Positions 1 to 64,000 of a stretch of 64,000 bases of DNA are shown here, piece by piece (within the stretch, counting starts at the first letter, position 1; every line of letters begins with the position of its first letter). Below the pieces are notes generated by a model. It saw nothing but the letters and a program-made list of their open reading frames with translations, did not search any database and had not been told where the DNA came from. The DNA is from Nitrososphaeria archaeon (GTDB taxonomy: Archaea; Thermoproteota; Nitrososphaeria; JACIWG01), in NCBI GenBank assembly GCA_029776065.1, contig JARVJP010000011.1:124001-188000 (forward strand), read 5' to 3'. The translations under genes were made by a program, and so were the position numbers.

Positions 1-884
1 CCACCATGGATCGGATTGGCGGTACATGCGGCATCGCCGATGAAGAGTACGTTCTTTGCCACTAGCGAATAAAGACTTCTTCTTGTAGGGACTATTCCCC
101 CTCCTGCCTCTAATATTGACGACTTCTGCAGGTCTTCTCTTCTACGGATTACCTCCTTAAGTTTATCTTTAGGATTAATATTTCTTCCACCTTGTACTCC
201 CACACCTATGTTAAGTGTGTGTTCGTCTTGGGGGAAGTACCACCAATACCCTCCTGGGGCTAACTCTTGGTCGAGAAATATCTTTGCTATTCCTATGTCT
301 TCCACTTGCTCAACCCTTCTAATCTCTCTATACGCTACACTCACATCTTCTAATGATACATCCCTTTGTATGCCGGGTGTGTCAGGTATCTGTCTTCTAA
401 GAACAGCATCATACCCTGATGCATCAACGAAATACTCTGCTTTAATATATTGAGTGCTTTGACCTTTGCAGACCATTCTTAACTGAGTAGCTCTACCTCT
501 TTCATAAGATAGTGTAGTGGCTCTTGTATCTGCCATGAGCTCTGCTCCTTTATCAAGAGCCAAGCCTAATAACCATTGCCCAAATCTATGTCTGTCAAGA
601 GCGAGCCCCTCCCCTTCAACTGTTACTGCATATTTGGACGAAGGCGAGTAGACCTTTACAAAGTCGATTCTACCCTTAAATGTATCCTTAGGAGGATATG
701 GGAGTTTAACATTTTTTATGTGATGTAGTCCAAGAGCATCTCCACATACTTTTTTCCCAATGAGTTTTTCGACTTTGCAATCTACCAACAAAACCTTTAC
801 CCCTTTCTCGGCTAAAGAAAATGCCGTAAGCGCTCCTCCTGTACCCGCTCCTACAACAATCACATCATATTTCTCATCGGTCAT
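1..884 (-). CDS. Geranylgeranyl reductase family FAD-dependent oxidoreductase (C-terminus beyond window)
   Basis: Reverse-strand translation from ATG at 884: MTDEKYDVIVVGAGTGGALTAFSLAEKGVKVLLVD... (Rossmann GxGxxG) through ...NVLFIGDAACTANPIHGG at the window edge, the classic GGR motif. Absent from the ORF track because it is open at the edge. Confidence 0.93.
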   Translation of the reverse strand, partial: MTDEKYDVIVVGAGTGGALTAFSLAEKGVKVLLVDCKVEKLIGKKVCGDALGLHHIKNVKLPYPPKDTFKGRIDFVKVYSPSSKYAVTVEGEGLALDRHRFGQWLLGLALDKGAELMADTRATTLSYERGRATQLRMVCKGQSTQYIKAEYFVDASGYDAVLRRQIPDTPGIQRDVSLEDVSVAYREIRRVEQVEDIGIAKIFLDQELAPGGYWWYFPQDEHTLNIGVGVQGGRNINPKDKLKEVIRRREDLQKSSILEAGGGIVPTRRSLYSLVAKNVLFIGDAACTANPIHG

Positions 885-961
885 ACGTATAATGTTACCG
901 TTCTAGGCTTAAAAAAAGGTTACGAAAGCTTAAGGCTATTATCTTTAATTTTCTAAAGCTT

Positions 962-1801
962 CTATGTCAAGTTAATGTCCAAAACAACCTGGTCTATTTT
1001 TGGGCCAACTTCTCTAACTACTTTGCCATTTATTGAATCTATTTTGAGTTTAGTTGGGTTTGATAGCTTTGGTAGTGTTTCCTCAATTACATCGTTTACG
1101 GGTTTCGACTTAACGTGGAGATATAGGTGAATTGTTCCCCCCTCTTCCTTAAGCGCCTTAACAGCGTAGGGGAAATAGTCTAAGGCCCTCTCGGGGAAAG
1201 GCATTAACACTCGATCTGCAGAAGATAGTAGCCTGCTTTCTATTGCCCGTCCAGCATCCCCTAAAAGCGCTATCACTCTATCATCTACTTTGTTTATAAA
1301 GGCATTCCTTAAAATCATCTCGTATGCGTAAGGGTTCACATCTATCGCGTAATTAAATGATGTTTTAACCTGCTTCGCAATTATTATTGAAAAAGTCCCT
1401 ACCCCCGCGAACATGTTGACTACCACCTCATCATCCTTTACCAAGTTCGCAATTCTTAGACGCTCCCCAGATAGTCGAGGAGAGAAATACACTTTCTGGA
1501 TGTCTAAAAGAAATCTGCATCCGCTTTCTTTATGCTCTGTATATGTTCGATTTTCTCCAGCGAGGTATTCTAGTTCCATTAACCTGTACTCTCCATAAAT
1601 AGGTGATGCTTGTCTGAAGACAGCCTTTATGTTCTTAACATTCTTCAATAATGTTTGAGCGATAAGTTCCTTCTTCGGCAAAAGGGTGTCAGGTATCTTT
1701 ACGATCGCGATGTCACCTATGACGTCAAAACCAGAAATAACGTCCTTAAGTTCATCTCTCGTAAGTATATCTGCGAGGATTTCTTTGATAAGGCGGCCCA
1801 A
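962..1801 (-). CDS. trm5: Trm5-family tRNA (guanine37-N1)-methyltransferase / TYW2-like SAM methyltransferase
   Basis: YxEHKESGCRFLLDIQKVYFSPRLSGER and VVVNMFAGVGTFSI SAM motif; archaeal Trm5 layout. Confidence 0.88.
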   Translation of the reverse strand: MGRLIKEILADILTRDELKDVISGFDVIGDIAIVKIPDTLLPKKELIAQTLLKNVKNIKAVFRQASPIYGEYRLMELEYLAGENRTYTEHKESGCRFLLDIQKVYFSPRLSGERLRIANLVKDDEVVVNMFAGVGTFSIIIAKQVKTSFNYAIDVNPYAYEMILRNAFINKVDDRVIALLGDAGRAIESRLLSSADRVLMPFPERALDYFPYAVKALKEEGGTIHLYLHVKSKPVNDVIEETLPKLSNPTKLKIDSINGKVVREVGPKIDQVVLDINLT

Positions 1802-1867
1802 TTTTTATTTCACTTTTGATCATAACTAGGGGCGGCTCTGACTGTTAAAAGCTTGATGCTAAAAGGC

Positions 1868-3676
1868 TTATTCTTCTCCTTCGACTCTAGTAATGTAATA
1901 GTATCTATCTTCTTCTTTCTGTGCTCTATCAAGCTTGCTCTTTGGCTTATTTATCCTAGGCCTTCCAGTCTCATAATCCCTTCTATACGTTATACCTAAC
2001 TCTTTAAGAAAGGAGTTCATACCCTCGTTCTTTCTTAAAGGGCTTTCCGCTTCCCCTATGATTGAAGGCTTTCCTTTAAATATCATTAGCTTATCTGAAA
2101 CTATGTCAATAAGCTGTACATCGTGGTCTACAATTATTGCTGATTTGTTTCTAGAACGTACATATCGTTGAATTATCTTGGCTAATTCAACTCTATCTTC
2201 GGCGTCTATAAAGGCTGATGGTTCGTCAAGGGCGTATATTTCTGTATTTTGGAGAAGTGTTGCTGTGACTGCGGTCTTTTGAAGCTCCCCCCCACTAAGC
2301 TTTTGAAGTTCTTTTTCAAAGAGCTTATCTACATGTAATGGGACAATTATCTCATTATATTCTGATATAGAAGTAACATCTCTTCCTGCTATGTTATCTA
2401 GTAACTCTTTGACATTTTGACGTTCTTTAGGTGGAGTAACATATTGAGGTTTATATGCGATCTTTGAATTTGACTTGACTGTTCCTACGTCTGGCTTCTC
2501 CACCCCAGCGATAATCTTAATAAAAGTAGTCTTACCTAATGCGTTGGCTCCTACTACTCCAATGACTTCCCCAACTCTGAGCCTACCTCTCCTAACCTTT
2601 AGGCTAAAATCCCCATAGGTCTTCTCAAGCTCTGTATATTCTACTATTGGAATAGTGTCTATTGATTCGGTACCTGGGGCATAAACGTCAAAGATTATTC
2701 TCTTGTCCCTAAATCGCACATTCTCTTCAGGTATGTACCCATCCAGGAAGGCATTAATTCCAGCCTTTGTAGGCATGACTTGTGAGACAATGCCGTATAC
2801 TCCTGGTTCTCCATATATTAGGTGTATATGGTCGCTAAGATAATCTAGGATCGTTAGATCGTGTTCGACTACAAAGACGCATTTCCCCTCCTTTGCGACA
2901 TCCATTATTACTTGTGAAACTGCCAATCTTTGATATACATCGTTAAAGGAGGAGGGCTCATCGAAAAAGTATATGTCAGCGTCCTTTGCAGCAGCAACAG
3001 CGATTGACAACCTTTGAAGCTCTCCCCCACTTAGTTGAGGGATGCTTTTTGTTATAGAATCTTTAAGGTTAAGCTGTTCTATTAATTCCTTTAAAACACC
3101 TCTCTGATCCACCATATTGAGAAGTGATAGACCATCCTTTGTCCAAAGTTTTGTTAAATTGTAAACGGCCTGCGGTTTCACGCTGACTCTAAGCTTATTG
3201 TTCGCGATCTTCTCGAAGTGATCTTTCAAGGCTGTTCCCTTAAAGTAGTTTAAAATCTCCTCCCAAGAAACCTCTCCTTCTAATCCAAGATTTGGCTTCA
3301 GAAGGCCTGACATTATACTTATAACCGTCGTCTTTCCTACACCATTTCTTCCTAGAACGCCTATCACGGAATTTGGTCTCGGTGTTGGTAATCTGTATAG
3401 TCGATAGCTGTTCGGGCCGTATTGGTGTATCTTATCTTTTAATAATTCCTCTGCTAGGTTGACTATGCTGACCGCGTCAAAGGGGCATCTTTTAACACAA
3501 ATACCGCAACCTGTGCATAGTATCTCACTAATTACAGGAAAGTCATCTTCACCTTTCTTTATGGTGTCTTTTTTCATCTTGTTTATGGGACATACATTGA
3601 TGCAGATGTAAGGGCACTTTTTAGGGTTGCATAATTCCCTATCTATTACCGCAATTCTATGTGGCATAAATTTCAC
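1868..3676 (-). CDS. rli1: Ribosome recycling/biogenesis ATPase ABCE1 (RNase L inhibitor, Rli1)
   Basis: N-terminal ferredoxin-like Cys clusters (CTGCGICVKRCPF), two ABC ATPase domains (GRNGVGKTT, LSGGELQR; GANALGKTT, LSGGELQK). Confidence 0.97.
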   Translation of the reverse strand: MKFMPHRIAVIDRELCNPKKCPYICINVCPINKMKKDTIKKGEDDFPVISEILCTGCGICVKRCPFDAVSIVNLAEELLKDKIHQYGPNSYRLYRLPTPRPNSVIGVLGRNGVGKTTVISIMSGLLKPNLGLEGEVSWEEILNYFKGTALKDHFEKIANNKLRVSVKPQAVYNLTKLWTKDGLSLLNMVDQRGVLKELIEQLNLKDSITKSIPQLSGGELQRLSIAVAAAKDADIYFFDEPSSFNDVYQRLAVSQVIMDVAKEGKCVFVVEHDLTILDYLSDHIHLIYGEPGVYGIVSQVMPTKAGINAFLDGYIPEENVRFRDKRIIFDVYAPGTESIDTIPIVEYTELEKTYGDFSLKVRRGRLRVGEVIGVVGANALGKTTFIKIIAGVEKPDVGTVKSNSKIAYKPQYVTPPKERQNVKELLDNIAGRDVTSISEYNEIIVPLHVDKLFEKELQKLSGGELQKTAVTATLLQNTEIYALDEPSAFIDAEDRVELAKIIQRYVRSRNKSAIIVDHDVQLIDIVSDKLMIFKGKPSIIGEAESPLRKNEGMNSFLKELGITYRRDYETGRPRINKPKSKLDRAQKEEDRYYYITRVEGEE

Positions 3677-3679
3677 TAA

Positions 3680-4165
3680 CTATTCTTCTACTAGACGGGA
3701 TGGTATTGGGCAGAAGCCACATATATCTCCATCGTTGTAAGCCTTAATGTTTTCGGCGGTGTAAACGGTCTTAAGCTTCTTCCAAACCTCTTTTTCTGTT
3801 GCATTAGAGTTTAGATGAATCACCTCGTGATCTATGATTAGCTTTTTGAATTTACATCTTTGACATTCTTTCCTTATAAATATTAGGCCGATAATGAACC
3901 TATTAATTAATATTGTTATACCTATCGAACCTATCAAAAAGAAGAACAGTACGAATGAGATTGCACCAAAGTATTCAAATGAAAGCGCGCTAAGGATTAA
4001 CCATAAGCCTGTAAAGATGGCACCTAATAAACCAATCATGTTATCTCTATTGAACGAGAAAGCAAGATTTTGTTTGTTCACATAATGTATTAAAAGATGC
4101 GGTATCAAAACTAGGATTAAAGGGTTTATTACCACGATTTTGTAAGTCTCTTTCTTTTCACTCAT
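3680..4165 (-). CDS. Hypothetical membrane protein with C-terminal CxxC pairs
   Basis: Several hydrophobic segments then CQRCKF...CGFCPIP; 3 bp from rli1 on the same strand. Confidence 0.7.
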   Translation of the reverse strand: MSEKKETYKIVVINPLILVLIPHLLIHYVNKQNLAFSFNRDNMIGLLGAIFTGLWLILSALSFEYFGAISFVLFFFLIGSIGITILINRFIIGLIFIRKECQRCKFKKLIIDHEVIHLNSNATEKEVWKKLKTVYTAENIKAYNDGDICGFCPIPSRLVEE

Positions 4166-4177
4166 TTACAGACACCT

Positions 4178-4990
4178 TTATGGGAAGGCGGGTTCAACGC
4201 TTGCACCAACTTGTTTACTAGTTCTTAAGATTTTAGAGTATACACCTTCCACATACTCACGGTGCAAACTTTCCTTAATTTTAATGTAATCTTCTATACC
4301 CATCTTTTCTTGTAACCTCTTAGAGAGTATGGGCTTAAGTCTTAAAACATCGTACAATACCCTACTATGTGTTCTTTTGGCTATATTTAATATATTTTCT
4401 ATTGTTCTATCATCATCGTTATAGTCTGGGATTATGGGTCCGTAGAAAATGTACGTTTTAACACGCCTCTCAGAGAACGTTTCTAACCCTTGTACTCTCA
4501 CCTCAGGAAGGGGCGCCATCGGCTCAAACTTCCTAGAAAAATCTTTATCTAATGAGGTTATTGTAAATCCTACTTCAACATTGTCTCCTTTGATTAGGTC
4601 TTGATCTCTGAGGATCAGGCTTGATTTGGTTTGAAATGAAATCTTGAACCTGTTTGCTAGCAGTGTCTCAATAGTTCTTCTCGCTAAGCAGAGTTTTTTT
4701 TCATAGGGTTGGTAGGCGTCTGTTACTGTGCTGAATCCTACAATGCCAGGTTTGAGCCTACGAACCTGTCTTGTCAGAGCTTCATGTATGTTCTCTTTTG
4801 CGTAGACTTCTCCACCCCATTGGTCTTTAAATTCACGTCTTTTTAAGACATCAGGTACATAGCAGTATATGCATGCGTGCTCACATCCTACATACGGGTT
4901 TACCGTATAGTCCAATCCAGGTAAACTGCTTTTTGATAAAGCTGAAGTACACCTTACTTTACTATAAGTCACCTTACTTTCTTGACTCAA
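4178..4990 (-). CDS. SplB-like radical SAM protein
   Basis: NPYVGCEHACIYCYVPDV radical SAM CxxxCxxC motif; length and sequence like SPL-family radical SAM proteins. Confidence 0.88.
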   Translation of the reverse strand: MSQESKVTYSKVRCTSALSKSSLPGLDYTVNPYVGCEHACIYCYVPDVLKRREFKDQWGGEVYAKENIHEALTRQVRRLKPGIVGFSTVTDAYQPYEKKLCLARRTIETLLANRFKISFQTKSSLILRDQDLIKGDNVEVGFTITSLDKDFSRKFEPMAPLPEVRVQGLETFSERRVKTYIFYGPIIPDYNDDDRTIENILNIAKRTHSRVLYDVLRLKPILSKRLQEKMGIEDYIKIKESLHREYVEGVYSKILRTSKQVGASVEPAFP

Positions 4991-5037
4991 TTTATGTATC
5001 TCTTTGAAAAAGAGATCCTACTGGTTTTTAAAAATTT

Positions 5038-6351
5038 CTAATCCCCACTCCCAAAATAGTTAGATAACCTCCGCTGGAAGACATGGTTTTTTAAAATTTC
5101 ACTTTTTTGTATCCACTTCCTAAGCGGGACTGTTAAAGCCTCTGACAGCCCTCTAAAAGCCTGCTCTAGATCTTCAAATGTTGAAGGCCTTTGTTGGAAT
5201 AATCTTCTAATGTTTTCTCTGACAAACCAAACTCCTAATGGTAGTGGGAACTCCGGGTGTATTTCTCTTAAGACCAATGCTGTGGCTTGACGGCGTATCT
5301 TGTTCAAAGCTTCCGCGGTCGCTAACCTAGCAGAAAAGTAGCATCCTCCTATACTAGGATATGTTTTTCTACCCCCATAACTCTCATAGTCTCCTCCAAC
5401 GTCTACTTCAGAAAGGTTTTGGTTCCAGAAAGTACCTGGGAACCACGCTTCCATCCACTCATAACTCCACTTTTCAGGTAAGAGCAGAGCCACGAAAATG
5501 TTATTCATATAAGTATGTCTGTAAAGTAAAAACTTGTCTATTGTATCATAATCTTTTATTCTCTTAATGATTTCGGAGGATATTATGCTGTCAACAGCAG
5601 TTATACTCCATCTTGTAGGAACTAACCTACGATTTTTCTTTAAACCGAACATGCCGACACTGAAAGCCCTTTGGATCCTACTCACCTCGACTCCTGATCG
5701 ATACAATTCTAATACTGCCTCTTGTGCTAACAAATCAGTATCATAGTATAGTTTTTCTATAGATCGATCTGAATGTGTACTTTGTAATCTGAAACTTTTT
5801 ATTGGGGCACTTGGTCCAAAAGGTTGTGAATGGTCGTCTAGATAGATAGTTCCAATAGGTCTTTTTGTAAATTCGACTTCTGAGTCTGCAGGTCTAGAGC
5901 TCATGGCTAACTCATGTAATGTGTCGAGAAACCTGTTCACAGTCCTAACCTCTGTTACCTTGATGTCAACTTTACCCCTTAGAAGAGAATATCTATAGTC
6001 AATTATCTGTTCGAGAGGAGTTCCTATCCATTTTTCAGGTAGATCCATTATTACAGTGTCCCCTAAAATGGGGGGTACCATAGGGCCAACAGCTACCTTG
6101 GGGTATCCGTAACGGCCTACAAAGACCGAGGGAGGGGATGAACCTGAAACATAGTTCGAGCTTATTGGCTTTGAAACTTTGACCATTGAAATGGCTTTTA
6201 AGGTGATCGGGCAAACCGCCTTTCCGCAGAGTTTCCTTCCTCCACGACAGTATATGCATATTGAAGAAAACTTACTCTTTATAGAGATGCTACTGGCGTT
6301 GAATTCATTTATTATCTCTTCTGATACGATGTCGTGGAGAGTACTCATCAC
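5038..6351 (-). CDS. nreA: Nre-family DNA repair protein (NreA)
   Basis: N-terminal CIYCRGGRKLCGKAVCPI zinc motif, GSSPPSVFVGRYGYPKVAVGPM, C-terminal QRRLSNYF PIP-like box. Confidence 0.93.
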   Translation of the reverse strand: MMSTLHDIVSEEIINEFNASSISIKSKFSSICIYCRGGRKLCGKAVCPITLKAISMVKVSKPISSNYVSGSSPPSVFVGRYGYPKVAVGPMVPPILGDTVIMDLPEKWIGTPLEQIIDYRYSLLRGKVDIKVTEVRTVNRFLDTLHELAMSSRPADSEVEFTKRPIGTIYLDDHSQPFGPSAPIKSFRLQSTHSDRSIEKLYYDTDLLAQEAVLELYRSGVEVSRIQRAFSVGMFGLKKNRRLVPTRWSITAVDSIISSEIIKRIKDYDTIDKFLLYRHTYMNNIFVALLLPEKWSYEWMEAWFPGTFWNQNLSEVDVGGDYESYGGRKTYPSIGGCYFSARLATAEALNKIRRQATALVLREIHPEFPLPLGVWFVRENIRRLFQQRPSTFEDLEQAFRGLSEALTVPLRKWIQKSEILKNHVFQRRLSNYFGSGD

Positions 6352-6460
6352 TCATACCTGTTGACTAGGTACTTTGTTTTAAACTTATACATTTAAGATG
6401 ATGGTCATAGTTTATTTTAAAAGTTTAACTATATTTTTGTGAACCTGTAGGTGTGCAATT

Positions 6461-7162
6461 ATGGTGTCTTTTACTACTCCTTGGAGAAATTGGAAGCATG
6501 TAACTAAACTCGATCCAGATAAGAATAACTCGCAGGATATTATAAAGGCCGTTCTAGAGGGAGGTACTGACGCTATACTTGTTGGAGGAACGCAAGGTAT
6601 CACCCTTGAGAAGGTTAAGGATCTTAGAGCTAAACTTAAATGGTCGAAGATTCCTCTATTACTAGAACCTTCGAAGGCTGAAGCAGTTGACCTTTCTTAT
6701 GACTATTTTTTTGTTCCTTTGGTTGTGAATTCTCAAGAGAAATGGTGGGCAGGTGGTGCGCATATTAGTTGGATAAATTCACTTAAAACGGTTTTTGGTG
6801 GCTTTAATAAAATTCCATGGGAAAAGATAGTTATAGAAGCCTATGTTGTTTTGAATCCTGATGCAGCGGTAGCGAAGGTTACAAAATGTATAACGGACCT
6901 CAGTGTTGATCAAATCGTATCGCACGCGGTCTTTGCTGATCGAATTATGCATTCACCAATAGTGTACATTGAATATAGCGGAAAGTTCGGTGATCCAAAT
7001 GTCGTTAGAGCTGTAAAGGATAATCTAACCTATTCACATCTTTTTTATGGCGGTGGGATAGATTCTAGACAAAAAGCCGAAATAATGTCTAAGTATGCGA
7101 CGATCATAGTAGGAAACATAGTCTATGATGACATAGGAAAGTATAAACAGACAATACTTTAA
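6461..7162 (+). CDS. Geranylgeranylglyceryl phosphate synthase
   Basis: (b/a)8 GGGPS features: GGTDAILVGGTQGIT, YIEYSGKFGDP, LFYGGGIDS. Confidence 0.94.
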   Translation: MVSFTTPWRNWKHVTKLDPDKNNSQDIIKAVLEGGTDAILVGGTQGITLEKVKDLRAKLKWSKIPLLLEPSKAEAVDLSYDYFFVPLVVNSQEKWWAGGAHISWINSLKTVFGGFNKIPWEKIVIEAYVVLNPDAAVAKVTKCITDLSVDQIVSHAVFADRIMHSPIVYIEYSGKFGDPNVVRAVKDNLTYSHLFYGGGIDSRQKAEIMSKYATIIVGNIVYDDIGKYKQTIL

Positions 7163-7176
7163 CATTTCCATTTGCC

Positions 7177-8004
7177 TTAGATTATCGCCTTTGCAGCCCC
7201 TATCGCAGTAGCATATAATGCGTTTACCGGTATAATACATCTTCCTCCCAGCATCTCCAATGTTTGAGAAAGTCTTTCTGAAAAAAGTTCTTGAGAGGGA
7301 AGTCTCCCAACGAACACTATATCGTTTTCTAGTTTTTTTTGTTTAGCAGCAAAATAAGTTAGGGTTACAATTATCTCGGATATCATAGTAACCAATCCTA
7401 AGGCAACGTCCTCAGGTCTGGTGTCATCACCTACTTTACCAAAGTTTGATGCAGTTGCGTTTGCCGGAATCCTTCCTATTGGCCCTCCTACAATGTCCTG
7501 TACAAGGAGATTAACCCTAGAAGCATCACCTGATCTCGCTCTTTTAAGTATGGTTGTGGCCCTGTCTTTGTTAAGTAGAAGCTTTCCTAATCCAACCATT
7601 GTTCCCCCGCCGATTCCCGTGCCACCTAAGTGTTCGACGTAATATCTTTTTTCCTCTAATTTTGCGTGTACTATTGCTGTTCCTGTTCCTACACTTGCTA
7701 CTATTGCTTCTTTCTTCCCGGAGAGGTGTAATCCTCCTACGCCTATCGCGTCAATTTCATCGACTATCTTGTACCTTAGATCTATCATATCGAGCTTAAG
7801 GTCTTTGGAAATCGATCCAGTTAACGCGACCTGTGACAAGTCCTTTATCTTGATTTTGCTATTTGATAAAAGCCTTCCTAAGCATCCTACCGCTGAAGCT
7901 ATTGAATCAGAGGCTTGAACTTCGGACAAAGTCCATATCTTGTTTTCATTAATAAGCACACCTTTGGTAACGCTCGCCCCTATATCAAGTCCAGCAACTA
8001 TCAT
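7177..8004 (-). CDS. coaW: Type II pantothenate kinase (Fumble/CoaW-like)
   Basis: GLDIGASVTKGVL; VGTGTAIVHAK; GGTGIGGGTMVGLGKLLL; ATASNFGKV; C-terminal ALYATAIGAAKA; collinear with CoaW. Confidence 0.85.
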   Translation of the reverse strand: MIVAGLDIGASVTKGVLINENKIWTLSEVQASDSIASAVGCLGRLLSNSKIKIKDLSQVALTGSISKDLKLDMIDLRYKIVDEIDAIGVGGLHLSGKKEAIVASVGTGTAIVHAKLEEKRYYVEHLGGTGIGGGTMVGLGKLLLNKDRATTILKRARSGDASRVNLLVQDIVGGPIGRIPANATASNFGKVGDDTRPEDVALGLVTMISEIIVTLTYFAAKQKKLENDIVFVGRLPSQELFSERLSQTLEMLGGRCIIPVNALYATAIGAAKAII

Positions 8005-8568
8005 TTAATTCACTTGAATTCTTGTCTTTATTGCTTTTACTAGTGGTGGAACAATTATATAAAGGAAAGGGGCTTCTGATAAAAAGGTCCATATTATTAA
8101 ATAAAGTGCTGGGATAAATGTCATGGGTGTTAACTCGTTCTGGAAGGGTAGTGGGAAATACTGGCTCCAAAGGTAAATTCCTACCCCTATTATGGTCGAC
8201 CCTATTGCCAAAGCGATCGTCGAAACAAACAGATATTTTTTCACGTTGAATTGTCTGCAGAATTGGCCTATTAAATAAAATGCAATATAATTCGAAGGCA
8301 CGCCAACTGTCAAACTTAAAAGGGGTATTCCATGCGATACAACGTCTGCTATAAAGATTCCTAGAGCTGCGGATGCTCCTCCAACCCTAGCTCCAAATAG
8401 TATGGCTACGGTTGCTGGTACAATTACAGCAGGCCAAAACTTGACTCCATAAAAATTTAACCCGAAGTATGTCGTTATCCCAACTACTGCGTAAAGTGCG
8501 CCTGAAATTGCAGTTACTGCGAGATTTTGGTACCTCCTATTTTTTTGTCTCGAATCAGAAGAGATCAT
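8005..8568 (-). CDS. ECF transporter S component / QueT-PanT-like membrane protein
   Basis: Five to six TM segments, ECF S-component style (ISGALYAVVG..., GARVGGASAALGIFIADVV); abuts the pantothenate kinase ORF. Confidence 0.7.
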   Translation of the reverse strand: MISSDSRQKNRRYQNLAVTAISGALYAVVGITTYFGLNFYGVKFWPAVIVPATVAILFGARVGGASAALGIFIADVVSHGIPLLSLTVGVPSNYIAFYLIGQFCRQFNVKKYLFVSTIALAIGSTIIGVGIYLWSQYFPLPFQNELTPMTFIPALYLIIWTFLSEAPFLYIIVPPLVKAIKTRIQVN

Positions 8569-8642
8569 CTTAGTGAAGCCTCCACCTTTACAATTAATAT
8601 ATTTTATCTATAGTTTCTTAACATCACTATATAGATGTATGT

Positions 8643-9860
8643 TTAAACCTTGTAGTAGATCCTCGGCTCTTTTCCTTCTATTGTCTTAAGCCTTTGAAGA
8701 ACCTGTTCTCTAACCTTCTTACTGTCATCTAGTTCACCTATTATTCTCCCATCCACTATTAGGTTCTTGAGAAGGGGTTTATATTTAGGAGAAGGTGGTT
8801 CGCCTTGTTTTAATGTGACGAAGTCTATGAAATCAGTTGTATCACGGTAAACGGCTTTAGCACCTCCTACATCCCCCCTTTTTGCTATGGGAACCATTTT
8901 CCCATTTTCCTCTATAGCCACTATCTTTGCGCTAAAGTCAACTGGAGGCGCTCCACTTACGGATGCTCCTATACCAAATCCGTCGACGAGGTCTATCAGT
9001 TCAGTTATCGTCTTCTCCTCGATGTTACCGCTCGCAAAGATCTTGATGTCTCTCATCCCTCTAACATTTAATTCCCATCTAACCTCCTCAATTATCTTAC
9101 GCCATTCTCCTCTTCTAGACTTAGGTGTATCCAGTCTAACACCTGTTAACCTTTTGCCTAATGCTTCAGCTGCCATTATTGCCTCTGCCTTCTCGTCGAA
9201 GAATGTGTCTATTAAAGCGATTCTTGGAACATCATCTGGCATCGCATTGTCGAATGCAAGCCATGCCTTTTTTTGTTCTTGGAAGACTTGTATTAGTGCA
9301 TGAGGCATAGTTCCCACAGGTTTAACGCCAAGTAAATCTGATGCTAATACGTTTGAGATGCCATCGAATCCAGCGACAAAGATCGCTCGCTCTGATGTAG
9401 GTGCGAGTGCAGGATGAATCCTTCTAGACCCGAAACTTAATAGTATCTTATCCTTTGCTATTAACCTATATCTCGCTGCTTTTGAAGCAATACCTGTATT
9501 CGATGCTAGAAGACCTAAAAGAGGGTTCTCATAGGGACAGAAGTCGTCGTAGTAACATTCGATCTGCATTACAGGCTCATAAATTATGGAACGTGGATTG
9601 ACTAAGAAGATTTCTCCCTCACTCATACTCTTCACATTTAATGGAAGTCCCTCAAGAAGTCTAGCAACCTCTTGAACCCCTAGCAGTACTCCCCAATTTC
9701 CTTCAAAGGGAAGGTTTCTTGCGTAGACCTCCATTATAACCTTCTTATGGATTTTGTGCTTCTTAAGAACTTGTTTGGTGTAGAGGAAATAAACGTCCGT
9801 TGTCTCTGCTTTTTTGATTTCTTTCTCTTTTGAAATCCAAAACATCCTATCCAAAGTCAA
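8643..9860 (-). CDS. Nicotinate phosphoribosyltransferase (archaeal type)
   Basis: GSRRIHPALAPTSERA, GTMPHALIQVF, ALIDTFFDEKAEA, IFASGNIEEKTI. Confidence 0.93.
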   Translation of the reverse strand: MTLDRMFWISKEKEIKKAETTDVYFLYTKQVLKKHKIHKKVIMEVYARNLPFEGNWGVLLGVQEVARLLEGLPLNVKSMSEGEIFLVNPRSIIYEPVMQIECYYDDFCPYENPLLGLLASNTGIASKAARYRLIAKDKILLSFGSRRIHPALAPTSERAIFVAGFDGISNVLASDLLGVKPVGTMPHALIQVFQEQKKAWLAFDNAMPDDVPRIALIDTFFDEKAEAIMAAEALGKRLTGVRLDTPKSRRGEWRKIIEEVRWELNVRGMRDIKIFASGNIEEKTITELIDLVDGFGIGASVSGAPPVDFSAKIVAIEENGKMVPIAKRGDVGGAKAVYRDTTDFIDFVTLKQGEPPSPKYKPLLKNLIVDGRIIGELDDSKKVREQVLQRLKTIEGKEPRIYYKV

Positions 9861-9941
9861 TATATCTCACCCATGCAACCTATTATTATATAATGTCATA
9901 AACAAGGATAAAAGCTTATAGTTATTACAGGATATGTAAAG

Positions 9942-10361
9942 TTATTTGGGACTCTGGTTATAAGTTGCTTTCTTTGATTTCATTTGTTTAATATTCTCCT
10001 TTCTAACCATCGAATACACTTCAGCCATTATATTACGCGCTTGTCTTGTTTGTTCCAATGCATTGTTTAGTCTACCATTTTCAATTTCATCCTCTGCGTT
10101 CCTTAAGTGTTCTTCAGCAGCATAGATAACGCGCTCTAGATGGTCAAGGGGAATCTCGATCTTTGTGTTATCTGCTGCCTCGATGTCTCCTATTTCGAGT
10201 TTGGTTAGAAACACGGTTGACTCACAGTCCTTGTAAACGGTCCAAACCTCTTTTTCTAATTCAAAGATCGATCTTCCGTTTATAACTTCCTTACTGATAC
10301 CTTTTATCCCATCAAGGCACTGTTTAAGTAATGATTTTATCCTGTGTCTTCGTTCCATCAA
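9942..10361 (-). CDS. DUF357-like helical protein
   Basis: Short helical protein with DUF357-style AEEHLRNAEDEIENGRLNNALEQTRQA. Confidence 0.65.
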   Translation of the reverse strand: MMERRHRIKSLLKQCLDGIKGISKEVINGRSIFELEKEVWTVYKDCESTVFLTKLEIGDIEAADNTKIEIPLDHLERVIYAAEEHLRNAEDEIENGRLNNALEQTRQARNIMAEVYSMVRKENIKQMKSKKATYNQSPK

Positions 10362-10415
10362 CCCTCCTCAACGCATTCTGATTAAATTAAAGCTTTTTAG
10401 TGCTCTTTAGGAAAG

Positions 10416-11072
10416 TTGCAGGGAGGCCAGATGATAATCCAAGTGGCATCTGTGGATGATATAGGTAGGTTAGCGTGTGCCTTTGAGCATAAACCTCAGC
10501 CGATATTTGCCTTTAGAGATAAAAGTAAATGGAACCTTCTAATTCAGTTTCAATTTAATGAAAAGAAGATGGACCACTTTGTTACAGAATCAGACAGTAT
10601 TGATTCGTTCCTTGGTTATAGAAATGTGTATGGTGATGAGATAGTTGCTTTTTTTAAGGTTGTAAAGGACACGTCCTACATTTATGCACCAATAATATTT
10701 TTGAAAAACATCCCCTTTAAGCTGTATCAGGAACGCAAGTCTTCTTCAAAAAAACTGTCTATAGAAGAACTCTTAGATCTTGGAAGCTTGGTTAGGATTG
10801 CGACATACCGCATCTATGATGAAGAATCACCTTTACCTTTATTTGTGGCCCAACATGGTTCAGGTGCTGTACTATTTACTATGTTATCCTATCTGGAAGA
10901 AGGTCGTGGAAGGATTTACTACATCTTTTTGGATAAATGTCCCACTCAATCGTTTATAAAGTATTCCTCTAGCGATGGGAGCATTAACTATACAAGTAAC
11001 GTGGATGAGACAGGATTTATTTATGTAAAGATTATTAAGTTGAGACATCTCCCGTTTAATGTGGGCGTATGA
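10416..11072 (+). CDS. Hypothetical protein translationally coupled to pyrF
   Basis: 218-aa ORF; stop overlaps the pyrF start by 4 nt (11069-11072). Confidence 0.65.
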   Translation: MQGGQMIIQVASVDDIGRLACAFEHKPQPIFAFRDKSKWNLLIQFQFNEKKMDHFVTESDSIDSFLGYRNVYGDEIVAFFKVVKDTSYIYAPIIFLKNIPFKLYQERKSSSKKLSIEELLDLGSLVRIATYRIYDEESPLPLFVAQHGSGAVLFTMLSYLEEGRGRIYYIFLDKCPTQSFIKYSSSDGSINYTSNVDETGFIYVKIIKLRHLPFNVGV

Positions 11073-11809
11073 GCTTTATAGGGCGAATAAATGAAACCTC
11101 ACAGAAAAAGGAAAGTAGGGTAGTTGCTGGGCTGGACCTAAAGGTATGTGACTACAAGGAGCTCGTAGGTAAAGTGGTAAACATTCTAGATCTGATTCAA
11201 GATGAAATCTGCGCTATTAAGGTAAATTTTCATCTCCTCCTCCCATTAAGTTTTTTCGAATTGAAAAGCATCACTGACCGTGCCCATAATTATGGCTTAC
11301 AGGTGATAGCTGATATTAAGCTGAATGATATCTCTTCAACTAATCTAGTAGCAACCAATATCCTCTGGAATCTAGGTTTTGACGCTTTAATTGCTAACCC
11401 TTTTGTGGGGTTCGAGGAGGGGCTTGGTCCTTGTATTATTGACGCGCATAGTAAGGGTAAAGGCTTGATTCTCCTCACTTACATGAGCCACAAGGGCGCG
11501 GTTGAAGGCTATGGCCTTGATGTACTGCAATCAGGGAGGGTGCTGAAGATGTATGACCTGTTTGTTCAGAGGGCGTTGGAGTGGAAAGCTGATGGTGTAG
11601 TTGTTGGTGCTACTAACCCTCAAATAATCTCGCACGTTAAGCAGAAGGTAAGGTCTATTCCGATCTTCTCTCCAGGTTTGATAGCACAGGGAGGTGATCC
11701 TAAGGAGGTTGTTAAAGCAGGTGCTGACTACTTAATCATCGCAAGGGGAATTGTGGAATCAGATGATCCGCGTACAGCAGCGAGAAGGTTAAAGAGTATT
11801 ACATGGTAG
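11069..11809 (+). CDS. pyrF: Orotidine-5'-phosphate decarboxylase
   Basis: VVAGLDLK, AIKVNFHLLL, VIADIKLNDIS, IFSPGLIAQGGDPKEVVKAGADYLIIARGIV. Confidence 0.94.
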   Translation: MSFIGRINETSQKKESRVVAGLDLKVCDYKELVGKVVNILDLIQDEICAIKVNFHLLLPLSFFELKSITDRAHNYGLQVIADIKLNDISSTNLVATNILWNLGFDALIANPFVGFEEGLGPCIIDAHSKGKGLILLTYMSHKGAVEGYGLDVLQSGRVLKMYDLFVQRALEWKADGVVVGATNPQIISHVKQKVRSIPIFSPGLIAQGGDPKEVVKAGADYLIIARGIVESDDPRTAARRLKSITW

Positions 11810-11829
11810 TATTATACTAAAATCTCTTT

Positions 11830-13365
11830 TTGGGGTTTTTTAGAGAAAATCTTTGTCAAATAAGCAAGCTTTTAAATAAGATTAAGTCCATCTTTGTGAT
11901 GGTGTCTATGGAACACCTTAAGTACACGAAGAGTTTATGTCCTATTTGCTTTAAGGTCATTAAAGCTGAACTAGTTCTTGAAAGTAATATTGTGTATATT
12001 AGGAAGCAATGTGAAGAGCATGGCTATTTTGAAGATGTATACATGTCTGATTATAGGTGGTATAAACGTGCTCAAGAATATGAACGCGTGGGAAAGGGAA
12101 TAGAAAACCCTAGGACTAAGAGAAGTGTTGGGTGCCCCTTTGATTGCGGCATATGTAATGAACATAAATCTCAAACGCTTTTAGGTATAGTCGATGTGAC
12201 GAACGCATGCAACTTGAGGTGTCCAATTTGTTTTGCAAATGCTGCTGCCGTAGGTTACTTATACCAGCCTTCTTTAGAAGAAATAAAGGCGATGCTAGAT
12301 AACCTTCACAATAACGTGCCTGTTCCGACCTATGCTGTTCAACTTAGTGGAGGTGAACCGACTTTAAGAGACGACCTCCCAGAGATAATAAGGTATGCAG
12401 ATAAGATCGGCATCCCACATATTGAAGTTAATACTAACGGGGTTAGAATAGCTCGCGATATTGAGTATTTAAATGAGTTGAAAAAGGCAGGTGTCAGCAC
12501 GTTCTATTTGTCCTTCGATAGTCTTACGAAGGAAGCTTATGTTAAGATGAAGGGTGCCGACTTACTTGATATAAAGCTTAAAGCTTTGAATAATATTAGA
12601 GAGGTTGGTCTCCATAGTGTTGTACTTGTACCTACACTTGTGAAGGGGATAAACGATAATGAAGTAGGCTCGCTTATCGAATTCGCAGTGAAAAATAGTG
12701 ATATCATAAGATGTGTAAACTTTCAACCAGTCTCGTTCGCTGGAAGAATAGAGTCGTCAAAGCTCAAGGAATTTAGAATAACGACCTCTGATGTTATAAA
12801 TAATGCGGAGAAGCAGACAAACGGTAAGATCAAATTGGAAGATTGGTATCCTATTCCTTTTGTTGCCCCGATATCGGACTTCATCGCTGCACTAAAGAGT
12901 AGACCACAACCCACTTTCACAGTGCATCAGAACTGTGGTGCTTCCACTTTCTTGATAGCTAACGATGAGAGAACAGACTATGAACCAATAACTAAGTATG
13001 TTGATGTGGAGAAGTTTATAAAAGAAATAGCTAAGGCCTCTGAAGTACTTCACGCTGGGAAGAAGACAGAAGGCAAACTAAGGGCAATTGCTGCGTTGAG
13101 ACATACCAAGTTAGGTGTTTCTGCCTCTCTTGCAAAAGGCTTCCTTTTAAGTGGAACTTATGGTTCTTTAGGTAAGTTCATGGCGAAGGTTGTAATGGTA
13201 GGCGACATGCATTTCATGGATCCTTATAACTTTGATTTGGAACGAGTTGAACGATGTGGTATCCACTACGCGATCCCTGATGGTAGAATAATACCATTCT
13301 GCTCTATGAATACTCTTCACAGGCCTAAGATAGAACAGAACTTCTCAGTTCCCCTTAAAAAATAA
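11830..13365 (+). CDS. tes: Radical SAM tetraether lipid synthase-like protein (Tes, MJ0619 family)
   Basis: N-terminal KSLCPICFKVI Cys motif and GCPFDCGICNEHK, radical SAM TNACNLRCPICFANA, C-terminal Cys motif (CGIHYAIPDGRIIPFCSMN). True start probably near 11908 (ATGGAACAC). Confidence 0.85.
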   Translation: MGFFRENLCQISKLLNKIKSIFVMVSMEHLKYTKSLCPICFKVIKAELVLESNIVYIRKQCEEHGYFEDVYMSDYRWYKRAQEYERVGKGIENPRTKRSVGCPFDCGICNEHKSQTLLGIVDVTNACNLRCPICFANAAAVGYLYQPSLEEIKAMLDNLHNNVPVPTYAVQLSGGEPTLRDDLPEIIRYADKIGIPHIEVNTNGVRIARDIEYLNELKKAGVSTFYLSFDSLTKEAYVKMKGADLLDIKLKALNNIREVGLHSVVLVPTLVKGINDNEVGSLIEFAVKNSDIIRCVNFQPVSFAGRIESSKLKEFRITTSDVINNAEKQTNGKIKLEDWYPIPFVAPISDFIAALKSRPQPTFTVHQNCGASTFLIANDERTDYEPITKYVDVEKFIKEIAKASEVLHAGKKTEGKLRAIAALRHTKLGVSASLAKGFLLSGTYGSLGKFMAKVVMVGDMHFMDPYNFDLERVERCGIHYAIPDGRIIPFCSMNTLHRPKIEQNFSVPLKK

Positions 13366-13370
13366 GTCTT

Positions 13371-15998
13371 TTATTTTTTAGTTTTAGCAATAATTATTGC
13401 AGCTATAGCCGTTGCAACTAGAGCTATTAAAAGTGGCAATAAGTACCTGAATGTAATATTGTCTGATACAGATATTGTTAGTGAAGACGGAGCTGCTGTG
13501 AAGCTTTGACCCATATAGTTAAACTTGAGCGGTGTCGTCTCAATTTTATAGCTCATTGGCGATTTAGACATCAACTTTAATTCTAATACTTTCTGTTCTT
13601 CCCCTCCAAGGCTTGGGATTTTGACAGAACTATCACCCTCTACCAAGTCGAGTTGAGATGGTAGATTGATGTTAAATTCGATGTCGGTTAAGGTTAGATT
13701 GGCTTGATTTTTGACAACAACCTCTAACTCGAAGACCTGCCCCTCAACCGCTTCCGCTTTAAGGTCTATTAGTATCTTCGGAGTTGGGTAGACATTTGTA
13801 ACCAGCTTTGAAGAGTTCACAGACCTTCTTTTACCTGCAAAGAAGAATTCACATCTAGAGTAAACCTCCTTGTTATATCCTTCTCCTTTGAACATTAATG
13901 TGAATTCAACTTTGTGCTCGGAACCGTAAGTTAAAAGCGCCTTCTTCGACGTGTAGTTCGGCGACAAAATTTCAAAGCTCGGGTCTATCTTTAGGTCGGT
14001 TTCTATTCTGAAGATATCTTTGTCACCATCATTTTTTAGTATATAGTATCCTGTCGCGTTATAGTTACTAAACGCCTCTCTTTCTTTAAGGTTCAAAGTC
14101 ATGGTTACGCCGATTGGCACGCCGTCTGTTGTGCTTACCATTAGAAATTGCATTCCTCCTATGTTGTAGGATACGGTAGCAGGAGGAAGAATGTAATTCC
14201 TCTTGTAATCAAAGACTTCTAGGATATAGTTGAAAGTTTTTGTTTCACCATTTTTTATGGTGTCAATAAATGCTACCATCTTTTCTTTTCCAGGGAAAGT
14301 GCCATTCACATATATAAGACCATCTGCTATGATATCACTTAATGTAACCCCAAATAAGTCTGCTGTGCCTAAATTTTGTACTTTTATTGTTATATTAAGA
14401 TAGGTTTTTCCTCCCGATTGCACATTATATACTTCTTTTGTTACACTTACTAATGGTATTTTCATCGAATCGTAAGAATTAATCATAAATACGCTGTTTG
14501 ATCTGCTGGTCTTGATTTGTGAGCCATCAGACCATGTAATACTCCACTCCTTAGTCGTATTAGACGATGCTAGATCGTCGATTGGAACAGGGATTGTAGT
14601 CTGCCAACTGTCCCCCGCTGAAAGTACACTTATGGCCTGTCCCGCGAAGTTTAGGTTAAGTGCTGCATATTTTCCTTTATTTGTAACCTTTACTAATATC
14701 TGATTTGGTGTTCCGAAGCTTGTTGTTGCTGATGAAGTTTGTGCTGTTAGGTAGATGGATGGATTATTCCCATTTAATGCGAGAAATAGGTCGTTCGTGT
14801 AGCATGAAAGTTGGGCCTCCTCGCCAGCTATCTTTACAGAATACTTTGCCTCTAAAGGGGGGACATAGACCTCCTCTACTAAGTTCGATGAAACTCTTAA
14901 TCTGTATACAAACGTGCGGCTTTCTCCAGGTGCAAGTGAATCGACCTGTCCCGAGGGGGTTCCAGTTACAAGAGAAAACTTGAAATTCTTAGACCACCAA
15001 TCATCGTTGAAGGAGACGTTTAATGCGGTTAAATTCCCAATGTTTTGTATCTTTATTTGGACTTCGAACTCCTCGTTCACCTGTAAAGCAGCTTGAGAAA
15101 CATCTCTAGTAACGAGCAGTGACGGTATACTCGGTGATATAGTGATATTAGGAAATAAGAGCGTTGAAGACGATGGTGAGGTTATTGTAAGCTCTGAATG
15201 TCGTGTTCTTAGGTCATTTTTTAATGATCCCGCATCAGTTGAAACTATGAACTGCCCATAAGAAACTATCTTTAAAGTACTTGAGGATGATTGATTGGAA
15301 GTACTTACTTTGTTCTTTTGGAAAAAGGTTGGGCCTATTCCTATTGTGTTGCCACTGTAGGCTTGGGTCTTTAAAAAGTCAATTATTATACTTCTAACAA
15401 AAACGTCGTCTCTCTTTTGGCCAATAAGTGTGTATTGAGGTGAAGTTTGTGATTTTAAACTGTTAATTGATATGAGGTTTGCGAAGCCTCCATAGGAAAC
15501 TGGGTAAGAGTTCCATAGGAAATTCTCTAGCACCTCATTAAAGTTTAATGGTGAAATAAAGACGTACATCCCTTCGAGGTTTCCAAACTGAGTAAAAGAT
15601 AGCCCTGTAAAGTTGCCTAATTTTGCTGCAAACGATAATGCTGCATCTAAGGAATCCGCTTTTACGTAGAGGAACGCACCACTGGAAGATAAATAATTCG
15701 AGAGGATGATGTTCAGGCCTGAGCTGGTGAAGTAAAGGTACTCACTTGGCCAAGACTTAAATTGGCCTACATAAAGCTTATAATATGATATTGTTGGTGA
15801 AGACTCTTCCACCTTACCTAAGTCTTTAAATCCTACCTCTGTCCCTGTAAAATTTAAACGCGTAAGCGCTGTTTTACCAACAATATAAACTGTTATGTTC
15901 TCGTTATAGAATCTTGGTGTTTGGGAAACACTCACCGGAATTAAAGTCGCGGTAAGCGTTATCAAGAGTAATGCTATAGGAAGAGTGGTTCTCCACAT
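13371..15998 (-). CDS. Large secreted/surface-anchored protein with repeated CARDB/COG1361-like domains
   Basis: N-terminal signal peptide, repeated Ig-like segments (NIGNLTALNVSF, NLGTADLFGVTL, NQANLTLTDIEF), C-terminal TM (YLLPLLIALVATAIAAIIIAKTKK). Confidence 0.8.
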   Translation of the reverse strand: MWRTTLPIALLLITLTATLIPVSVSQTPRFYNENITVYIVGKTALTRLNFTGTEVGFKDLGKVEESSPTISYYKLYVGQFKSWPSEYLYFTSSGLNIILSNYLSSSGAFLYVKADSLDAALSFAAKLGNFTGLSFTQFGNLEGMYVFISPLNFNEVLENFLWNSYPVSYGGFANLISINSLKSQTSPQYTLIGQKRDDVFVRSIIIDFLKTQAYSGNTIGIGPTFFQKNKVSTSNQSSSSTLKIVSYGQFIVSTDAGSLKNDLRTRHSELTITSPSSSTLLFPNITISPSIPSLLVTRDVSQAALQVNEEFEVQIKIQNIGNLTALNVSFNDDWWSKNFKFSLVTGTPSGQVDSLAPGESRTFVYRLRVSSNLVEEVYVPPLEAKYSVKIAGEEAQLSCYTNDLFLALNGNNPSIYLTAQTSSATTSFGTPNQILVKVTNKGKYAALNLNFAGQAISVLSAGDSWQTTIPVPIDDLASSNTTKEWSITWSDGSQIKTSRSNSVFMINSYDSMKIPLVSVTKEVYNVQSGGKTYLNITIKVQNLGTADLFGVTLSDIIADGLIYVNGTFPGKEKMVAFIDTIKNGETKTFNYILEVFDYKRNYILPPATVSYNIGGMQFLMVSTTDGVPIGVTMTLNLKEREAFSNYNATGYYILKNDGDKDIFRIETDLKIDPSFEILSPNYTSKKALLTYGSEHKVEFTLMFKGEGYNKEVYSRCEFFFAGKRRSVNSSKLVTNVYPTPKILIDLKAEAVEGQVFELEVVVKNQANLTLTDIEFNINLPSQLDLVEGDSSVKIPSLGGEEQKVLELKLMSKSPMSYKIETTPLKFNYMGQSFTAAPSSLTISVSDNITFRYLLPLLIALVATAIAAIIIAKTKK

Positions 15999-16054
15999 AC
16001 CTCGACCTAGGTAACATTTGTATATATATTGTTATAAAATAATATGTTCTAATT

Positions 16055-17038
16055 CTATCTCTTTGAACCTTCCTCTGGATCTGCGACTCCTTTATCGGTC
16101 AAGGTAAAGATTGTGTCTGCTTCTGCGTGATACGGACTATCAACTATCCTTGCGATTCGATTCTTCCCGGATTTCCTCAAGTATATCCGATACGTGCTGG
16201 AATGTCCCATTATATGTCCTCCTGAAGGCCTTGTAGGGTCTCCGAAGAAGGTGTCTGGTGCAGCTTGAACTTGGTTAGTTATCACAACTGCCACATGGTA
16301 TATCTCAGCTAGTCTGACTAATGTGTGAAGGTATCGGTTTAGCCTTTGTTGTCTGTCAGCAAGTGTCCCCCTCCCTAGGAATTCAGATCTAAAATGCGTC
16401 ATCGCTGAATCTATTATCACAAGCTTGCAACCCTCTTTTTCTATATAGTTTGAAATCTCTCTCGTTAATAGTTCTTGGTGACTTGTGTTATACGCCTTGC
16501 CAACGAAGATTCGCTTTAACGCCTCATCTGGACTGATCTCCCTATGTTCAGCTATGGCCACTATTCTCTCCGGCCTGAAGGTATTCTCAGTGTCTATGTA
16601 AACTGCGCCAGCTCCTAATCCCTTTTTCTCCTTTGGAAGTTGTACTGTTACGCATAAGGTATGACATATTTGTGTCTTACCACTTCCGAATTCTCCATAG
16701 AACTCGGTGAGTGCCTCTACCTCTATTCCGCCGCCCAATAGGTTATCAAGATTATTTGATCCTGTAGTGATCCTTTCTATAGACATTCGGTGCTTTAGTA
16801 CATCGCTTGCCAACGCAAACTGTCCTCCCATTAAACCAAGCTCCGTGAGTTTCTGTCTAGACCTATTTGATATGTCAACAGCTTTATCGTAGTTTACTCC
16901 TAGAAGCTCGGAGAGTTCTACAGGGCCTAAAGTTAGTAGTTGCCTTATGTCGTATATGCCTGCTGCATAGAGTTTATCTCTTGTGACAGGCCCCACTCCA
17001 TCGATATTTTCTACATCTAATTCGTCTTCCTCTACCAT
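16055..17038 (-). CDS. radA: DNA repair and recombination protein RadA
   Basis: N-terminal HhH (DGVGPVTRDKLYAAGI), Walker A GEFGSGKTQ, Walker B LVIIDS, NQVQAAPDTFFGDPTRPSGGHIMGHSSTYRIYLRK. Confidence 0.98.
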   Translation of the reverse strand: MVEEDELDVENIDGVGPVTRDKLYAAGIYDIRQLLTLGPVELSELLGVNYDKAVDISNRSRQKLTELGLMGGQFALASDVLKHRMSIERITTGSNNLDNLLGGGIEVEALTEFYGEFGSGKTQICHTLCVTVQLPKEKKGLGAGAVYIDTENTFRPERIVAIAEHREISPDEALKRIFVGKAYNTSHQELLTREISNYIEKEGCKLVIIDSAMTHFRSEFLGRGTLADRQQRLNRYLHTLVRLAEIYHVAVVITNQVQAAPDTFFGDPTRPSGGHIMGHSSTYRIYLRKSGKNRIARIVDSPYHAEADTIFTLTDKGVADPEEGSKR

Positions 17039-17083
17039 ATGCTCATCGCAGGTATAGTAGTTGCTTCCTTTTAACTTATTATT

Positions 17084-18400
17084 CTACGGGTTGAGACGTG
17101 TTGGTGTCCTAGGGAAAAGCGAAGTCGCTCTGATATGTTTTACGCCACTAACCCATCTAGTAACTCTCTCCACACCTAGTCCAAATCCTGAATGCGGAGG
17201 TAATCCGTACCTTCTCAAATCGAGGTACCATTGAAAACTTTCCTTCGGAAAGTCTTGTTGTAGTATACGTTTCTCAAGTTCTTTATAATCGCTTAGTCTT
17301 TGCCCACCAGTAGTAATTTCCCCGAATCCTTCTGGAGCTATCAAGTCTGATGATAAAGTTACTTTATCATTATCTAGTTTCGTCATATGGTAGAAACTTC
17401 TGGCAGAAAGGGGGAATTCCTTTATGAACACTGGTTTATCGAACTCGTTTGAGATTATCTTCTCTCCTTCTGTTGGTATGTCTTCACCCCATTCGAATGT
17501 AACCCCTCTCTTCATGATGAGATCTCTTGCTTCATCGTAGGTGATCTTATAGAATGGAGGTTCTGGTGGAGTAAACTTTCTCCCTAGAATTTTTAACTCA
17601 CCTGAACATTCTTCTGCGACTTTATGCGTAATTGCACTAACCAGTTCTTCCTCTAACCTCATTATGTCTTCGTGTGTGGCAAAAGCGACCTCTGATTCGA
17701 TCATCCAAAATTCTGTTAGGTGTTTAGCCGTTTTTGATTTTTCTGCTCTAAAGCATGGTTCTATAGTCCAAACGCGTTCCAATGCGAGTATTGCGGCCTC
17801 CTCGTATAGTTGTGCGCTTTGTGTCAAGTATGCTTTTTGTCCGAAGTAATCTACCTCGAATAGGGTCGCTCCACCTTCACAAGCAGATTGGACTATGGAG
17901 GGTGCACTTATCAAGTAAAAACCGTTTTTGAAAAAGTATTCTGTTGCTGCTTCAATTACCTTTGATCTTATCTTTATGACCGATGAAGCCTTTTTTCCTC
18001 TTATAGAAAGGTGTCTTATATCGTAGAGAAAGGAAGGGGATCTGATCGCACTTCTAGTTATTGGCCAGACATCGGCCTTTGCAATGATTTCCACGTTCTT
18101 GGCTATTATTTCTAATCCATATGGAGCTCTCTTGTCTAGCTTGGTTTCTCCTATAACTTTGACCGCGGATTCTTTTGTTGAGTCTTTTACCACATTAAAT
18201 ACTTCTGGAGGTACATTTTCCTTCTTTATTGTTGTTTGGATGTATCCACTTCCATCTCTAATTATTAAAAATATCATTCCTCCAATAAAGCTTTTGTTTT
18301 GTATCCATCCCAGTATTGTGATAGGTACTCTATCTTTTTGTTCTTCCAAAAGTTCTCTAATTGTATGTGTCCTTCCGCCTACCTTATATCTTGTGCTCAA
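17084..18400 (-). CDS. asnS: Asparaginyl-tRNA synthetase (archaeal)
   Basis: EGGATLFEVDYFGQKAYLTQSAQLYEEAAI, FRAEKSKTAKHLTEFW, LRRYGLPPHSGFGLGVERV; matches remembered Pyrococcus AsnRS. Confidence 0.92.
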   Translation of the reverse strand: MSTRYKVGGRTHTIRELLEEQKDRVPITILGWIQNKSFIGGMIFLIIRDGSGYIQTTIKKENVPPEVFNVVKDSTKESAVKVIGETKLDKRAPYGLEIIAKNVEIIAKADVWPITRSAIRSPSFLYDIRHLSIRGKKASSVIKIRSKVIEAATEYFFKNGFYLISAPSIVQSACEGGATLFEVDYFGQKAYLTQSAQLYEEAAILALERVWTIEPCFRAEKSKTAKHLTEFWMIESEVAFATHEDIMRLEEELVSAITHKVAEECSGELKILGRKFTPPEPPFYKITYDEARDLIMKRGVTFEWGEDIPTEGEKIISNEFDKPVFIKEFPLSARSFYHMTKLDNDKVTLSSDLIAPEGFGEITTGGQRLSDYKELEKRILQQDFPKESFQWYLDLRRYGLPPHSGFGLGVERVTRWVSGVKHIRATSLFPRTPTRLNP

Positions 18401-18585
18401 CTTACACTCTATCCAAAAGTTAGTGATTTAAAACTTTCATATGTTTACAGAGTTCTTCTTCAAGTATGCATCATTATCCCATATTGAAATCTGATTCAAA
18501 GTACTCATTTTCTCCCTTAATTCCCCTTTTCCTTTTATTTAACAAATCTTCTTTTTAAATGCTTTGATTATCTATGTACGGTCTC

Positions 18586-19209
18586 CTAATCTTTATGATG
18601 CAATAACCTTTTCCTTACAGCCTTCCCATCAGGTGTTTCTTCCCAAATCAACGATTGAAACTTAAATATTTTAGCATCCTTTCTAAGCCAAGAATCTGGC
18701 GTTAAACCTGCTTTCATGCATAAGTATTCTAAATATTCATCAGGTGTCCAACCGTATTCGATAGGGACTTGTGGTAGTAGTAGTCCTGTACGTCCTTCTA
18801 ACTCTATTACCAGACCATCTTCTCCAATCTTGATCTTCTTCGGGTATTCAAGCGGTGAGTTAACTTCTATAAGTTCGAGAGGCGTTAGAACACTTACTTC
18901 GATTACTATCTTATCAAGTTCGTTCTTATGCACAGGCTCAAATCTGGGATCTTCTGATGCAGCGCATATCGCAGAATCGATAAGTGCGTCAATTAATGGT
19001 AGCAGAGGTCTCGGATATCCTATGCATCCCCGAAGCTCCCTTTTTTCTCCTTTTATTTCGTTTATTGTAACAAATACTCCGAACTTCTCAGAAAACCTTT
19101 TTCTTTCTTCTTCTGTTGGTTTGTATTTGATCTTGTTCATAACATGTTCCTCTACTATTTTTCTAGCTAATTTCACAAGTGCTTTTCCATCTTCATCATT
19201 TAACTTCAA
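18586..19209 (-). CDS. AMMECR1 domain protein
   Basis: FVTINEIKGEKRELRGCIGYPRPLLPL (LRGCIG motif), EVSVLTPLE. Confidence 0.93.
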   Translation of the reverse strand: MKLNDEDGKALVKLARKIVEEHVMNKIKYKPTEEERKRFSEKFGVFVTINEIKGEKRELRGCIGYPRPLLPLIDALIDSAICAASEDPRFEPVHKNELDKIVIEVSVLTPLELIEVNSPLEYPKKIKIGEDGLVIELEGRTGLLLPQVPIEYGWTPDEYLEYLCMKAGLTPDSWLRKDAKIFKFQSLIWEETPDGKAVRKRLLHHKD

Positions 19210-19224
19210 TCTTTTATTCCCCTT

Positions 19225-19698
19225 TTAAGGATGTCTAAATTGCGTCTTAAGGGTTTCTTCAAACTCTCTAATCTTCTTCCAATGCGACCCGTACCAATAG
19301 ATCTTTCCACAGTTAAAACACTTATAGAAGACCTTCTTTCTTTTTAAGATCTTGTCTGGGACATCTTTCACATCTGACTTGTTTATTCGCTTTATTATGT
19401 CATTACACTGTGGGCAACGAGAAAACTTAGGTCTTAGAACTGGCTTAACTTTAAGAACTTTGAATATCTTTGTCATCCGAGATAGGTCGTTATCTAATGG
19501 TATCCTTATAACGGGGATGTTCTTAGAGTAAGCTCTACGAATCAAGTCTTCGTCAGAGGTTAACAGTACACGTTTCTCGTCTTGAGCTCTACTTAAAATT
19601 TCGTCGTCTTCCAAATTATTCTCATATATGGTATCGTAGCCATATATCCTCATTTTTCTTGCCAATTTGCCGTGCATACAGTCTACTATAAACCTCAT
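19225..19698 (-). CDS. Mut7-C RNase domain / zinc ribbon protein
   Basis: RFIVDCMHGKLARKMRIYGYDT, LLTSDEDLIRRA, C-terminal CPQCN...CFNCGKIYWYGSHW. Confidence 0.92.
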   Translation of the reverse strand: MRFIVDCMHGKLARKMRIYGYDTIYENNLEDDEILSRAQDEKRVLLTSDEDLIRRAYSKNIPVIRIPLDNDLSRMTKIFKVLKVKPVLRPKFSRCPQCNDIIKRINKSDVKDVPDKILKRKKVFYKCFNCGKIYWYGSHWKKIREFEETLKTQFRHP

Positions 19699-21009
19699 TT
19701 AACGTTCAACTATCTTTCCATTCTTTAAGTCGATTACTCCATCTTCTGATGTAAACACTGTTTCTCCTCGGACAATTGTTCTTGTAACAATTGCTTCAGC
19801 CTTGAAGCCGTTAAAGGGTGAAAATTTGGCTTTAGAATAAGACTTAGATGAATCTATTAAATATTCTGGGACAAATTTAATGAACGTCAAGTTTGCAACC
19901 TTATCTTTATCTATTGAACCATATTCAATCAATCCATATAGTTTAGCTGGGCCCTCAGTTAAGGCTTTAACCACATTTGATAAAGGTAGAAACCCTCCTT
20001 TTGCGAGTGTGAAGAGAATGGGAACCGCTGTCTCAAATCCTGGGAAACCACTAGAGGGTTTATCTGCGAGTTTCTCTGTGAGAGTATGAGGGGCGTGATC
20101 CGTTCCTATGACATCTATTGCACCATCCCATACGCCCTTTCTAAGGGCTAGAACGTCTTTAAATTCCCTTATTGGAGGTTCAACTACTGCTAGTTTTCCA
20201 ACTTTTCTTAAAATTGAAGTTTCTAATGCTAAATGGGCTGGTGTCACTTCGGAAAACAAATTGCTATTGTATCTCTTTGATTCTACAAAAAGTTGTAAGC
20301 CCTCAGCAGTTGATATATGGCAGATTCTAACCTTTATTGGGAAATCGGATGCAACTTTAATAATTTCTTTTATCATTTCAATTTCAGCCCCCTTTGGATG
20401 TGCTTTCGAGTGCTCTTCAGCATCGTAGGATTCTGGTAGTTTATGTATCTTCTTTGGGTCCTCTGCATGTATGGAGATTGGACGGTTGGTTTTCATAGCC
20501 TCTTTAAATAAACTTCTTAATCTCTCACCTTCTGAGAAATTAGCATCTTCGAACACTCGGTGTGTGTACACCTTAAACCCTAGACAACCTGATTTGGAAA
20601 GTTGTGTAATTTTACTAAAGTCTGTCGGCATCACGAGGAATCCTACATCGCAATATATTCTCCCATGAGCTAAGGTTTTTCTTTCTATTAGGCGTTGAGA
20701 ATTAGAAACAGGCGGGTTAGTATTAGGCATGTCTATAACCAGAGTGAAACCCCCGGCTATTGCCGCCCTTGTCCCACTTGAGAAATCCTCTTTATAAGAA
20801 AGGTTTCCGTCTCTAAGGTGTGCATGAGCATCTATTAAACCAGGTAAGATAAGGTCTCCTTTTGCATCTATTATTCTATCAACTTGTTCTCCTTCGGTCT
20901 TTTTGATAATCTTCTTTATTTTTACACCTTCTATTATTATGTCCCTTTCGACGATTTGATCTTTTATCCAAACCTTTCCGTTTATTATTCTAGTTAGCAA
21001 CTTTATCAC
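19699..21009 (-). CDS. pyrC: Dihydroorotase / cyclic amidohydrolase
   Basis: LPGLIDAHAHLRDGNLSYKEDFSSGTRAAIAGG, ISIHAED, ICHIST, IGTDHAPHT. Confidence 0.9.
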   Translation of the reverse strand: MIKLLTRIINGKVWIKDQIVERDIIIEGVKIKKIIKKTEGEQVDRIIDAKGDLILPGLIDAHAHLRDGNLSYKEDFSSGTRAAIAGGFTLVIDMPNTNPPVSNSQRLIERKTLAHGRIYCDVGFLVMPTDFSKITQLSKSGCLGFKVYTHRVFEDANFSEGERLRSLFKEAMKTNRPISIHAEDPKKIHKLPESYDAEEHSKAHPKGAEIEMIKEIIKVASDFPIKVRICHISTAEGLQLFVESKRYNSNLFSEVTPAHLALETSILRKVGKLAVVEPPIREFKDVLALRKGVWDGAIDVIGTDHAPHTLTEKLADKPSSGFPGFETAVPILFTLAKGGFLPLSNVVKALTEGPAKLYGLIEYGSIDKDKVANLTFIKFVPEYLIDSSKSYSKAKFSPFNGFKAEAIVTRTIVRGETVFTSEDGVIDLKNGKIVER

Positions 21010-21014
21010 AAAAA

Positions 21015-21821
21015 TTACGTTACAAGTTGGTTAAAGAGCTCTCTTCTTCTTATCACTCCTAGTAAATGTTCTCCCTTTGTTACTGGATATATAACAAGAT
21101 TTGTGTTTGAAAGCAGAGTCGCTGCTCTTTGAACAGGGTCTTGAGGACTAAGCTTTTCTGTAATAAGTACCATTATATCGTTTGTTACAAACTTTTGAAG
21201 TGCACTTCTCATATGGTGAACCGTGTCTTCTGATAGATAGTTGAACAAAAACGTTGCAAGCTCCTTTTCACCCACAACTCCAATTGGTGATGTGTTTTGA
21301 ATGACTACAAATTCACGCATGTCTTTATCCCTTAATATTTCATTAATGACTGTTGAGAGACCAGCCCCTGCAGGTATTCTATATCCTCCTCTGACAAGGA
21401 AGTCCTCTACTCTTCCATGAAGTTCTTTGGATAGGAGGTTTATTAGCATATTTTTGGTCAGCAAGCCTTGAACCTTTCCATTTAACCCTATAACCGGAAG
21501 TGCGCTAACATCTTCTTTGCTCATTATTGAGATAGCGTCCGATAGTGTCATATCCTGACTTATGTATACGAACCTTTCACTTGTAAAGGCTGCAACACTA
21601 AGTGAAGTTGGCGAGATGTTACTGAACTTCTTTGAAGCAAGCTTCATAAATACATCTCTAAGAGTTACAACTCCTATTAATGTCTCCTTATCTTTGACTA
21701 ATATTCTATCTAGTTTTGTCTTTTTTAATTCATAGAACATCAAGGATATTTTTTCTGACTTAGATAATATACTCACCTTTGGTAACTCGAATGACTTTAC
21801 ACTATCTTTTCTTTGAGGCAA
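21015..21821 (-). CDS. CBS-domain protein
   Basis: Repeated CBS signatures (LIGVVTLRDVF, ALPVIGLNGKVQGLLT, LLGVIRRREL). Confidence 0.88.
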   Translation of the reverse strand: MPQRKDSVKSFELPKVSILSKSEKISLMFYELKKTKLDRILVKDKETLIGVVTLRDVFMKLASKKFSNISPTSLSVAAFTSERFVYISQDMTLSDAISIMSKEDVSALPVIGLNGKVQGLLTKNMLINLLSKELHGRVEDFLVRGGYRIPAGAGLSTVINEILRDKDMREFVVIQNTSPIGVVGEKELATFLFNYLSEDTVHHMRSALQKFVTNDIMVLITEKLSPQDPVQRAATLLSNTNLVIYPVTKGEHLLGVIRRRELFNQLVT

Positions 21822-22644
21822 TACTTAACACCTCGTACTTAGAGAAGATGCCGCTGACGCGTCCCTCTGGATCTAATACTGGGAGTGCGCCTATATCCTT
21901 TGACACCATTATAGATGCTGCGGTTTCCACATGATCATACTCGTGAACTATTATTACAGGGGTTGACATGATGTCCCCTGCTGTCGCTATTGCGATATAA
22001 TTAATCTTCATATGCGTTGCTTCTCCTCCTTTTATTACTGAGCGTTTTGTTAGAATCTTTTTTACAGGGGCAAATTTTACAAATGCTAAATTAGATGGCG
22101 AAATGATTCCAACAGGTTTTTCTTTATTATCGATCACAATGACTCGGTGTATTGGGTTCTTGAACAACAGATCTGATACATGACTTATGCTGTGAAAGGG
22201 CGATGCAAAACTAAGGTCCCCCCGCATATGCTCTTTAACCAACATATTTGTTTTCAATTGTGCAACGTACTTTGTAATATCATGAGTTGTTATTATACCC
22301 GCTAGCTTTCCGCTCCACGTAACTGGGAGGCCTCCAACTTTCTTATCAAGCATTATCTTTGCCGCCTCACCTATATCAGCATTATATTCTATAGTTACTA
22401 TATTTTTCTTCATAAAATATAGGACAAGTAATTGATCTATTGGTCTTGCTTTCAAGGAGGGTTTTGATGGTAATAAAGCCTTTGCTAGATCTTCCCTCGT
22501 TAATATGCCCACAATCATGTCTTGTTCCATGACAATTAGTCTTCCAACCTTCTTGGATATCATAAGGTTTTTTGCTCTTGCAAGGGTATCATTTGGTTGA
22601 ACAACATAAACATCTTTTGACATATAATCGTTAACAGAAACCAA
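21802..22644 (-). CDS. CBS-domain protein
   Basis: Four CBS signatures (MIVGILTREDLA, GGLPVTWSGKLAGIITTHDI, PVGIISPSNLA, IGALPVLDPEGRVSGIFSKYE); overlaps next gene by 20 nt. Confidence 0.9.
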   Translation of the reverse strand: MVSVNDYMSKDVYVVQPNDTLARAKNLMISKKVGRLIVMEQDMIVGILTREDLAKALLPSKPSLKARPIDQLLVLYFMKKNIVTIEYNADIGEAAKIMLDKKVGGLPVTWSGKLAGIITTHDITKYVAQLKTNMLVKEHMRGDLSFASPFHSISHVSDLLFKNPIHRVIVIDNKEKPVGIISPSNLAFVKFAPVKKILTKRSVIKGGEATHMKINYIAIATAGDIMSTPVIIVHEYDHVETAASIMVSKDIGALPVLDPEGRVSGIFSKYEVLSIASKKR

Positions 22645-22724
22645 GTCTAACCCAGAATTTAGGGTGTTAAACTAGTTAAAAACTGTTTCTATTCTTTTCG
22701 TTTAATGAGTTTACCAACATGTCT

Positions 22725-23306
22725 TCATTGATCTGTTCTACATTCTTCGCAGATGTACTTCCCATCTACTTCAATAAGTGAGTCGGACCATCTATTACAT
22801 AGGTCACAGTAACCTGCCATAAGCACAGGGTTTCTTCTCGACTCTGCTAAAGGTGTCTCAATATTTAGTCTCTCTGAGAATATCTCAACCAACTCTGGTG
22901 TTATTGATATGATATCCCATATTGAGAGAATTCCTTCAATTTTGCCTTTGTAGGTGACTCCGACACGTTTAACCTTCTTCTTTCTCATGTATCTGACTGC
23001 GTCTACTAGTTGTGCTTCACTTTCTACAGTGTATATAGGTTTCGTCATTATTTCTATTGCTTTAGTTTTATCAGGGTCTAATCCTGCTGTAACAATACGA
23101 TCTATAATGTCTCCATCAGTAACCATTCCTATTGGTGTGTTGTTCTCCACAATGACAATACTGCCCACATCGTTCTCTGTCATCTTTTTGGCGATCTGTC
23201 TAGCCGTCTCTTCAGGTCTTCCTGTAATTACAGGGCTATTCATCACTTCTCTTACTGTTATATTCGCTGGATTAGTACGGCTAGGGTCGATTGCCATTTT
23301 CTTCAT
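22725..23306 (-). CDS. CBS-domain protein with C-terminal zinc-ribbon
   Basis: Two CBS repeats then YCDLCNRWSDSLIEVDGKYICEEC. Confidence 0.9.
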   Translation of the reverse strand: MKKMAIDPSRTNPANITVREVMNSPVITGRPEETARQIAKKMTENDVGSIVIVENNTPIGMVTDGDIIDRIVTAGLDPDKTKAIEIMTKPIYTVESEAQLVDAVRYMRKKKVKRVGVTYKGKIEGILSIWDIISITPELVEIFSERLNIETPLAESRRNPVLMAGYCDLCNRWSDSLIEVDGKYICEECRTDQ

Positions 23307-23346
23307 GTTTGGTTAAGATTAGTAGTAGAAAAATATTTCTATATCC

Positions 23347-25245
23347 TTATTGTAATTTGATTTTACACCCTCCTGGGGGTAGTGCACGGATATAATCTTC
23401 AAGCGGTATATCTTTCACTCCTTCTAACGAAGCCATCTTCTCTGATAAGACTGCCTTGATCTTTTTCGCTACAGAGTTCTTATCCTCTCTACCAGGTACT
23501 ATTAGGACGATGTGGTCTGTGCTTTTTTTAATTGCCTCCTTTGGTCCGCATATAACCGTGTAGTGATCTTTGACCTTTACTATTCCTACTGCTAACTCTA
23601 GGGGTAGGTTCTTGATATAGTTTCTCTTTCCCGTTATCATAAAGGCTCCTCTGGCAATGTATTGACCAGATGGTGCTTTCTTTGATATTTGGTCTTTGTA
23701 AAACCAATAAGCTTCCCCTAAAGCTGTTCCAAACTTCCAAAGGTTGCTAAAAGCTACAGCTGCAGTTGCAGTTTCCTTTATACTGGCTTCTGTGGCTTTT
23801 CTTCCGTCTTTTACTATAAAGAATGGGGCACCTGTGAATTCGGCGTGGAATATTATGTCGTTTTCTTCGAGATGTTTCTTCACTATCGCTTCATTTGAAG
23901 AAGCATCCCTTCCTCCTATCGATAGGAACCCATCAGAGGTGTAGAACCACCTATATCTCTCAAACCATTCTTTTTCGAAAGCTTTTTTATGTTTTTTAGA
24001 GATAGTTTCCTCTTTTAACTTTATTTTTTCTTCTAATCTATCAAGTTCTTCTTTTAAGTTGTTTATGGACTCATCTATTTTATCAATCTTTTGTAACAGC
24101 TCCTTTGCTGTGCCAAATATTTCGGAAGCTGTCTTTAAGGGGTTTGAGTCTTCAAAATCGAACTTGTAGTTTTTTAGTATGAGCTTCTTTGTATCATCTT
24201 CGATGATCAGCTTTGCAGGTTTCAACTTTTCTTCGAATAAACTTTGGCTTTGATAATATAAAACAATGTTTTCCCTTAACGAAGTTGCTATATCTGTTAA
24301 CATCCTACACTCTACATTTAATCTCTCTTTTTCATCAAGTAATTGCCCTATAGTGCTTTTTAATCTTTCTTCAGCTTTGTGTAGTGGCTGTAAAAGTGTT
24401 CTGTTTTTTTGTTCAAGGATCGCCTTCGTATATATAACATCTATTGCTTGGTTGATGTCTTTAACCTCTCTTGTTGCATATTGTCCGTTTTCTACTTTAT
24501 AAATTGTGAAGCCTACTATGTTGTCTCCTTGAACTATCAAAGTTGGGGTTAATTCTTTTTCGTCAAAGAATTTATGTATTATTTCGACTAGTTCAGGTAG
24601 AATATTTGGTTTGAGCTGTCTCCCCGTTGTGCCGGGAGGAACTTTAAGCTGCTTTGGTATTATATCGATGAATTTTTTTGGAAGGGCAAGTTTATTTCCT
24701 ATCCATTTTCTGAAGTCTTCGTCGTATTCTAGAATTGGTTTGATACTTTCTTCATCGATTTTTAGAGGGTCTAGTCCTCTTTCAGGTGGTAGGGTGTATT
24801 TTGACATCTTCCTTATACTTCTATGCCTTGTATCATAGTATTCGAGTGCCTCAAGTATTACATCTTGTTCGTCAAGAAGGATGATGTTTCCGTTTCCAAA
24901 GAACTCTGTTACTAGTTTTTTGGCCTCACTCCCTACTAAACTAATGAAGAGTATCCTCTCAGTTCCTACTTGTTCTATGGATTTAATCTTGCCTCTTAAA
25001 AGTCTTTTCCTAAATTGAGAAGGGGTGGTGTCTGTTTCGTCTTCTAGTTTAGATTCAGTGACCCAAATCGACTTTCCACTGTCTATAACTAGTCTTTTCT
25101 CAGGTTTTGAAGGGTGATGTAATCTAATAAGTAGGGTGTTTCCCGTTATCCAGTAAACGTTATTAACATAATAATCTTTAAGACTTGCGTTCAGCCACCT
25201 AGCTTGGTGAAATAGTTCTATGTTGCTTAGTGCTTGTGTGCTCAT
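23347..25245 (-). CDS. NFACT/Rqc2-like ribosome quality control protein
   Basis: NFACT-N features, central coiled coil, RWFYTSDGFLSIGGRDASSNEAIVKKHLEENDIIFHAEFTGAPFFIVK (NFACT-R). Confidence 0.95.
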   Translation of the reverse strand: MSTQALSNIELFHQARWLNASLKDYYVNNVYWITGNTLLIRLHHPSKPEKRLVIDSGKSIWVTESKLEDETDTTPSQFRKRLLRGKIKSIEQVGTERILFISLVGSEAKKLVTEFFGNGNIILLDEQDVILEALEYYDTRHRSIRKMSKYTLPPERGLDPLKIDEESIKPILEYDEDFRKWIGNKLALPKKFIDIIPKQLKVPPGTTGRQLKPNILPELVEIIHKFFDEKELTPTLIVQGDNIVGFTIYKVENGQYATREVKDINQAIDVIYTKAILEQKNRTLLQPLHKAEERLKSTIGQLLDEKERLNVECRMLTDIATSLRENIVLYYQSQSLFEEKLKPAKLIIEDDTKKLILKNYKFDFEDSNPLKTASEIFGTAKELLQKIDKIDESINNLKEELDRLEEKIKLKEETISKKHKKAFEKEWFERYRWFYTSDGFLSIGGRDASSNEAIVKKHLEENDIIFHAEFTGAPFFIVKDGRKATEASIKETATAAVAFSNLWKFGTALGEAYWFYKDQISKKAPSGQYIARGAFMITGKRNYIKNLPLELAVGIVKVKDHYTVICGPKEAIKKSTDHIVLIVPGREDKNSVAKKIKAVLSEKMASLEGVKDIPLEDYIRALPPGGCKIKLQ

Positions 25246-25263
25246 TTTGGAGGCCGTAGTGGT

Positions 25264-25548
25264 ATGATGACAGATGGCAATAAACTCTTCTGGTTAAGAG
25301 TCGGTTTTGCACTATTCGGAGGCCTTTTCTCCGGTGTAATGAATTTCAGTAATGGAACCGCAATATATGGTGTTGGGCTGATTAGTTTGCTTTACGTTCT
25401 TTCCTACCTAATTGGTAAAAACGTAATATTGGCAAATAAGAATGTTGAACGCAATACCCTTATCTTCAGTGGGATAGGCACTTATATCATGTTATCTCTT
25501 TTTACATGGATTCTTTATTACACATTGCATTTAAGTGGTTTTATTTAA
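25264..25548 (+). CDS. Small three-TM protein, EMC6/Rab5ip-like
   Basis: ATG at 25264 (track start 25234 overlaps the Rqc2 start codon); LRVGFALFGGLFSGVMNFSNGTAIYGVGLISLLYVLSYLI...FSGIGTYIMLSLFTWILYYTLHL. Confidence 0.65.
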   Translation: MMTDGNKLFWLRVGFALFGGLFSGVMNFSNGTAIYGVGLISLLYVLSYLIGKNVILANKNVERNTLIFSGIGTYIMLSLFTWILYYTLHLSGFI

Positions 25549-25818
25549 CGTTCTCCCAATATGTTCAACATAAGCAAATAGTAACGTAAAGTAATCTTCA
25601 TCAAATTCTGATAACCATCCAGTAGACATGAGTTTTGTCATGTTGTCCTTTAAGGCCTGTAATCTTCTAATTTCTTGGTTTGTCACACCGTTCTTTAATA
25701 GACTTTTGATCGCATTTATTGCTTGCGCTGCTCCTGCTGAATTTTGTGTTATAGATTTCGCATCATCCCACTTGTTGTCGTCAATCAACTTAAGTATTTC
25801 CTCAATATTTTGTATCAA
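25531..25818 (-). CDS. Small helical protein coupled to RadA paralog
   Basis: 95-aa ORF; start overlaps stop of upstream gene by 4 nt (25815-25818). Confidence 0.65.
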   Translation of the reverse strand: MIQNIEEILKLIDDNKWDDAKSITQNSAGAAQAINAIKSLLKNGVTNQEIRRLQALKDNMTKLMSTGWLSEFDEDYFTLLFAYVEHIGRTLNKTT

Positions 25819-26726
25819 ATGGTATCACCTGCTCCATAAGTTGTAAGACTGAACTGAAGCACTTCTGTCTTCCTATTTTTTATAACCTTGGCGTTCCAAT
25901 TAGTTAGATCGATTCTCTGCAATAATATCTTTGTTTCTATATAAGGTCCAATGATCGTGTCAAATTCTGGAAGAAATGTCTCTGTGTCGAACTTTTTCAC
26001 AGTGTTGTTCAGTAAGATGGCATATATGTTATCTTTTGCTACTATGTATTTTAATTTTAGAATAAATCCTTCTAGAGCCTTTATTCTGTTATATATAATG
26101 CTCCTTTTCTTAGCTGCTAACCTAAAGAAATCTCCTATTCCATCTACAACTATCATACACGGATGGTGGCGTTCGAATACGTTCCCATAAATTTTGAATA
26201 CATCAAACTGTTGGTCTACGGTATAAGGATGGAAGATAAAAATTTTGTTTATAATATGTTCTGCTTTTAGACCATAGAGGTTGCCCAGTTTGATTAAACC
26301 TTCAGGTCTGAACATTCCGTATGGGTCATTGTACAGCACTTTGGCGTCGATATGTTCTTGTATGAGCTTCAAAATAATGTTATAGCAAAGCAAAGTTCGG
26401 GGATATCTTTGTTCACTGCATATCTCGGTGATTTCTGCAGACGTTATCCCATTGTTAAGGATCGAATCAAGTGTCTTTAAAGAAGTGCTTATCTTAGTTC
26501 TTGGAGGAGTGATTGACTTATCTGTTACCCTGTAAACTCCTTTGACTTTAGTCTGTAGAATGGAAAGTAACTTTTTGGCTTCCTCTTTTTCAAAGCACTT
26601 TTCTAATGCCTTTTGGGGTGTTAAAAGCATCTGATACGCTGTAAATACATGCTCTTTTTTTAATTCTTCAAGTTTATCTTCTGGTATTATACTGAGCTCT
26701 TCTAATGTTGGGTCTAGTACTGTCAT
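25815..26726 (-). CDS. RecA/RadA-superfamily paralog with degenerate Walker A
   Basis: KISTSLKTLDSILNNGITSAEITEICSEQRYPRTLLCYNI aligns with RadA [40 protein letters not shown]; Walker B-like CMIVVDG retained. Confidence 0.8.
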   Translation of the reverse strand: MTVLDPTLEELSIIPEDKLEELKKEHVFTAYQMLLTPQKALEKCFEKEEAKKLLSILQTKVKGVYRVTDKSITPPRTKISTSLKTLDSILNNGITSAEITEICSEQRYPRTLLCYNIILKLIQEHIDAKVLYNDPYGMFRPEGLIKLGNLYGLKAEHIINKIFIFHPYTVDQQFDVFKIYGNVFERHHPCMIVVDGIGDFFRLAAKKRSIIYNRIKALEGFILKLKYIVAKDNIYAILLNNTVKKFDTETFLPEFDTIIGPYIETKILLQRIDLTNWNAKVIKNRKTEVLQFSLTTYGAGDTI

Positions 26727-26781
26727 AAACGCATATCCTTAGGTAGGAAGAAGATAAAAATAATAATATGCGTAGGATGGT

Positions 26782-27645
26782 GTGTCTTGTTCAACAATGA
26801 ATAAGTACGAATCTATATTGACGAATGCTATTACTAAAATGGCGACGGAGCTCCCGCCAGACGTTTATTCTGCGCTGGAGAAGGCATGCGAAGAAGAGAC
26901 AAAGGAGGTCGCGAATAATCTGTTAAAAACCATCATTCAAAGCATCAAAATAAGCTCCAAAGAGAAACTTCCAATATGCCAAGACACAGGTTTGATATCT
27001 GTTTACATAAGTGGTAAGTATGTCAAAGATTATCTCCTTATTAAGGAAGGTCTTGAAAGGGCTATATCTAAACTTACTGAAAGTGGGGTTCTAAGGCCAA
27101 CCATCGTCTCGCCTATAAAGCGTGAACCCGTTATAGGCAATGTTGGTATGAGTGAGCCTGAAGTCTATTTGGATTTTGAAGGTGAGAATTCGATAAAGTT
27201 GATGATGAGAGGTGCTGGAGCAGAAAATTATTCCACCCTAAAAATGCTACTCCCATCAACTAACCCTCATGAGATAAGTAAGATAATACTCGAGCAGGTA
27301 CTTGAAGCAGATGGAAGGATCTGTCCTCCTTCTATAGTAGGTGTGGCCATCGGTGGTTCACCTATATCCGCTATTCTTTCTTCGAGGACAGCGCTTTTCT
27401 CTAAAATTGGGGAAAGGAGCAAAGTAAACGAAGTTGCAGAATGGGAGTTAAAACTCTTAAGAGCGATAAATTCATTGAACATTGGGTCAATGGGACTAGG
27501 AGGAGTCTACACAGTTCTTGATGTAAAGATACGCCTACTAGGTACTCATATAGCTATGCTCCCGTTGGCAATAACCTTTGGCTGTTGGGCTTTAAGACGG
27601 ATTCAGATAAAAAAGGTAGGTAACATTGACGAAATTGTGTGGTGA
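26782..27645 (+). CDS. Class I fumarate hydratase, alpha subunit
   Basis: PICQDTGL, NVGMSEPEVYLDF, RGAGAENYSTLKML, CPPSIVGVAIGG. Confidence 0.93.
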   Translation: MSCSTMNKYESILTNAITKMATELPPDVYSALEKACEEETKEVANNLLKTIIQSIKISSKEKLPICQDTGLISVYISGKYVKDYLLIKEGLERAISKLTESGVLRPTIVSPIKREPVIGNVGMSEPEVYLDFEGENSIKLMMRGAGAENYSTLKMLLPSTNPHEISKIILEQVLEADGRICPPSIVGVAIGGSPISAILSSRTALFSKIGERSKVNEVAEWELKLLRAINSLNIGSMGLGGVYTVLDVKIRLLGTHIAMLPLAITFGCWALRRIQIKKVGNIDEIVW

Positions 27646-28232
27646 ACACTATGGAGTATTCGGTTGAAGTAGTTGAGCTAAGTAGGAGGTCTATGGAATT
27701 TAGGGTAGGAGATATTATTTACATTAATGGGGAGGTAGCATTTGCACGAGATAGAGTCCATAAACACTTGTCTTTAGAACGAGAAATTTTACAAGAACTT
27801 GTTGGTTTGCCTATCTACCACTGTGGTCCTATTGCTGTATTTGATGGTGTGAAGTATGTTTTTTTAGCAGCAGGTCCTACAACAAGTATTAGGATGGATC
27901 AATTCATAGAGGACATTGTCTCAAGGTACCGTACACCAGCTATAATAGGTAAGGGTGGTTTAGGTATACTGGGTAAGAATGCTTTAAAAAAGTACAAGTC
28001 GATTTATTGCGACTTTCCCGGCGGGGCTTCAGCCTACGCTACTAAAAGGGTGAAAAGAGTTGAGAAGGTCTTGTTCAAGGAATTTGGGTTATCCGAAGCC
28101 TTATGGATTGTGTCTGTTAGAGAATTTGGTCCTTTACTTGTAACACACGATGCTAAAGGTGGGGACTTTAGACATAATCTGCATTTGAGTAAAAGTGCTT
28201 TAGAAAGGGTGCTTTTCGAACAAGGTCTTTAG
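27639..28232 (+). CDS. Class I fumarate hydratase, beta subunit
   Basis: IYINGEVAFARDRVHK, YHCGPI, AAGPTTSIRMD, IIGKGGL; overlaps alpha subunit gene. Confidence 0.93.
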   Translation: MVNTMEYSVEVVELSRRSMEFRVGDIIYINGEVAFARDRVHKHLSLEREILQELVGLPIYHCGPIAVFDGVKYVFLAAGPTTSIRMDQFIEDIVSRYRTPAIIGKGGLGILGKNALKKYKSIYCDFPGGASAYATKRVKRVEKVLFKEFGLSEALWIVSVREFGPLLVTHDAKGGDFRHNLHLSKSALERVLFEQGL

Positions 28233-30124
28233 ATCCTACTGTGGGACTCTATCCCTAGTATAAACATCAAATCTTTTAGCACATTTAAGAAGGCCTTTAC
28301 TAATATTAGCCTTTGTCCCTTCTTAATCTTATCTTGTTCGTGAAGAACTGGGTATTTCTCATAAAAGGTATTAAATAGTAAACATATGTTATGAGCGTAC
28401 TCAGCTAGTTTATTTGGTTCTAACCGTGTTGTCGCATCTTTAATGATGATCGTAAATTTGGATAGTTCTTTTATGAATTTATACTCTTCTTGTTCAAATA
28501 TTCCATTCACTTCGATCATAGGGGTGAATTCACCATGCTTCTCTAGTATCCTTGAAGCCCTTGCATAGGTGTATTGGAGGTAGGGGCCAGTTTCTCCTTC
28601 CAGCTTTAATGCCTCTTTTAGGTCGAAGACTAGTATTTTTCCAAAATCTTGCTTGATAAGGCCGTATCTGATTGCTGAAACCGCTATGGACATCGCAATT
28701 TCTTGAATCCAGTTTGGATCAGCGTCAGGGTTCCTATGCAAGGTTTCTTGGAGTGCAAGCTTCTCAAGTTTCTCTAATACATCGTCAGCATTTATGTATA
28801 TACCCGCCCTTCCTGACATGTGGATAAAGTCCTTGTCTTCTACTTTTAGGCCCATCTCTATAGCGGTGTCTTTACTTAGCGATACTATCTCGTAACCTAA
28901 GTGGATGTAGTCTTTTTGCTTTCCTTTTTCTCCAAATCTTTTGATGATGCTGGCTATTATCTTCTGAAGTCTCCCTTGTCTAACATCGATGACGTTTATC
29001 GCTACGTCGGCGTTATTGAATATAGGGTGGTCTTTTTCGCCTTCTGATAGGGTGGTTTTCCATAAAACTTTTCCATTCTTTTGTACCATGAATTTCTGAT
29101 AGTTGAAAAAATCATCGACTAGGCCAAGTTTCCACGCGGCATAAGGTATATCTTTCGCTATGTAAGTAGCTGTACCATCGCTTCTTATAAGTACCTTATC
29201 TTGGTCGTCTGCACCCTTAATAACCCAGCATCCCGCATTCTTTCCTTCCTCCTCATACACAATAATTTTCTGATCTTTCATCTGTTGGAATACCTTCTGC
29301 CAAATCTTTGAAGCAACTATATCCGATTCAAAGTTGAGGCAGTCGTAGAAGGCTCCAATACTTGTACAAGTTTTAAGCTGTTCATATAGAACCCTTTCTG
29401 TAATCTTCTTTGCGTACTCATATGTTTCTGAGCTATGGTTTTCTAATTCTTTGAGAACTATCCTCCTATATTTCTCAGTTTCAGGTTTATCAGAGTACAT
29501 CTGATTTACCTTAACATATACGTGATCTCCACAATAGTGATCAAACTTTATCTTAGGATCAGGTGGGTCTTCAGGAAAACCTAGAAACTTGAATCCCACA
29601 ATAATATCTGCCACCTGTAGTCCTGAATCATCGATATAATTTAAAACGACTACTTGGTGATTTGTATACTTTAAAAGTCGTTGAACTACATCTCCTATTA
29701 CCACATTCCTTAAATGTCCTATGTGTAATGCTTTGTTTGGGTTAACACTTGTATGTTCGACTGCAACCTTTTTTCCTTTACCGATGTCAATAAATCCAAG
29801 TTTTTCATCTATTGACTTTTGTAGTGTCAAATTGCAAAATTTTGGCCTGTTAACTTTAAAGTTTAAGTACCCTGGTGGGGTTACATTGACGTCGCCTACT
29901 AAGTTTCTTTTGAAGCTAATCATCTTTGAATGCAGCTCTTCTGCTACTTCTAACGGTTTTCTCTTCTGCTTCTTGGCTATATCAAATGCGACGGTGGAAG
30001 AAAGGTCTCCATACTCTTGTCGAGGGGGTTCCTCTAATACGACACGCTCAATCGAATAACCTGTTTGTTTCACAGCCTCTCTGATAAGCTGCTCTGCTTC
30101 CTCTCTAAATGCTTCAAATACCAT
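28229..30124 (-). CDS. argS: Arginyl-tRNA synthetase
   Basis: VEHTSVNPNKALHIGHLRNVVIGD (HIGH), YIDDSGLQVAD, LKLEGETGPYLQYTYARASRIL. Confidence 0.97.
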   Translation of the reverse strand: MVFEAFREEAEQLIREAVKQTGYSIERVVLEEPPRQEYGDLSSTVAFDIAKKQKRKPLEVAEELHSKMISFKRNLVGDVNVTPPGYLNFKVNRPKFCNLTLQKSIDEKLGFIDIGKGKKVAVEHTSVNPNKALHIGHLRNVVIGDVVQRLLKYTNHQVVVLNYIDDSGLQVADIIVGFKFLGFPEDPPDPKIKFDHYCGDHVYVKVNQMYSDKPETEKYRRIVLKELENHSSETYEYAKKITERVLYEQLKTCTSIGAFYDCLNFESDIVASKIWQKVFQQMKDQKIIVYEEEGKNAGCWVIKGADDQDKVLIRSDGTATYIAKDIPYAAWKLGLVDDFFNYQKFMVQKNGKVLWKTTLSEGEKDHPIFNNADVAINVIDVRQGRLQKIIASIIKRFGEKGKQKDYIHLGYEIVSLSKDTAIEMGLKVEDKDFIHMSGRAGIYINADDVLEKLEKLALQETLHRNPDADPNWIQEIAMSIAVSAIRYGLIKQDFGKILVFDLKEALKLEGETGPYLQYTYARASRILEKHGEFTPMIEVNGIFEQEEYKFIKELSKFTIIIKDATTRLEPNKLAEYAHNICLLFNTFYEKYPVLHEQDKIKKGQRLILVKAFLNVLKDLMFILGIESHSRI

Positions 30125-30151
30125 TTATTGTTCCTCGTTCAATAACGTCTA

Positions 30152-30844
30152 CTATAATTTAAAAAACTTATCCACAATATGTGCTGCGGCTTCTTCGAAG
30201 CCACGGCCATATCTTGACAGCGTTGTATATGATGAATTTGCCTTTACGTTTTGTTCTGCGTTGGCAACCGATACACTATATCCACAGGCTCTAAACATTG
30301 GGATATCGGTTTCACTATCCCCAATTGAAACTATTTCTTCTAAATCTATGCCAAGAATTTGAACTGCCTTTCTTAAACCTACTGATTTGTCGATATCCCC
30401 TTTAGTTAGGTGGTATGAAACTTTGCTGTCATAAAGTTTGACATTAAGGCCATGTTCTTTAATGATCTCTCTTCCAACTTCTTTTGGGAAAGTTCTCAAT
30501 AATACCACATCAGTAAGTCTTGGGAAAGACCTAATTACTTTGACACCATCCATCTTTGATGATAAGATGTTGTAAGCCTTTAAAGGTAGATCTTGATCAC
30601 CAAGTTTGATAATATCTATTGGGGACTTAGCTACAACCCCTCCGTTTTCTGCAACGATTACTTTGTCTGTCCCACAGAATTCTGCGAGTGAATATACCTC
30701 ATACATGGAACGACCGCTGGCAAAGATCACCTTTAACCCCATTTCTTTGAGCATTCTTATGCCATTAATTGCCTCAGGGCATAGTATGCCGTTCTGATCT
30801 GTCATAGTACCATCTATATCACAGGCAACAGCTTTTACATGCAT
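30152..30844 (-). CDS. HAD-family phosphoglycolate phosphatase (archaeal)
   Basis: AVACDIDGTMTD, FASGRS, IVSIGDSETDIPMFRACGYSVSVANA. Confidence 0.92.
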   Translation of the reverse strand: MHVKAVACDIDGTMTDQNGILCPEAINGIRMLKEMGLKVIFASGRSMYEVYSLAEFCGTDKVIVAENGGVVAKSPIDIIKLGDQDLPLKAYNILSSKMDGVKVIRSFPRLTDVVLLRTFPKEVGREIIKEHGLNVKLYDSKVSYHLTKGDIDKSVGLRKAVQILGIDLEEIVSIGDSETDIPMFRACGYSVSVANAEQNVKANSSYTTLSRYGRGFEEAAAHIVDKFFKL

Positions 30845-30873
30845 AATCTAAACCTCTTCTTAGGGAGTTTAGT

Positions 30874-31122
30874 TTAACTCTTTGTCTCGAAGTACTCCTT
30901 CTCAGCTATTGTCAGCACACCAGATTGGGAAAGTACCCGGTAATCTTCTAATCTTTGTTTATGCAGATACTTCTTTACTAGCAATTTTAGGGTTTCTACG
31001 TTTATTTCAGGGTATTCAATAGAATTGCCATCAACCTTTCCTTCAATTCCCTTTTTCTCCTTAACGAAAGCTTGGAAATCTGATATCCTATCTTTTATTT
31101 TGTCAAACTTTACTACAGTCAT
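30874..31122 (-). CDS. Putative eL22-like ribosomal protein homolog
   Basis: DFQAFVKEKKGIEGKVDGNS...LKLLVKKYLHKQRLEDYRVLSQSGVLTIAEKEYF is collinear with eukaryotic eL22 core; basic, 82 aa. Confidence 0.6.
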   Translation of the reverse strand: MTVVKFDKIKDRISDFQAFVKEKKGIEGKVDGNSIEYPEINVETLKLLVKKYLHKQRLEDYRVLSQSGVLTIAEKEYFETKS

Positions 31123-31196
31123 TTATATCACTACCCTCTCCTGGTCTATAATCTGTAAGCTTTATTAGTTTAAGCCCTTTGTTATGGCTTAGTGCT

Positions 31197-32219
31197 TTAT
31201 TTAAGAAGACCTAGTTCTCTTCTTCTGTCTATAGTTGCTTCCGCATCTGGGCCTGTGCTTATGATCGAAACAGGAGCCTTAGTTTGTGCTTCGATTACAT
31301 CTATCATCTTCTTAGATTCTTTTGTGAGTTCACTAAAGTTCCTAATGTTCTTTGTTTCTGGGAAGAGTATATCAAATTTTGTGACTGCTATTTGTGTAGC
31401 AGAATTTAACATGACCGCCCTTCTAGCTAATTCATAGTTGAAAGGTGCACTTCTCCTAGTCCTTCCAGTCACTGTGGCTCTTTCGAGCCAACCCCTTCTC
31501 TCTGCTTCTTGCTCTGTTAATTCGCCTGGGAGTTCGCCCGCTCCAACCCTCGTCACATAAGCTTTGAAGACTATAATAACTTCGTCTACAACTTTCGGTC
31601 CTATACCAACATCTGAGCAAATTGCTGAGGCAGTCACATCTTTGGTTGTTACGAAGGGGTATGTTCCATGATAGAGTGATATATACGTACCTTGGGTTCC
31701 TTCAACATGTACAACTTCCCCATTTGAGATCGCTTCGTTGACTAAAAGTGGGACATCACCTAGGTACAGCGATAATTCAGGAATATCTTTACCCATTTTA
31801 GCTGTGCGCATTATCCTTTCAACGTTCGCTGGCCCACAGCCTGTTCCCGTTGTACCGATCTTTCCTTTAAGATAAGCGTCTAATCGATCCTTTTCGATAT
31901 GCTTCCCCTCTATTATGCTACATTGCCTGTCTAAAGTGACTCTATCCTTGACATTAAATTCTGCTACCTCTTTAAGGAAGACATTTGGATCAACTAAAAC
32001 ACCAGGGCCTATCATTAATTTGGTCTCCTCATTTATGACTGCACTTGGAAGCATTCTGAGCTTGCTTTCCTTTTGCCTAAAGACTACGGTGTGCCCTGCA
32101 TTAGGCCCTACTCCTCCTCTAACTGCGATCTTAGGATTATCTTTAATAGCGAGGTAGGAGACAATTTTTCCTTTTCCTTCATCTCCAAAGAACCCACCAA
32201 CAATTACAGTGCATGTCAT
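31197..32219 (-). CDS. purA: Adenylosuccinate synthetase
   Basis: VGGFFGDEGKGKIVSYLA, GGVGPNAGHTVV, GTTGTGCGPA, VEGTQGTYISLYHGTYPFVTTKD. Confidence 0.97.
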   Translation of the reverse strand: MTCTVIVGGFFGDEGKGKIVSYLAIKDNPKIAVRGGVGPNAGHTVVFRQKESKLRMLPSAVINEETKLMIGPGVLVDPNVFLKEVAEFNVKDRVTLDRQCSIIEGKHIEKDRLDAYLKGKIGTTGTGCGPANVERIMRTAKMGKDIPELSLYLGDVPLLVNEAISNGEVVHVEGTQGTYISLYHGTYPFVTTKDVTASAICSDVGIGPKVVDEVIIVFKAYVTRVGAGELPGELTEQEAERRGWLERATVTGRTRRSAPFNYELARRAVMLNSATQIAVTKFDILFPETKNIRNFSELTKESKKMIDVIEAQTKAPVSIISTGPDAEATIDRRRELGLLK

Positions 32220-32475
32220 ACTCTGTCACCATAAGGAAAAGGTGGTAGAGTATAATAAGATATTTGGATATCTTAGATGGGAAGATTACGAGAATATGGT
32301 TTGTAAGGTTTATAGTATATCCTAGCTTATGGCTTGAGAAACAAACCTTGTAGAATCCAAGATGTTTTAGAATTAAGGCACCTAAAAGTATCTTTGGCAT
32401 CAAATCTTGAGGCTATTGTCTAAGATTTCCAAGAGGATAAAATGGTAATATGCGCGTTCAATACGGTCTCAGAGC

Positions 32476-33063
32476 CTAGTTTATAGATTTGCTTTTTTTC
32501 AAAGAATAATGTGTGATGGCTACTATCCAAATAGACATTAGGATTATGTTATAGATTTCTAAGAAGGCGGTTGAAGGAAAGTCGATGAAAATCGATCCAC
32601 CCCAGCCTATAACAAATAATAATAGACTTAGTGCACCATGCTTCAAATACCTGTCTGACAGTAGTGCGATGCCGAAGAAGATTATTGTAAGTGAAGTTAA
32701 TCCAAAAAACTCGCCAGAAGAAAACGTGTGCAAATCTGGTTGGGAGGCAAAGATCGCCACTCCAATAAGGTGTACGGATGCTATAAGAAATATTCCTGAT
32801 GCTAGTGCGCCTACTCTACTTCTTGTAATATTTATTAAAGAAACACTGTATATGCCAAAAGCTACGCCCGCAATAGTTAGCCCCATATTGTAAACGTAAC
32901 TATAGGGCTGCTCTATTGAACCTAACTGGCTAAGGTTACCTGTCCAAATATCCCACCAGGGGCTTAGTATGATCGATGCAATTATTGTTGTCCAAGCAAT
33001 CATCAAAGCTAAAATTCCTAGGTAAAAAGCATATTTCATGGTTACCGCGATACTGGTATCCAC
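32476..33063 (-). CDS. DUF998-like six-TM membrane protein
   Basis: LSPWWDIWTGNLSQLGS N-terminal loop plus multiple TM segments. Confidence 0.78.
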   Translation of the reverse strand: MDTSIAVTMKYAFYLGILALMIAWTTIIASIILSPWWDIWTGNLSQLGSIEQPYSYVYNMGLTIAGVAFGIYSVSLINITRSRVGALASGIFLIASVHLIGVAIFASQPDLHTFSSGEFFGLTSLTIIFFGIALLSDRYLKHGALSLLLFVIGWGGSIFIDFPSTAFLEIYNIILMSIWIVAITHYSLKKSKSIN

Positions 33064-33166
33064 TATTAAGTTTTTAGCTTTCCTTTTAATATCGTATGAT
33101 CTATTTACATACGGTAATGCATGTTTTCACTAAAAAATTGGGTGAACCCATAATTTCACGATCTTC

Positions 33167-33496
33167 CTACATAAGCCAGAAGACGTTTCCATCAGGGTCT
33201 TCGATCATAGCGTATGCCCCCCAATCTTCCTTGGTTATGTCTTGAGCGAATTTTACACCTTTGTCTTTTAGTTGCTTAACAGTCTTGGCTAGGTTATCGC
33301 AGTAGAATGCTATGCCTGTATTGCCTGGTTCCAGTTTCCCTTGACATAGGTGTATCTTCCATGGAGCACCCTTCGGCCATACTACGACCCAGTGTCCATC
33401 TTCTAATGTGTTAAAACCGAGTTTCTCCTTGTACCATTTGACTGATGCCTTCGGGTCTGACACCATTACGGCGACTGTAAAACTTTTTCTGAACAA
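33167..33496 (-). CDS. Glyoxalase/VOC-family protein
   Basis: VSDPKASVKWYKEKLGFNT ... IEDPDGNVFWLM. Confidence 0.92.
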   Translation of the reverse strand: MFRKSFTVAVMVSDPKASVKWYKEKLGFNTLEDGHWVVVWPKGAPWKIHLCQGKLEPGNTGIAFYCDNLAKTVKQLKDKGVKFAQDITKEDWGAYAMIEDPDGNVFWLM

Positions 33497-33565
33497 TAAT
33501 TTTCACCTTGCAGAAATTATCCTTTCCCTCTTATATATCTATTTGGTTGGTTTAATCTGGTCAAG

Positions 33566-34705
33566 TTGATGATTAGGCCTTTATTATACTGGGTACAAAT
33601 GAATTCTAATTGCCCTGTGATTACGCCTCTATATGGGTGGATTTTTGAAGTGCGGTTTAAAAGTTCCATAATAAGATATAAGGGTTTTATTTTATATGTT
33701 TGCTGTGAGACCTTGAAGGTGTTTGGAAAGGTTAGTGAGTCGGTCTTAAGAAAATATGTACTCCCAAATATTGGTATGTCGACTCAGGATTTAGTTCAAC
33801 CTGCTGGTGTAGGGGTTGACTTCGGCGTTGTTAAAGTCAGTAACAAGTACTTGATCGTCTCAGCTGACCCAATTACAGGGGTACGGGAAGATATTGGATG
33901 GTATGCTGTTAATGTTAGTGCCAATGATGTAGCTACAAGTGGTACTAGGCCAACGTTCTTAATCAATGTGATATTGTTATCAGAAAAAGAAAGTAATACC
34001 TCTCTCTCTAAAATTACTAAAGATGTTGATAAAGCATGTAAGAGCTTGAACATCTCTGTTGTTGGTGGCCATACAGAGATTACAAAAGGCCTAGATCAGA
34101 CTATACTCGTTGTTACATCGTTTGCATTTACCGATAAATATGTGTCATCAAAGAACGCTCAAGAAGGAGATGTAATATTAATGACAAAGACTGTTGGTTT
34201 AGAAGGCACTAGCATACTTGTAAGGGATTACGGCAAATATCTCAAAAAGCTAAGTACTTCGGAGAAGAGAAACGCTCTAAATATGGTGGAAAGGATAAGT
34301 GTGGTAAACGAGGCTGTTTTAGCTTTCAACACAGGATATGTGCATGCTATGCATGACCCAACTGAGGGAGGTATAATTGGAGGGTTATATGAAATGAGCG
34401 TGGCATCAAATTTAGGCTTCATGGTCTACGAAAGTAAAATTCCAATTGCCCAAGAAACCATAAAGGTGTGTAAATCTTTGAAGGTAGATCCTTTGAAGTT
34501 AATAAGCTCAGGTGTTCTTTTAATGGCTGTTGACCCAGCTGGTAAAGATGTTGTGAAAGAAGTGTTGAACAAAAACAATATAGTCGTTTCTGAGATAGGT
34601 TTCTTTAAAGCAGGTGACCGAGTACTCATCTCTAAAGAGAAAAAAACTTTAGTAAATTCGAGTCCGGTAGACGAGCTTTGGAAGTTGAAGAGGCAGAGGT
34701 TATAG
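33566..34705 (+). CDS. AIR synthase-related/HypE-like protein
   Basis: PAGVGVDFGVVKV, VSADPITG, VVGGHTEITKGLD, MHDPTEGGIIGGLYEM. Annotated start too far upstream; conserved part begins near 33710, so start codon uncertain. Confidence 0.88.
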   Translation: MMIRPLLYWVQMNSNCPVITPLYGWIFEVRFKSSIIRYKGFILYVCCETLKVFGKVSESVLRKYVLPNIGMSTQDLVQPAGVGVDFGVVKVSNKYLIVSADPITGVREDIGWYAVNVSANDVATSGTRPTFLINVILLSEKESNTSLSKITKDVDKACKSLNISVVGGHTEITKGLDQTILVVTSFAFTDKYVSSKNAQEGDVILMTKTVGLEGTSILVRDYGKYLKKLSTSEKRNALNMVERISVVNEAVLAFNTGYVHAMHDPTEGGIIGGLYEMSVASNLGFMVYESKIPIAQETIKVCKSLKVDPLKLISSGVLLMAVDPAGKDVVKEVLNKNNIVVSEIGFFKAGDRVLISKEKKTLVNSSPVDELWKLKRQRL

Positions 34706-35500
34706 TCCAAAGCGTCGGCTCCGATTCTGGTAGATTCTAATCGCTCTCATTAAATCTATCTTTCTAAAGTCAGGCCAATAGACGTCGAAGAATATTAGTT
34801 CACTATATGCGCTTTGCCATAAAAGGAATCCGCTCAAACGTTCCTCTCCAGAAGTCCTTATCACCATGTCTGGTTCAGGATTTGGTAAATGGGATGTGTA
34901 AAGGTATTCAGAAATCAATTGCTGATTGATGTCATCTACCTTCACCTTACCATCTGAAACATCCCTTGCTATTGTTTTGACCATGTCAACAATTTCTTGT
35001 CTCCCACCATATGCGATCGCGAGGTTCAAAAAGAATGAGTTGTATCTGCTTGTAGACTCCTCTATTTCATTGATTAAGTCTTGGATGTTTTTCGGTAGTA
35101 GAGACAACTTCCCTATGAATTTGATTCTTACCTTTTTCTCATGAAGATCTCTGTTTATTTTAACTTTTTCTAAGTACTCCTCCAATAAATTGAAGATATG
35201 TTGAACCTCGTTCTGATCACGTTTTAGGTTCTCGGTTGAGAGAACGTAAAGTGTGATCGTCTTTATCCCTAAATCCTCCCCCCAGCTCAGCAGCTCCTCA
35301 GCCACCTTGGCTCCAAATTCATGACCTACTATATCAGGTAAACCTCTGAGCTTCGCCCATCTCCTATTTCCATCGAGTATTAATCCAATATGTGATGGAA
35401 TAGGTTTTCCCTTTACCTGCTTTGTAAGCCAATATTCGTATATCCTGTATACTCCGAGGACTTCTAGTACCTTCTTGAGCAAGAGGTCGCACCTATTCAC
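34700..35500 (-). CDS. uppS: Cis-prenyltransferase (isoprenyl diphosphate synthase, UppS family)
   Basis: HIGLILDGNRRWAK, TLYVLSTENLKR, AIAYGGRQEIVD, IRTSGEERLSGFLLWQSAYSEL. Confidence 0.96.
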   Translation of the reverse strand: MNRCDLLLKKVLEVLGVYRIYEYWLTKQVKGKPIPSHIGLILDGNRRWAKLRGLPDIVGHEFGAKVAEELLSWGEDLGIKTITLYVLSTENLKRDQNEVQHIFNLLEEYLEKVKINRDLHEKKVRIKFIGKLSLLPKNIQDLINEIEESTSRYNSFFLNLAIAYGGRQEIVDMVKTIARDVSDGKVKVDDINQQLISEYLYTSHLPNPEPDMVIRTSGEERLSGFLLWQSAYSELIFFDVYWPDFRKIDLMRAIRIYQNRSRRFGL

Positions 35501-36605
35501 TCTTTCTTGCTGTTATTCTTAAGTATGCTAAAGTGATTAGGAGGAAGAGTATCGCCAAACCTATAAGTAGGGTTGAGATAACCGAGAACGGGTTCCTAGT
35601 TGGGTCCTTAAGTATCATTGATAGTTCCATTATAGGGAAATACAGGGATGCTAACATAACAATACCCATAGAGTATTTAAAGGCCTTGTAAGGACTATCC
35701 TTTATAAATGTGTAGAGTATTGATCCTGAATAGTAGATACCGATTCCTATCCAAATTAGCCATAGTGAACTCTCAATCATAACACCTGATAAGAAAGAGA
35801 GGTGGTCAAGTAGTTTTGAAGGATCATTTGCGACAATCTTAAACTCTTCTGTTGCACTTAATGCGACAAATCCCCTATAAAAGCCTATGGTGGTTGTGAT
35901 AATCATACTAAGGATGGAGAATACCTTGATGTATCCTGAGGGTGTAAGCTTCTTAGCTTTTGCTAAGGCACTATCTACCCCAAAACCTCTAACCATGAGG
36001 AGCAACCCTAAAAAGAACAACGCTCCAACTACGGCTTGGGAAACAAAGCCTAAGAGGACAAGTCCTGCCATTATTAAAAGGAAAAATCCTGGTACGCCCA
36101 AGAAATACTTGGAGTATCTTGGATCGAAGATGAGCATCTTTAGGTATTTACCAAGTATGGCGTATGATTCTTCAACTCTTCCACTATGTTTTATTATCAC
36201 CCTCTTTATTGAGTATACTGGTATTATTGATTGGAGTATGGGAACAAGTTGCTCATCTTCAAATCCGTCACTCACAAAGACTATGCCTTCTGCTGGAAAG
36301 AGTCTTTTTATCTCCATAAGTTCTCTACGTATTTTTGTATCGGATTCGACGCCTCCCTCAAATGTTCCTGTTATTATGGAAACTTCTACATCATATCCTT
36401 TTGATTTTAACGTGTCGTACTCCTTTATTGCTGCGAACATCGCATTGGCATCAGCTTCCTCTGGGTCAGAGATGGCTAGTGTCTGTGCTGCTTGTATACA
36501 CGCTGCTCTTCCTATTATAGGCGACTTTATTTTTGTCTTCTCATATAGATCGTTATCTCTGTCAACACAGAGTACCAAAAGTTTCGTCTGAGCTGTGCCA
36601 ACCAT
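35493..36605 (-). CDS. DUF373-family membrane protein
   Basis: LLVLCVDRDNDLYEKTKIKSPIIGR, DPEEADANAMFAAIKEYD, FVSDGFEDEQLVPIL then TMs. Confidence 0.92.
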   Translation of the reverse strand: MVGTAQTKLLVLCVDRDNDLYEKTKIKSPIIGRAACIQAAQTLAISDPEEADANAMFAAIKEYDTLKSKGYDVEVSIITGTFEGGVESDTKIRRELMEIKRLFPAEGIVFVSDGFEDEQLVPILQSIIPVYSIKRVIIKHSGRVEESYAILGKYLKMLIFDPRYSKYFLGVPGFFLLIMAGLVLLGFVSQAVVGALFFLGLLLMVRGFGVDSALAKAKKLTPSGYIKVFSILSMIITTTIGFYRGFVALSATEEFKIVANDPSKLLDHLSFLSGVMIESSLWLIWIGIGIYYSGSILYTFIKDSPYKAFKYSMGIVMLASLYFPIMELSMILKDPTRNPFSVISTLLIGLAILFLLITLAYLRITARKSE

Positions 36606-36649
36606 CTATTGAACATGGTATAAGATGAATTAAAAACTTTACATTTTAG

Positions 36650-37195
36650 CTAATATTCTATACCTTTTCTAGCTTGAACACCCTTCTCAAAGGGGTGCTT
36701 TATAGCATTTATAACTACTACATAGTCAGCTAGTTCTATTATTTCTTTTGGTGCGTTTCTACCAGTTAAAATTAATTCCAAATTTTTAGGTTTTGACTTG
36801 ATTAAGGTAACGATATCTTCCATACGGACCAACTTGAAGTCCATTGCAACGTTGATCTCATCTAATATCATCAGATCGAATTTTGATGACATTATCTGTT
36901 TTTTTGCGTACTCCATACCCTTTTGAGCTAGGTTAACGTCCTCGTCTGAGATTTTCCCCTTTTCTAAGAAGGTGTTTGTCCCAAATTGTCTAACAATTAT
37001 ATTCTTCTGTCTTTTGAAGAACTTTATTTCCCCACATCCCTTCTGAAGCGCGTTTCTTTTCATAAACTGTATTATACACACTTTTAACCCGTTTCCCAGT
37101 GCTCGTATAGCAAGGCCATACGCAGAAGTAGACTTTCCAGGACCGTCTCCCGTAATTACGTGTACATAACCTTCATTTAGATGATGTTTTTGCAT
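36650..37195 (-). CDS. Cob(I)yrinic acid a,c-diamide adenosyltransferase (BtuR/CobO type)
   Basis: VHVITGDGPGKSTSAYGLAIRALG, VCIIQFMK, FDLMILDEINVA, LILTGRNAPKEIIELADYV. Confidence 0.93.
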   Translation of the reverse strand: MQKHHLNEGYVHVITGDGPGKSTSAYGLAIRALGNGLKVCIIQFMKRNALQKGCGEIKFFKRQKNIIVRQFGTNTFLEKGKISDEDVNLAQKGMEYAKKQIMSSKFDLMILDEINVAMDFKLVRMEDIVTLIKSKPKNLELILTGRNAPKEIIELADYVVVINAIKHPFEKGVQARKGIEY

Positions 37196-37251
37196 GGTTG
37201 GCGCGTTATTTTTATTAGAAGAGATGTTATAAAAGGGTTTAAATATTTGCT

Positions 37252-38133
37252 TTATTCTTCTTCAAAAAGTAGTTGTAGCTCTTGGAAGGTAAGGCTTTCC
37301 CCTTTTTCCAACTTTTTCTTAAGCTCTTCTTTGACTGCTGCCTTCCTTTTTTCTAATCCCCTTTGATAATAATTATTTTCTTTTTCCTTTATCCTATTAA
37401 CTACAACCTTCTTTTGTGATAATAGTTTATTGATTTCTAACTGTACTTTCTCGATATCGTTTTGTAGAGATGTTATCCTATCGAAGTATATGTGTTCTTC
37501 TTTTATCGCGTTGTTAAGCGTGTCCTTTAACTGCTTTATTTCTGGTTTAATTTCATCAAGTTTTTTCCTGATGTCATCTAATTCCTCATTAATATTATCT
37601 ATCTGTTCGCTTTTCTCTTCAACCGTCTTCTTCAGATTCCTTATTTCTCCGTCTGCTTCAAAGGCTTTTTTCTTTTGTGCAAGTTCTCTTCTTAACTTAT
37701 TGGCTTCATCTACGTGTTTTAACTCTAACCCCTTTGCTTTAGGCTCTGTCTGTAGTTTCCACTCGATACTCTCTAACCTTTTTTCTAGCGCACTGATTTC
37801 CTCGAAGCTCACCCTCTTACTTGATCCTTTTAGAGACGATAGCTTCTTGTTCAAGTTAGAACGAAGTTCGGTGTTCTCGACGATAAGTTTCCTCTTTAAT
37901 TCAATAAGTTCATTGAAACGCTTATCAAATTTCTCTCTTGTAGCATAAAGTTCATTTAGTCTTCTTTTTTGTGCTATAATATTATTCCTTAATTCTTCTA
38001 CTTTATTCTTTGTGGTATTGAATTCGTTGATTAGATCTCTTTTTTTGTTAAAGAGGGTTTGTATGTTTTCTGTTAGTTCGACGATTTCTATTGCTGGCTC
38101 CAATTTGCTCCTTCGCTTAGACCAAGCAATCAT
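37252..38133 (-). CDS. Long coiled-coil protein (COG1340-like)
   Basis: Nearly continuous heptad-rich E/K/L/I sequence; typical archaeal COG1340 architecture. Confidence 0.75.
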   Translation of the reverse strand: MIAWSKRRSKLEPAIEIVELTENIQTLFNKKRDLINEFNTTKNKVEELRNNIIAQKRRLNELYATREKFDKRFNELIELKRKLIVENTELRSNLNKKLSSLKGSSKRVSFEEISALEKRLESIEWKLQTEPKAKGLELKHVDEANKLRRELAQKKKAFEADGEIRNLKKTVEEKSEQIDNINEELDDIRKKLDEIKPEIKQLKDTLNNAIKEEHIYFDRITSLQNDIEKVQLEINKLLSQKKVVVNRIKEKENNYYQRGLEKRKAAVKEELKKKLEKGESLTFQELQLLFEEE

Positions 38134-38240
38134 GGCTAAATAAATTATTTGTTTTTTAATTGGAAATAGTAATAAATAAAAGATTCTTGAGCCATTTTAA
38201 GTTTTCATACGATATCCATTTGATGGTTTAATTGTTGTAA

Positions 38241-39014
38241 TCATTCGGTGTACTCTTCACCTCCCTTTATGATGTTCGATATAGCTGAGCCGAGGTTGAG
38301 CATCCCGTTCCATGTGATCGAGGAAACTGGTATCGGTATTGGTATTAAAGACAAGCTTGAAAACGATTTGAATACTTCCCTGGCAATCAGGTAGCTCTCA
38401 CTATCTTTCATCTTTAAGATGTCACCTTCTAATACCATGTGGTGTGTGCACCAGTTCATCACTTTCTTTGTCATCATTTGGCTTAGGTCCGTTTTGGTAA
38501 GCACAGCTATTTGTGGAAGACTTAGTCTTAACTTCAAAGAATTGTACAAAAGGACTGTTGATAGGAAGTTAAACGGAGAAGATGCTACAGTGAAATCAAA
38601 TAAAAAGAGTACCACTTTATTTTCTCCACCCATGTTCCTCGCTACAAATTGGCCGCTCTCTCTAAAAGCGAAAAGCTCTAGCTGTCCCGGCGTATCAACT
38701 ATTACGTAGTCTGCCTTCTGTTCTTCAACTTCTTCTTTTATGCTTTGAAGATTTACAGCGATAAGATCTGATGCGGCAACCAGTGCACCGTTAGGACCAA
38801 GTTCATATTCCTCCATAATTTTTTCTATGTCAATATAGTCACGTACGTCCACATCTGGTTCATATGGTAGCTTTAACGCTCCTGGATCGAGGTTCACGGT
38901 TACCGCGTTTGATTCACGTTCCTCATACCATTTCTTCAAAATCGAGGTAAGAGTGGTTTTCCCTGAACCAGCTGTTCCAGTAATAAATATTAGATTCATT
39001 AAGTTACGCTTCAC
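38241..39014 (-). CDS. GPN-loop GTPase
   Basis: TGTAGSGKTTLT, GPNGA loop (YELGPNGALVAA), VDTPGQLELFAFRESG. Confidence 0.95.
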   Translation of the reverse strand: MKRNLMNLIFITGTAGSGKTTLTSILKKWYEERESNAVTVNLDPGALKLPYEPDVDVRDYIDIEKIMEEYELGPNGALVAASDLIAVNLQSIKEEVEEQKADYVIVDTPGQLELFAFRESGQFVARNMGGENKVVLFLFDFTVASSPFNFLSTVLLYNSLKLRLSLPQIAVLTKTDLSQMMTKKVMNWCTHHMVLEGDILKMKDSESYLIAREVFKSFSSLSLIPIPIPVSSITWNGMLNLGSAISNIIKGGEEYTE

Positions 39015-39045
39015 TTGTTTTTTATTAATAGTTTTTGGAAATAAT

Positions 39046-39852
39046 CTACTTCTTAATTTTCGTAAATTGGCTAAATCGGTTGACTATGATGTCCGCTGCT
39101 TCCTTAACATGCTTTAAAGCGCTTTCAGATAAGATATTATTAACATATATGTGTATAACTATATAATACTGCCCAAGGCGTACTCTGGGATGTGACTTTA
39201 TGTATATGTCACTATAGTTGGAAGCTATTTCCTTTAGTGTCTGCGCAAGGCTTGATTCTCCGATCCCTCTCAATACTATCTTCTTTTGATAATAATGTCC
39301 AAGGTTTGGTAAAGCACTAGAAATGTAACCTTTGATCATTCCTTTCATCTCTTTTGGGACACCAGGGAGTACAAATATCCTTAAGTTATCTGATATTATA
39401 TCTGCACCAGGTGCTGCACCATTTTCGTTAGGTATTACTTTGGCGCCTTCTGGTAGATACGCCATCTTCTTTATTGCATCGTTAAATATATGTCCCTTTG
39501 CTTCAGCACGAGCCTTAAGTTTGTGGAGCACCCTCTCCTCTAAAACTAAGTTAAGACCTAATACATAGCTTAAGCTTTCTATTGTAATATCATCATGTGT
39601 TGGCCCTAACCCGCCAGTGGTAAAAAGGTAATTTACGCCATCTCTTTTCGCCGCAACCACTTCGTCTGCAATAGCTTTGTAATCATCTCTGATACAGAGT
39701 ATCTTGTCAACAAAGTATCCATGTTTTGTTAGAAACTTGGCGATATAGGCCGCGTTCGAATTAACTACCTCACCTATAAGAAGTTCGTTCCCTATACATA
39801 ATATTCTACTTACATTCATTTTGTTCATCTGTCTTACTTCTTCGACAGCCAC
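39046..39852 (-). CDS. CinA/MoaB-like competence/damage-inducible domain protein
   Basis: CIGNELLIGEVVNSNAAYIAKFL, TTGGLGPTHDDITIESL, FVLPGVPKEMKGM. Confidence 0.92.
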   Translation of the reverse strand: MAVEEVRQMNKMNVSRILCIGNELLIGEVVNSNAAYIAKFLTKHGYFVDKILCIRDDYKAIADEVVAAKRDGVNYLFTTGGLGPTHDDITIESLSYVLGLNLVLEERVLHKLKARAEAKGHIFNDAIKKMAYLPEGAKVIPNENGAAPGADIISDNLRIFVLPGVPKEMKGMIKGYISSALPNLGHYYQKKIVLRGIGESSLAQTLKEIASNYSDIYIKSHPRVRLGQYYIVIHIYVNNILSESALKHVKEAADIIVNRFSQFTKIKK

Positions 39853-40043
39853 CAGCTCAGCACTTCGTTCTGTCGTTGTTTCTTCTTTTCCTTCTCAGAA
39901 GTTGTTTGCGCCTTCTCCCTTAACTCTAAGATCTGCTCTTTGGTGACATATAATCCACATGATTTGCAAAGATACTTCTTGGTGGAAATCTCATATGACA
40001 TTACCGCACCACATTCAGGGCATCTCTCAACCAAAATCAACAC
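39834..40043 (-). CDS. Small zinc-ribbon protein
   Basis: CPECGAVMSYEISTKKYLCKSCGLYV plus basic tail; overlaps downstream gene by 19 nt. Confidence 0.8.
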   Translation of the reverse strand: MLILVERCPECGAVMSYEISTKKYLCKSCGLYVTKEQILELREKAQTTSEKEKKKQRQNEVLSWWLSKK

Positions 40044-40125
40044 ACCAAGTAAACCTTCCTAATCCTACTTAAAAAGTTTGATAGTTTTTATATTAGGTTC
40101 ATAACTGTTCTGTCAGTTTAAGAAG

Positions 40126-41238
40126 ATGCATGTCTTTAGATTTGATGCCGAAGCGATTTGGGGAGACACAGAAGTGAGGCGTAGACTTCAATGGTATAGG
40201 GGTGTCGTGACTGAGAAGTATCCTGCAAAGTTCCGTATATGTAAGAAGATCGAAGTATCTATTCCAAAGAACTCTGACGAAAAAACCCTTTGGGGTCTCC
40301 ATGAAGGTGCGCAAAAAGATTTTCTAAAAATATACAAAGGTGTCTTGGAAGGTTCAATAGACTTCGCATCGCTACCCGACGCTTCTCCAAACTTCCTAGA
40401 CCTAAAGTATTTAATCAGCGAGGAAATGGTTCAGAGATGTAACCTATGCGAGAGAAGGTGTTTAGTGAATAGAAAATCGGGGCAGAAGGGATTCTGCAGA
40501 GTGGGGTATGAATCGAAGGTAGCAACGTGGTTCCATCACTTTGGGGAAGAAGCACCCCTAATAGGCAAAGGAGGCTCTGGTACGATCTTTTTTGCAGGGT
40601 GCAACTTTGGACCTTGTGTCTTCTGTCAGAATTGGGATATATCCTCTGACCCAGAAAATGGGGCTATCGTCCCTGCAAAGGTTCTGGCATTAATATCCGA
40701 GCGGCTAAAAAAGGATGATGCTGCTAATATTAATTATGTTGGCGGTGAACCCACTCCTAACTTACATACAATCTTAAATTCGATACGTTTTCTCAGATCG
40801 AATATTGCTCTACTATGGAACAGCAACATGTATTGCTCGGTTGAAACGATGAATTTGTTGGTTGACGTGATCGATATATGGCTCCCTGACTTTAAGTATG
40901 GAAATAATGAATGCGCTCTCTCACTCTCGAACGTCAGAGACTATTTTGAAATAGTTTCAAGAAACCACAAAATAGCTTACGATAACGGAAACATGATCAT
41001 TAGACACCTTGTGTTACCTAATCACGTAGATTGTTGTACAAAGCCAGTATTAGAATGGGTTTCAAGGAACATTCCCAACGTGCTTGTAAATATAATGGAA
41101 CAATATCACCCTGACTACCTTGTAGAACGGTATCCTGAAAAGTACAAGTCGATAGCTAGAAGAGTCACCAGTGATGAAATGTTAGAAGCCTATTCATACG
41201 CTGAAAAACTTGGTGTGGTTTATCGTCCTGTCTCTTAG
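40126..41238 (+). CDS. PflX/COG1313-like radical SAM protein
   Basis: CNLCERRCLVNR...GFCRVG, FFAGCNFGPCVFCQNWDIS, YVGGEPTPNL. Confidence 0.88.
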   Translation: MHVFRFDAEAIWGDTEVRRRLQWYRGVVTEKYPAKFRICKKIEVSIPKNSDEKTLWGLHEGAQKDFLKIYKGVLEGSIDFASLPDASPNFLDLKYLISEEMVQRCNLCERRCLVNRKSGQKGFCRVGYESKVATWFHHFGEEAPLIGKGGSGTIFFAGCNFGPCVFCQNWDISSDPENGAIVPAKVLALISERLKKDDAANINYVGGEPTPNLHTILNSIRFLRSNIALLWNSNMYCSVETMNLLVDVIDIWLPDFKYGNNECALSLSNVRDYFEIVSRNHKIAYDNGNMIIRHLVLPNHVDCCTKPVLEWVSRNIPNVLVNIMEQYHPDYLVERYPEKYKSIARRVTSDEMLEAYSYAEKLGVVYRPVS

Positions 41239-41271
41239 TAAAGTTATAAAGAGGGTTTAACTATTTAGAAA

Positions 41272-42861
41272 GTGAATAAATCGATGCCTGTAAAATGCTT
41301 AGTTAAAAAGAACGAATACCGTGATTCAACTTTTCTCATGAGGATAAGGGATCATGTTAAAGCTTTAGAAGGGATTAATGAAGCCGCGGTTCTTATGGCG
41401 ACTGAGAGCAATAAACAGCTGGTAAAGGATATCGGTTTATTGAGTAAGGAGATGAATTCTGCGTCTTCGAATGACCTTTTAATCGTGGTCAAGGGAACGG
41501 AAGGAGCTATTAAGAGGGCGTTCCGGATTATTGAAGACCTCCTTACTCAAAAAGAGAGCCTATTTGCCGAGAAACATTATAGGACATTAGACTCTGCCTT
41601 ATCTGATCTCCCTGATGCTAACTTGGCTGTCATATCTATCCCAGGTCAATTTGCATCACGTGAGGTAAGGAAGGCTCTCAATAGAAACTTGAACGTTTTC
41701 CTTTTCAGCGATAATGTGCCTATAGAAGATGAACTACAACTAAAACTATTGGCTAAAGAAAAGAACCTACTTTTGATGGGTCCTGGATGTGGTACTGCGA
41801 TAATCAATAATGTAGGGCTTGGGTTTTCAAATTCTGTTAATAAAGGTAAAATCGGTGTCGTAGCATCTTCTGGGACCGGAATTCAAGAGTTCAGTGTTCT
41901 TGTTCATAGATTGAATTCAGGTATTTCCCACGCTATTGGAGTTGGTTCCAGAGACCTATCGAGCGCGATAGGTGGGTTGATGACAAAGTATGGGTTAAAC
42001 CTTCTTGAAAACGATGGATCAACAAAGGTAATTGTTTTAATTTCGAAACAATCTTCTGAAGATGTCTTAAAAGATGTTGTTAGGTATGTGAGACGGTTTA
42101 AAAAACCAGTCATAGTTGATTTCATAGGTGATGATTCTTCTTGGGTTATTGAATATGGTATTGTCTCTGCATCAACGCTCGAAGATGCTGCAATTAAGGC
42201 CGTTGCTCTTGAGAGAGGAATTAGTGAGAGAGGTGTTCGCCTTCCTTTTAAAGTAGACACGATGAAATCGATTGTTGGCGCAGAAATCTCTAAGCTTTCA
42301 AACCGCCAAAAATTTGTTAGAGGATTATTTTCTGGAGGCGCTCTCTGTAGAGAATCTCTTTCGGTATTAAGTAGGTATCTAGGTCATGTTTACTCGAACG
42401 TTCCTCTCTCAAAGGAGTTAAAGCTTGCTGACTCGAGGTTCAGCAAAGGGCATACATGTGTTGATCTTGGAGAAGAAGAGTTTACAGCAGGTAAAGCCCA
42501 TCCGATGATAGATTTTGACATTAGGTGTAGAAGAATACTTCAGGAGTCTATGGATGAAAGGGTCGCGGTTATATTGTTTGACATCATTCTCGGATACGGG
42601 TGTAATATGAATCCTGCTAGTGTGTTGATTCCAATAATAAAGCAGGCTAAATCAAACGCATTAAAGCGAGGGCAATCAATATCGTTTGTAGCCTCTATTT
42701 GCGGTACTGAGAAAGATCCTCAGAACATTGTTGAACAAGAGAGGAGATTAAATGAGGTTGGGGTAGTTTTGACTTATAGTAACGCTCAAGCCTCGAAATT
42801 AGCTGCTTTAATTGCATCTAAAGGAACATTCAATGAGGTGTTCAGAGAATATGGGGCATAA
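41272..42861 (+). CDS. FdrA-family protein (AllF-like; acyl-CoA synthetase-like fold)
   Basis: YRDSTFLMRI..., LLMGPGCGTAIIN, GIVASSGTG-like segment, DIILGYGCNMNPA. Confidence 0.87.
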   Translation: MNKSMPVKCLVKKNEYRDSTFLMRIRDHVKALEGINEAAVLMATESNKQLVKDIGLLSKEMNSASSNDLLIVVKGTEGAIKRAFRIIEDLLTQKESLFAEKHYRTLDSALSDLPDANLAVISIPGQFASREVRKALNRNLNVFLFSDNVPIEDELQLKLLAKEKNLLLMGPGCGTAIINNVGLGFSNSVNKGKIGVVASSGTGIQEFSVLVHRLNSGISHAIGVGSRDLSSAIGGLMTKYGLNLLENDGSTKVIVLISKQSSEDVLKDVVRYVRRFKKPVIVDFIGDDSSWVIEYGIVSASTLEDAAIKAVALERGISERGVRLPFKVDTMKSIVGAEISKLSNRQKFVRGLFSGGALCRESLSVLSRYLGHVYSNVPLSKELKLADSRFSKGHTCVDLGEEEFTAGKAHPMIDFDIRCRRILQESMDERVAVILFDIILGYGCNMNPASVLIPIIKQAKSNALKRGQSISFVASICGTEKDPQNIVEQERRLNEVGVVLTYSNAQASKLAALIASKGTFNEVFREYGA

Positions 42862-43027
42862 GAAATCCATTTTCAATGAAGAAATTAAGGTTATAAGTAT
42901 CGGCATAAAGGACTTTTATGATTCATTGATGTTACAAAATGTGAAGACCCTTCATGTAGATTGGCGCCCACCTGCAAGTGGAGATAAGCACGTCTTGGAC
43001 TTGTTAGATCGAATCAACAATAAATAA
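42851..43027 (+). CDS. Small ORF resembling the terminal segment of FdrA/DUF1116-associated proteins
   Basis: NEEIKVISIGIKDFYDSLMLQNVKTLHVDWRPPASGDKHVLDLLDRINNK; in an operon between fdrA and DUF2877. Likely start ATG at 42851. Confidence 0.65.
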   Translation: MGHKKSIFNEEIKVISIGIKDFYDSLMLQNVKTLHVDWRPPASGDKHVLDLLDRINNK

Positions 43028-43042
43028 ACCCTTTTATTTGAG

Positions 43043-44014
43043 GTGGTCACTTCGAAATCTAATTTAGAAGGGTTAAGAAACTTAAAGGTTCTCTCTATTG
43101 GGTGTAAAGCAAGGGAGATGATGGTGAATGAACGTTTCTGGCTTGTCCACAGTGCGTTTAATCATTCGTTTTATGCTGTATCGAAAAAAGGAGGGATTAT
43201 TTGTTTTGTAAGAAATAAATTATATACGGGTCCAGTGAACCTAGTCTTAGCCTTTCCAAAAAACATGCCTTTTAGAGATGTTTGTGTTGAAAAAGGTAAT
43301 ATTATGGAATATGTCCCAGAGCGTTTAGTCGTTAAGGATAAGGTGACTTTTGACCTAAAACATGCTAAGGTTTGGAATTCACCAATTTGGCGTTCAAAGA
43401 AATTCGACTTAGAGAAGGTCAAACAGAACCTCTCCCTTGCTAAAGATGTGTGCCTTAAGACCTGTCATCGCAAAGGTTTTGGAGAATTCATCGTGTATTT
43501 AGATGACTTTGTGAAAGGGAAGAATGTGGCTTTATCATGCCAAGATGAAGTCATTAATGTTGCTTTTCCCCATATAAACACTTTTATTGAAGGTATTAGA
43601 AAAGGCAATGGAAGTTTAGTAAAGGTTTCTGCATATAATCTAGCAGGACTAGGTCAAGGTTTAACTCCTTCCGCAGATGATTTTATGATTGGGTTTGTGG
43701 CCGCTGCTTCCATAATCTCTAAACATTACCACTTAAATTATGAAAAGGTATTTAGTATCAACAGAGGGATACTTTCTGCTTTTGAGGAAAAAAGTACAAC
43801 CAGTATAAGCATGGCTTTTTTGAGGTTGGCTGTTGAGGGTGAAGCTATAGGACCTATTTGGTCTCTTATAGAATCAATCTTCACCTCTAAGAATATTGAA
43901 AGGTCTACTATAGGTCTGCTAAGAATTGGTCATTCTTCTGGAGTGGATATGTTCTTTGGCGTTGTTCTATCAACTTCACTATTACTAGAAAGTTTGTTGG
44001 GCGGCACTGTGTAA
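43043..44014 (+). CDS. DUF2877-family protein (AllH/YlbF-like)
   Basis: LAGLGQGLTPSADDFMIGFVAAAS, IGHSSGVDMFFGVVLS. Confidence 0.87.
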   Translation: MVTSKSNLEGLRNLKVLSIGCKAREMMVNERFWLVHSAFNHSFYAVSKKGGIICFVRNKLYTGPVNLVLAFPKNMPFRDVCVEKGNIMEYVPERLVVKDKVTFDLKHAKVWNSPIWRSKKFDLEKVKQNLSLAKDVCLKTCHRKGFGEFIVYLDDFVKGKNVALSCQDEVINVAFPHINTFIEGIRKGNGSLVKVSAYNLAGLGQGLTPSADDFMIGFVAAASIISKHYHLNYEKVFSINRGILSAFEEKSTTSISMAFLRLAVEGEAIGPIWSLIESIFTSKNIERSTIGLLRIGHSSGVDMFFGVVLSTSLLLESLLGGTV

Positions 44015-44033
44015 AAGTTGGTGTTTCGAAGGC

Positions 44034-45329
44034 CTAGATACCCAGTTCTTTGCCAAGTTCCTCAATTGCTTTGTTGAAGCAATCAATTGGCGCTCTAACT
44101 AGGCCTGCGCCTATCTGCCCAAAACCTGGTTTTTTATGCGTTATGCTAGTGTTGATTATCGGCTCTATTCCAGTTTCAACCACTTTTATTACATCTATTC
44201 CTGTTGGTGTTCCAATAAAGTCCAAGTAAGGAATCGGGTATGAGCTATTCTTTGTCAATGTTATCTCGTACATTTCTTTTGTGTATAAAATAGCGTCTTT
44301 TACAGTTCCGCCTATGCCTGTGGCTGTTCCAAACTGTATTAAAGCTGGTGAAGCAGCCATCGCAAACCCACCTATTCCAGCTGTCTCTGTTATACAGCTA
44401 TCACCAAGGTCAGGGCAAGCGTCTTTAGAGGTATACCCTGGAAAGTATGAACCTTGTACGTGGCGTGCAGGGGCTGTAAACCATCTATCTCCTAAACCAC
44501 TTACCCTTATACCAAATTCCACACCATTCCGAGCCATCGTTGTCACAACCGTGCTATTCTTTATGTTATGTCCTGATTCAAGTACAAGTTTACAAGCTGC
44601 CATAATTGGGTATAACATCCAGTTATCATCATAATCTAAGAGATGGGCTATATCTGAAATTAGTTCTCTACTTACATCAGCTCTGAAAAGCATGGGTATT
44701 ATCATCTTTCCAAAAAGGGCTGTCGAAGCTTGGCATCGGTTGTGGCCATCATCCCCCATCATAATAGATTTTGAAATTAATGCGCGCATATCAATCCCAT
44801 CTGCTTCTTTTAAAGCTGATCTAAGCGCGGGCGTGACTTTGTCCTTAAGCCAATTAAGCTTTCTAATTACGTTATCGTCATAAACGCCATATCTTAAAGC
44901 CTTGAAGGTTTCCTCTTTCATATGTGTGTACGCATAGCTTCTGTGAACCTTATCAAAGACAACAAAAAGGGGTTGCGACGCAGAAATCATGTGCCCTGCA
45001 CCAGCGACAGCGTGGAAATGATGTGCTGGTTCAATTTCAACTTCAAAATTATCAATCATCTTTTTCGCCTGGGCAGGCGTTTCAGCTAACCCTTCAAAAA
45101 GAATTGCCCCAATTAATGAACCGATATGAGGGCCACAGATCTTATCCAGTTGTATTGGAGGCCCTGCATGAAGGAATTTGTTCTTCTTCAAGCCTGGAAT
45201 TACTTCAAAGGCTGGTTTTACATCAACTAGTAGGGGTTGTGATTCTAGAATCTTTTCGATAGATAGTTTGTTTGCTGCATTTATTTGATCCTTAATTCTT
45301 CCCAATGGAATCACCTTCTGAATCCTCAA
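44034..45329 (-). CDS. DUF1116-family protein (AllG/YlbE-like)
   Basis: LHAGPPI, HHFHAVAGAGHMISASQPLFVV, GDDGHNRCQASTALF, GLGDRWFTAPA, KPGFGQIGAGLVRAPIDCFNKAIEELGKELGI; close match to remembered YlbE. Confidence 0.92.
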   Translation of the reverse strand: MRIQKVIPLGRIKDQINAANKLSIEKILESQPLLVDVKPAFEVIPGLKKNKFLHAGPPIQLDKICGPHIGSLIGAILFEGLAETPAQAKKMIDNFEVEIEPAHHFHAVAGAGHMISASQPLFVVFDKVHRSYAYTHMKEETFKALRYGVYDDNVIRKLNWLKDKVTPALRSALKEADGIDMRALISKSIMMGDDGHNRCQASTALFGKMIIPMLFRADVSRELISDIAHLLDYDDNWMLYPIMAACKLVLESGHNIKNSTVVTTMARNGVEFGIRVSGLGDRWFTAPARHVQGSYFPGYTSKDACPDLGDSCITETAGIGGFAMAASPALIQFGTATGIGGTVKDAILYTKEMYEITLTKNSSYPIPYLDFIGTPTGIDVIKVVETGIEPIINTSITHKKPGFGQIGAGLVRAPIDCFNKAIEELGKELGI

Positions 45330-45355
45330 GCTTTCTTGGAGATAAAGATTTTCTA

Positions 45356-46942
45356 CTATTGGTCATAAATTGTCTGAGTTTTTTCTCCTAATGCCCAACT
45401 AAATTTCTCGCGAAGGCTCTTCGAATACAGGCGATTAATGTCGATATGATTCCTTCTCGCATACTCTACCACAAGTCTTGGATCTATGTATGAATTGAGC
45501 GAGGTGCTAAGGTTCCACTCAGAAGTATCCCTATATACTTCAAATTCTAGCTTTGCCTTTTGGTAAAGCTTTTCCACTTTCTCCAGCTTCTTTAACAACT
45601 GTTTCCCTGCCTCTTTATTATCGACAAGTTCTTTCTTCAGTTCTTCGTACTCAGCTCTCCTTTTATTCATTCTCTCCTGTCTTTTCCTAAGTTTCTCTTC
45701 AAATTTGTCTGGAAGTTTCTTTTTGTGGTTAAGCCTCTTTGCTACAGCGCAATTTATGTACTTAAACCTAATTATTCCTTGAAATTCATCTTTTCCAAAA
45801 AGTTTGTCGGTGTCTTTTATTGCTTCTTTCAAAGTTTCCCCTGCGATCATCGTCCTAAAGGTTTTAGCTGAAACACCTGGTGTAACTTCTTGTAGAAACC
45901 TAGAAACCTTTTGAGAATTTATGCCATTAAATATTGATCCATTCTGCGCTTGCTCCTTAAACATTTTTAGGTTTTTTAAAACGATGCTAGGAAGTATTAA
46001 TTCTCTGTGCCATTGAACGTAATCTTTTCCAACGAAGTCTAAGATCACCTTTTGTCCTTCTACCTTTACATTTTCAGATTTCAGAGTTGTACAACCTATG
46101 GTTCCCATTTCCCCGGCTACTCTCTCGTCCCCAACCCTTATTCCTGACTCCTTTATCAAGTAGACCGCGGTAGCCACCTTCCTCCTATCCACATCTCTTG
46201 ATGATAAATTCTCTTTTACATGTCTTTCAACTTCTTTTATCTTTCTTCTAAGTTCCTGTGCTTTTTCCCACTTTTTAATTTCTTTATCTTGGCGTATTCT
46301 GCTATTGGGTGAAAACCAAACATATTTCATCTTACCGTTTAAGGGATTTCTCCAACAAGCTATCCACATACAATTGCTCTTCCACACGATCTCCTTCCAA
46401 CCTTCCTCAAGGTCTTCAGGTTTTTCACTCAGATTTAAGGTAATATCTTTACGTGTGACAGCACTCTTCCACCTACCTCTTAATGGGTTCTTTCCTTTGG
46501 ATACAAAAATTCCTGGTGGCTCAACTACCCAGTTTTGTAGCACTACCTTTATGCCATCTATAATCGCGTATCCATATTTTTCTTTTAATGCTTCTCTATA
46601 TTTTTTTCTTTCTTCACTGAGTCTTTTTCTTTCCTCTCTTGTCAGGCTTTCCTTTTTCTTCTTCTCATCTTCTATATAATTAAAGATATCTGTCCAATCG
46701 AAGTCTTCTATGTTGGCTCTTTTTGATATCCCAAGCTTTTTGGTGAAGTCTTCAAGAAAATTTGAGACGAAGACGGGGTCTTTAACATAGGCTGTACCAA
46801 ATTTTTTAACAAAAGCAACAGCCATCTGTTCTGTCTCAGGATTTAACTCTAAGAGTCTTCCCTCGAACTTTAAAGTTAAGCCAATTGATTTATATTCTGG
46901 GATATAAACGCCATGGTGGATAAGCTGCTTCATGTCATACAA
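45356..46942 (-). CDS. topIB: Eukaryotic-type DNA topoisomerase IB
   Basis: HHGVYIPEYKSIGL, PPGIFVSKGKNPLRGRWK, KTFRTMIAGETL, catalytic-Tyr NSYIDPRLVVEYARRNHIDINRLYSKSLREKFSWAL. Confidence 0.95.
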   Translation of the reverse strand: MYDMKQLIHHGVYIPEYKSIGLTLKFEGRLLELNPETEQMAVAFVKKFGTAYVKDPVFVSNFLEDFTKKLGISKRANIEDFDWTDIFNYIEDEKKKKESLTREERKRLSEERKKYREALKEKYGYAIIDGIKVVLQNWVVEPPGIFVSKGKNPLRGRWKSAVTRKDITLNLSEKPEDLEEGWKEIVWKSNCMWIACWRNPLNGKMKYVWFSPNSRIRQDKEIKKWEKAQELRRKIKEVERHVKENLSSRDVDRRKVATAVYLIKESGIRVGDERVAGEMGTIGCTTLKSENVKVEGQKVILDFVGKDYVQWHRELILPSIVLKNLKMFKEQAQNGSIFNGINSQKVSRFLQEVTPGVSAKTFRTMIAGETLKEAIKDTDKLFGKDEFQGIIRFKYINCAVAKRLNHKKKLPDKFEEKLRKRQERMNKRRAEYEELKKELVDNKEAGKQLLKKLEKVEKLYQKAKLEFEVYRDTSEWNLSTSLNSYIDPRLVVEYARRNHIDINRLYSKSLREKFSWALGEKTQTIYDQ

Positions 46943-47170
46943 GCCATTAGGTTGACGCTTTAAAAGTCTAACTATTAAGGGGTGTGCTCTTCTGTAACGA
47001 TGTTCATTAGAGATCGTCTAATAATATTTTATTTACAAATATAGAACATAATGCATAATGCTTCCTACACTTCTACATGGTAAAGCTTACAAGTTGATTA
47101 TAGTCGCAAAGAACTATACCATGCTTCGATTAAATTAACCATTGACGGTCTACGAGTTAAATAAGTAAAC

Positions 47171-48016
47171 TTGTTTACTAAAGAGGGGGTCTGTTTCCTT
47201 ATGTTTAAAAAAAAGGCGCACACAATTTTGAGGTATTTGTTACTTACAATAATGTCTTTGATCTTCATCTTCCCAATCTTTTATATGGTGTCTTTGTCAT
47301 TTCAAAGTCCTCAAGCCATCGCGAAAGGCTACTTATTTCCTGATTGGGAATTGAAGAATTGGAATATAGTATTATCCCCTTCTTGGCTTACATCCTTCCA
47401 AAACGCCTTGATAATCACGATCTTGTCTGTGATATTTGCTCTTCTCATAAGCTTTCCATCAGCATACATTTTCTCGAGATACAGTTTTACTGGTGATAAA
47501 CATATCTTTTTCTGGTTGTTGATGAACAGAATGACGCCTGCCTCCGCATTACTGCTCCCCTATCTAATAATCTACTTGAGCATAGGATTATATAATACTC
47601 TAATTGGTGTCGTATTGGCATATTTTATTTTTAACATACCTTTAGGTGTTTGGATCTTCACAAGCTATATGAGTTCTATTCCTAGAGAATTGGATGAACA
47701 AGCCTTTGTTGACGGTTATAATCTTTTCAAATTCTTTAAAGAAATATTCATACCGCTTTGCAGACCAGCCATAAGTGTGGTCGTCTTCTTTGTTTGGTAT
47801 CAAACATGGTCTGAAATGTTCATTGCAAGCATCATCACTCGCTACGATACCATGCCTTTGAACGCTAGACTGTTTATGTTACTTGATAGGTCAGCTATGG
47901 GTGCAGATCCGGGTTTATCATCTGCGGCTGGGGTTTTAACATGTATTCCAGGGCTAATATTATTGTATTGGGCAAGAATATATCTATCAAAAGGATTCAC
48001 GTTAGGAAGGCTCTAA
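47171..48016 (+). CDS. ABC transporter permease, MalG-type (carbohydrate)
   Basis: Six TMs, EAA loop (ELDEQAFVDGYNLFKFFKEIFIPLCRPA). Confidence 0.92.
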   Translation: MFTKEGVCFLMFKKKAHTILRYLLLTIMSLIFIFPIFYMVSLSFQSPQAIAKGYLFPDWELKNWNIVLSPSWLTSFQNALIITILSVIFALLISFPSAYIFSRYSFTGDKHIFFWLLMNRMTPASALLLPYLIIYLSIGLYNTLIGVVLAYFIFNIPLGVWIFTSYMSSIPRELDEQAFVDGYNLFKFFKEIFIPLCRPAISVVVFFVWYQTWSEMFIASIITRYDTMPLNARLFMLLDRSAMGADPGLSSAAGVLTCIPGLILLYWARIYLSKGFTLGRL

Positions 48017-48286
48017 CCTTTATTCGGAATCTAATGATGTTTGTAACTCTTATAAATTGTATAAGATGTTTTCAATAACATTTATAACTTTACAAAAAAT
48101 AGGGCAATATATGTTAGTTATTTCTAAGTTACCTCAGAACTTCACCTCTGAATCTTCCTTACTAAAAGTTGATGGAGTGATGGTTTAAAGTATGAATTCA
48201 CTTTCAATTTTAAAACCTTTCATATCGGATGTGGTAAAGGTTGGTGCTCACATTTATCACGTTAATTTATTTGATTTGATGATGAA

Positions 48287-49093
48287 ATGATAAAGTATGT
48301 AAACTCTCTTCTAAGGATCTTACTGCTTATAATTTCTGCTATAATCTTTGTCTACCCAATCATATATTTAATTGGTCTCTCATTCTCTAGCGTGGATGGA
48401 GTAAATGGTGGTTACGTTGACTGGTTTCTTGGGAATTGGTATGCTCTTTTCTCGTCAAAGTGGGTGGGTTCTTTATGGAACTCATTTTTAATAACAATAC
48501 CTTGCATCATCCTAACTATTTTGATCACATTCCCAGCTGGCTACGTTTTCTCAAGGTATCGTTTTCTAGCAGATAAACACATTTTCTTCTGGTTTTTGAT
48601 GAATAGAATGACCCCTGCCTCAGCGATGCTCCTGCCTTACCTTATCATCTATCTTAGAACAGGGTTGTATAATACAATCCAAGGTGTTATAATAGCATAT
48701 TTTGTTTTTAATGTGCCACTAGGAATATGGTTGTTCACAAGTTTTATGGGGATGATCCCTAAGGAAATCGATGAACAAGCATTTATAGATGGATATGGCT
48801 TATTAAAGTACTTCGAGAAGATCTTTATTCCTTTATGTAAACCAGCTATCGGCGTAGTAAGCTTTTTTATTTGGTATCAAAGCTGGTCTGAAATGTTTAT
48901 TGCGAGTTTGATTACTACCTATGACACTATGCCTTTAAACGCTAGGTTGTTTATGTTGCTTGATAGGGTTGGAAGGATAGGTGATCCTGGCATAGTTTCT
49001 GCTGTTGGAGTAATTACATTGATCCCCGGTATGGTTATGCTTTACTGGGCAAGGAGGTACCTTGCTAAGGGGTTCACATTTGGAAAGATTTAG
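48287..49093 (+). CDS. ABC transporter permease, MalG-type, paralog of preceding gene
   Basis: EIDEQAFIDGYGLLKYFEKIFIPLCKPAIG; extensive identity to 47171-48016 across full length. Confidence 0.92.
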   Translation: MIKYVNSLLRILLLIISAIIFVYPIIYLIGLSFSSVDGVNGGYVDWFLGNWYALFSSKWVGSLWNSFLITIPCIILTILITFPAGYVFSRYRFLADKHIFFWFLMNRMTPASAMLLPYLIIYLRTGLYNTIQGVIIAYFVFNVPLGIWLFTSFMGMIPKEIDEQAFIDGYGLLKYFEKIFIPLCKPAIGVVSFFIWYQSWSEMFIASLITTYDTMPLNARLFMLLDRVGRIGDPGIVSAVGVITLIPGMVMLYWARRYLAKGFTFGKI

Positions 49094-49111
49094 ATACTTG
49101 ACCACATAGAT

Positions 49112-49924
49112 TTATGAGCCTGCTCTTCTTCTCTCTTTATCCCAAAGGTCTGTTATTAGGTTCGCTAGCTCTGATTGAAGCATGTAAAGTGTTTTTGCTT
49201 CACCCTTTGGCGCGAATATTCTAACTTTATAGGTCCTTCCTGCGGCTGTACTACCTTCATAGTAACTTTCAGGCTTTCTTATTCCTTCGCCATCGTGTTT
49301 TTTAGCGAATTCTTCTATAGCAGTTTCTATACACTTTTTTATTATTTCATCATTTGAGAGAACACTATGAGGAAGTGTTATTTGGAAAGTGTATTTTATA
49401 AAACCTTCGTGTGTGCAGTTTAAAACTCTACTATTCATTATTTGCACATTTGGAATTAGAATCATGTTGAAGGTAGGCGTATACAGCTTAGTATAGTTTA
49501 TCGAGATCTCCTCCACCTGTCCCTCAACATCGCCTATCTTAACAAAATCCTTTACCTGAAACGGCCTACTAATAATAACATAGAATCCTGCAACAATATT
49601 ATTGATCGTCTGCGATGAGCCGAAACCAACAGCCGCACCAACCAGCGCTGAGCTTCCAATAAACCATTCTGTAGGAAGATGCCATAGACCAAAAAGCGTT
49701 ACTGACAATATAAGTATAGTGAGGATTCGAAGTATAAGTCTAAGAGAATTCTGGATATGTGCTTCTAATTGAAGTTTAAGGCTTACGCGCGTTATGGAAT
49801 TGCTTAATGCCCTATATACGATAGCAATTATTATCAACCCAACTATTGTCCCAATAAGTTGATATGTCTCTATTTGGAGTTGCTCTAGTAATTCAATTAA
49901 GAACAAAATACGCATGATGAACAC
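49112..49924 (-). CDS. MscS-family mechanosensitive channel
   Basis: ALVGAAVGFGSSQTINNIVAGFYVIISRPFQVKDFVKIGDVEGQVEEISINYTKL. Confidence 0.95.
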   Translation of the reverse strand: MFIMRILFLIELLEQLQIETYQLIGTIVGLIIIAIVYRALSNSITRVSLKLQLEAHIQNSLRLILRILTILILSVTLFGLWHLPTEWFIGSSALVGAAVGFGSSQTINNIVAGFYVIISRPFQVKDFVKIGDVEGQVEEISINYTKLYTPTFNMILIPNVQIMNSRVLNCTHEGFIKYTFQITLPHSVLSNDEIIKKCIETAIEEFAKKHDGEGIRKPESYYEGSTAAGRTYKVRIFAPKGEAKTLYMLQSELANLITDLWDKERRRAGS

Positions 49925-50355
49925 TTTTTCCCTCTACCCTAATATAATATTAACTTTTAAAAAAGATTGGATTAGTTTAAAGGCATCTCACGTTAGTCCC
50001 TACGTTCCAAAAAAAGGAAGTATAGTACCTAATACATGAAAGAATTTGGAACAACTTTCTAATATTACTGACTAAAGTAACAAATATAGCAGAATAAACC
50101 TACATTTCTCACTAGTTCATTGTGCCATAGTAATTATATGCAACTTGCCAACTTCTATTAATAGACACAACATTAGAATAGGTCGGTGTTAGCGCTTAAG
50201 GACAATGTTATCGGCGTTGGCATAGAGCTAAGTTATTATTCACTAATTATGTTACTAAGAATATGTCGTTCTACCAGTGATCACCCAAAAAGCTTGTAAC
50301 GTATGGGTTTAAGACTTATATAATACGCTCTAGGTTTTATTTCTGAACATAAGCC

Positions 50356-50772
50356 ATGGATACACAGGCAAAGAGAAGGTTCGAATTAGCTGCAATCATT
50401 TTGTCTATTATAATAATGTTCACGATTCTTGTTATGCATTACGCACTTACAAACAGAAATGAACTTGGCGCTGTGCCTAGATATGAAAAACTAACACTTA
50501 AGAACATTTACCAAAGCCCCACCCAGGTGAAGTTACTTGTTAAAAACACCGGTTCGTTTACAGATGCTAAAATAACGTGTATACTCGTTGATAGAAGCCT
50601 TCTTTCTGCAATGAATGGCACCTCGGACCCTGAAACGCCCTTTATTCTGAAAGATGGTGATTCAGAGACCATCACGTTAAGCTTTGGCTCACCTTTGGTA
50701 TCTGGCAAAACTTACAAGATAATCATCTGTGCAGAGCAAGGAGACTATGATGTGAATGTTACCATACCATAA
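50356..50772 (+). CDS. Small membrane-anchored extracytoplasmic protein (CARDB-like fold)
   Basis: N-terminal TM (AAIILSIIIMFTILVMHYAL) then beta-rich domain (TQVKLLVKNTGSFTDAKITCILV). Confidence 0.65.
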   Translation: MDTQAKRRFELAAIILSIIIMFTILVMHYALTNRNELGAVPRYEKLTLKNIYQSPTQVKLLVKNTGSFTDAKITCILVDRSLLSAMNGTSDPETPFILKDGDSETITLSFGSPLVSGKTYKIIICAEQGDYDVNVTIP

Positions 50773-50979
50773 GCCTAGCAGCGTTAACCAGTATCTGAAG
50801 CTCATCCGTGAACTTCTTCATCTCATATAGTGGTGGTAGACGTGAGTTCAATTCATCCCTTAAAAGCTTAGAGATTTCACTGCCAACCCCCTTACACAAG
50901 TATTCAGCTAGGCGGTCAGCCTTCCCCCTCCAAGCCACTCAACGTCAATCTCTAAGCATAGGACAGATAAAAGCACCAT
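50759..50979 (-). pseudogene. Apparent frameshifted short ORF of unknown family
   Basis: Reverse strand: MVLLSVLCLEIDVEWLGGG(frameshift)ADRLAEYLCKGVGSEISKLLRDELNSRLPPLYEMKKFTDELQILVNAARLMVW*; one base added in the C-run at 50924-50928 restores a 73-aa ORF. Confidence 0.5.
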
Positions 50980-50994
50980 CTGTTAAAATGTAGG

Positions 50995-51088
50995 TGGGGC
51001 CAGTGGGATTTGAACCCACGCTCACCAGCGTTCTGGGCGTCTTTTGCTCCCCAGGCTGGCATCTTTGACCAAGCTGGACGATGACCCC
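50995..51088 (-). tRNA. tRNA-Pro (GGG) with 18-nt intron at 37/38
   Basis: Acceptor GGGGTCA/TGGCCCC, anticodon stem CCAGC/GCTGG, loop CT-GGG-G, T arm GTGGG-TTCAAAT-CCCAC; intron 51031-51048 with BHB-compatible TGGG/CCCA helix. Confidence 0.9.
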
Positions 51089-51129
51089 ACTGTTTGTTGG
51101 TTCTTTTGAGTGGTTTATTTGTTTATTGC

Positions 51130-51903
51130 CTAATAGACCCTTGTAACCTGTAGAATCTCTTTGTACGTCTCGTTGTTTGGATTATATTTGTATTTTTTTA
51201 ACGCTTCTATTATTGGTTTGAGTTCTTTTATTTTAAGTATTCTACGGATCTTTGGTGAGAGTTTACCGCCTATGAAGAAACTTTGTGTAATCGCTGTAAG
51301 ATTGGAGTATTTCTTCTTCTCGCTCGCTGATTCAAAATCAATGATTACAGGTTTATCGTCTTCTCTAACTATTACATGCTTGATGGGGTTGCTTAGTTCA
51401 CAATGTGCGATACCCTTCTGGTCCAGTACAAAGCATTGTCTAAGCAATTCGCGCACGACGCTTTTGAGCCTTTTGGTTGTTCCCCTACCCTTTAATTCTT
51501 GAACGTAATCGCCAATTCTTTTGCCTTCTACAAGCTCAAGTATCAAAAACTCGTCCTTAGAGTGATAAAGTTTAGGTCCTATTCCTACACTATTCACTTT
51601 CCTTAGGAACTTTGCCTCACTCTTTAAAGAAACCCTATCTGCATCTGATCTTAGAACTTTAACAGCAACGTGGCCAAATTCCGTTTCGGCTGCAAAGACA
51701 ACCGCTGTACAACCCTTCCCAAGGACTTTTATTCCATTGATTTCTACGTTGCCCCTTATTAGAACTGCTGTCAATCCAACATCCTCTAGCTTTCGTAGTA
51801 TTCTTTTAGACGCATTTTGGTTAGCTTTTGGATAAGAAAGTAGAATATTGTATGGGGACTTAGCTAACTCGTCAACTGAGATAGTTTTGATCTGTTGGCT
51901 CAA
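51130..51903 (-). CDS. RIO-like/COG2112 predicted serine/threonine kinase
   Basis: LGKGCTAVVFAAETEFGHVAVKVLRSDADR, FLILELVEGKRI, GIAHCELSNPIKHVIV, PVIIDFESAS; start overlaps cca by 32 nt (a later start is possible). Confidence 0.88.
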   Translation of the reverse strand: MSQQIKTISVDELAKSPYNILLSYPKANQNASKRILRKLEDVGLTAVLIRGNVEINGIKVLGKGCTAVVFAAETEFGHVAVKVLRSDADRVSLKSEAKFLRKVNSVGIGPKLYHSKDEFLILELVEGKRIGDYVQELKGRGTTKRLKSVVRELLRQCFVLDQKGIAHCELSNPIKHVIVREDDKPVIIDFESASEKKKYSNLTAITQSFFIGGKLSPKIRRILKIKELKPIIEALKKYKYNPNNETYKEILQVTRVY

Positions 51904-53251
51904 GGATCTCTTTTACCCCTTCCGTTATCCATCTTCTACTATCTGCTTTAACCTCCCTTCCTAATAGAATTTTCCCGTTGTTTTTTAATGGTTCTACTAT
52001 CTTTTTTGATACACCGTATTTTGTCGGGTCTTTGAGAATCTCTCTTGCAAATGATGTGTTTGTTGTTATGTTCCTGTTTTTTAGTGCGCAAATCCTTCCA
52101 TCTTCATTTATCCACATTAAAACTGATATATCCTTATTTTTGGATGTGAATTTATTAGTGTTTTCCTTCTCGAATGCATAAGGCCCGTGCCTTATCTCAT
52201 ATTTTGGAATGTTGTTTTCTTCGAATAGAAAGATGAATGCACTTGCATCCTTGTCGTTGCTTACCGCGAGCGACCTGACTATTTTAAAGCCGTAGTTTTC
52301 AAAATGTTTTGCCAGGCTTTTAACTGTGTGGTTGAGCATACCCCATAGTATGTCAACACTCATCTCTTTGTGTTCAAAGTAAATAGCTAAAAGGTTCTCT
52401 AATAAAGGTGAAGTTAATGCTCTTGTCTCTACCCTTTTCCCAATAAAGTACTCTATCTTAGGGGTTTTGAGTAAGCTTCTACAGGCGATAATGAATCTGG
52501 AAAACGTCTTTATAGATAATGCTTTCCCTAAGTTTCTGTTCACATCTACAGGGTCCGTTATTATCAGTTTGTCGTTTATGAATTGCTCCTTCGCATTTTC
52601 CACCTGTTCTAGGTCTGTAATTACTATTGGAAGTCTCCATTCCGACGCACTTGTCACCAAATCTTTGAAGGATTTAAAACGGAATATCAGTACTTCACAC
52701 ATGTATCCGCTAAACCCTCCAACTTTGATCTCCGCTCCATAGATCCCAGCTACCTTCATAAACTTCTTTAGAATTCGAACATCACTCTTTTGTTCTTGTG
52801 TTAGATTTTTCTTCATAAATTCGAGGTGGTATGGTGAGCGGTCTGCAGCAGTAAGCCATCGCCCTTTTGCTACGTTATAGCATGGGACAACATTCACCCT
52901 TATGCCATCAACGTACGTTTCTACATATGGGTGCTCTGCATACCTGATTATAAGGTTTCCCCTCCCAAATACTTTAGATGCTGTCTCGAAGCTATCCTGT
53001 TCTAGGTCTGTTTTAGAAGCATTAAGGGGATATCTAAGGAATATGTCAATATCCGCTTCTGATGGTAGCCAGGTATCTCTAGCGAACGAGCCTCCTGAAA
53101 TGACTTCTGGTTTGAAGGGGCTTGAAAGCGAATTTTGCTTGATCGATTCGATCACAGTTTCCGCTACTCTTCCCGCCTTTTCCACTTCTAACTTATTTGG
53201 GGTTGTAAGCCTTCTAGCCTCTTTTAAAAGTTCATCAAGCAAGGATATCAC
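51872..53251 (-). CDS. cca: Archaeal CCA-adding tRNA nucleotidyltransferase (class I)
   Basis: GGSFARDTWLPSEADIDIFLRYP, VNVVPCYNV, TAADRSPYHLEF, KVGGFSGYMCEVLI. Confidence 0.97.
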   Translation of the reverse strand: MISLLDELLKEARRLTTPNKLEVEKAGRVAETVIESIKQNSLSSPFKPEVISGGSFARDTWLPSEADIDIFLRYPLNASKTDLEQDSFETASKVFGRGNLIIRYAEHPYVETYVDGIRVNVVPCYNVAKGRWLTAADRSPYHLEFMKKNLTQEQKSDVRILKKFMKVAGIYGAEIKVGGFSGYMCEVLIFRFKSFKDLVTSASEWRLPIVITDLEQVENAKEQFINDKLIITDPVDVNRNLGKALSIKTFSRFIIACRSLLKTPKIEYFIGKRVETRALTSPLLENLLAIYFEHKEMSVDILWGMLNHTVKSLAKHFENYGFKIVRSLAVSNDKDASAFIFLFEENNIPKYEIRHGPYAFEKENTNKFTSKNKDISVLMWINEDGRICALKNRNITTNTSFAREILKDPTKYGVSKKIVEPLKNNGKILLGREVKADSRRWITEGVKEILEPTDQNYLS

Positions 53252-53808
53252 TCACCGATGACTACTAAGTCGGTGTATATCGGTCCACTGGGTGTGAGTA
53301 AACTTTTTTTGATCTTTAATTTCGACATCACATCATAGCCAAATACTTCATTCTGTCTTTGTCTAAGTGCAGCAGAAAGTTCATTTTTATTCAAACCGCT
53401 TTTTACTCTCATTATAGTTAAATGTGGATCAAATCTGTTGCCCGCAGGGAATCCCACTTTTGCAAGGCGTGATTCAACTTCTTTCCATAAAGAAATCATA
53501 GCCTTTGAAGAGTGTTCATCAACCCCAACCCAGATAACGTTAATTCGCGAGAGGGATGGAAAGGCTCCTAACCCCTTGTATAAGACTTTAATCGGCTCAA
53601 ACCTTAAATCAGAAAGGCTCTGATTCACGCTTTCCAACTTAGATTCATCAATCTCACCTAGAAACTTTATAGTAAAGTGTAAGTTTTCTGGTTCAACAGG
53701 TTTCGCTTCGATTCTAAGGGCTAGAAGCTCTTTCTGGGTCTCCACTATCTTAGCTCTTACCTGCTCATTCTCCAAGTCTAAAGCAATGAACGTCCTTATT
53801 GAAGTCAT
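53248..53808 (-). CDS. thpR: RNA 2',3'-cyclic phosphodiesterase (2'-5' RNA ligase family)
   Basis: RTFIALDLE, HFTIKFLGEI, FDPHLTIMRVK (two HxT motifs). Confidence 0.95.
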   Translation of the reverse strand: MTSIRTFIALDLENEQVRAKIVETQKELLALRIEAKPVEPENLHFTIKFLGEIDESKLESVNQSLSDLRFEPIKVLYKGLGAFPSLSRINVIWVGVDEHSSKAMISLWKEVESRLAKVGFPAGNRFDPHLTIMRVKSGLNKNELSAALRQRQNEVFGYDVMSKLKIKKSLLTPSGPIYTDLVVIGE

Positions 53809-53829
53809 TCAACAATCCAATATAATATC

Positions 53830-54447
53830 TTGTTGATAAGTATTATCAAAAAGTATAATTTAGATAGTGTAGAGGTGATAGTGTGCAATAGTTTGGGAAA
53901 GAAGTTCATTATATGCGTCACCGGTCTTCCTGGTTCTGGGAAGACTACTGTTTCACACGAAGTCGAAAGAATGGGTTTCTACTACTTGAATTTAGGCGAT
54001 ATTGTTAGGGAGGAAACAAGGCTAAGAGGATATGAATTAACTGATGCGAATTGCGGTATAGTGATGCTGGATCTGAGAGAAAAGTATGGCCCACAGGCAA
54101 TAGCTCAGATGTCTCTCAAGAGCCTTCCTGAGGAAGGATTGATCGTTGTCGACGGCATCAGAAGTGTATCTGAAGTTCAAGTCTTTAAGACTGTAGGGAA
54201 GACAAAGCTCCTAGCAATACACGCTTCACCCACAAGGAGGTTTGAAATGTTAGCGTCAAGGAGGAGGTCTGACGCACCTTTAACAAGGGAAGAGTTTGAT
54301 ATCAGAGATAAAAGGGAGTTAGAGGTAGGAGTAGGTAACGCCATCGCACTCGCCGATGAAATTGTTGTTAATCACTCTACAATAGAATCTTTGATAGAGA
54401 ACGTCAGACAACTAGTTATTAAGTGGCTCAAGGAGGTTGATTTTTAA
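53830..54447 (+). CDS. UPF0200-family P-loop kinase
   Basis: IICVTGLPGSGKTTVS, LNLGDIVREETRLRG, VDGIRSVSEVQVF; true start may be ATG/GTG near 53881. Confidence 0.88.
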   Translation: MLISIIKKYNLDSVEVIVCNSLGKKFIICVTGLPGSGKTTVSHEVERMGFYYLNLGDIVREETRLRGYELTDANCGIVMLDLREKYGPQAIAQMSLKSLPEEGLIVVDGIRSVSEVQVFKTVGKTKLLAIHASPTRRFEMLASRRRSDAPLTREEFDIRDKRELEVGVGNAIALADEIVVNHSTIESLIENVRQLVIKWLKEVDF

Positions 54448-54473
54448 CGTATATCCCAAAGCTTGATACAACT

Positions 54474-54878
54474 GTGAGCGTTCAAATAAGCGCAAAGGTG
54501 CATGCGTCCGAATCTAGTTCAAAAGTTTCTAAGGCAATAGAGAACGTGTCAGGTGGTGTTAAGCCAATTAAGGTGGAAGAAGAGGGCTTCATAGTATTCA
54601 CATACGATTCAGAAACGGCTTTGCATAACCTTTTCAGGAAGATCAGGGAACGACAGGTTCTCTCCGTAGTAAGGAGACTTCTTCTTAATGGCATGGTAGG
54701 TGACACAACAACAATAATGATCAACAAACAAGTAGCTTTCTCAGGAAGGATCGTGTTATGCGAAGAAGAGGAAGAGTCGCCCTTAGGCCCTATCTATTTA
54801 AAGATAAAAAGTCCTAACATTAATAAAGTCATAGACTGGTTAGCTGGATTAGATAATTTGGAGCGAAGAAGGGAGTGA
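54474..54878 (+). CDS. RNA-binding protein, COG1325/exosome-associated-like
   Basis: AKVHASESSSKVSKAIENV...FRKIRERQVLSVVRRLLLNGMVGDTTTIMINKQVAFSGRI. Confidence 0.8.
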   Translation: MSVQISAKVHASESSSKVSKAIENVSGGVKPIKVEEEGFIVFTYDSETALHNLFRKIRERQVLSVVRRLLLNGMVGDTTTIMINKQVAFSGRIVLCEEEEESPLGPIYLKIKSPNINKVIDWLAGLDNLERRRE

Positions 54879-54885
54879 AGACCGA

Positions 54886-55677
54886 TTGCAGGTTGTCTCT
54901 CTATCTACTCTATTTCTATGGTCTAAACCGATCGAATCTGTCATAGACGTGCTCATAAGGAAGATGGATGCAGATGAAGGGCCTGACGCATGGGATTTGA
55001 TCGATGATGAAAGTTATGGACTTACAAAGGACAACTTAAAGAAGTACAGCGAGCTTGCTTGTTCAGGTATTAAATACACGGTTCACTGTCCTCTTACTAT
55101 CCACGACTATATACATCCGGATCGAAGCGTTAGAAAGAGGTGCGTAAACATTTTGAAGGATTCGATGCTAAATGCTGTGGAACTTTCTCCTTTAACTTAC
55201 GTCTTCCACCCAGCAGCTCTACCTACTAGATTGAAGAGGGATGATGTTAAAGACCTAAACTTCGAATTTGTAGAAGAAATATATAGTTATGCGAAATCCA
55301 TCGGCTTGAATGTCTTGATTGAGAACCACGTCGCGCATATGGACTTTATGATGAATAATATAGAAGAATTTGATGAATTTTATAGAAAAACGAATTCAAG
55401 TATTATGATGGCATATGACGTAGGCCATGCAAATATAGATGGCAAAACTAAAGAATTTGTAGACAGATTTAGAAACAGGATCGGTGTTCTTCATGCGCAT
55501 GATAACGATGGTAGAGCTGATCTTCATTTAGCAATAGGAGACGGAAACATAGACTGGTATTACATCGTAAAAAGATTGAAAGAACGCGATTTTCAAGGCC
55601 CTTTTATCGTTGAAAGCATTTATGATCCTTTTAAGTCAGTTAAGATCCTTAGAAAGATTTTATCTGATACCTTTTGA
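54886..55677 (+). CDS. Sugar phosphate isomerase/epimerase (xylose isomerase-like TIM barrel)
   Basis: VFHPAA, VLIENHV, MMAYDVGHANI, GVLHAHDNDGRADLHLAIGDGNIDW. Confidence 0.88.
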   Translation: MQVVSLSTLFLWSKPIESVIDVLIRKMDADEGPDAWDLIDDESYGLTKDNLKKYSELACSGIKYTVHCPLTIHDYIHPDRSVRKRCVNILKDSMLNAVELSPLTYVFHPAALPTRLKRDDVKDLNFEFVEEIYSYAKSIGLNVLIENHVAHMDFMMNNIEEFDEFYRKTNSSIMMAYDVGHANIDGKTKEFVDRFRNRIGVLHAHDNDGRADLHLAIGDGNIDWYYIVKRLKERDFQGPFIVESIYDPFKSVKILRKILSDTF

Positions 55678-56602
55678 AAGGTTCCCCTGAATCTGGGTAA
55701 GGTACTTCGATAACTTCTAGGTCGTTCGCAACTACAACGTTACTGAAGTGCTTAGTTGCCTCGGCTTCTATTATGGAAGGATTATCGTACCTTGCGCTAA
55801 GATGGATTAGAGCCAGCATCTTCGCTCCGGCTTTAGCCCCTATTTTCGCGGCTTCAACTGAAGTAGAATGCATGTTTTCAACTGCCTTCTCGAAATCCTT
55901 ATCAGAATAGGTTGCCTCAAAGATTAATAGGTCTGCTCCTTTAAAGAATTCAGAAAGCTTTCTGTTTGGGCGTGTGTCACCTGAAAACCCTAAGATTCGC
56001 CCTGGTCTGGGAGGTCCGAGAACCATATCTGGTTCAATAATCTTATTATTTAAAATGATTCTCTCCCCAGATTGTATTTTATGCCATAATGGTCCCTTTG
56101 GGATTCCAAGTTTACGAGCTTTATCGACATCGAATCTTCCAGGTCTTAGGCGCTCTTTTAACAGATAGCTGTAACTTTTAATTAAATGATTCGCTCTAGT
56201 TGCGTAAACTTCATATTCTTTTTCTTGTAAGACTAAGCCTTCCTTTACCTCCTCTATTAATAATTGGTATTGGAGTTTTATCTTCAAGTATTGCATAGCG
56301 GATCTTATAAAGCCCTTGATACCTCTGGGGCCATATATTTCAACAGGTCTTATCCTCTTTAACATACCCATTGTTTGAAGCAGGCCGATGATTCCTCCGA
56401 CGTGGTCTCCGTGGAGATGCGTGATAATGATCTTCATCTTCCTACCAAAACCTATCTTACTTAAGACCATCTGTCTTTGAGTCCCCTCTCCACAATCTAT
56501 CATTATAACTTCGTCCTTTCTAAGAACTGCAATAGATGGAAAGCTTCTATTTGGTACAGGGATGGCTGAGGAAGTGCCTAGAAAGACGACCTTAAGGCTC
56601 AT
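55649..56602 (-). CDS. rnz: Ribonuclease Z
   Basis: VFLGTSSAIPVPNRSFPSIAV, MIDCGEGTQRQ, THLHGDHVGG, LGFSGDTRPNR, LIFEATY, ALIHLSARY. Confidence 0.96.
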   Translation of the reverse strand: MSLKVVFLGTSSAIPVPNRSFPSIAVLRKDEVIMIDCGEGTQRQMVLSKIGFGRKMKIIITHLHGDHVGGIIGLLQTMGMLKRIRPVEIYGPRGIKGFIRSAMQYLKIKLQYQLLIEEVKEGLVLQEKEYEVYATRANHLIKSYSYLLKERLRPGRFDVDKARKLGIPKGPLWHKIQSGERIILNNKIIEPDMVLGPPRPGRILGFSGDTRPNRKLSEFFKGADLLIFEATYSDKDFEKAVENMHSTSVEAAKIGAKAGAKMLALIHLSARYDNPSIIEAEATKHFSNVVVANDLEVIEVPYPDSGEPFKRYQIKSF

Positions 56603-56608
56603 CTGAGC

Positions 56609-57520
56609 TCATCCTAGAAGCTTTAAGTGATCTACTACCGCCTTTGACACATCTACCTTGCTATACTCTGTTTCTATCGTGTTTGATGCTATTAGTTTCG
56701 ACACACCCGCTTTGCTCATCTTCTCAACCGAGTTAATGGTGAGTACGGGGTGAACACATATAGCGATAACTTCTTTCACTTCATATTCATTTAGCACGTT
56801 TGCCGCTTTGACTATGGTTCCCCCTGTAGATATCATGTCATCAACGATGTAGGCTGTGGCTCCCTTGAGTTTTAATGGAGGTGGCTTGATCTTTACTTCT
56901 CCTGTTACTCTGTTTCTCTCCTTTTCGAAGACGCAGTACGGTCTGTTGACCAACTTCGCAAATGTTTCAACCCGTGCTGAGCTACCGAAGTCAGGTGAAA
57001 CAATCACAGCTTCTGAGAGATCCTCCTTACTTAAAGTATAGTCTGCGAGGAAAGGTATTGCTGATACACTGAAAGCTGGGAAGGTAAAGAGCCCTAATCC
57101 TTCTACGTTGTGTATGTCCACCGTCACTAAACGTTTTACACCCATACTAGCCATCAGTTGGCCCACCACTTTTAAACTGACAACCTCCCCTGAAAGATAT
57201 TCTCTATGCTGTCTAGCATATCCTAAGTACGGGCATATCGCATAAACAAAGGCCCCTGTCTCTGAAAGTTTTTTAGCTAGAAGCAAAAGTTGGACGAGAT
57301 GGTGATCTACGGGGGGACTAAGAGTCTGTACGAGTAGGACCCTTTTACCCTTTACATCGGACACTATTCTGAAGTAGTTTTCTCCATCAGGGAACTCTTT
57401 AAACTCTAGATCAGCGATATCACACCCCATTTGTTTAGCCATCGATCTTGCAAAGCTTATAGAAGAAGGGCCTGGAAGTATTACAAAGTCTTGGTTGCTC
57501 ATAGATACCCATATAAACAA
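56609..57520 (-). CDS. prs: Ribose-phosphate pyrophosphokinase
   Basis: EFPDGENYFRI, CPYLGYARQHREY, VSPDFGSSARVE, AYIVDDMISTGGTIVKAA. Confidence 0.96.
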   Translation of the reverse strand: MFIWVSMSNQDFVILPGPSSISFARSMAKQMGCDIADLEFKEFPDGENYFRIVSDVKGKRVLLVQTLSPPVDHHLVQLLLLAKKLSETGAFVYAICPYLGYARQHREYLSGEVVSLKVVGQLMASMGVKRLVTVDIHNVEGLGLFTFPAFSVSAIPFLADYTLSKEDLSEAVIVSPDFGSSARVETFAKLVNRPYCVFEKERNRVTGEVKIKPPPLKLKGATAYIVDDMISTGGTIVKAANVLNEYEVKEVIAICVHPVLTINSVEKMSKAGVSKLIASNTIETEYSKVDVSKAVVDHLKLLG

Positions 57521-57546
57521 CTATAGGTCTAATTAAGTGTTAATGT

Positions 57547-58587
57547 ATGATAAAGGAAGCAGAATGTTATGATAAGATAGATGACAACACTGTAAGATGC
57601 TATTTATGCCCAAAATATTGTATAATTAAAGAGGGCCAAACTGGATTTTGTAAGGTAAGGGAAAATAGAGGTGGTCGTTTATACACATTAATATATGGTG
57701 AGTCATCAAACCAATCTGTTGATGCTATCGAAAAAAGAGCGTTTTTCCACTTCTTCCCGGGTTGCCAGACCTTCTCTATATCTTCTATCGGGTGCTCTTT
57801 AACATGCCCATGGTGTCAATATTACAGCATTTCTCAAACAGAAGTAGGTAGCCAAGTGACTTTTGAGATAACTCCCCAAGAAGTTGTTAACTTGGCCAAA
57901 AAGTATGGTGCCGCCTCGATATGTTATACACACAATGAACCAATAATGTGGTATGAGTTCATAAAGGATGTTTCCAATCTCTCTAAAGGTGAAGGTATAA
58001 AGAACGTACTAGTCACAAACGGTTACATAACGCTTGAAGCATTAAAAAGGCTTGTTGAATACATCGACGCAGTTAACATTAAGGTAATGGGTTTCTCCGA
58101 AGAATTCTACAGAGACTATTGTAAAGGCGAACTCACCCCAATCCTAGACGCTTCAAAATACCTTGTTAAAAATGGTGTGCACGTCGAGCTCTCCTACTTG
58201 GTGATACCTCTACTTAATGATTCCAGCGAAGAAGTAGGAAAGTTCATAGACTGGGTCGTAAACGAGCTTAAGGTTGATATTCCAGTTCACTTTATCCGTT
58301 TCTTTCCTGTCTATAAGTTGGCTGATCGTCCTCCCACACCTGCTGATACTTTAATGGGGATTGCGAACACAGCTTACAAGAGGGGATTAGAGTATGTTTA
58401 TGTCAACAACGTCTTCGTTGAAGGGTTAGAGGACACGCACTGCCCGAGGTGTCGAACTCTATTGATTACAAGGTATAGTTCAACTTTTGTTAACGCGAAC
58501 TTAACAGAGAAGAATGAATGCCCCAGCTGTGGTCTAAAAATTCCAATAATAGGTAAACCAAAGGCGTCTCCACCAAAGCTGTATTGA
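57547..58587 (+). CDS. amrS: AmmeMemoRadiSam-system radical SAM protein
   Basis: CYLCPKYCIIKEGQTGFCKVRENRGG, SIGCSLTCPWCQYYSIS, YTHNEPIMWYEF. Confidence 0.94.
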   Translation: MIKEAECYDKIDDNTVRCYLCPKYCIIKEGQTGFCKVRENRGGRLYTLIYGESSNQSVDAIEKRAFFHFFPGCQTFSISSIGCSLTCPWCQYYSISQTEVGSQVTFEITPQEVVNLAKKYGAASICYTHNEPIMWYEFIKDVSNLSKGEGIKNVLVTNGYITLEALKRLVEYIDAVNIKVMGFSEEFYRDYCKGELTPILDASKYLVKNGVHVELSYLVIPLLNDSSEEVGKFIDWVVNELKVDIPVHFIRFFPVYKLADRPPTPADTLMGIANTAYKRGLEYVYVNNVFVEGLEDTHCPRCRTLLITRYSSTFVNANLTEKNECPSCGLKIPIIGKPKASPPKLY

Positions 58588-58597
58588 TCTAATTTGT

Positions 58598-59746
58598 TTA
58601 GAGTTTTAGGCAGGGTTCACCTTTATCCATAACTAGTCTTCCATCAACATAAAGTTGCCCATTCCCCATGAACTTTACCATATCAAGATGTGAGGATGCT
58701 TTGTTCTTTCCATGGTATGAACCTGTGTTGTTTCCTATAGCAATATGAATAGTTCGATAGATCTTCTCATCAACTATTATGCTCCCATATGTGTACTGAG
58801 CACCAGGGTTACACCCTATTCCCAATTCTGCGATACGGTCTTTTTCTCCCGTATTCGCATCTAAAAATTTTGCGAAATTCTCCTCACCCTTCTCTGCTTT
58901 GTATCCGCTGACTTTCCCATTTTCAAATGTAAGCCATAACGACTTAGCTCTTCCAAAGCCCGTTATAGTTACATCGTCAAAAAAGATTTTTCCATTCGCA
59001 GTGTCTTCAATAGGGGCAATAAAGACTTCTCCAGAGGGTATGTTTAATCCTACATCTCCATTCAATATATCCTCGTCTGAGACTATTCCGTCGTCGACAA
59101 GAATTCTCCTACCTTTTATACTAAATGATAGGTCTGTCCCATCTGTTGCCTTGATTTCCACTATATCGTGCCCTAAGAATGCTTCATAATAGTATCTACA
59201 AAGTTTTATCATCTTTTCTGAAAACGATTCCATTATGCTATTGAAGAAGATATTTCTAAAACGTCTAAGAGGTATCCCAAAGCTTTTTGCCGTTCCTGGT
59301 AAAGGCCATCCAAAATATAGCCATCGCACCCTTCTGTTGTCTAGAATTTCTCTTAACTTTTGAATATTAGGTGCGTCTATCTTCATTTTATCTTTCACAT
59401 CTATAGACCAACTTGGGTTATCGTGCTCGCCGATGAATATGTTGACATCTATTGTTTCTACGATGGCTTTGGTCATCGGGTTGATCTTGCTAAGAGACTC
59501 CTCTGGGGTCAGTTGGTAGCGAAGCCTCGTTCTCTCATCACTTTGGTAAACTAAGGTTGTATAGGCTCCAACCTTCCAACACTCCTCTTCAACTATTTGA
59601 GCGAACTTGTAGCAAGTGGGATCTGTTGGATTACATATTATTCTGACTGACTCAAAATTTCCATCAGGCCTTTTACCTATCCTCAGACTTTGATTGACAA
59701 CTTTGTTTGCTAAATTTCTCATCATAGAAGTTTTAAGACTGTCCAT
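58598..59746 (-). CDS. M29-like aminopeptidase
   Basis: IKATDGTDLSFSIKGRR, LNIPSGEVFIAPIEDTANGKIFFD, AELGIGCNPGAQY, HIAIGNNTGSYHGKNKASSHLD. Confidence 0.88.
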   Translation of the reverse strand: MDSLKTSMMRNLANKVVNQSLRIGKRPDGNFESVRIICNPTDPTCYKFAQIVEEECWKVGAYTTLVYQSDERTRLRYQLTPEESLSKINPMTKAIVETIDVNIFIGEHDNPSWSIDVKDKMKIDAPNIQKLREILDNRRVRWLYFGWPLPGTAKSFGIPLRRFRNIFFNSIMESFSEKMIKLCRYYYEAFLGHDIVEIKATDGTDLSFSIKGRRILVDDGIVSDEDILNGDVGLNIPSGEVFIAPIEDTANGKIFFDDVTITGFGRAKSLWLTFENGKVSGYKAEKGEENFAKFLDANTGEKDRIAELGIGCNPGAQYTYGSIIVDEKIYRTIHIAIGNNTGSYHGKNKASSHLDMVKFMGNGQLYVDGRLVMDKGEPCLKL

Positions 59747-59854
59747 GTTTAAAGCTCGAAATAGCCTCGCTTAAAAGCGTTTTAACTTTCATTATTTCTT
59801 TATTAACTGATAAAGATTAAATAACATTGCTAAGTACATAGTTGGCAGGTTAAT

Positions 59855-60178
59855 ATGGCGGATGTTGTTGTACTTGATGACAAAACCTTTAATGGGAGCA
59901 TAAAGGGTAAGAAAAACGTTCTTGTCTACTTTTGGGCACAATGGTGTAACCCTTGTAAACACATGTCTCCCATTGTCGAGAAGCTTGCCAAAAAATATGA
60001 CGGTAAATTGTTGGTTGGGAAACTGGATGTTGGAACTTCACCTAGTATTTCTGCCAAATACTCAATTTCTACCGTTCCAACGTTTATGTTCTTTAAAGAT
60101 GGTAAAGTGGTTGACTGCCTAATTGGGGCAGTAGGAGAAAAAGGTTTAGACGGCATGCTAAAAGAGCATATCGATTAA
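59855..60178 (+). CDS. trxA: Thioredoxin
   Basis: VLVYFWAQWCNPCKHMSPIVEKLAKKY, ISTVPTFMFFKDGK. Confidence 0.96.
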   Translation: MADVVVLDDKTFNGSIKGKKNVLVYFWAQWCNPCKHMSPIVEKLAKKYDGKLLVGKLDVGTSPSISAKYSISTVPTFMFFKDGKVVDCLIGAVGEKGLDGMLKEHID

Positions 60179-60189
60179 TCTCTTAACCC

Positions 60190-60618
60190 TTAGAGATCAA
60201 GAAGAAACCTAAAGACGAATCTTCCGTCTTTCTTTTTTATCTCCATTAAATGATATGTTACCGCTTTTACTTCTAACTTAGGGTTGTGTTTGCCATAAGT
60301 GAATGGTTCGCCGAGAGCCTTACCCTTTATTAAATAACCTTCATCCGTTTTCTCTAAAGACACCTTAATCGACTTCGCCAAAAACTCTCCTGTAGATGAT
60401 TTCACAAGAACCTCTTCAAGAAAGTTGTAAAGGAGAGATTCGAGATCGAATCCTTTTACCAGAAAGTCGTAAGATTCGGACTCTGAAATCGTCTTCAAAT
60501 CCACCATTAAATCAACAACTGAAAGACCTGCTTTCTTGAAGCACTCCTCAAGATTCTCCCCGGTAACCTCAATATAGGCATCAGAGACATGATCAAGAAC
60601 TTTATAGAAAGAGTGCAT
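60190..60618 (-). CDS. Archease
   Basis: DHVSDAYIEVTGENLEECFKKAGLSVVDLMVD, LLYNFLEEVLV, VKAVTYHLMEI. Confidence 0.95.
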   Translation of the reverse strand: MHSFYKVLDHVSDAYIEVTGENLEECFKKAGLSVVDLMVDLKTISESESYDFLVKGFDLESLLYNFLEEVLVKSSTGEFLAKSIKVSLEKTDEGYLIKGKALGEPFTYGKHNPKLEVKAVTYHLMEIKKKDGRFVFRFLLDL

Positions 60619-60690
60619 CTTGAACCAGAATGTTGAACATAGTATTTATATTTAAATAATTAAAGATGTGAGGATAGAAAAAGTATGAAT

Positions 60691-60777
60691 GCCGGGATGG
60701 CAGAGTGGACCAATGCGCAGGCCTTGAGAGTCTGTCACTCCTCGTGGGTGGCGTGGGTTCAAATCCCACTCCCGGCG
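60691..60777 (+). tRNA. tRNA-Ser (UGA), CCA apparently encoded (to 60780)
   Basis: Acceptor GCCGGGA/TCCCGGC, anticodon stem CAGGC/GTCTG with loop CT-TGA-GA, long variable arm, T arm GTGGG-TTCAAAT-CCCAC. Confidence 0.93.
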
Positions 60778-61076
60778 CCATCTCTAGGAATAAGATCGTC
60801 TACAGTCATTTTATTAAATAGACTGAAATTGAACTGCTATCGGTGCGTCAAGGTGGAAAGGGATGAAGCGTTTGAACCATCGTTTTCTTCTTCATCTGAA
60901 TCGAAATGGAATGTGGTCCTGTTTAATGTCTTAAAAAGTTCACCTAAAATTTAAACCCATTTTTTCCTATCCATCTAAGAGTTGAAAGCAATCATATTGA
61001 ATTTATAACTTAGTGATGTATATGTTTATAACTATATGTTAACTCAGCTCGAAAGTGGTTTAAAGGGTAATTAACG

Positions 61077-64000
61077 ATGGAAAGTCGGAGAGTAGAAAGG
61101 CTTAATGCGAACGGAATCCCAAATGAGGTTTTACCGACTACTGAGGAGCTTCTAACTCTACCTACGGATGAACTTCTTGCGCGTTTGAACACTTCTTTGT
61201 CAGGGTTAAAGTCAGAAGAAGCGGAAAAACGCATAGGTATATACGGTTACAACGAACTCGCTAAGAAGAGGAAAAGAACCGCTATTGTTAACTTCCTCTC
61301 CCACTTTCGTAGCCCTCTGACCATTATATTACTACTTGCAGGTTTGATTGCAGGTTTTCTTGGAGAGATCGTAAATGTTGTTATCATCTTCTCCATTGTT
61401 TTAGTGAGTGTAATTCTTGACTTTTATCAAGAGTCTAAGGCAGAAAAAGCTGCAGAAATGCTGAAAGAAAAAGTAACCACAACTGCAACAGTTCTTAGAG
61501 ATGGCGTTAAGAGGGAAGTGAAGCTCTCCGAGATCGTTCCAGGTGACATCGTCTATTTGTCAGCTGGGGATATTGTGCCCGCAGACTCCAGGGTTATTGT
61601 CGCAAAAGATTTGTTCTTAAACCAGTCTGTGTTAACAGGGGAGTCATTTCCAGTAGAAAAAACGTCTATGGTGATAAAGGCTAAGGGCACAACGCCCACT
61701 GAATGGAACAACTGTCTATTCATGGGAACATCGGTTGTAAGTGGGACTGCAACAGTTGTGGTTTTAAAGACCGGTAGCCGCACAGAGTATGGGAAAATCG
61801 CAAAAAGACTCGTCGAAAGAGAGCCTGAAACCGAGTTTGAGAGGGGGATCAAAGGCTTCGGTTTCCTAATCATGCAGGTAACTTTCTTTTTAGTTCTGTT
61901 TGTTTTTTTCATAAATGCGCTTTACAAAAGGGATGTTTTAGAGTCACTTCTTTTTTCTGTGGCTTTAGCTGTTGGCTTGACACCCGAGCTTCTGCCGATG
62001 ATCATTACTGTAAACCTTTCTAAAGGAGCCCTTGCGATGTCTAAGAAAGGGGTTATAGTAAAGCGGCTGGCGTCTATCGAGAACTTTGGGAGCATGAACG
62101 TTTTATGTACGGATAAGACAGGTACGCTTACAGAGAACAAAATAAAGCTGGTTTTGCATGTGGATATGGAAGGAAATGATGATGAAAAGGTACTACTATA
62201 CTCTCTGTTGAATAGTTATTACCAAACAGGATTGAAAAGCCCACTTGACGACGCTATACTCAGCCATAAAGATGTTGACATAAAAGGTTACCAGAAAATC
62301 GATGAAGTCCCATTCGACTTCATAAGAAGGCGCGTTTCAGTCGTTGTTGAATATGAGAAACAGAGGTTCTTTATCGCTAAGGGCGCTCCCGAAGAGATCC
62401 TTAAGGTTTGCTCTTTTTACGAACTTGATGATAAAGTATTAGATTTAACGGAAGAATCGCGCAGGAAGATCGAGCAGAAGTACTATGATCTAAGCTCTGA
62501 AGGGCTCAGAGTGCTTGCTGTCTCATATAAGAAGGTCAGGGAAGAGAAACAAGTATACTCAATTAACGACGAAAGCGAAATGGTGTTTTTGGGGTTTGTA
62601 GCTTTTCTGGACCCCCCCAAAGAGACGGCTCGTGAATCCCTCCAACTGCTAAGCAAGGCCGGAGTTGAACTAAAGATCCTGACTGGCGACAACGAATTGG
62701 TTACAAAGAAGACATGTGAACACCTAAATTTTGAAATCAAAGGCATCGTCTTAGGAAGCGAAATCGCTAAAATGCAAGATGAAACCCTCCAAAGAGTGGT
62801 TGAGGAAGCAAACGTCTTTGCTAGGGTGACACCAGCTCAAAAAGACAGGATAATCGCAGCGTTGAAAAACAATGGTCACGTGGTTGGATTTTTAGGGGAT
62901 GGAATCAACGACGCACCTTCGATGAAGACAGCAGACGTAGGCATATCTGTAGATAACGCTGTGGATGTGGCTAAGGAATCCGCTGATATAATATTACTAC
63001 AGAAGAGTTTAAGGGTGTTGAACGAAGGCGTTATCGAAGGTCGGAAAACCTTCGGCAATACCATGAAATACATCATGATGGGTGTAAGCTCAAACTTTGG
63101 TAACATGTTCAGCGTTGCTGGAGCATCCCTGTTTCTACCGTTCTTACCCATGCTTCCAATACAAATACTCCTTAATAACCTGCTCTACGACTTTTCTCAG
63201 TCCACAATAACAACCGATAACGTGGATCTCGAATATGTCGAAAAACCTAAACGATGGGATATTTCGTTCATAAGAAAATTCATGGTTTTCTTAGGACCTG
63301 TGAGTTCAGTTTTCGACTTTCTAACATTCTTTATAATGTTACTTATCTTCAAAGCGACCGAGCCCCTGTTCCAAACCGCTTGGTTTATCGAATCATTATG
63401 CACACAAACTTTGGTGATATTTGTTATAAGGACTAGGAGAACTCCTTTCTACAAGAGCAAACCAAGTCGGATATTATTCTTAAGCAGCTTAAGCGTCGTC
63501 AGCTTCGCATTAATTCTACCGTTCACCCCGTTGGGTGGTATATTCCACTTTGTACAGCCGCCATTCGCATTTTTTCCAGTCTTAGCTATGTTGGTCCTTA
63601 CCTATCTTGCATTAACTGAAGTCGTCAAAAAATGGTTCTATAAAAGATACGCATACCGCTTAGAACAATTTTTGATCTCGACAAGACGTGCAGGACTTTA
63701 TCTAAGCAGGACCGCAAGGCTCGTCCAAGACATGGTGGCCATAATTTGCCTACGCTTTGAAGACGAAATTTCCATCGACTCTCTATTAGAGGACCTTGCT
63801 AGAAGTGTAAACCATCCTCTTGATTCAGATCAAATCGGCCATGGTCTCCAACATCTGAGGCGCGCTGGACTTGTTAGCTTCAATTGGAGGAGAAGGACAA
63901 TTAAGCGTGAAAGACCATTAAAGGATTATGTGATGAAGCAAGTTGTTACCAATGAGTTTTGGCCAAAGATAGCTGAAGATTGGCAGAAGATCAGTGAGGT
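61077..64000 (+). CDS. mgtA: Mg2+-type (MgtA, P-type IIIB-like) cation ATPase with C-terminal extension; open at window end
   Basis: Translation from ATG 61077: FLSHFRSPLTIILLLAG, LNQSVLTGESFPVEK, LCTDKTGTLTENK, GFLGDGINDAPSMKTADVGISVDNAVDVAKESADIILL; no stop to 64000. Confidence 0.93.
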   Translation, partial: MESRRVERLNANGIPNEVLPTTEELLTLPTDELLARLNTSLSGLKSEEAEKRIGIYGYNELAKKRKRTAIVNFLSHFRSPLTIILLLAGLIAGFLGEIVNVVIIFSIVLVSVILDFYQESKAEKAAEMLKEKVTTTATVLRDGVKREVKLSEIVPGDIVYLSAGDIVPADSRVIVAKDLFLNQSVLTGESFPVEKTSMVIKAKGTTPTEWNNCLFMGTSVVSGTATVVVLKTGSRTEYGKIAKRLVEREPETEFERGIKGFGFLIMQVTFFLVLFVFFINALYKRDVLESLLFSVALAVGLTPELLPMIITVNLSKGALAMSKKGVIVKRLASIENFGSMNVLCTDKTGTLTENKIKLVLHVDMEGNDDEKVLLYSLLNSYYQTGLKSPLDDAILSHKDVDIKGYQKIDEVPFDFIRRRVSVVVEYEKQRFFIAKGAPEEILKVCSFYELDDKVLDLTEESRRKIEQKYYDLSSEGLRVLAVSYKKVREEKQVYSINDESEMVFLGFVAFLDPPKETARESLQLLSKAGVELKILTGDNELVTKKTCEHLNFEIKGIVLGSEIAKMQDETLQRVVEEANVFARVTPAQKDRIIAALKNNGHVVGFLGDGINDAPSMKTADVGISVDNAVDVAKESADIILLQKSLRVLNEGVIEGRKTFGNTMKYIMMGVSSNFGNMFSVAGASLFLPFLPMLPIQILLNNLLYDFSQSTITTDNVDLEYVEKPKRWDISFIRKFMVFLGPVSSVFDFLTFFIMLLIFKATEPLFQTAWFIESLCTQTLVIFVIRTRRTPFYKSKPSRILFLSSLSVVSFALILPFTPLGGIFHFVQPPFAFFPVLAMLVLTYLALTEVVKKWFYKRYAYRLEQFLISTRRAGLYLSRTARLVQDMVAIICLRFEDEISIDSLLEDLARSVNHPLDSDQIGHGLQHLRRAGLVSFNWRRRTIKRERPLKDYVMKQVVTNEFWPKIAEDWQKISE

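Follow-up and report, generated by a model that had tools for sequence, protein, structure and literature searches.

An archaeal homologue of the ribosomal protein eL22 that is spread over Thermoproteota and probably predates eukaryotes

Introduction

The ribosomal protein eL22 (RPL22, PF01776) has been described as present only in eukaryotes (PMC4966820) and, in other accounts, as shared by eukaryotes and Asgard archaea (PMC8997704, PMC10307638). Among the latter, it has been reported for Lokiarchaeum (PMC4571567) and for several Asgard phyla (PMC10307638), and the fact that Hodarchaeales possess it has been put forward as an argument for their kinship with eukaryotes (PMC10307638). Human L22 cannot bind 28S rRNA or enter ribosomal subunits without residues 88–93 (KKYLKK), while residues 80–84 contribute to its affinity (PMC2668802). 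With regard to TACK archaea or Thermoproteota, our literature search, which covered few subscription papers, found no report of eL22.

The gene described here belongs to a metagenome-assembled genome (MAG) of the class Nitrososphaeria, in Thermoproteota. The host is not an Asgard archaeon, in keeping with the impression recorded in a first-pass annotation of this DNA, and its sister MAGs are likewise named Nitrososphaeria archaeon. The protein family is a known one; what appears to be new is how widely it occurs beyond eukaryotes and Asgard archaea.

The gene and its neighbours

The gene occupies positions 30874–31122 on the minus strand of the window, that is, the whole stretch of 64,000 nucleotides that was analysed, which lies on a 501-kb contig of a 1.74-Mb genome that is 95.5% complete. 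From an ATG start at 31122 it encodes 82 residues (MTVVKFDKIKDRISDFQAFVKEKKGIEGKVDGNSIEYPEINVETLKLLVKKYLHKQRLEDYRVLSQSGVLTIAEKEYFETKS) with a pI of 8.8, the small basic protein that the first-pass annotation had placed at exactly these coordinates. Its assignment as an eL22 homologue draws on Pfam, the PDB, the predicted fold and conservation within its family.

Is this a real gene? The homologue is found in all five sampled genomes of the family (f1), the four other proteins being 48–57% identical to that of the window. These four were recovered from the genome contigs with the five-sequence family alignment as the query, whereas the single window protein gave no matches there. Because the nucleotide differences between family members concentrate at third codon positions (e.g., 2/2/31 and 6/2/34 at positions 1/2/3), the sequences indicate a conserved gene under purifying selection.

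The surroundings form a minus-strand run with short gaps. Immediately upstream, ∼74 bp away, is purA, for adenylosuccinate synthetase (31197–32219; PF00709, E 3e-73), and ∼29 bp downstream is a HAD-family phosphatase gene (30152–30844; PF08282, E 4e-32), beyond which lies argS, for arginyl-tRNA synthetase (28229–30124; PF00750/PF05746). In sister genomes (L010, L012 and L013) argS directly follows eL22 and the phosphatase between them is absent; the phosphatase is an extra in the window, outside the conserved neighbourhood. Also on the minus strand is a gene for a uppS-like prenyltransferase (34700–35500; PF01255, E 4e-79).

In addition, three consecutive genes for CBS-domain proteins (21015–23306, minus strand) keep their order in sister genomes. 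The first-pass annotation had also seen significance in the co-occurrence with ABCE1, NFACT and TopIB of eukaryotic type. Pfam confirms an ABCE1-type gene (Fer4_RLI plus ABC; 1868–3676) and NFACT (23347–25245), both on the minus strand, but their company adds little to the case for eL22 because all three proteins are common in archaea.

Sequence and fold

When the window protein is compared with the 24,736 families of Pfam-A, its sole match is PF01776, Ribosomal_L22e (E 6e-4), at 20.5 bits and thus below the curated cut-off of 23.6. A phmmer search of the PDB, carried up to E 10, matched 19 sequences, every one of them eL22, with a best E of 0.01. No model matching the homologue was found in NCBIfam. 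As far as one sequence can tell, the evidence for eL22 is specific but marginal.

The relatives of this protein speak more clearly. When the five family members are combined into a profile, relatives are found throughout the phylum, with E values down to 8e-12 per genome. Six of the eight relatives tested against Pfam match Ribosomal_L22e at E ≤0.0012, and five exceed the cut-off, reaching up to 37.4 bits. A search with PF01776 at its cut-off is positive in 41 of the 61 genomes sampled around one genome from another part of the phylum (G101) and in none of 14 controls, and the highest score of any archaeal relative is 46.7 bits. When 23 archaeal sequences are made into a profile and run against the PDB, 67 distinct entries are matched at E ≤1, the best at 2.1e-8. 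The 60 that are listed are eL22, from protists and fungi as well as from plants and animals, some few being labelled by genome-assembly or locus name only.

The window protein itself can be tied to these relatives. Against a profile built without its own family it scores 39.3 bits, the best of 10,000 shuffles reaching 15.3, and a profile–profile alignment of its family with the other archaeal families gives E 2.5e-13. The motif first recognized by eye (F-x2-F-x2-E, GK, KKYL-x-K-x2-L and RV) is indeed there, and the resemblance goes beyond chance.

A similar picture emerges from the predicted structure. AlphaFold2, given the five archaeal family sequences and no templates, returned a model with a pLDDT of 86.1, a pTM of 0.74 and the element order E-H-E-E-H-E-E. 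In a Foldseek comparison with the PDB, the top 50 structures listed were all eL22 chains of eukaryotic ribosomes (probability 0.99–1.00, TM-score by query 0.58–0.72). Judged from the model, these moderate TM-scores are those of the same fold as eL22 with the loops shortened. What the first-pass annotation had put forward as a candidate is thereby borne out. Neither of the outcomes that it had named as refuting the idea, a missing PF01776 signal or a predicted fold unlike that of eL22, was observed; the protein is all but certainly homologous to eL22, and the small gene is very probably the archaeal version of it.

The likeness to the eukaryotic protein embraces the sequence profile, the predicted fold, the basic helix KKYL(K/H)K and the RV that comes after it. 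However, the window protein is shorter and has neither the N-terminal lysine-rich nuclear signal nor the acidic tail, although many homologues from other families of Thermoproteota do carry an acidic EEE tail at the C-terminus, as eukaryotic eL22 does. A proline- and lysine-rich C-terminal tail occurs in the homologues of one family, f66 (L019, L020 and L023). As for the Asgard proteins, they too are archaeal eL22 homologues predicted from genomes, but from another phylum. Because many homologues exceed the Pfam cut-off, public databases probably label some of the archaeal ones automatically already; what appears to be new is not the name of the family but its distribution and the meaning of that distribution.

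A ribosomal or a free protein?

The reading that we favour, and regard as very likely, is that of an archaeal eL22, a protein of the large subunit vertically inherited in Thermoproteota. The gene would encode a small ribosomal protein of beta-alpha-beta-beta-alpha-beta-beta fold, which would bind 23S rRNA through its basic second helix (KKYLHK...R). The codons for KKYLHK (50–55; 30958–30975, minus strand) align opposite human residues 88–93. When 46 archaeal proteins are aligned with human eL22, numbered after a PDB chain, the positions opposite human K84, K88, K89, K92 and R101 hold a basic residue in 46, 45, 46, 41 and 46 of them. In the second basic cluster, at 80–84, the positions opposite residues 80, 81 and 84 hold one in 35, 25 and 46 of the proteins, and the window protein, with V and E opposite residues 80–81, differs from the eukaryotic one in retaining only the counterpart of K84. 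Because the basic counterparts of the human rRNA-binding residues are conserved, it is most likely that the window protein binds the rRNA of the large subunit in the manner of eL22. We infer that it belongs to the archaeal 50S subunit, where it would be a stoichiometric component sitting at the eL22 site.

Could it instead be an eL22 homologue that acts off the ribosome, as a free RNA-binding protein (e.g., a regulator or an assembly factor) derived from eL22 or ancestral to it? Human L22 has RNA partners outside the ribosome (PMC2668802), the archaeal gene sits beside purA and argS and outside any ribosomal-protein operon, which counts against a ribosomal role, and many archaea do not have it. 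Nor did the rRNA provide a co-varying partner. Between 13 carriers and 8 non-carriers of eL22, no 23S segment differs consistently in length, and the three single alignment columns that separate the two groups all lie outside domain III, so that no co-varying binding site was found. Set against these points are the conserved rRNA-binding residues and a gene that is mostly single-copy and in one family (f12) near-universal, as expected of a core component. Moreover, genes of archaeal ribosomal proteins are often scattered. On balance, a free protein is an unlikely alternative.

The 23S comparison also brought to light insertions of ∼400–600 nt, near E. coli positions 1261–1290 and 2491–2520, in three loci (L084 of G486, L085 of G007 and L086 of G095); these large insertions are probably rRNA introns.

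Distribution and descent

The eL22 of the window is not an isolated case but belongs to a family that occurs across the phylum. Of 300 genomes of the class, 46 give a match at E ≤0.01, among them all five of f1 and genomes of families f11 and f76–f84. Around G101, in a group that is probably Bathyarchaeia, 155 of 401 genomes match at E ≤0.001, and f12 alone accounts for matches in 80 of its 91 listed genomes. At least two matches occur in many f66 genomes, and two clear copies of eL22 in G689 and G697 (f44). A few weak matches in f2, f3 and f10 (E 0.002–0.3) fall within different reading frames, most of them longer, and we did not take them for homologues; to judge by the size and completeness of their genomes, f3 and f10 are presumably ammonia-oxidiser-like.

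Homologues in f12, f34, f44, f66 and f78–f81 are only ∼23–35% identical to the window protein, but they are the same family by profile and share part of its neighbourhood, namely purA. This gene was beside or near eL22 in 12 of the loci read, which come from several families, and the order uppS-purA-eL22 is frequent; uppS adjoins the pair in L051, L054, L055, L057 and L060, all of other families. Another neighbour, from a family of 117–149 aa without a Pfam match, directly adjoins eL22 in ∼13 loci of other families (among them L037, L039, L040, L051–L053, L057, L058, L061 and L063), and a distant homologue of it is encoded at 9945–10361 (minus strand) of the window.

How did the gene come to be so widespread? 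In a gene tree of the proteins from Thermoproteota, the sequences group by taxonomic family with the minimum number of changes, the deep branches being long and weakly supported. Vertical inheritance with losses fits both this tree and the distribution. On this view, the genes of Thermoproteota and those of Asgard archaea and eukaryotes would go back to one common ancestor; within Thermoproteota the gene would have passed down vertically, and several lineages, the ammonia-oxidiser-like families among them, would have lost it. Scattered losses of this kind are plausible, given that yeast does not depend on Rpl22 for viability (PMC4966820). That Thermoproteota and Asgard archaea both have the gene is, we infer, due to shared ancestry and not to transfer.

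Alternatively, the gene could have arrived by horizontal transfer, with eukaryotes or Asgard archaea as donors, or a MAG could be contaminated, given that Asgard archaea carry eL22 (PMC10307638) and that all of these genomes are MAGs. Such an origin is very improbable, since the contig is long and the genes around eL22 are archaeal, the five family genomes, assembled separately, all have the gene in shared synteny, matches extend to well over 100 genomes across the phylum, and the tree, which speaks to descent within Thermoproteota more than to ancient transfer between phyla, follows taxonomy; contamination was rejected. That a small basic protein of unrelated origin has come to look like eL22, by convergence or by chance, as the marginal single-sequence scores might suggest, is scarcely conceivable and was rejected, because eL22 comes first and almost exclusively in every sequence, profile and fold search and the shuffled controls stay far below the real score.

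Conclusions

Vertical descent in Thermoproteota leads to a deeper question: how old is eL22? As it is wide in this phylum, it is probably older than eukaryotes and has probably been overlooked here. It is likely that the lineage from which Thermoproteota, Asgard archaea and eukaryotes arose already had eL22 in its large subunit, that much of Thermoproteota has kept the protein, and that it is no innovation of eukaryotes or Asgard archaea.

If this is true, the use of eL22 as an Asgard–eukaryote signature needs to be reconsidered. Its wide presence in Thermoproteota likely moves its origin to before the Asgard–eukaryote line, and weakens eL22 as evidence for the kinship of Hodarchaeales with eukaryotes. 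The prediction that follows is that the ribosomes of many uncultured archaea would contain one more protein of eukaryotic type than has been assumed.
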